22,755 bases of DNA from a virus. Location: positions 1,392-24,146 of the IMG/VR virus record IMGVR_UViG_3300030085_003369; one strand, 5' to 3'. This document shows positions 1-22,755 of the stretch, one piece after another. The translations under genes were made by a program, and so were the position numbers. How positions within the stretch are numbered: position 1 is the stretch's first letter; every line of letters starts with the position of its first letter. Under the pieces are notes generated by a model, which was not told where the DNA came from, searched no databases, and was given only the letters and a program-made list of their open reading frames with translations.

Positions 1-822
1 CGTCTGTGGAAACTGGAAGTAGATAAAGGCGGTAATGGTTATGCCGTTATTCGTTTCCTGCCTGCTCCGAACGGTGAAGATCTTCCGTTTGTCAAACTGT
101 ACTCCCACGCCTTCCAGGGTCCTGGTGGTTGGTACATCGAAAACTCTCTGACCACTCTGGGTCAGAAGGATCCTGTGTCTGAATATAACACGATGCTGTG
201 GAACAACGGCACCGATGCTGGTAAAGAGGCAGCACGTAAGCAGAAGCGTAAACTGACTTATGTTGCCAACATCTATGTTGTCAAGGATCCTGCTAATCCT
301 GAGAACGAAGGTAAAGTCTTCCTGTATAAGTTCGGTAAGAAGATCTTTGATAAACTGACTGCCGCAATGCAACCTGAGTTTGAGGACGAGGAAGCAATTG
401 ATCCCTTTGACTTCTGGCAAGGTGCCAACTTCAAACTGAAAGCAAAGAACGTTGCTGGTTATCGTAACTATGACTCTTCTGAGTTCGCACGTCAGGATGC
501 ACTTCTTGACGACGATGATGCTATGGAGGCAATCTGGAAGAAAGAATATTCTCTCGAAGAGTTTGTTGCTCCAGACCAGTTCAAGTCCTATGACGACCTG
601 AAGAAGCGTCTGGACTATGTTCTTGGTATCAAGGGCACTCCTAAGTTCCAGGACCAAGAGACTGTTGAGCAAGAAGAAGAGTTCCGTCAGCAGAATCGTG
701 CTGCAGAACCTGTTCCTCAATCTTTGAAAGAAGAACTTGATAATCTGAGTCCTTCATCTGCCTCTTCTAGTCAAGACGACGATGATACTTTGAGTTACTT
801 TGCTGCTCTCGCAGCAGACTGA
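1..822 (+). CDS. 32: gp32 single-stranded DNA-binding protein (5' end outside window)
   Basis: The frame is open from base 1 and gives 273 residues before TGA; roughly the first 25-30 residues are missing to the left. The protein is the T4-type helix-destabilising protein that coats single-stranded DNA during replication, recombination and repair. The OB-fold core is clear: the stretches GNGYAVIRFLP, YVANIYVVKDPANPENEGKV, FKYxFGKK-like FLYKFGKKI and GANFKLKAKNVAGYRNYD match T4 gp32 nearly residue for residue. The C-terminus is a Ser-rich linker followed by an acidic run (QDDDD), as expected for the partner-binding tail. The T4 zinc-ribbon cysteines are absent: the region between WYIEN and KRKLTYVAN contains no Cys. 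All arginines I read are CGT, unlike the AGA-rich genes that follow. A GTG at 175 in the same frame is internal, not the start. Confidence 0.95.
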   Translation, partial: RLWKLEVDKGGNGYAVIRFLPAPNGEDLPFVKLYSHAFQGPGGWYIENSLTTLGQKDPVSEYNTMLWNNGTDAGKEAARKQKRKLTYVANIYVVKDPANPENEGKVFLYKFGKKIFDKLTAAMQPEFEDEEAIDPFDFWQGANFKLKAKNVAGYRNYDSSEFARQDALLDDDDAMEAIWKKEYSLEEFVAPDQFKSYDDLKKRLDYVLGIKGTPKFQDQETVEQEEEFRQQNRAAEPVPQSLKEELDNLSPSSASSSQDDDDTLSYFAALAAD

Positions 823-829
823 GTGAGAC

Positions 830-853
830 GGGGAGGGAAACCTCCCCTTTTTT
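830..853 (+). terminator. Rho-independent terminator after gene 32
   Basis: A perfect 7-bp GC-rich stem, GGGGAGG (830-836) with CCTCCCC (841-847), is closed by a GAAA tetraloop (837-840) and followed by six Ts (848-853). It starts 7 bases after the gene 32 stop codon and its T-run touches the end of the convergent gene 53. Read on the minus strand there is no T-run after the stem, so it should stop only plus-strand transcripts. Confidence 0.95.
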
Positions 854-1544
854 ATTGCTTCAGTTTTCTTGTATTTTCTGTTCTTGCAAGTTTATCAGTA
901 ACGTATTCCGAAGACTTTCCATAAAGCATGTCAGTTCTCATATCATTTAGAAGTTGTTGAATATATCCAGGTTTCAGTAGATAAATCGAAGATTTCTCTT
1001 CATTTTTCATCACTTCATAATCAGAGTTGGAAATTGCTCTTGTAACGTTAGTTAAGACTTCGACACCAGCACCAAGTTGTGTAGAATCATTTGTATACAT
1101 GATTCCACGATCATAATACGAGATTATGAAATCTGGATCTACTACTTTTCCTGCAGACATGATTAGTCTATTGGCAGAATCTTTGATTTCATTTGTTTCG
1201 TAATGATGAACATTATTAATATTTTCAAGACCATATTTTTTAACAGTATAATTGTATAAATCTCGATTTGAAAGAGGCCATTGATCTCTTACATTAGTAA
1301 TTCCAGCAGTTAACAAAACAACCCAATCAAGTTCTGCACTACCATACATTTCTTCTGCAACTGTATCAGGTCTTGCACCCTCAACAATTTCATACTTATT
1401 GAATAGTGTAAATGAGTCTGCTAAGTCATTACGTATCTTATTTCTTCTGAATAAATTTTTGACTCTTAAGTATTCGTCATTTGATTCTCTATTGGAAAGA
1501 AATGATTGATAGTCTAAATCTGGTAATTCTCTAAAGTATCCCAT
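852..1544 (-). CDS. 53: gp53-like baseplate wedge subunit
   Basis: A 230-residue protein, somewhat longer than T4 gp53 (about 196). gp53 is a structural subunit of the baseplate wedge and helps join wedges around the hub. The N-terminal motif (MGYFRELPDLDYQSFL), the LysM-like segment near residues 55-80 (EGARPDTVAEEMYGSAELDWVVLL) and the following NVRDQWPLS are what I expect for the gp53 family in cyanophages. The ATG lies one base after the stop of the upstream gene 48, so the two are probably co-transcribed and translationally coupled. The stop codon sits within the T-run of the gene 32 terminator, so the two opposing units are packed end to end. The assignment rests on remembered family patterns. 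Confidence 0.8.
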   Translation of the reverse strand: MGYFRELPDLDYQSFLSNRESNDEYLRVKNLFRRNKIRNDLADSFTLFNKYEIVEGARPDTVAEEMYGSAELDWVVLLTAGITNVRDQWPLSNRDLYNYTVKKYGLENINNVHHYETNEIKDSANRLIMSAGKVVDPDFIISYYDRGIMYTNDSTQLGAGVEVLTNVTRAISNSDYEVMKNEEKSSIYLLKPGYIQQLLNDMRTDMLYGKSSEYVTDKLARTENTRKLKQ

Positions 1545-1545
1545 T

Positions 1546-2505
1546 TTAGTATCCTACTCCTATTCCTGATGATGCATCTTCATAATCAACATCATAAATT
1601 GGTTCAATTTCTTTGAAACTTAAGTCCATAATCATAGAAACTGGTTCTCCATTCTCATAAGTTGCATAAGTGCCATCAGCAGTATAATTTACACTAATGG
1701 TTTCTAAGAAGCACTGCTTGAATCGATTTAAGAATTTATGATCTTCTGCTCCTTGCTTATATCTTAACTCAAATACATTTGGAGTTTTCATCATAGTCCC
1801 TTTAATACTAACATCAGCACCTTTAACTTTAGGTGCCATATTCATTTTAAAGCATCTTATAATTTCTTTCACTTCTCGTGCTTCACTTTGATTTCGTGGA
1901 GTGAATTTAAAGGAAAATCTAAAAGACCTAAGAGTCGGACCACCAAAGAGAAGTTCGAGATTTGGATTTAAGATTTCTCCAGATGTTCTTGCCAGAAGTT
2001 GGTCTGGAGTAATATTTGCTCCAAGAATACCTGCTGCTTCAGATGCGAGAGCTCTAGTGGCAAAACCTTGAAGACCTGATAATCCTCCAGTTGCTTGAGC
2101 AATATTATTTAATGTTGTGGATGCCGATTGCCCTGCAGCGTCAAGCATTGCTTGAGGTCCTTTACCGCCGAGTGCCCCACCAGCACTAGTCATCATATCA
2201 GTAATACCACCAATAGCGGTAGCAGCAATCGTATTTAAACTGGATTCGCCAAACTTGGCAGCGTTTGTATCTGAAATATTAGAAGGAATTGGAAGAATAA
2301 TTGTTTTTATTCTTGCTTCAGTTGAATTTCTTCTTGCACCAGCCTCACTAATAAGTCTTCCTGCCTGTTCATTTGGACCATCAGTTCTACCTATTGGTTT
2401 ATATGCAACAACAGTTATTGATAGATAATCAGTCTCCTCCGCGATAATAGATTGCGGATATCGTAATACTTTCTTATCCTTACTTTGTTTTGGTTCTGCT
2501 GCCAT
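1546..2505 (-). CDS. 48: gp48-like baseplate tail tube cap
   Basis: A 319-residue protein. In T4, gp48 sits on the hub and, with gp54, forms the platform on which the tail tube polymerises. The C-terminal third (residues about 190-305) has the tube-like beta fold pattern: SFRFSFKFTPRNQSEAREVKEIIRCFK, FELRYK, CFLETISVNYTADGTYATYENGEPVSMIMDLSFKEIEPIY. That last motif is characteristic of the gp48/gp19 tail-tube superfamily. The middle (residues about 85-165) is a Gly/Ala-rich low-complexity insertion. A minus-strand CTAAATA element (2527 down to 2521) lies 15 bases before the ATG and probably provides a late start in addition to read-through from gene 4. It could be confused with gp54, a structural relative, but the ending fits gp48 best. 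Confidence 0.8.
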   Translation of the reverse strand: MAAEPKQSKDKKVLRYPQSIIAEETDYLSITVVAYKPIGRTDGPNEQAGRLISEAGARRNSTEARIKTIILPIPSNISDTNAAKFGESSLNTIAATAIGGITDMMTSAGGALGGKGPQAMLDAAGQSASTTLNNIAQATGGLSGLQGFATRALASEAAGILGANITPDQLLARTSGEILNPNLELLFGGPTLRSFRFSFKFTPRNQSEAREVKEIIRCFKMNMAPKVKGADVSIKGTMMKTPNVFELRYKQGAEDHKFLNRFKQCFLETISVNYTADGTYATYENGEPVSMIMDLSFKEIEPIYDVDYEDASSGIGVGY

Positions 2506-2519
2506 TTATCTTTTTCTAA

Positions 2520-2894
2520 CTATTTAGAACGTATTTTAGTAAAACCGAGTTCTATTACGTCAGACATTTCTTCTGGATACACTTCGTAAAGACCACCAAC
2601 AATTTGATTGTAGTTATATTGTCTTCTATCACCCCAGTGAAAGTTGATTCCACGGAATCCCCAAGAAAATATATCAGTCACACCCACGAGAGGATATTCA
2701 TCATATTCTCCAGGTGTAACTGCATTATAAAAGAAAGTATAATATTTTCCAGTTCCACTCGGAACTTTACCACCTTCGTTTAAAACGCCAATTAATTTCA
2801 TCATTACATCATCGGCATCTTCTGTGCCAACTAAACTATCAACTACACCACGGACACGATTTTCATCATCATCTGTTGGGTACGAGAATGTCAT
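2520..2894 (-). CDS. Conserved small protein of unknown function between gp4 and gp48
   Basis: A 124-residue acidic protein. Its ATG overlaps the stop of gene 4 by 4 bases (ATGA), which points to translational coupling. No catalytic motif is visible. The aromatic, Gly-rich centre (residues about 50-105: KYYTFFYNAVTPGEYDEYPLVGVTDIF, then FSWGFRGINFHWG and GLYEVYPEE) looks like a compact beta-rich structural domain, and I recognise a similar small protein in this position in other cyanophages, but no function. The position between a head completion gene and baseplate genes suggests a virion or assembly role, which is inference only. Its stop codon TAG is the end of the CTAAATAG late promoter element of gene 48. 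Confidence 0.75.
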   Translation of the reverse strand: MTFSYPTDDDENRVRGVVDSLVGTEDADDVMMKLIGVLNEGGKVPSGTGKYYTFFYNAVTPGEYDEYPLVGVTDIFSWGFRGINFHWGDRRQYNYNQIVGGLYEVYPEEMSDVIELGFTKIRSK

Positions 2895-3328
2895 TTGATA
2901 CCTAACTCGTTTTCTGTAAGAACTTTAAATTCATATCCACGATCTAAACACCATTCTTTTGCTGCTTCCCATTTTGCCTGATTCTTGGCATATTCCATAA
3001 CTTCATAGATGTAACCCTTCGTTTTTTTCTTTTGAACTTTGGGTTCCACACACTGTTTAAATGGTTTGATTTCAATAATCATCTTTTTAATCTTTCCATT
3101 TGATTCGCGAACTTTAATATAAAAGTCTGGAAAGTAACGATGATACCGATTATCAATTGGAGAATGGTAGGGAACAACAACCTCTTCACTTCCCCATTCT
3201 AAAATATTTTCATTCTTATCACAGTAAACCATAAACTTACGCTCCCAGAGAGAACGATAGACTATATTAGTATGGTCACCCTTATATTTCCTAGGATAAG
3301 ATGGTTTGTATTTTCCCTTATATGACAT
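2891..3328 (-). CDS. 4: gp4-like head completion nuclease
   Basis: A 145-residue protein, close to T4 gp4 (about 150). gp4 is required to complete filled heads before tail joining. The sequence carries a TnsA-like PD-(D/E)xK nuclease signature in order: E29 in YRSLWERKF, D68 in YFPDFY, and E86-x-K88 in IIEIKPF, the arrangement of a metal-dependent endonuclease core. The N-terminus is Lys/Tyr-rich (YKGKYKPSYPRKYKG), suited to DNA binding. It is the first gene of the minus-strand block. A CTAAATA element on the minus strand (3368 down to 3362) lies about 33 bases before the ATG and is the likely late promoter. The catalytic role is inferred from the motif. Confidence 0.85.
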   Translation of the reverse strand: MSYKGKYKPSYPRKYKGDHTNIVYRSLWERKFMVYCDKNENILEWGSEEVVVPYHSPIDNRYHRYFPDFYIKVRESNGKIKKMIIEIKPFKQCVEPKVQKKKTKGYIYEVMEYAKNQAKWEAAKEWCLDRGYEFKVLTENELGIK

Positions 3329-3335
3329 CTAAATA
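3329..3335 (+). promoter_or_regulatory. Late promoter element CTAAATA for gene 54
   Basis: CTAAATA on the plus strand, 34 bases before the GTG start of gene 54 and immediately after the start codon of the divergent gene 4. It resembles the T4 late -10 element TATAAATA and recurs before several genes here. It is one half of a symmetrical divergent pair. Confidence 0.7.
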
Positions 3336-3361
3336 ACTAATAATAAAGTAGTCGTATAAGG

Positions 3362-3368
3362 TATTTAG
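3362..3368 (-). promoter_or_regulatory. Late promoter element CTAAATA for gene 4 block
   Basis: TATTTAG on the plus strand reads CTAAATA on the minus strand, 33 bases before the gene 4 ATG. It ends one base short of the gene 54 start. It is the mirror partner of the plus-strand element at 3329-3335. Confidence 0.7.
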
Positions 3369-3369
3369 A

Positions 3370-4350
3370 GTGGCAAAATCAAAGACAACTCCGAAACCAG
3401 TACCAATAGATAGAGATAGAGCGGTAAATGTTTTTGGTAATGTAGCACAAACTAATTATTATCTAGTTAGTTTTTCTGGTTTTGGTAAAACTGGTCTTCT
3501 GGGCGGTTTGACTACCCATCTACAAACAAAATTTGATGTTAATCTTAGTGAAACTTTAGCGAATACTGGTCTTATGTGTAATGAGGCTTCATTACCGGGA
3601 AGTTCATTAGCAACTTCAGAAGTGAAAGATAATTTTATGGGTATCTCGCAAGAATTTGCACATACGAGATTATATACTGATATTGATTTTACTTTTTACG
3701 TAGATTCTAATTATAATAATCTAAGATTTTTTGAAGGATGGATTGATTATATTGCTTCTGGAAGTAATGCTAACGAATATGGCACTAACTATTATCGTAG
3801 AATGAGATATCCAGATCATTATAAATGTTCTGCGATGTCGATTACTAAATTTGAAAGAAATATGAGTAATACAACTTTATCTTACAAATTTATAAATGCT
3901 TTTCCAAAAACTGTAGCAGCAGTTCCTGTTTCTTATGGTGGTGCAGATATTTTGAGAGTATCTGTTTCTTTTAATTATGATCGATATATTGTCAATCCAA
4001 CTAAAGATACATTTTTGGGAGAAGTAAATACATTCGATCCTGATAGTGCAAGAGCATCATATGATCCAAATAAAGAAAGAGAATTGATTCGACAAAGAAG
4101 AGAACAATCATTAAAAACATCTAGAAAACCTACAGCACCCAAAATAATTGAAGAATCCGTTCAAGAATCTAGAAATGCACCAGTTGCTGCAGTTCCTCAA
4201 GAAGAAATAGAATCTAGTGGAACTACTGCAGTAACTGGACAAAATGCACTCGAAACATTATTGAGAAGACATGGCGGAGATACTGCAAAAGCATATGCTG
4301 AGTATGATAAGATTAGATATGGAAACACATTTCCTCCTGGCGCATTCTAA
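3370..4350 (+). CDS. 54: gp54-like baseplate tail tube initiator
   Basis: A 326-residue protein with a GTG start; no upstream ATG is available because the divergent promoter lies there. In T4, gp54 binds the hub over gp48 and starts tail tube polymerisation. Residues about 25-215 have the tail-tube-like beta pattern: NYYLVSFSGF, GLMCNEASLPGSSLATSEV, FTFYVDSNYNNLRFFEGWIDYIA and a C-terminal strand RVSVSFNYDRYIV. After residue about 225 there is a charged, probably disordered segment and a short helical end (residues about 287-315), giving a tail not obvious in T4. It heads the plus-strand tail operon. The closely related gp19 tail tube fold is an alternative, but the length and the neighbouring hub genes favour gp54. 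Confidence 0.75.
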   Translation: MAKSKTTPKPVPIDRDRAVNVFGNVAQTNYYLVSFSGFGKTGLLGGLTTHLQTKFDVNLSETLANTGLMCNEASLPGSSLATSEVKDNFMGISQEFAHTRLYTDIDFTFYVDSNYNNLRFFEGWIDYIASGSNANEYGTNYYRRMRYPDHYKCSAMSITKFERNMSNTTLSYKFINAFPKTVAAVPVSYGGADILRVSVSFNYDRYIVNPTKDTFLGEVNTFDPDSARASYDPNKERELIRQRREQSLKTSRKPTAPKIIEESVQESRNAPVAAVPQEEIESSGTTAVTGQNALETLLRRHGGDTAKAYAEYDKIRYGNTFPPGAF

Positions 4351-4365
4351 ATAACTCTCTAAATA
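4347..4365 (+). promoter_or_regulatory. Tandem late promoter elements before gene 26
   Basis: Two CTAAATA copies 12 bases apart, at 4347-4353 and 4359-4365, precede the ATG at 4392. The first contains the TAA stop of gene 54. Tandem copies may support two start sites or raise promoter strength for the hub genes. Confidence 0.65.
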
Positions 4366-4391
4366 ATCACATATGAGTTGTATCGATTAGT

Positions 4392-5114
4392 ATGCCATTA
4401 CCTAAGATTAATACGCCAACGTATGAAATGACGTTGCCTTCGACTGGAAAGAAGATTAGATATAGACCCTTTCTCGTAAGAGAAGAAAAGATTTTGATTA
4501 TGGCGATGGAATCAGAAAATATGTCTGATATCACAAATGCTATTGTTCAAATTCTTGGTGAATGTATTCTTACTGAAAATGTCAAAGTAGAAGATCTCGC
4601 TACTTTTGATATTGAATATTTGTTTTTAAATGTTCGAGCAAGATCTGTCGGTGAAACTGTTGATGTCAATATCACTTGCCCTGACGATGAAGAGACTCAG
4701 GTAGAAATGACAATTGATCTTGATACTATCAAGATTCAAAAAACAAGAGGTCATAAAAATATTATTAAGCTTGATGATAATCTTTCGATGAAACTTCGTT
4801 ATCCTTCACTACAACAGTTTGTTGAAAATAACTTTGAAACTGTAGATGGATTAAGTGAAGTTTCCCAATCTCTTTCGATGATTACATCATGTATTGATAT
4901 GATTTATAATCAAGAAGAGAGTTGGGAAGCATCTGACTACTCTAAAAAAGAACTTGATGATTTTATTGGACAATTAAATACTAAACAATTTAAAGAGATT
5001 GAAAAGTTCTTTACGACTATGCCTAAACTTTCTCATAAGATTGTAGTCAAAAATCCTACAACAAAAGTTGAATCTGAAGTTGTTCTTGAGGGGTTAGCAG
5101 CTTTTTTCAGTTAG
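4392..5114 (+). CDS. 26: gp26-like baseplate hub protein / tail assembly chaperone
   Basis: A 240-residue protein of the T4 gp26 baseplate family (T4 gp26 is about 208). The opening (MPLPKINTPTYEMTLPSTGKKIRYRPFLVREEKILIMAME) is typical. The middle contains a short beta insert with paired acidic residues (CPDDEETQVEM), and the C-terminal half is helical. In T4, gp26 is needed to build the hub with gp27, gp29 and gp5. Its position just before the tape-measure-like genes matches that of tail tape-measure chaperones in other tailed phages. The last codons GCT TTT TTC AGT TAG contain a -1 slippery heptamer, so a longer product of about 301 residues (239 + QLG + 59) may also be made. Hub role: established for T4; chaperone role: inference. 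Confidence 0.8.
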   Translation: MPLPKINTPTYEMTLPSTGKKIRYRPFLVREEKILIMAMESENMSDITNAIVQILGECILTENVKVEDLATFDIEYLFLNVRARSVGETVDVNITCPDDEETQVEMTIDLDTIKIQKTRGHKNIIKLDDNLSMKLRYPSLQQFVENNFETVDGLSEVSQSLSMITSCIDMIYNQEESWEASDYSKKELDDFIGQLNTKQFKEIEKFFTTMPKLSHKIVVKNPTTKVESEVVLEGLAAFFS

Positions 5115-5127
5115 GTATGGCTCATAC
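5088..5127 (+). promoter_or_regulatory. Candidate -1 programmed ribosomal frameshift site at the end of gene 26
   Basis: The heptamer T TTT TTC occupies 5102-5108 in the correct phase of gene 26 (codons GCT, TTT, TTC). GAGGGG at 5088-5093, an SD-like stimulator, ends 8 bases upstream. Downstream, GTATG (5115-5119) pairs with CATAC (5123-5127) around a GCT loop, 6 bases after the heptamer. The zero frame stops at 5112-5114. The -1 frame continues CAG TTA GGT ATG into the 59-residue ORF with no intervening stop. Confidence 0.65.
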
Positions 5128-5296
5128 TAACCTTGAGTCATACTATAAAATCAACTTTGCCTTGATGCAGCATCATAAATATTCATTAACAGAGCTAGAA
5201 AATATGATTCCTTGGGAAAGAGAAGTTTATCTCGCTCTTCTCCAACAATATATTGAAGAAGAAAATCTAAAAGCACAGCAGCAGAGTGGAATCTAA
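5117..5296 (+). CDS. Small ORF after gene 26, likely the frameshift extension (GT-like)
   Basis: A 59-residue ORF (MAHTNLESYYKINFALMQHH, then KYSLTELENMIPWEREVYLALL and a Gln/Glu-rich end). It starts 2 bases after the gene 26 stop, in the -1 frame relative to it, and its stop overlaps the GTG start of the next gene. The motif MIPWEREVYLALL with a preceding short helix is typical of the C-terminal parts of tail tape-measure chaperones, which recruit the tape measure through a small helical domain. No good ribosome binding site lies at the usual distance from its ATG: the only purine run, GAGGGG, ends 23 bases away. It may be expressed mainly as a -1 fusion to gp26, or by reinitiation. By gene order it could be compared with T4 gene 51, but at 59 residues it is far shorter than T4 gp51. 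Confidence 0.7.
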   Translation: MAHTNLESYYKINFALMQHHKYSLTELENMIPWEREVYLALLQQYIEEENLKAQQQSGI

Positions 5297-6863
5297 TTTA
5301 ACTACGAAAAAACCAAAATTAAATGTAACTAATATCAGGAGTCCACTTGCTGGTAGTGAAAGTGATAGTGCTTTGGGAAATGTTGGTCAGGGAGGAACTT
5401 CGAAGATTGGAACTCTCGCAAGAATTGTAAGAAAGAATAGAATATCAATCAACTCTCTTGTAAAGTCTCAAAAGACACAGGACGAGAAAATAACAATATT
5501 AAAAAATATCTCAAAGAATACGCAAAGTAATATAGGTCAAAAATTACCAGGCAGTGGTGGAAGTAATATAGAAAAATCTTTAGCAGAAACCAACCAAATT
5601 CTTGTTCAGATTCAACAAGAATTGATGAGATCTTCTGCACTTAGATCTCAAGAAGAAAAAACAAAACTTGATAGAGCAAAGAGAGGTTCTTCTAGAGCAA
5701 AGCTTAGCGCAGAAGAAAGTCAATTAGAAAAATCATCAAAGAAAATTAAAAACTCTGTAGGTGAAAAGGCAGAAGAAGCTGTAGCACCTGTAAAAGGTAT
5801 TTTTGAACGTATAATGGATTTTGTGAAAACTATTGCTTTAGGTATTGCTGCAAATGCAATATTTGAATGGTTGAAAGATCCAAAGAATATGGAAAAAGTG
5901 AAAGGATGGTTTAGTTGGATCAAAGATAATTGGAAGTGGATGGCAATTGCGGTCGGTGCAATTGCTTTGTTGCCAGTTGTTAGTGCTATTAGTGGATTAT
6001 TGAGTCCTATAGGAATACTTGTCGGATTACTTGCAAAAGCAGTTCCTTTGTTGATAGGATTTCTTTTAAATCCACTAACTCTTAAAGCAATGCTTGCAAT
6101 TGGTGCGGGAGTATTACTTTATAAGGGTGGAGAATTTTTACTGAAAAAAGCAAGAAATTTAGTGACTGGTGGTGAAGATTATAGCACTGCTCATAGTCAA
6201 TTAGACCAGCAGTTAGCAGATGCTGGAATGGATAAAAGTGGAAGAAGAAAAAATCTTGGTGTTAAAGCCAGAAGAGAAGGAAAAACTGGTAGAGATGAGG
6301 AGCAAGAAAAAATATTCCAAGAAGTGAAGAAAAAAAGAGAAGCATTATATGCACTCAAAGATCAAATGAATGCAGAAATAAAAGAGAAGCAAAGTAAGTT
6401 AAAAATAGTACCAACACCACCTGGAAGAAAAAAATCTGGGTATGTCAATCCAAACGAAAAAGCAAGAAGAAAAGTTGATATGGAAGTTAGAGAAGATTAC
6501 AAATCAAAAATATCAAATATTCTAACTCCAACTACAATTGAAGCAAGAAAGATGGGTGGACCTGTAAAGGCAGGAAGACCATATCTTGTGGGTGAGGGCG
6601 GACCAGAATTAATGGTTCCAAATATTGATGGAACTGTGATCAATAATATGAAAACTGAAAAAATTTACCAAACAATTTCTTCAAGAAGAAAAGGACGTGG
6701 TGGAATTAATATGGTTAATCTACCACCAATCACAAATAAACTTCCACCACCAGAACTACCTTCTATGGGAGATCAGGCAACAGATGTTCCAGATATCGCA
6801 AGTGCCAATCCTGCAGATAGATATAGGCAGATGTCATCTTCAATATATGGGATAATGGTATAG
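5286..6863 (+). CDS. Tape-measure-like tail protein (first paralogue)
   Basis: A 525-residue protein with GTG start overlapping the preceding small ORF by 11 bases. Residues 1-160 are charged and mostly helical (coiled-coil-like, rich in Lys, Glu, Gln and Ser). Residues about 170-300 contain amphipathic and hydrophobic helices (IMDFVKTIALGIAANAIFEWL, WKWMAIAVGAIALLPVV, further leucine-rich segments) of the kind seen in phage tape measures. Residues about 300-410 are again highly charged. Near residues 420-455 there is a GGPVKAGRPYLVGEGGPELM motif, very common near the C-termini of tape-measure proteins. It is probably the functional counterpart of T4 gp29, which sets tail length inside the tube. 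The N-terminal half is related to that of the next gene. Function is inferred from architecture and position. Confidence 0.65.
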   Translation: MESNLTTKKPKLNVTNIRSPLAGSESDSALGNVGQGGTSKIGTLARIVRKNRISINSLVKSQKTQDEKITILKNISKNTQSNIGQKLPGSGGSNIEKSLAETNQILVQIQQELMRSSALRSQEEKTKLDRAKRGSSRAKLSAEESQLEKSSKKIKNSVGEKAEEAVAPVKGIFERIMDFVKTIALGIAANAIFEWLKDPKNMEKVKGWFSWIKDNWKWMAIAVGAIALLPVVSAISGLLSPIGILVGLLAKAVPLLIGFLLNPLTLKAMLAIGAGVLLYKGGEFLLKKARNLVTGGEDYSTAHSQLDQQLADAGMDKSGRRKNLGVKARREGKTGRDEEQEKIFQEVKKKREALYALKDQMNAEIKEKQSKLKIVPTPPGRKKSGYVNPNEKARRKVDMEVREDYKSKISNILTPTTIEARKMGGPVKAGRPYLVGEGGPELMVPNIDGTVINNMKTEKIYQTISSRRKGRGGINMVNLPPITNKLPPPELPSMGDQATDVPDIASANPADRYRQMSSSIYGIMV

Positions 6864-6867
6864 AACT

Positions 6868-8631
6868 ATGGCAGCACCTTTATTGGCGGGATTAGCAAGA
6901 ATAGGAGCAGGTCTAGGGAGAGTTGCGGCGACTGGAGCAAAAGGAGCTGCTAGAAGTGGCGCAAAAAAACTTGTTAAAACAAAAGTAAAATCTTTCGCAA
7001 AAGATAAGATAAAAAATAAAGCAAAAGAAAAGGCAAAAGAAAAAATAAAGAGTAAATTGTCTAAAAAATCTGAATTGATTTCATCAGAGGGCGATCAGCA
7101 ACAGAAAAAATTAAAATATGGTTCTATGAGTGAAGGATTAACTCCAACTCTCACAGGAACTACGAATCCTGTAAAAATTAAATCCGCACCATCTTCAAAA
7201 TCTCAGGTTGAGCAATTGAAGATAAATGTAACTAACATTCATAGTTTTCTTGTCAAATCAAATAAACAATATAAAAAACAAGAAGCAAATACGAGAAGAA
7301 ATGAAACTGTTCAACGAAGTAAAGCAAAATTCAGAGGAGAAGAAAGGAGATTAGAAAAGGGATCAGCATTAAAAGGTATTGCTTCAAACATAAAAAATGC
7401 TGTTGCTTCTACTGGAAGTATATTTGATAAATTATTTAACTTTATGGGTCTTATCTTATTAGGAATTATCGTAAATGCTTTACCAAAAATTATAGAGACT
7501 GTAAAGGGTATTGTTGATAATATTGTTAATTTCTTAACACCAATTCAAAGTGGATTTAAAGTAATTAAAGCATTCTTTACTGGTGAATTGGATGAAAAAG
7601 AACTTGATGCTGATAAGAAAAGAGTTGATGGCGCACTAGAAGATATAAATGGTGATGGTGGATTAATTGATCAAATTGCAGAAAAGGCAGGACCTCTTGG
7701 GGGACTTATAAAAACCTTAAAACCAGCAATTGATTTAATTCGCAACAAAGTTGGTGGCAAAAATATTGTTCTCGCAAAAAAAGGTGGGAAAGAGGGAGTT
7801 CTGAACAAAACGACTGGTGAGTTTACCGAAAGGCAATTTACTTCTGCCGAAAGAAAAAAACATGATGGACTATCTCCAAGTAAGGATCCTAATAGACCAG
7901 ATACTGTTGATGATGATAAACCTGATATTCCTCTAGAAATGAAAGCAGGACATTATTATTTCCCACTTCCAAGTGGACAATTTAGTGGAGAATCTGGACA
8001 ATATTATGGAGCAGGAAGATCTTATGGTGGTCATGCCGGAATTGATTTAACAGAATCGCCACCATTTGGACAACATCCAAATATTGATGTTGTTGCAATG
8101 GTTGGAGGAAAAGTTCTGAGTGAGAAATATCTTGGTGGGAAAAAATATATGTCTGGAATGATGATACAAGGTACTGATGGATATGATCAAAGATATCTTC
8201 ATATGACACCAATGGTAAGACCTGGGGATAATGTGAAGGCAGGTCAAAAAATTGGTGAGTTGGTTGATATGACCTATGTTACTGGAAATGTTGATGAAAC
8301 TCACTTACACTTCGAAGTATATAAAAACGGAAAGGGTGGTCATTTGAGTCCTCATAAAGTTTATCCAAAGTTTTTTGGTACTCCATTATCTGCTCCAAGA
8401 TCTCTTGATACTAGAGAAAAGGCACAGGGTGGAAGAATGTTTGAATCCATTAGAGATACAAAACGTCTGCAATCATTAAATCAACCAATGGATGATGAAG
8501 GGACAACAACTATAGCAATTCAACAGGTAAATACTATACAGACGGCATATGTTCCTATGCCAATACCAATCAAACAAAAATCTTCACAATCTTCAAGTAA
8601 CTCACAACTATCTGGAATATGGAGAGTATAA
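6868..8631 (+). CDS. Tape-measure-like protein with M23 metallopeptidase domain (second paralogue)
   Basis: A 587-residue protein. The N-terminus is strongly basic (Lys/Ala-rich to residue about 70), followed by a coiled-coil-like region (residues 110-165) and a hydrophobic segment (LFNFMGLILLGIIVNALPKII, about 190-210). This half resembles the previous protein (INVTNI, RSKAKFRGEERRLEK, NAVASTGSIFDKLFNF against LNVTNI, SSRAKLSAEESQLEK, APVKGIFERIMDF). Residues about 360-500 are an M23 (lysostaphin-type) peptidase domain: H389 and D393 in GGHAGIDL, H445 in RYLHM, and H479-L-H481 in THLHFEV. All zinc ligands and catalytic histidines are present, so it should cut peptide cross-links in peptidoglycan, probably helping the tail tube through the cell wall. 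The spacing of 4 bases to the preceding gene indicates the same operon. A role as gp29-like hub protein is inference. Confidence 0.75.
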   Translation: MAAPLLAGLARIGAGLGRVAATGAKGAARSGAKKLVKTKVKSFAKDKIKNKAKEKAKEKIKSKLSKKSELISSEGDQQQKKLKYGSMSEGLTPTLTGTTNPVKIKSAPSSKSQVEQLKINVTNIHSFLVKSNKQYKKQEANTRRNETVQRSKAKFRGEERRLEKGSALKGIASNIKNAVASTGSIFDKLFNFMGLILLGIIVNALPKIIETVKGIVDNIVNFLTPIQSGFKVIKAFFTGELDEKELDADKKRVDGALEDINGDGGLIDQIAEKAGPLGGLIKTLKPAIDLIRNKVGGKNIVLAKKGGKEGVLNKTTGEFTERQFTSAERKKHDGLSPSKDPNRPDTVDDDKPDIPLEMKAGHYYFPLPSGQFSGESGQYYGAGRSYGGHAGIDLTESPPFGQHPNIDVVAMVGGKVLSEKYLGGKKYMSGMMIQGTDGYDQRYLHMTPMVRPGDNVKAGQKIGELVDMTYVTGNVDETHLHFEVYKNGKGGHLSPHKVYPKFFGTPLSAPRSLDTREKAQGGRMFESIRDTKRLQSLNQPMDDEGTTTIAIQQVNTIQTAYVPMPIPIKQKSSQSSSNSQLSGIWRV

Positions 8632-8636
8632 AATAA

Positions 8637-9914
8637 ATGGCAAACGCAGCAGATTCTAAAACAGGTAAGTTTGAATTACTTACGATTACGAAGGGTTCTA
8701 AAGAGATACCTTTAGTTGGAAGAATGACAACTTTTGACTACTACGAGAGTTTATTATCTCCAAATGTAACGAGTATAGTTACTTATGTTGATACTGGTGG
8801 CGGTTCAAAGCACGATGGAGAATATGATAATCAGGAGAGAGTTGGAACAATATATAACTCTCTTCCTATCACAAGTGATGGTACAGAAAAAGTTAATTTT
8901 AGATATACAAATCCACTCGGAACTCTTGATTATTCGACCAAACCATTAATTATAAATGGAGCAAATAATCCAGATCAAGAATCTAACCGAGAAAGTGTCA
9001 TTCTTAGTTTAGTTTCGGAATCCGCAATTAAAAATCAACAGGAAGAAGTTAAAAAAAATTATTATCAGACTCCATCAAATTCTCTTACTGTTCAAAAGAT
9101 AGGAAAAGATTTATTAGGAGTAGATATTCAGGTAGATCAAACAAAAAATAAGTATCAATTTATTGGCAATAAAAAATCTCCATTTGATGTCATTATGATG
9201 TTGGCAGCAAAGTCTGTTCCAGTTGAGGGGAATCCAGGATACTTTTTCTATGAAACTCGTGAGGGTCATAAATTTGTTGCTATTGACACTCTGATTGATC
9301 AAGAACCTGTTGCAACGTACTATAGAACTGATGTAAATAAATCAAGTGTGACTACAGATACAAACTTTAAAATTTCAAAGGCATCTGTAATTAAAAATCA
9401 AAATTTAATTGATTCATTAAAAACTGGTGTATATTCTAACAGAACAGTTTTCTTTGATCCATACACATTTGAAGAAGTAGAAAGAGATTTTAATATTGGA
9501 ACTCTACCCAAATCATTAGGTAAGAGTGAACCAACAAAACCAGAGAGTAAAAAACCTACGAGAACATTATTCAGCATTAAAGATGTCGGTGCCTTGTCAC
9601 CGCAAGTAAAGAAAACCAAAGAAACAGAAAGTGACCCTACAGAATGGCAAGGAAAAGTTCAAATGAGATATAATTTATTGATGGCACAATCAATAAAAAT
9701 GGAAGTCCCACTTAATCCTACTCTTATGGCAGGTAATATTGTAGAATGTAATTTTGAAATGGTTACTGAAGGAGATAAGTGTGATGGGACACCAGATCCA
9801 ACACAGAGTGGTGCTTATATGATTATGGATCTATGTCATCATTATGATACAAAAAGGTCATTTACTTCGATGACTCTTGTTCGTGATACTTACGGTCTAT
9901 ATACTAAAAACTAA
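8637..9914 (+). CDS. 27: gp27-like baseplate hub protein
   Basis: A 425-residue protein, close to T4 gp27 (391). gp27 forms the trimeric ring that joins the tail tube to the gp5 spike. The N-terminus (FELLTITKGSKEIPLVGRMTTFDYYESLLSPNVTSIVTYVDTGG) is the start of the first tube-like domain. The middle contains YQTPSNSLTVQKIGKDLLGVDIQVDQTKNKYQF and GNKKSPFDVIMMLAAKSVP, which are typical of gp27/gpD-like hub proteins. The C-terminal strand region ends in GAYMIMDLCHHYDTKRSFTSMTLVRDTYGL, a common hub ending. It lies between the tape-measure-like genes and the gp5-like OB gene, as expected for hub components. Starts: ATG with a short 5-base gap after the upstream stop. Confidence 0.8.
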   Translation: MANAADSKTGKFELLTITKGSKEIPLVGRMTTFDYYESLLSPNVTSIVTYVDTGGGSKHDGEYDNQERVGTIYNSLPITSDGTEKVNFRYTNPLGTLDYSTKPLIINGANNPDQESNRESVILSLVSESAIKNQQEEVKKNYYQTPSNSLTVQKIGKDLLGVDIQVDQTKNKYQFIGNKKSPFDVIMMLAAKSVPVEGNPGYFFYETREGHKFVAIDTLIDQEPVATYYRTDVNKSSVTTDTNFKISKASVIKNQNLIDSLKTGVYSNRTVFFDPYTFEEVERDFNIGTLPKSLGKSEPTKPESKKPTRTLFSIKDVGALSPQVKKTKETESDPTEWQGKVQMRYNLLMAQSIKMEVPLNPTLMAGNIVECNFEMVTEGDKCDGTPDPTQSGAYMIMDLCHHYDTKRSFTSMTLVRDTYGLYTKN

Positions 9915-9917
9915 AAA

Positions 9918-10700
9918 ATGGCAGATAACATAGGTTACGCTATAGGGAATAATAAGTGGTTTTTGGGACAAGTTCCACCTTGTCAAAATCAACATGCCAA
10001 ATCTCCCATATGGAAAGATACTCATGGGGATAGAGTTAAGGTAAGAATTCCTGGTATGCATCCAATGTCAAGTCCGGATGAAGAAAAGGAAGTAACTGAC
10101 CAGGAATTACCGTGGGCAATTGTTGCAAAACCAACCACACATGGAAATCGTAATGCACAATCAACGGGAATTTGGGGTGGAGAATGGGTGATCGGATTCT
10201 TTATGGATGAAGATTGTCAAATTCCTGTTATCACTCAAGTTCTTGGTAACAATTTAAATGAAGATACTGATACAAAATTTTCAGATGGAAATACGAAAGG
10301 AAAAAGAATAGATCGTTATAATTGCGGAAGAGAACCAAATCAGGCAGAAATAACTGGCGGACCAAAACCAGAATCACAGGCAAAACCATCAGCAACCGAA
10401 TTAAATAAAGGAAAGAAAGAAGTTTCTTCATCTCCGACAAATGAGAATGGAGTTTCTCTAGGATTGAAATTAGAAGGTTGGGATGGTGGTAGAGAAAAGA
10501 TTTCGGAAAAAGATTATAATACCGTCATTAACAGTAAACAATCTACAGTTACTTCTACTGTTAAATTTAATGCGGCAAAAGCAGCAGTTAATTCTGGTGT
10601 AATTACTCGGCAACAGTATCAAAGAAGTGTTGCACAATTAAGTCGTGAAACTGAATCAAAGAAAATTCCTTCTTTTGATATTGGTGGAGCAAGGGAATAA
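9918..10700 (+). CDS. 5: gp5-like OB-fold baseplate hub protein without lysozyme domain
   Basis: A 260-residue protein; T4 gp5 is about 575. Residues about 10-115 match the N-terminal OB domain of gp5/VgrG: WFLGQVPPCQ, GDRVKVRIPGMHP, LPWAIVAKPTTHG, WGGEWVIGFFMDEDCQIPVITQVLG. This domain binds the gp27 ring and starts the spike. The rest (residues 120-260) is polar and low-complexity, with a helical end; there is no lysozyme active site and no beta-helix repeat. The beta-helix appears to be encoded separately at 12482-13078, and the wall-degrading activity may come from the M23 domain of the upstream protein. The TAA stop lies inside an AATAAATA promoter element for the next gene. Confidence 0.75.
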   Translation: MADNIGYAIGNNKWFLGQVPPCQNQHAKSPIWKDTHGDRVKVRIPGMHPMSSPDEEKEVTDQELPWAIVAKPTTHGNRNAQSTGIWGGEWVIGFFMDEDCQIPVITQVLGNNLNEDTDTKFSDGNTKGKRIDRYNCGREPNQAEITGGPKPESQAKPSATELNKGKKEVSSSPTNENGVSLGLKLEGWDGGREKISEKDYNTVINSKQSTVTSTVKFNAAKAAVNSGVITRQQYQRSVAQLSRETESKKIPSFDIGGARE

Positions 10701-10717
10701 ATAGCAACACGGAGGAT
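10696..10717 (+). promoter_or_regulatory. Late promoter element AATAAATA and strong RBS before the 584-residue gene
   Basis: AATAAATA at 10696-10703 overlaps the gp5-like stop codon. A strong GGAGGA Shine-Dalgarno lies at 10711-10716, with about 9 bases to the ATG at 10726. Good Shine-Dalgarno sequences are uncommon in this window, so the gene may be highly translated. Confidence 0.55.
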
Positions 10718-10725
10718 TATAGTTA

Positions 10726-12480
10726 ATGGCAAAAAATGCATCTCAAACTGAAAAAGGTCAGAATCTAAAAGATACGCCAAAACAAGAAAAAGTTGTTGCT
10801 TCTGCCGCACATGCTGCTGCCGTTGCTGCAGCGAAAAAAGAAAGATCTTTACCAGATCCTTGCGGAAAAAGTGAATTGGGTAAAATTAATATTGCCCTCC
10901 ATAATTTTATGACTGCTCTAAAGGGAATAAAGCAGTATGGTGAATTATATGTTATGGGGACAATTAATAAAGTTCAGAATCTAACAACTTTAATTAGAAA
11001 TACTTCTAAAATAATTGGTGCAGTTCTAAAGACTTTAGTTAATCGTCTTAGAGACTTTTTGATTGATAAAATACACTCCGCAATTTCCGCATTAATTAAT
11101 CAACTTTTACCTGAGGTTGCAAAATCAATTAAAAATACAATCATACAAGTTGTTGTTGATAATATTTTCTGTGCATTTAAAGATATTATAAAGAATCTGG
11201 CAAATCTCGCTGTTGATTTCTTAAAAGAAATGGTTGAGAAAGTCATCAACGTTCCATTCTGTGCAGCACAACAATTTACAAATGCTTTAGTTAATAATGT
11301 TGCTGCACTTGTCGATACTGCTGTAGGTCCTATTTTAGATAAAATTAATGATGTACTTGGTGGTGTTGGTAAGATTGTAGGTAGTGTATTTCAGGCACTT
11401 GATTATATCCTTGGATTTGAAGCATTCTTATGTGCAGCACCAAATTGCCCAGAAATTACTAAGTTCAAAGCAAGTCCATGGGGAGGTCCATCAAAAGCGC
11501 AGGTTGATGCATTTGATGATTTCTTAGCACCTCTTGGTGGTCGCCAAACACCAACTGCAGATTCCATTATTGGAGATGCAACTAAATTTATTGACGGAAT
11601 TGAAATCTTTGGAGATAAGTTGGGAGATTCTGCCGGTGCCGCTGGACAATCTTTAAATACTGCATGTAAAGAATTGACTAGAGCTTCACGTTGCGGTCCA
11701 CCAAAAGTAGAAATATTTGGTGGTGGTGGAGCAGGAGCAGTTGGAGAACTTGTACTTGATGAGATTGGAAGAACTGTTGGAGTAAATCTTTTAGACCGTG
11801 GTAAAGGATATATTCGCCCACCGTTTGTATCTTTTGTTGATTCTTGCGAAGATAGTTACTTAAGTGGTTATACTATAATTACTCCTGATGGACATATTGA
11901 TAGAATAGTAATTACAAATCCAGTGATAGTTCCTAGAGATGATGGTAGGGATGAGTTTGATTCACCGCCAAGTGATGGTGACGTAACTGATCCTAGTACA
12001 ATTCCCGGTACAAGTCCTGGTACGGGAGGTGGTGGATATGGACGAGATTATGTTGTTTGCTTATATGGATTTGAAGTATTAGATACTGGAATTGGATATA
12101 CTATAAATGATACTATTAAAATTACTCCAAATGTTTCAAATTTATCTGCATCAGTTCAGATGACAGAAGAAGGACAAATTATTGCAATAAACATTGCTGA
12201 CCCAGTTTGCGGTATTCCTGGTTATCCAGAAGTGGAGATTATTTCTGATACTGGTTATGGTTGTAGTCTAAGACCTATATTAGAATTTATCCGTATAGAA
12301 GAATTTGAAGAAGATTCTAATGATACTGGAATAAATATTGATACTGATTCAATAATTGATGCTGAATTGTCTAATGCAGATAGAGAAGGTTTGATTACTA
12401 CGTTGCGTGGAAGAAATATTATTACTGATGGTGAGTTAAATAGAAGAGATGTAATTCGTATTGTTGATTGTATAAGTTAA
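10726..12480 (+). CDS. Virion structural protein with helical N-terminus and GxGY repeats
   Basis: A 584-residue protein not assigned to a T4 gene. Residues about 45-230 are a long run of amphipathic helices rich in Ile, Leu, Val and Asn (for example DFLIDKIHSAISALINQLLP), with several cysteines. A linker follows, then a Gly-rich stretch (FGGGGAGAVGELVLDEIG). Two related beta modules come next, near residues 345-410 (LLDRGKGYIRPPFVSFVDSC) and 450-525 (VLDTGIGYTINDTIKITPN); this 'GxGY + P' module is common in cyanophage virion proteins. A Gly/Pro/Ser/Thr-rich linker separates them. The C-terminus (LITTLRGRNIITDGELNRRDV) is helical. The position between the gp5-like OB gene and the beta-helix gene suggests a hub or spike-associated part. 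Function unknown. Confidence 0.7.
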   Translation: MAKNASQTEKGQNLKDTPKQEKVVASAAHAAAVAAAKKERSLPDPCGKSELGKINIALHNFMTALKGIKQYGELYVMGTINKVQNLTTLIRNTSKIIGAVLKTLVNRLRDFLIDKIHSAISALINQLLPEVAKSIKNTIIQVVVDNIFCAFKDIIKNLANLAVDFLKEMVEKVINVPFCAAQQFTNALVNNVAALVDTAVGPILDKINDVLGGVGKIVGSVFQALDYILGFEAFLCAAPNCPEITKFKASPWGGPSKAQVDAFDDFLAPLGGRQTPTADSIIGDATKFIDGIEIFGDKLGDSAGAAGQSLNTACKELTRASRCGPPKVEIFGGGGAGAVGELVLDEIGRTVGVNLLDRGKGYIRPPFVSFVDSCEDSYLSGYTIITPDGHIDRIVITNPVIVPRDDGRDEFDSPPSDGDVTDPSTIPGTSPGTGGGGYGRDYVVCLYGFEVLDTGIGYTINDTIKITPNVSNLSASVQMTEEGQIIAINIADPVCGIPGYPEVEIISDTGYGCSLRPILEFIRIEEFEEDSNDTGINIDTDSIIDAELSNADREGLITTLRGRNIITDGELNRRDVIRIVDCIS

Positions 12481-12481
12481 T

Positions 12482-13078
12482 ATGGCAAAAGTACCAGAGC
12501 AAAAAATATTCAGCAATCAATGGGGTGCCATGTTTTTGGGACCTATTGGTGAAGAATTAAAAATAAGCGAAAATACAAATAGTTGTGCCTTTATTTGCTA
12601 TAAAAGCGGATATACCGAGATTCATACTCTTGAAGGTAATAGACAAATAAGAGTTGTTGGTAGATCTGATGAAATTTATGGTGAAGAACTTGGTTCCAAT
12701 AGAGACGAACCAGAGACGGAAGCAATTGCTAAGTCAATTACATGTGAAAATGGAGACTTAGTATTAAGTGCCCCTAATGGAAGAATCAAACTCCTAGCAG
12801 AAAATATTGATATTGAATGTGTTGGTGCAGGAAGTGATGGTTCAATTTTAATGAAAGCAAATGACCACATCACTATGAGAGCTGATGAACAACTCAATCT
12901 TTCTGGTGGTAAAGTTTGCGTAACTTCTGCAGATAGCATTACACTTAATGCAAAAGGATTTTTAAGACTTTTATATGCAGATGTTATGCAGGGTTCTCCA
13001 TTATCTGGAGCATTATCTGCATTCTTGCCTGGACCGGTGGCAAGTTTGATAAGCGATATTGCAGAAACCTGCAAATAG
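12482..13078 (+). CDS. gp5-spike/VgrG-like beta-helix protein
   Basis: A 198-residue protein. After a short N-terminal segment (FSNQWGAMFLGPIGEELKI), residues about 40-165 show short regular beta repeats ending in Gly, Asn or Asp (GYTEIHTLEGNRQI, NGDLVLSAPNGRIKLLAEN, IDIECVGAGSDGSILMKAND, ITMRADEQLNLSGGKVCVTS, DSITLNAKGFLRLL). This is the pattern of the triple-stranded beta-helix of gp5 and of VgrG C-terminal needles. It probably forms the shaft of the membrane-puncturing spike, encoded apart from the OB domain at 9918-10700. The C-terminus is hydrophobic (GALSAFLPGPVASLISDIA). One base separates it from the upstream stop, so the two genes are in one operon. Confidence 0.7.
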   Translation: MAKVPEQKIFSNQWGAMFLGPIGEELKISENTNSCAFICYKSGYTEIHTLEGNRQIRVVGRSDEIYGEELGSNRDEPETEAIAKSITCENGDLVLSAPNGRIKLLAENIDIECVGAGSDGSILMKANDHITMRADEQLNLSGGKVCVTSADSITLNAKGFLRLLYADVMQGSPLSGALSAFLPGPVASLISDIAETCK

Positions 13079-13083
13079 GAGGA
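13077..13083 (+). promoter_or_regulatory. Strong ribosome binding site before the short S74 protein
   Basis: AGGAGGA at 13077-13083, partly inside the upstream TAG stop, lies 4 bases before the ATG at 13088. It is one of only two near-perfect Shine-Dalgarno sequences I see in the window. Confidence 0.6.
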
Positions 13084-13087
13084 AAAA

Positions 13088-13873
13088 ATGGCATTTGCTA
13101 GTTTAGATACAGGAACTTTAGAAGTAGGAAACCCACTACTTGGTAGTGCATTAAATATCCCCAAAGCACTTTGGGAACCAGGAACTTTGGCTGCACATAA
13201 AGGTCACTTTGGTCAGGGTGCATTATTGACTCCATTTACCGCATCATTAGTTGCCGGACCTTCGGCAACTTCACCATTTTCTTATAATGCAACTGGTCTA
13301 TCCAATCATACGGGTATTCATAATAATCTCGGTTCACATGTTAAAGTTGGATCAAATCTTTCATTAGGAGCACTTGAAGCATCATATAACGCAGTTTCTC
13401 AGAAAATTACTGGATTATTTTCAAAAGTAACTCCTGGTGTGAAAGAAGCCACTCCAAAAAGTAGTAATGTTGCCGCACTTGGAGGATTGTATGGATTCTG
13501 GAATTATAATGGAAGACCACTAGATCTCCTTCATTTTCACTCTGATATTAGATTAAAGAAAAATATTAAAAGAATTGACGATTCTACATCATTATCGCAG
13601 ATAATGCAGTTAAATCCAGTTTATTATGAATGGAAAGAAAATACTCCAAGTTCTTTAAGAAAAAATTATCCAGAAGGACGACAGATTGGATTAATTGCTC
13701 AGGAAGTTCAGAAATATATACCTGAGGTAGTCAAAACAGAACCTTTGTATGATAAAGAATACAAAGGTATTGAATATGGAAGACTTGTAACTGTGCTAAT
13801 TGGTGCAGTTCAAGAACAACAAAAAGAAATTACTGAATTGAAAGAAAAAGTAGCAGCACTGGAGGCATCGTAA
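13088..13873 (+). CDS. Short virion protein with C-terminal S74 chaperone domain
   Basis: A 261-residue protein. Residues about 1-150 are Gly/Ala/Ser/Leu-rich with no recognised fold. Residues 151-261 are a peptidase S74 intramolecular chaperone domain: S152-D153-I-R155-L-K157 carries the self-cleavage site (cut between Ser and Asp), followed by LNPVYYEWKE, GLIAQEVQKYIPEVV, EYGRLVTVLIGAVQEQQ and a coiled-coil end. In endosialidases and neck appendages this domain drives trimerisation of a beta-structured fibre and then cuts itself off. The passenger here is unusually short, so the mature product would be about 152 residues. It is in an operon with the LamG-like gene, whose ATG overlaps this TAA. 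It is probably a small fibre or spike tip component. Confidence 0.8.
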   Translation: MAFASLDTGTLEVGNPLLGSALNIPKALWEPGTLAAHKGHFGQGALLTPFTASLVAGPSATSPFSYNATGLSNHTGIHNNLGSHVKVGSNLSLGALEASYNAVSQKITGLFSKVTPGVKEATPKSSNVAALGGLYGFWNYNGRPLDLLHFHSDIRLKKNIKRIDDSTSLSQIMQLNPVYYEWKENTPSSLRKNYPEGRQIGLIAQEVQKYIPEVVKTEPLYDKEYKGIEYGRLVTVLIGAVQEQQKEITELKEKVAALEAS

Positions 13874-15708
13874 TGGCAATCAATATTGATGATACAACTA
13901 AAAGAAAGGCACTTAAAATTTTAGAGGATGAGCAAACTCAATTAGATGGTGCTTATGATAAACAGGCAATAAAGGGCTCCAGAGGAATGGAGTCTGATTT
14001 TATACCAGAGACTGCAGAACTTGCCAAAAGAAACGAAAAGAGAATTACTAAAGATTCGAAAGGAAGATATTCGGAACGAGAAGTAACTGTAGGTGAAAAA
14101 TATTATGATGAGGCTGTAGTTGATGAAAAAGAGACTCAGTTTAAAGAAGATGCAGAAACTCTACAAGAGGTTTGTAAAGCATATGATAATGAAATAATTC
14201 GTCTTAATAATGAAATAGATGCTAAAAAATTGGAGATAGTTAATCTTACTTCTGACGCAGTTACTGGTGTGTGTAGCATGACATCTGTTGCAATTGGAAC
14301 ATCAAAACTTCTTACATTTAATGAAGAAGTAGAATTTGTTAAGATATATACAAAAATGGCAGGACCTGGATATGATCCAGGAACAGATAATCCATTTGAA
14401 CCAGATGCAACAGTTCATTTAAATGGATCATATGCTGGATTTGGTTATCAAAATGTAAGGGAAAATAAAGAAATTTTAGTTGGTTCAGGTGCAGGAACAA
14501 CAACTGGTATTCATACTGATGGAAGTGGTCCTCTTATCGGTAGTGCCTCATTAGTGGATTCGGCAGAAGGTCTGCATACTCTTAATGGAGCTTCGGATGC
14601 ATCTAATTGTGTTGCTATTGGTAATAGTATTAGTGCCGCTTATAGTGAAATTATAACACTTAGAAAAGAACGAGATTCCTATCGTAATAAGTTAAACATA
14701 ATTAAGAAAAATAAGTCCGATAAAGAATTATCGCACTGGGGATATCAAAATACAAAAAATGAAGTTAATGTAAGAAAGAATAAAAATGCAAGCGTAATTA
14801 GTGCAATTAAAGAATTAGACGGTGCCGATACAGTACAAGAACCGGGACTTGTATATTACCTTGACGCGGCAAATAACTCTTCATATTATGGGTCTGGAAA
14901 TTCTTGGTATGATATTAGTGAAAGTGGAGAAGATGCAGATAATGAGGCTGAGTTATATGGATTTTCTGTACCTCCCCCTGTAGAGAATAGTTTAGAATTT
15001 TTTGAAGATCCATTTGATACATTTCGCAGTCACTTTAAATTTAATAAAAATAATAGTAGCAGTGAAGGATATTTAAATTTTCAAGTTAGTAAGAATTTGA
15101 TTGATTATGATTCTACTCTTATAGTAACTGTAGAAATGTTATCACAATTAACTCTTCCGGAAGTATCTACTGCTAATAACGGTGGAGGGGAAATAATTTT
15201 TGGGTGGAATAAGTATTCTATATGGACAGGAAAAAACTCTACAGGTACTGAACCAATACATTTAGGATTTAGTAGTGATATTCACACCCAAAGAGATTTG
15301 TATGGACTAACTTCAGAGCAAGTTAACAATTTAGGATTGGTCAATACTGATCCATTAAATGAAAGGATTCATAATGTCGATCCTGCGAATTGGGCACATT
15401 ATGTATTTGTGTTTAATAAAGGAGATTATACGAAAAATAAAATTTATATTAACGGAGTAAGTCAAACATTACAGCAAATTACCGATTCTGCTGTAGTTGA
15501 TAATAATTCTCCAATTACAAATAATTTAAATTTTAATGTTGGCGCGAATTTTGCAAAAGGAGCAGTAGCAAGTTCGGATCCAGTTCCAAGTACACACTAT
15601 AGAACATCTATGGAATTAGCACTTATGCGTATCTATAATAAAGAACTGACTCAGGCAGAGATTACTGCTAATTATGACCAAGTTAAGGGTAGATTCAATC
15701 TGGTCTAA
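13873..15708 (+). CDS. Virion protein with coiled-coil N-terminus and LamG-like C-terminal domain
   Basis: A 611-residue protein. The start overlaps the previous stop by one base (TAATG). Residues about 1-130 are charged and helical (EDEQTQLDGAYDKQ to EIIRLNNEIDAKKLEI), and residues about 255-325 form a second helical, lysine-rich segment. Between them is a Gly/Thr-rich region with GSGAGTTTGIHTDGSGPL. From residue about 326 (LVYYLDAANNSSYYGSGNSW) to the end there is a concanavalin A/LamG-like fold, with WAHYVFVFNKGDYTKNKIYINGV and the closing ELALMRIYNKELTQAEITANY that is diagnostic of this domain. Such domains bind glycans, so a role in host surface attachment is likely. A small CTGGT/ACCAG hairpin at the stop has no T-run and is not a convincing terminator. 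Confidence 0.75.
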   Translation: MAINIDDTTKRKALKILEDEQTQLDGAYDKQAIKGSRGMESDFIPETAELAKRNEKRITKDSKGRYSEREVTVGEKYYDEAVVDEKETQFKEDAETLQEVCKAYDNEIIRLNNEIDAKKLEIVNLTSDAVTGVCSMTSVAIGTSKLLTFNEEVEFVKIYTKMAGPGYDPGTDNPFEPDATVHLNGSYAGFGYQNVRENKEILVGSGAGTTTGIHTDGSGPLIGSASLVDSAEGLHTLNGASDASNCVAIGNSISAAYSEIITLRKERDSYRNKLNIIKKNKSDKELSHWGYQNTKNEVNVRKNKNASVISAIKELDGADTVQEPGLVYYLDAANNSSYYGSGNSWYDISESGEDADNEAELYGFSVPPPVENSLEFFEDPFDTFRSHFKFNKNNSSSEGYLNFQVSKNLIDYDSTLIVTVEMLSQLTLPEVSTANNGGGEIIFGWNKYSIWTGKNSTGTEPIHLGFSSDIHTQRDLYGLTSEQVNNLGLVNTDPLNERIHNVDPANWAHYVFVFNKGDYTKNKIYINGVSQTLQQITDSAVVDNNSPITNNLNFNVGANFAKGAVASSDPVPSTHYRTSMELALMRIYNKELTQAEITANYDQVKGRFNLV

Positions 15709-15729
15709 CCAGTTCTCCGATTGGCACAG

Positions 15730-15758
15730 TTGACACCCCCTCCAGAATCCCCTATAAT
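15730..15758 (+). promoter_or_regulatory. Consensus sigma70-type promoter
   Basis: TTGACA (15730-15735) and TATAAT (15753-15758) are perfect consensus boxes with exactly 17 bases between. The ATG at 15782 is 24 bases after the -10 box. This is a host-type early promoter among late structural genes. A short CCCT/AGGG inverted pair flanks the -10 box. Confidence 0.85.
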
Positions 15759-15781
15759 ATGAGGGTAATCAACGGAACACC

Positions 15782-15985
15782 ATGAACAACACCGCCGAAT
15801 ACGTCGAAGGCATCGTGATTGACATCTGCACCCGCTCCTTCCTTCTTATGAGTGATCAAGGTGATGAAAAGTTCGTAGAGTGTGATACTGTAGACCAGTT
15901 CATGAATGTTCTGGAAGTTGTGACTGCAAACCTTGAAGATGACCAAATTCAGTATGCCGATCTTGCAGTCTGCAATAATGTCTGA
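15782..15985 (+). CDS. Small early protein of unknown function
   Basis: A 67-residue acidic protein starting with ATG directly downstream of the consensus promoter. The N-terminal half alternates short strands (YVEGIVIDICTRSFLLMSDQG); the C-terminal half is helical (DQFMNVLEVVTANLED). It looks like a small beta-alpha domain; I recognise similar small proteins in cyanophages but no function. The purine run GAGGG at 15761-15765 is rather far from the ATG. It is followed within a few bases by the Phd-like gene, and the two may be one short early operon. Confidence 0.7.
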   Translation: MNNTAEYVEGIVIDICTRSFLLMSDQGDEKFVECDTVDQFMNVLEVVTANLEDDQIQYADLAVCNNV

Positions 15986-15989
15986 TATA

Positions 15990-15996
15990 CTAAATA
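15990..15996 (+). promoter_or_regulatory. CTAAATA element before the Phd-like gene
   Basis: CTAAATA at 15990-15996, 8 bases before the ATG at 16005. If it works as a late promoter, the leader would be very short and the upstream in-frame ATG at 15978 would not be in the transcript. Confidence 0.45.
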
Positions 15997-16004
15997 AGTC
16001 AACT

Positions 16005-16178
16005 ATGGAAATCTTTACCGTGCAAGAATGGGAAGAAAAGTTTGATGAATTGTTTGAAAGAGTTGAGAACGGAGAGCGAATAGGTATAGTAGGAGATAAT
16101 GGTCATGCGGCAATTATGATGCCTATTGACGACGAACTTTATAAGATATATGTTGAGAATAATCAAGAAGCATCATAA
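16005..16178 (+). CDS. Phd/YefM-like antitoxin, no toxin partner visible
   Basis: A 57-residue protein if started at 16005. The reading frame also offers ATG at 15978, overlapping the upstream gene by 8 bases, and at 15933. I prefer 16005 because the family usually begins with a short strand (here MEIFTVQEW), then a helix (EEKFDELFERVENGERIGI). This is followed by GDNGHAAIMMPIDDELYKI, the match to the Phd/YefM pattern 'ERVENGE..x.I...G.PxAVLxPxDE'. Phd-type proteins bind DNA with the N-terminal domain, autoregulate their own operon and neutralise a toxin with the C-terminal tail. The tail here is short. No Doc- or RelE-like toxin ORF lies next to it: the following bases hold a promoter and tRNAs. 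It may counter a host toxin or act as a plain repressor; both are inference. Confidence 0.7.
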   Translation: MEIFTVQEWEEKFDELFERVENGERIGIVGDNGHAAIMMPIDDELYKIYVENNQEAS

Positions 16179-16207
16179 TTGACACAGCATCTCAGGTCTG
16201 CTATAAT
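16179..16207 (+). promoter_or_regulatory. Consensus sigma70-type promoter for the tRNA cluster
   Basis: TTGACA (16179-16184) and TATAAT (16202-16207) with 17 bases between, starting right after the stop of the Phd-like gene. The first tRNA begins 15 bases after the -10 box, so transcription should start a few bases before the tRNA. Confidence 0.85.
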
Positions 16208-16215
16208 TGACCTGA
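16192..16215. repeat. Inverted repeat bracketing the -10 box (candidate operator)
   Basis: TCAGGTC (16192-16198) and GACCTGA (16209-16215) are perfect 7-base inverted copies with a 10-base centre that contains TATAAT. A dimeric repressor bound here would block the promoter. No T-run follows, so it is not a terminator. Confidence 0.6.
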
Positions 16216-16222
16216 ACCCAAT

Positions 16223-16294
16223 GGGAATATAGCTTAATGGTTAGAGCGGCCTGCTTATAACGGGTTAGTCTGGGTTCAACTCCCAGTATTCCTA
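16223..16294 (+). tRNA. tRNA-Ile (anticodon UAU)
   Basis: Complete cloverleaf. Acceptor GGGAATA pairs with TATTCCT (first pair G-U), with discriminator A. D-stem GCTT/GAGC; anticodon stem GCCTG/CGGGT around loop CTTATAA, giving anticodon TAT (DNA); T-stem CTGGG/CCCAG around TTCAACT. The CCA end is not encoded. It would read AUA codons directly, which are frequent in this phage. Confidence 0.85.
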
Positions 16295-16296
16295 TT

Positions 16297-16369
16297 GCTC
16301 CCTTAGCAATCTGGTGAATGCACCGAACTCATAATTCGGCTGAGGTGAGTTCGATCCTCACAGGGAGCA
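16297..16369 (+). tRNA. tRNA with CAU anticodon (elongator Met, or Ile2)
   Basis: Acceptor GCTCCCT/AGGGAGC with discriminator A, D-stem GCA/TGC, anticodon stem CCGAA/TTCGG with loop CTCATAA (anticodon CAT), and T-stem GTGAG/CTCAC with loop TTCGATC. The first pair is G-C, so it is not an initiator tRNA. Since the neighbouring tRNA already reads AUA, elongator Met is more likely than lysidine-modified Ile, but sequence alone does not settle this. Confidence 0.85.
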
Positions 16370-16374
16370 CCTAT

Positions 16375-16459
16375 GCGAGTATGGTGGAATCGGTAGACAC
16401 ACCAGACTTAAAATCTGTTGACCATCACGGTCGTGGGAGTTCAAGTCTCCCTACTCGCA
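16375..16459 (+). tRNA. tRNA-Leu (anticodon UAA)
   Basis: A class II tRNA of 85 bases. Acceptor GCGAGTA/TACTCGC with discriminator A; anticodon stem CCAGA/TCTGT with loop CTTAAAA, giving anticodon TAA; a long variable arm (TGACCATCACGGTCG) and T-stem GGGAG/CTCCC with loop TTCAAGT. It reads UUA, a common leucine codon in the AT-rich structural genes. No CCA is encoded. Confidence 0.92.
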
Positions 16460-16466
16460 CTAAATA
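16460..16466 (+). promoter_or_regulatory. Late promoter element CTAAATA after the tRNAs
   Basis: CTAAATA begins on the base after the tRNA-Leu discriminator and lies 15 bases before the ATG at 16482. A 7-base inverted repeat (AATATTC 16463-16469, GAATATT 16475-16481) overlaps it and ends at the start codon. Confidence 0.55.
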
Positions 16467-16481
16467 TTCCAAAAGAATATT

Positions 16482-16790
16482 ATGTCATATACGGTAAGTA
16501 CGGAACATTGTTGGTATAATGACGAAAGAATCATTGTAAAAGTATATTTCTTAAATAATGTACCTTTTACTTTTGATGAAATGCCAGATGGGCACTTATA
16601 TGATAGAGGGTTAGTAGATGAAGCAAATAAAAATGATAGTTATGAACCAGAAGATTTGTATAGGGGTTCAAATTATTTGATTATGGAGCAGGCACATCCA
16701 TGTTTTGATGCGATAGAAATAGAGAATCCTGAAATTCTACCCGAAGATTTAATCGGTTTTTACAACGACGAGCAAGATTATCTAGGATAA
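16482..16790 (+). CDS. Small acidic protein of unknown function
   Basis: A 102-residue, strongly acidic protein with no recognised motif (MSYTVSTEHCWYNDERIIVK, then VYFLNNVPFTFDEMPDGHLY; the C-terminal half is rich in Asp, Glu, Asn and Tyr). It follows the tRNA cluster and has its own TAAATA-type element. There is no clear Shine-Dalgarno sequence, and the hairpin AATATTC/GAATATT directly before the ATG could hide the start in RNA that reads through from the tRNA promoter. Its stop TAA lies within the promoter element of the next gene. Confidence 0.65.
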   Translation: MSYTVSTEHCWYNDERIIVKVYFLNNVPFTFDEMPDGHLYDRGLVDEANKNDSYEPEDLYRGSNYLIMEQAHPCFDAIEIENPEILPEDLIGFYNDEQDYLG

Positions 16791-16793
16791 ATA
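16786..16793 (+). promoter_or_regulatory. Late promoter element GATAAATA before the large fibre-like gene
   Basis: GATAAATA, differing from the T4 late consensus TATAAATA only in the first base, lies 33 bases before the ATG at 16827 and contains the TAA stop of the previous gene. Confidence 0.6.
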
Positions 16794-16826
16794 AATCATA
16801 GCAAATAGTATAGAAGCAGTAATACC

Positions 16827-19800
16827 ATGCCTCTGAATAAACTAGATAATTTTATCAAGAACACTGAAGGACGCATTTTATATGTAAGTCCAGCAGATTT
16901 AGACTCCACTGATAGTATTGATAATACTGGTAACTCTCTTGCAAGACCTTTTAAAACGATTCAGAGAGCACTTTTAGAATCTGCAAGATTTTCATATGTA
17001 AAAGGAACTAGTAATGACCTAACAGAAAGGACTACTATTCTTTTGATGCCTGGCGATCATATAGTCGATAATAGACCAGGATTTAAAATATATAAAGATG
17101 GTATTGTACCGAGAGTTGCAGAACCAGGATTTACAACCGGAACTCCCAACGCTCCATCCGGAAAACCTACAGCACAATCAGTACTTGATTTAAGTTTAGA
17201 AACATCCTTTGACTTATCAAGAGAAGATAATATCCTCTATAAGTTTAATAGTACAGAAGGCGGAGTTATTGTACCTAGAGGCACTTCAATTGTTGGTCTT
17301 GACTTAAGAAAGACCAAAATTAAACCACTATATGTTCCAAACCCAACTGCAAGTTACGAAGATACTCCTCCGAGTGCTATCTTTAGAATTACTGGTGCAT
17401 GTTATTTCTGGCAATTTTCATTCTTTGATGGCGATGAAAATGGATTAGTTTATACTGACCCAACAGACTTTACTGATAATAATAGATCGAGACCATTATT
17501 CTCACACCATAAACTTACCTGCTTTGAATATGCAGACGGTGTAAATACTGTTCCTATCGGTGATTTTGATACTGAGTTAACCGATTTGGATATGTATTAT
17601 GCGAAACTTTCAAATGCATATGGTACTGCATCTGGAAGTCCTGATAGAGATATTGATGATAAATTCCCAACAAAACCAGATGGATTTGCAAAACAACGTC
17701 CAGAATGGGAAATTGTTGGTGCTTTTGCGGCAGACCCAATAACCATTAGCACAATTAGTGCGGGTAGTGGTGGTGTCCCAGATAACACTGTAACTGTAAC
17801 TACTGCCACTAATCATAATCTTACTGAAGGGACTCCAATTAAAATTAGAGGAGTGATTCCTAATGATTATAACATTTCTGCAAAAGTAGCGACAGTAGAC
17901 CCAACAGATCCAAGAACATTTACATATCAATTACCAACATTTAGAACAAACTTAGAAACTTTAAGTTCAGTCAATTCTTCTGGTGCAGAAGTTGTTATTG
18001 AAACTGATACTGTTACTGGTGCATCTCCATACATCTTTAACTGTTCACTGAGATCTGTTTATGGTATGAATGGAATGCAGGCAGATGGTGCGAAAGCAGA
18101 CGGTTTCCGTTCCATGGTTGTTGCACAGTTTACTGGTGTTTCTCTTCAAAAAGATGACCGTGCATTTGTAAAATATAATAAATCGGGGAGAGATTATCAA
18201 GGAATTGACTATATTAAAGAAACTGGTAGTGATCTTGCGGGTGGATCTGCGTCAACAAATACCGATCAAGTTTATCACTTAGATTCCAAGGCAATTTACA
18301 GGAGTGGTTGGGAACAGACTCATATTAGAGTTAGAAATGATGCAATTTTGCAGATTGTTTCTGTTTTCGCAATCGGATATAATAAGCACTTCAACTGCGA
18401 GAGTGGTGCTGATGCCTCAATTACAAACTCTAACTCCAACTTTGGTCAGTTATCGCTGATTTCTGATGGATTCAAGAAGGATGCGTTTGCAAAAGATAAT
18501 AAGGCATTTATTACAAATATTTTTACACCAAAATCAATTGAAACTACGGAAGAAGAAATTGACTGGTTAAACATTGATGTTGCAACTACTATTAATCAGG
18601 GAGATAATACAAAACTTTATATTGCTGGTTTCCAATCAGAAGATAACGTTCCTCCAGTTCTTACACAGGGTTATCGTGTTGGTGCTAAAGTAGAAGATGA
18701 ACTTTTCGTTAGAATCAATACTGTAGAAACTTCGGCAAGAATTGTTTTTGTTGATGGCAATCTTCCTTCTCTGACTCCAAACTCATTTACACAATATTCC
18801 TCATTTAGAGAATTATCAGTTCAGTCTGTAACTGATACCAAACTTGATTTTGGACAATCACCAAAACTTTCTACAGGAGAAAAAGTTCTCTTAATTAGCA
18901 ATACTGGAGAATATCCAGAAAATATTGTTCCGCACCAGGTATACTATGTAATTGCACTTGATCCAGACACTCTACCAAATAGTCATAGAATTGCATTAGC
19001 ATCGACAAAAACTGATGCTGAAAATGGAAATGCAATTAAAATTTATGGAGGAAGTGACCTCAAAATTATTAGTAGAGTAACGGATAAACTTCCAGGAGAA
19101 CCTGGACACCCAATTCAATGGAACGACAGCGTAAATCGTTGGTATATTCAGACAAGTAATTCTACATTCTATGATGCGTTAGTTGCTGCGGGAGGAGCAT
19201 CTGCATTTGAGGCTGGAGAAACGGAACCAACTTTTATCAGAAGAAGACCAGATCCAAGAAGTCTTGATGAAAAAGTCTTTAAACTTAGAGTTGTAGTTCC
19301 AAAAGAATTGAAGAATGGTAAGACACCAGAATCTGGATTTATTATTCAGGAATCTAGTAGCACTAATGTAAGAGAGAATGAGGATTTTGATCCTGCAAAC
19401 TTCGCACAAAATGACGCCATAAGACAACAGAAGATCACATTAAATGATTATGATTTCAATAGAAATCCAAGATTCATTTCAACATGTACTTTTGATGATA
19501 CCTCTTCTGTAGCGACAATTATAACTGAAGTTCCTCACAATATGAGAGTGGGTGAAAAAGTTGTTATCAGGAATGTATCCGACTTTGCAAATACAACTGG
19601 AGACTTTAATAAAGGATATAACGGAACATTTACAATTGTTGGTATTAATACCAACAACATGGAATTTACTGTTCAAAACAATAACGTTCCTGGACCAGGA
19701 GATAATTTTGTTGACAAAAGTTCTACAAATAATGTAAATACTAGAACTATTGATCTTCCTCGATATGATAGAAATGATTTAACTTCAAACTTCTATATCT

Positions 19801-22325
19801 ATAGAAATGAGACTGTAACTCCATATATTGAAGATCAACAAGATGGTGTTTATCACATTTATGCTCTGAGGTCTAATATTGGTATCACTACAGAATTTAC
19901 AGATCTGAAGTATAGTCAAAATGTAACTGATTTATATCCCCAGTTAGATAGAGATAATGTTAATGATAGTCCTCAGTCTGCAAAATCATATGCATTAAGA
20001 TCTCCAATCGGAGAAGTTCATACAAGTAATCTTAAGGAAAGTATTACTAGAGATACTACGAATGAATTTATAACTAAGTTTACTAATGATTTAATTGTAG
20101 AAAATTCTTCTGTGGTAAGCACAGGAATTACTCAAATTGGATTTACAAGATCTCACAATTTTTCAGGTATTGTTCATGGAATTGTTGGAGGAACTCAAGG
20201 TACATATGCATCCGGAACATATCATAATATAAGAATTTTAGATGGCAATAATCCATCTACTTCCAATTGGAGAGGAGCGACTGCAACTATTACAGTCACC
20301 GGATCTTCTTTCAGCCATCCTGATGTTAAGATTACATCTCCCGGATCTGGATATATTGGCGGGGATACTTATTATCTCGATACTACCGTTATGGGTGATG
20401 TGGGCAATCTTACTGTAACTTTTGTACCTGCCTTAGTTGATGTTATAGATGCATCAAATGATTATGTTCAAGTAACAGGTATCTCCACAATATCTGATCA
20501 ATATTATCGAATTAATAGTGTTCCTTCAGCACATTCTATTCAGGTTCATAACCCATCGACAGTTACAAACATTATACCTGGACAAACAGTTATACATGCT
20601 GGTAGAGCAATTACAGTTACCAACTATAGTACAGGAACAGTAACATGTTCTTCTCCGCATGGATTAGTAAAGGGAAATAGATTTAGATTCCTTGATTCTA
20701 GTGATAATAATGTTGGTGATTTTATTGTTAGTGCAAAAACTTCTCCAACAGTGTTCACAATTGATATATCTAAAGGAGAACCAAGTGCTACACCCGCATA
20801 TGCACTTAAGCACTTCATGTCGGCAAACGATGAAGTTTCTGACTCCAGTCAAGAAAGTATTGCTGCAAGAGGAAACACTTTCTATGGAGGAGATTCTATA
20901 GAACTGCTGTCAGATCTCTCAGTATTCATGAGTAGTCCTAATGAGACTATTCCAGAAACAAAGGTCAAAGTAACAAATATCGGACAAAGTTCTGGTAATG
21001 GTAATCAAACTAACATCTTAAGAAGATTCTCAATTGGATCTTATATCCAAATTGATGATGAGATTATGAGAGTCTCAAGAACAGACCTCCTTAATAATAA
21101 TGAGATGGTTGTGATTCGTGGTGCTCTTGCAACAGAAATTCAAGAACATACTGCAGGTTCTTTAATTAAGAAGATTAATCCACTTCCAGTTGAATTCCGC
21201 AGACCTTCTATTATTCGTGCTTCTGGTCATACATTTGAATACCTTGGATATGGTCCTGGTAACTACTCTACGGGTCTTCCACAGGTTCAGGATAGAACTC
21301 TCACCGAAAGGGAAGAATTCCTCACACAGGCGCAGGAAAGAAGTGCTGGTATCGTTGTTTATACTGGTATGAACAACAAAGGTGACTTCTATATTGGTAA
21401 CACTAAGAAGTCATCTGCAACTGGTGAAGAAACATCATTTGACACACCAATTCCAACAATTACTGGTGAAGACGCTGCAAGATTGAGTGCAATCTTTGAT
21501 GAAGTTACTGTTAAGGAAAGAATTGTTGTTGAGGGTGGAGACTCTGGTCTGATTCTCTCACAGTTTGATGGTCCAGTAACCTTCAACAAAGAGATTAGAG
21601 TTAAAAATAATCTTAATGTTTCTGGAACCCTGAAAATTAAGAATGAAGCTGATAGTACATCATCAACAACTGGTTCTGTTCAAATTAACGGTGGTGTTGG
21701 TATTGCTAAGAGTGTGCATATTGGTGGAAACCTACATTTCCCTGACGATAAAAAGTTGTTGCTTGGCGATAATAATGAACTGCAACTAGTTCATGAAAGT
21801 AGTGGCAATAGTTTTATAGGTGATACTGGAACTGGAACTTTCGGAATAGTAAGTTCTGGAGTTGGAGTTTTTATACAGAAACATCCGGTAGGTGTTGCTG
21901 AAACATTAGCAAAATTCCTTAACGACGGAGCGGTAGAACTTTATTACAACAACGACAAAAAGTTTGAAACAATTTCATCAGGTTGTTCTATTACTGGAGA
22001 ACTTCGGGTAAGTGACGACATCACAGCATTCTATTCTTCTGATGAAAGACTGAAAGATAATGTAACTGCCATCGATGATCCTCTTGCGAAGGTTCTTTCT
22101 CTGGGTGGATATACATTTGACTGGAACGAGAATACTAATAAAGAAGGAACTGAAACTGGTGTAATTGCACAAGAAGTTGAGGCTCTGGGACTTCCAGGAT
22201 TGGTCACAACGAGAGATAATGGATACCTGGCAGTCAATTATGAAAAACTTGTTCCGCTTCTTATAGGGGCAGTTAAAGAACTCTCCGATAAGGTTGAAGC
22301 ACTAGAACAAAGGTTATCAAAATAA
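16827..22325 (+). CDS. Giant tail-fibre-like virion protein with C-terminal S74 chaperone domain
   Basis: A 1832-residue protein. The N-terminus (GRILYVSPADLDSTDSIDN, LARPFKTIQRALLESARF, TTILLMPGDHIVDN) matches the start of a pectate-lyase-like right-handed beta-helix. A second conserved part near residues 400-560 contains YIFNCSLRSVYGMNGMQADG and HFNCESGADASITNSNSNFG. Three related beta modules contain an NHNL/PHNM/PHGL signature at residues 329, 903 and 1277. Residues about 1595-1730 are shaft-like beta repeats, including the GDNNELQLVHESSG and GAVELYYNNDKKFETISSG motifs. The end is an S74 domain with cleavage site S1738-D1739-E-R1741-L-K1743, then GVIAQEVEALG, NYEKLVPLLIGAVKEL and a coiled coil; cleavage would release 94 residues. 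It is probably a trimeric fibre or baseplate appendage used in host contact. No T4 equivalent is clear. Confidence 0.75.
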   Translation: MPLNKLDNFIKNTEGRILYVSPADLDSTDSIDNTGNSLARPFKTIQRALLESARFSYVKGTSNDLTERTTILLMPGDHIVDNRPGFKIYKDGIVPRVAEPGFTTGTPNAPSGKPTAQSVLDLSLETSFDLSREDNILYKFNSTEGGVIVPRGTSIVGLDLRKTKIKPLYVPNPTASYEDTPPSAIFRITGACYFWQFSFFDGDENGLVYTDPTDFTDNNRSRPLFSHHKLTCFEYADGVNTVPIGDFDTELTDLDMYYAKLSNAYGTASGSPDRDIDDKFPTKPDGFAKQRPEWEIVGAFAADPITISTISAGSGGVPDNTVTVTTATNHNLTEGTPIKIRGVIPNDYNISAKVATVDPTDPRTFTYQLPTFRTNLETLSSVNSSGAEVVIETDTVTGASPYIFNCSLRSVYGMNGMQADGAKADGFRSMVVAQFTGVSLQKDDRAFVKYNKSGRDYQGIDYIKETGSDLAGGSASTNTDQVYHLDSKAIYRSGWEQTHIRVRNDAILQIVSVFAIGYNKHFNCESGADASITNSNSNFGQLSLISDGFKKDAFAKDNKAFITNIFTPKSIETTEEEIDWLNIDVATTINQGDNTKLYIAGFQSEDNVPPVLTQGYRVGAKVEDELFVRINTVETSARIVFVDGNLPSLTPNSFTQYSSFRELSVQSVTDTKLDFGQSPKLSTGEKVLLISNTGEYPENIVPHQVYYVIALDPDTLPNSHRIALASTKTDAENGNAIKIYGGSDLKIISRVTDKLPGEPGHPIQWNDSVNRWYIQTSNSTFYDALVAAGGASAFEAGETEPTFIRRRPDPRSLDEKVFKLRVVVPKELKNGKTPESGFIIQESSSTNVRENEDFDPANFAQNDAIRQQKITLNDYDFNRNPRFISTCTFDDTSSVATIITEVPHNMRVGEKVVIRNVSDFANTTGDFNKGYNGTFTIVGINTNNMEFTVQNNNVPGPGDNFVDKSSTNNVNTRTIDLPRYDRNDLTSNFYIYRNETVTPYIEDQQDGVYHIYALRSNIGITTEFTDLKYSQNVTDLYPQLDRDNVNDSPQSAKSYALRSPIGEVHTSNLKESITRDTTNEFITKFTNDLIVENSSVVSTGITQIGFTRSHNFSGIVHGIVGGTQGTYASGTYHNIRILDGNNPSTSNWRGATATITVTGSSFSHPDVKITSPGSGYIGGDTYYLDTTVMGDVGNLTVTFVPALVDVIDASNDYVQVTGISTISDQYYRINSVPSAHSIQVHNPSTVTNIIPGQTVIHAGRAITVTNYSTGTVTCSSPHGLVKGNRFRFLDSSDNNVGDFIVSAKTSPTVFTIDISKGEPSATPAYALKHFMSANDEVSDSSQESIAARGNTFYGGDSIELLSDLSVFMSSPNETIPETKVKVTNIGQSSGNGNQTNILRRFSIGSYIQIDDEIMRVSRTDLLNNNEMVVIRGALATEIQEHTAGSLIKKINPLPVEFRRPSIIRASGHTFEYLGYGPGNYSTGLPQVQDRTLTEREEFLTQAQERSAGIVVYTGMNNKGDFYIGNTKKSSATGEETSFDTPIPTITGEDAARLSAIFDEVTVKERIVVEGGDSGLILSQFDGPVTFNKEIRVKNNLNVSGTLKIKNEADSTSSTTGSVQINGGVGIAKSVHIGGNLHFPDDKKLLLGDNNELQLVHESSGNSFIGDTGTGTFGIVSSGVGVFIQKHPVGVAETLAKFLNDGAVELYYNNDKKFETISSGCSITGELRVSDDITAFYSSDERLKDNVTAIDDPLAKVLSLGGYTFDWNENTNKEGTETGVIAQEVEALGLPGLVTTRDNGYLAVNYEKLVPLLIGAVKELSDKVEALEQRLSK

Positions 22326-22328
22326 ATA
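22321..22328 (+). promoter_or_regulatory. Late promoter element AATAAATA before the last gene
   Basis: AATAAATA overlaps the TAA stop of the large fibre-like gene and lies 19 bases before the ATG at 22348, the same stop-embedded arrangement as at 4347, 10696 and 16786. Confidence 0.55.
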
Positions 22329-22347
22329 GTTAAAAGGTATAAGAGTC

Positions 22348-22755
22348 ATGATAGTTAGACCACTTGGACAAATTACATCTATTGATGCTGCGTCGATTGA
22401 TGCAGCATATCCTTCTGGTAATGGAGGAGGAATCTTGGGTACGAAAGAAATTCTCCGAGCAACTACGGTTAGAATTGACAACCAATCAGATACTCCTATT
22501 GTAGTGAGACTGCTCACAGTCGGTGCTCTTGATCCTGCTACTGGAGAAGCATACAGTCTTGGTCATCAAATTAATATAGAGACTTTTAATCATTATGACA
22601 TGATTATCAAACCCGCAGAAACAGCGTATGTTTCAAAACGTCCAACTGCTACGGTACTTGACGACCCAAATATTCCAACTTATGTGGAGATTCCCCCTGC
22701 ACCTGCAGAAACTATTCAGATAAGACTTGCTCCTGGTATTGCTCAAGGTGCTGCT
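22348..22755 (+). CDS. Virion-associated protein of unknown function (3' end outside window)
   Basis: 136 codons are open from ATG to the end of the window with no stop. The start is preceded by AAGAG (22341-22345) at short range. The N-terminus (MIVRPLGQITSIDAASIDAA) and the following strand-rich part (TTVRIDNQSDTPIVVRLLTV, HYDMIIKPAETAYVSKR) suggest a small beta-sandwich. I recall short proteins with such an opening next to fibre genes in cyanophages, without known function. Its place right after the S74 fibre-like gene suggests a structural or adhesin-accessory role; this is inference. Confidence 0.65.
   Translation, partial: MIVRPLGQITSIDAASIDAAYPSGNGGGILGTKEILRATTVRIDNQSDTPIVVRLLTVGALDPATGEAYSLGHQINIETFNHYDMIIKPAETAYVSKRPTATVLDDPNIPTYVEIPPAPAETIQIRLAPGIAQGAA

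Follow-up and report, generated by a model that had tools for sequence, protein, structure and literature searches.

Gene content of the locus

The window, as the whole stretch of 22,755 nucleotides analyzed here will be called, is part of a 25,026-base record of an uncultured virus (IMG/VR record IMGVR_UViG_3300030085_003369), with tail genes similar to the ones found in cyanophages and in other T4-like phages from the sea. The features relevant to this study are the following:

3370-4350, plus strand: tail-tube-like gene, directly upstream of gene 26 (phrog_45 tail tube, 8.6e-45; PF23849, 6.8e-23)
4392-5114, plus strand: gene 26, predicted short form of the tail assembly chaperone (lambda gpG-like), 240 aa, stop codon TAG at 5112-5114
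5088-5093, plus strand: GAGGGG, SD-like element and probable internal stimulator, 8 nt upstream of the heptamer
5102-5108, plus strand: slippery heptamer T_TTT_TTC in the X_XXY_YYZ phase, one codon upstream of the gene 26 stop
5108-5296, plus strand: −1 frame extension, 62 codons followed by a TAA stop, predicted to supply the lambda T-like C-terminus of a 301-aa fusion, with base 5108 read a second time after the slip
5114-5124 with 5134-5144, plus strand: 11-bp stem-loop with a 9-nt loop, probable downstream stimulator, beginning 5 nt past the heptamer
5117-5119, plus strand: ATG of the 59-aa ORF, probably unused as start codon
5286-6863, plus strand: downstream gene, tentatively tape-measure-like (weak match to phrog_5062 tape measure, 8.6e-07, residues 417-475)

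The product of gene 26 matches PF12322 (T4_baseplate, 6e-73) and phrog_150 (baseplate hub, 2.8e-80). The extension, which contains the 59-residue ORF, matches phrog_634 (3.9e-28). One copy of gene 26 with its −1 extension is found at the locus, and the presence of a tail-tube-like gene upstream is as expected for G/GT synteny. An AlphaFold model of gp26, built with an alignment, is confident (pLDDT 89.5). In a fold search with this model, the HK97 chaperone 2ob9 had the highest probability (0.60) among the PDB hits listed, but its E value of 1.1 is not significant. The gp26 profile did not match any phage chaperone among the sequences of solved structures, an Rfam search gave no relevant match, and neither a promoter nor a terminator match was detected at the junction between gene 26 and the small ORF. 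On the minus strand, positions 2891-3328 of the window encode a protein with a TnsA-like endonuclease domain (PF08722, 3.3e-24); it may correspond to the gp4-like head completion protein of T4-like phages.

A slippery heptamer at the end of gene 26

Gene 26 ends with the codons GCT TTT TTC AGT TAG. The initial annotation had proposed that the heptamer T_TTT_TTC found in this sequence lies in the phase required for −1 frameshifting. Examination of the window confirmed the phase, and the heptamer turned out to be the sole in-phase T_TTT_TTN in the 6,153 codons of the main ORFs. After a −1 slip, the reading frame continues as CAG TTA GGT ATG and enters the 59-aa ORF (5117-5296), as had been anticipated; the predicted fusion has 239 + 62 = 301 residues.

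On the basis of its sequence, we consider it very likely that the locus employs a programmed −1 ribosomal frameshift, which lets gene 26 encode two forms of a tail assembly chaperone. Most ribosomes would stop at TAG 5112 and release gp26, 240 aa long. In a minority of ribosomes, the tRNA-Phe molecules in the P and A sites would re-pair one base back, on TTT TTT, a slip probably assisted by the SD-like element upstream and by the stem-loop downstream. Slipped ribosomes would then read on to position 5296 and produce the fusion. By analogy with lambda gpG and gpGT, the gp26 part may coat the tape measure protein and the extension may recruit tail tube subunits. Slippage in vivo, slip efficiency and the chaperone roles are what we infer in this scheme.

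Conservation of the slip site and the −1 frame

In 78 relatives at 77–100% protein identity, the TTT TTC codons are invariant; the stop codon of gene 26 varies freely among TAG, TGA and TAA in the same set. The analysis was extended to diverse loci taken from IMG/VR and from GenBank phages, 335 of which had gene 26 and enough downstream sequence. All 335 loci, which were chosen by gene 26, carry the small ORF in the −1 frame. Relatives that keep the small ORF and lose the heptamer or its phase, which the initial annotation had named as the case that would speak against frameshifting, proved to be rare: an in-phase T_TTT_TTN is present 0–2 codons before the gene 26 stop in 331 of the 335 loci, and the heptamer is found in 79/80 loci when these are collected through the small ORF rather than gene 26. 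In the single heptamer-less locus of the latter set (L356, around 1180-1200), a deletion of roughly 100 bases seems to remove the end of gene 26 together with the heptamer, and may be an assembly error.

The 331 loci with a heptamer, all of which have a −1 extension of 56–84 aa, were clustered into 118 groups at 80% protein identity and 42 groups at 60%; the heptamer is kept in each of the 42. Among the 118 representatives, the last base of the heptamer is C in 84, A in 23, T in 9 and G in 2. The A-site codon is a leucine codon (TTA or TTG) in 25 of them, and the heptamer is still kept; changes in the last base thus turn Phe-Phe into Phe-Leu while the slip site stays. In all 118 representatives T is the final base of the X codon, and TTT is the codon that follows. 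Under the codon use of gene 26, the chance of this pattern at the 42 clusters is about 10^-8.6 for the T of the X codon and 10^-6.3 for TTT, both uncorrected for phylogeny. In the rest of gene 26, the relatives have T_TTT_TTN at 13 of 27,505 codons.

A bias in codon choice was also observed. When the A-site codon encodes phenylalanine, TTC (84 representatives) is found far more often than TTT (9), even though TTT makes up 71% of the Phe codons elsewhere in gene 26. Judging from these counts, a T7 run at this codon seems to be avoided.

A different origin for the same product would be transcriptional slippage: addition of a U by RNA polymerase in the T6 run, which is present in nearly all loci, would give rise to a fraction of mRNA that encodes the fusion directly. 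Six Ts, however, are a short run for slippage of this kind. Furthermore, the phase is always X_XXY_YYZ, T7 runs are rare, as described above, and the SD-like element and the stem-loop lie at usual spacings, which fits ribosomal slippage. Transcriptional slippage appears extremely improbable as the source of the fusion.

The start codon of the small ORF

If the 59-residue ORF were a separate gene, translation might re-initiate at ATG 5117 after termination at the gene 26 stop. In favor of this, the ATG is found 2 nt past the stop in the window and in close relatives, and many public genomes do give the small ORF as a separate gene. In agreement with the initial annotation, which considered that the small ORF lacks a well-placed ribosome binding site, no SD-like tetramer was found 4–13 nt upstream of ATG 5117 in the window. 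Comparison of the 118 representatives also argues against re-initiation. The column of the window ATG contains ATG in 38 of them and CTC, CTT, CTA or CTG in 76, so that ATG is absent in 80. No ATG, GTG or TTG precedes the conserved core of the small ORF in 39 representatives, and a start codon linked to an SD sequence is available in only 14. In many relatives, therefore, frameshifting is the only obvious route for expression of the small ORF. In addition, conservation of the −1 frame product covers residues that precede the ATG, as exemplified by the presence of [ILV] at position 2 of the extension in 115/118 representatives. Re-initiation would also leave the heptamer and its phase unexplained. 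Altogether, we view a separate, re-initiated gene as very unlikely, and sequence comparison indicates that ATG 5117 is probably not used as a start codon.

Four of the 335 loci deserve separate mention, as they keep both frames without a T6 run: those of Pseudomonas phage Cygsa01 and Vibrio phages BX-1, K476 and K448. In all four, TAATG or TAATGR overlaps the gene 26 stop, an arrangement that was counted in favor of the re-initiation reading. They form one divergent, Ackermannviridae-like group, in which only BX-1 is filed under Ackermannviridae; Cygsa01, K476 and K448 have no family on record and were grouped with BX-1 by similarity only. Their sequence suggests that they may use either coupled re-initiation or another slip.

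Points counted against frameshifting in our evaluation include the following: the ATG of the window could in principle serve as a start codon, the form of the stem-loop is not common to all lineages, some of which have little structure, the four loci mentioned above lack the heptamer, and the similarity of the gp26 model to the HK97 chaperone is not significant.

Sequence elements around the slip site

Two elements that flank the slip site were examined at this locus. The GAGGGG sequence had been proposed as an SD-type stimulator, and its position 8 nt upstream of the heptamer was confirmed. In the 118 representatives, anti-SD pairing at spacers 7–11 exceeds that of synonymous shuffles that keep the protein and the codon use of the gene itself (for instance, −5.85 versus −4.30 kcal/mol at spacer 9); the anti-SD used for this comparison is a generic 16S tail and may differ from that of the phage host.

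Downstream of the heptamer, the stem-loop formed by 5114-5144 has a predicted free energy of −14.7 kcal/mol (z −4.24), and none of 200 shuffles folds as well. In 42 sequences of the clade with a gp26 identity of at least 50%, 72.7% of the cells in the stem are paired, a figure above those of shuffles and slid versions. Changes on both sides of the stem, including a UA to GC change at 5122-5136, were found in 19 cells against 7.5 expected, counts that kinship can inflate. In the 118 representatives, the 45 nt directly past the heptamer have a mean z of −2.33, compared with −0.2 to −0.6 at nine other places of the same loci. The region just past the heptamer is thus the only clearly structured one among those compared.

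Two candidate structures were discarded. One was the 5-bp hairpin at 5115-5127 that the initial annotation had considered: it has only −1.3 kcal/mol, is fully paired in 8/118 representatives and competes with the 11-bp stem-loop, which takes its place. The other was a single consensus RNA fold for all lineages, as an anchored alignment of the 118 representatives gave no structure. The reason is that lineages carry different stems: past the heptamer, other lineages have stems unlike that of the window, and some have none that is stable. Both the SD-like element and the stem-loop are likely stimulators in view of these comparisons, albeit with less certainty than the slip site.

Comparison with frameshifting in other phages

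The lambda G/GT comparison made in the initial annotation holds in the present analysis. As in lambda, the heptamer of the predicted −1 slip lies close to where the first ORF ends, the downstream −1 ORF is short, and a tail-tube-like gene and a tentatively tape-measure-like gene are nearby. The slip site itself is different, G_GGA_AAG in lambda and T_TTT_TTC in the window. The ratio of short to fusion product in lambda is 30:1, and in systems of the lambda type both products bind the tape measure protein. The lambda fusion is made at a low level, and T4 has been named as an exception among long-tailed phages, in which the G/GT frameshift is conserved (Atkins et al. 2016 review, PMC5009743). 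The tail chaperones of Vandenendeviridae and Andersonviridae undergo a conserved −1 frameshift at GTTTTT (PMC12846349). As in the window, their short chaperone ends with a poly-T slip site and has a −1 extension, which is annotated there as a hypothetical gene (PMC12846349); the window differs, however, in having a canonical T_TTT_TTN heptamer and a downstream stem-loop.

In outline, the view that frameshifting is undescribed for T4-like gene 26, expressed in the initial annotation, probably does not hold. Vladimirov et al. reportedly described slippery sites of the poly-T kind in the tail-chaperone genes of T4-like phages in 2022. The details given here may be new. The more interesting parts are the stem-loop, its turnover among lineages and a frameshift that may be ancestral.

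T4 gp51 and a possible origin of the predicted frameshift

The gp26 protein of the window is homologous to T4 gp26, which in T4 acts with gp51 as a hub assembly chaperone. Alignment of T4 gp26 with the 301-aa fusion extends only up to the slip region. In contrast, T4 gp51 aligns with the fusion end to end and across the junction (fusion residues 9-289 versus gp51 residues 3-249; hhalign probability 99.1, E 1.2e-18). The C-terminal residues are included in this alignment, and the extension is thus homologous to the gp51 C-terminus. From this homology we regard T4 gp51 as the natural in-frame counterpart of the predicted fusion. The difference lies in gene arrangement: T4 uses two separate genes on opposite strands and has no T6 run, while the window has one locus with a slip site for both products.

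Genes 26 and 51 are likewise apart and on opposite strands in Aeromonas phage 60AhydR15PP, and as in T4 its gene 26 ends without a T6 run. Other Straboviridae, namely Vibrio phage V05 (Schizotequatrovirus) and Aeromonas phage P19 (Emmerichvirinae), keep the heptamer. Its presence in V05 and P19 and its absence from T4 suggest that the frameshift is ancestral and the T4 arrangement derived. A broader reading, to which we give an even chance of being correct, is that T4-like phages ancestrally produced the two chaperone forms by frameshifting. Nearly all marine T4-like phages would have retained it, as would some Straboviridae (KVP40-like, Emmerichvirinae), while T4 would have swapped in a duplicated gene, fused in frame. 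The slip site would have remained fixed as the stem-loop was repeatedly replaced by lineage-specific stems.

The window locus and hundreds of relatives indicate that marine T4-like phages carry the standard G/GT signal, for which T4 has long been cited as an exception. As a consequence, the cyanophage gene annotated as 'baseplate hub assembly catalyst' (gp51) very probably does not encode a separate protein, a sequence-based conclusion that corrects annotations in very abundant viruses. The locus also offers a simple test system, in which a few synonymous substitutions within the heptamer would be expected to eliminate the long chaperone.

None of the public records examined at this locus annotates a joined gene. 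The extension is unannotated in the records of ACG-2014d and ORM_20, and in those of Melnitz-2, C48C1, HTVC008M and OLIVR6 its annotated start falls on an internal codon, within the conserved region.
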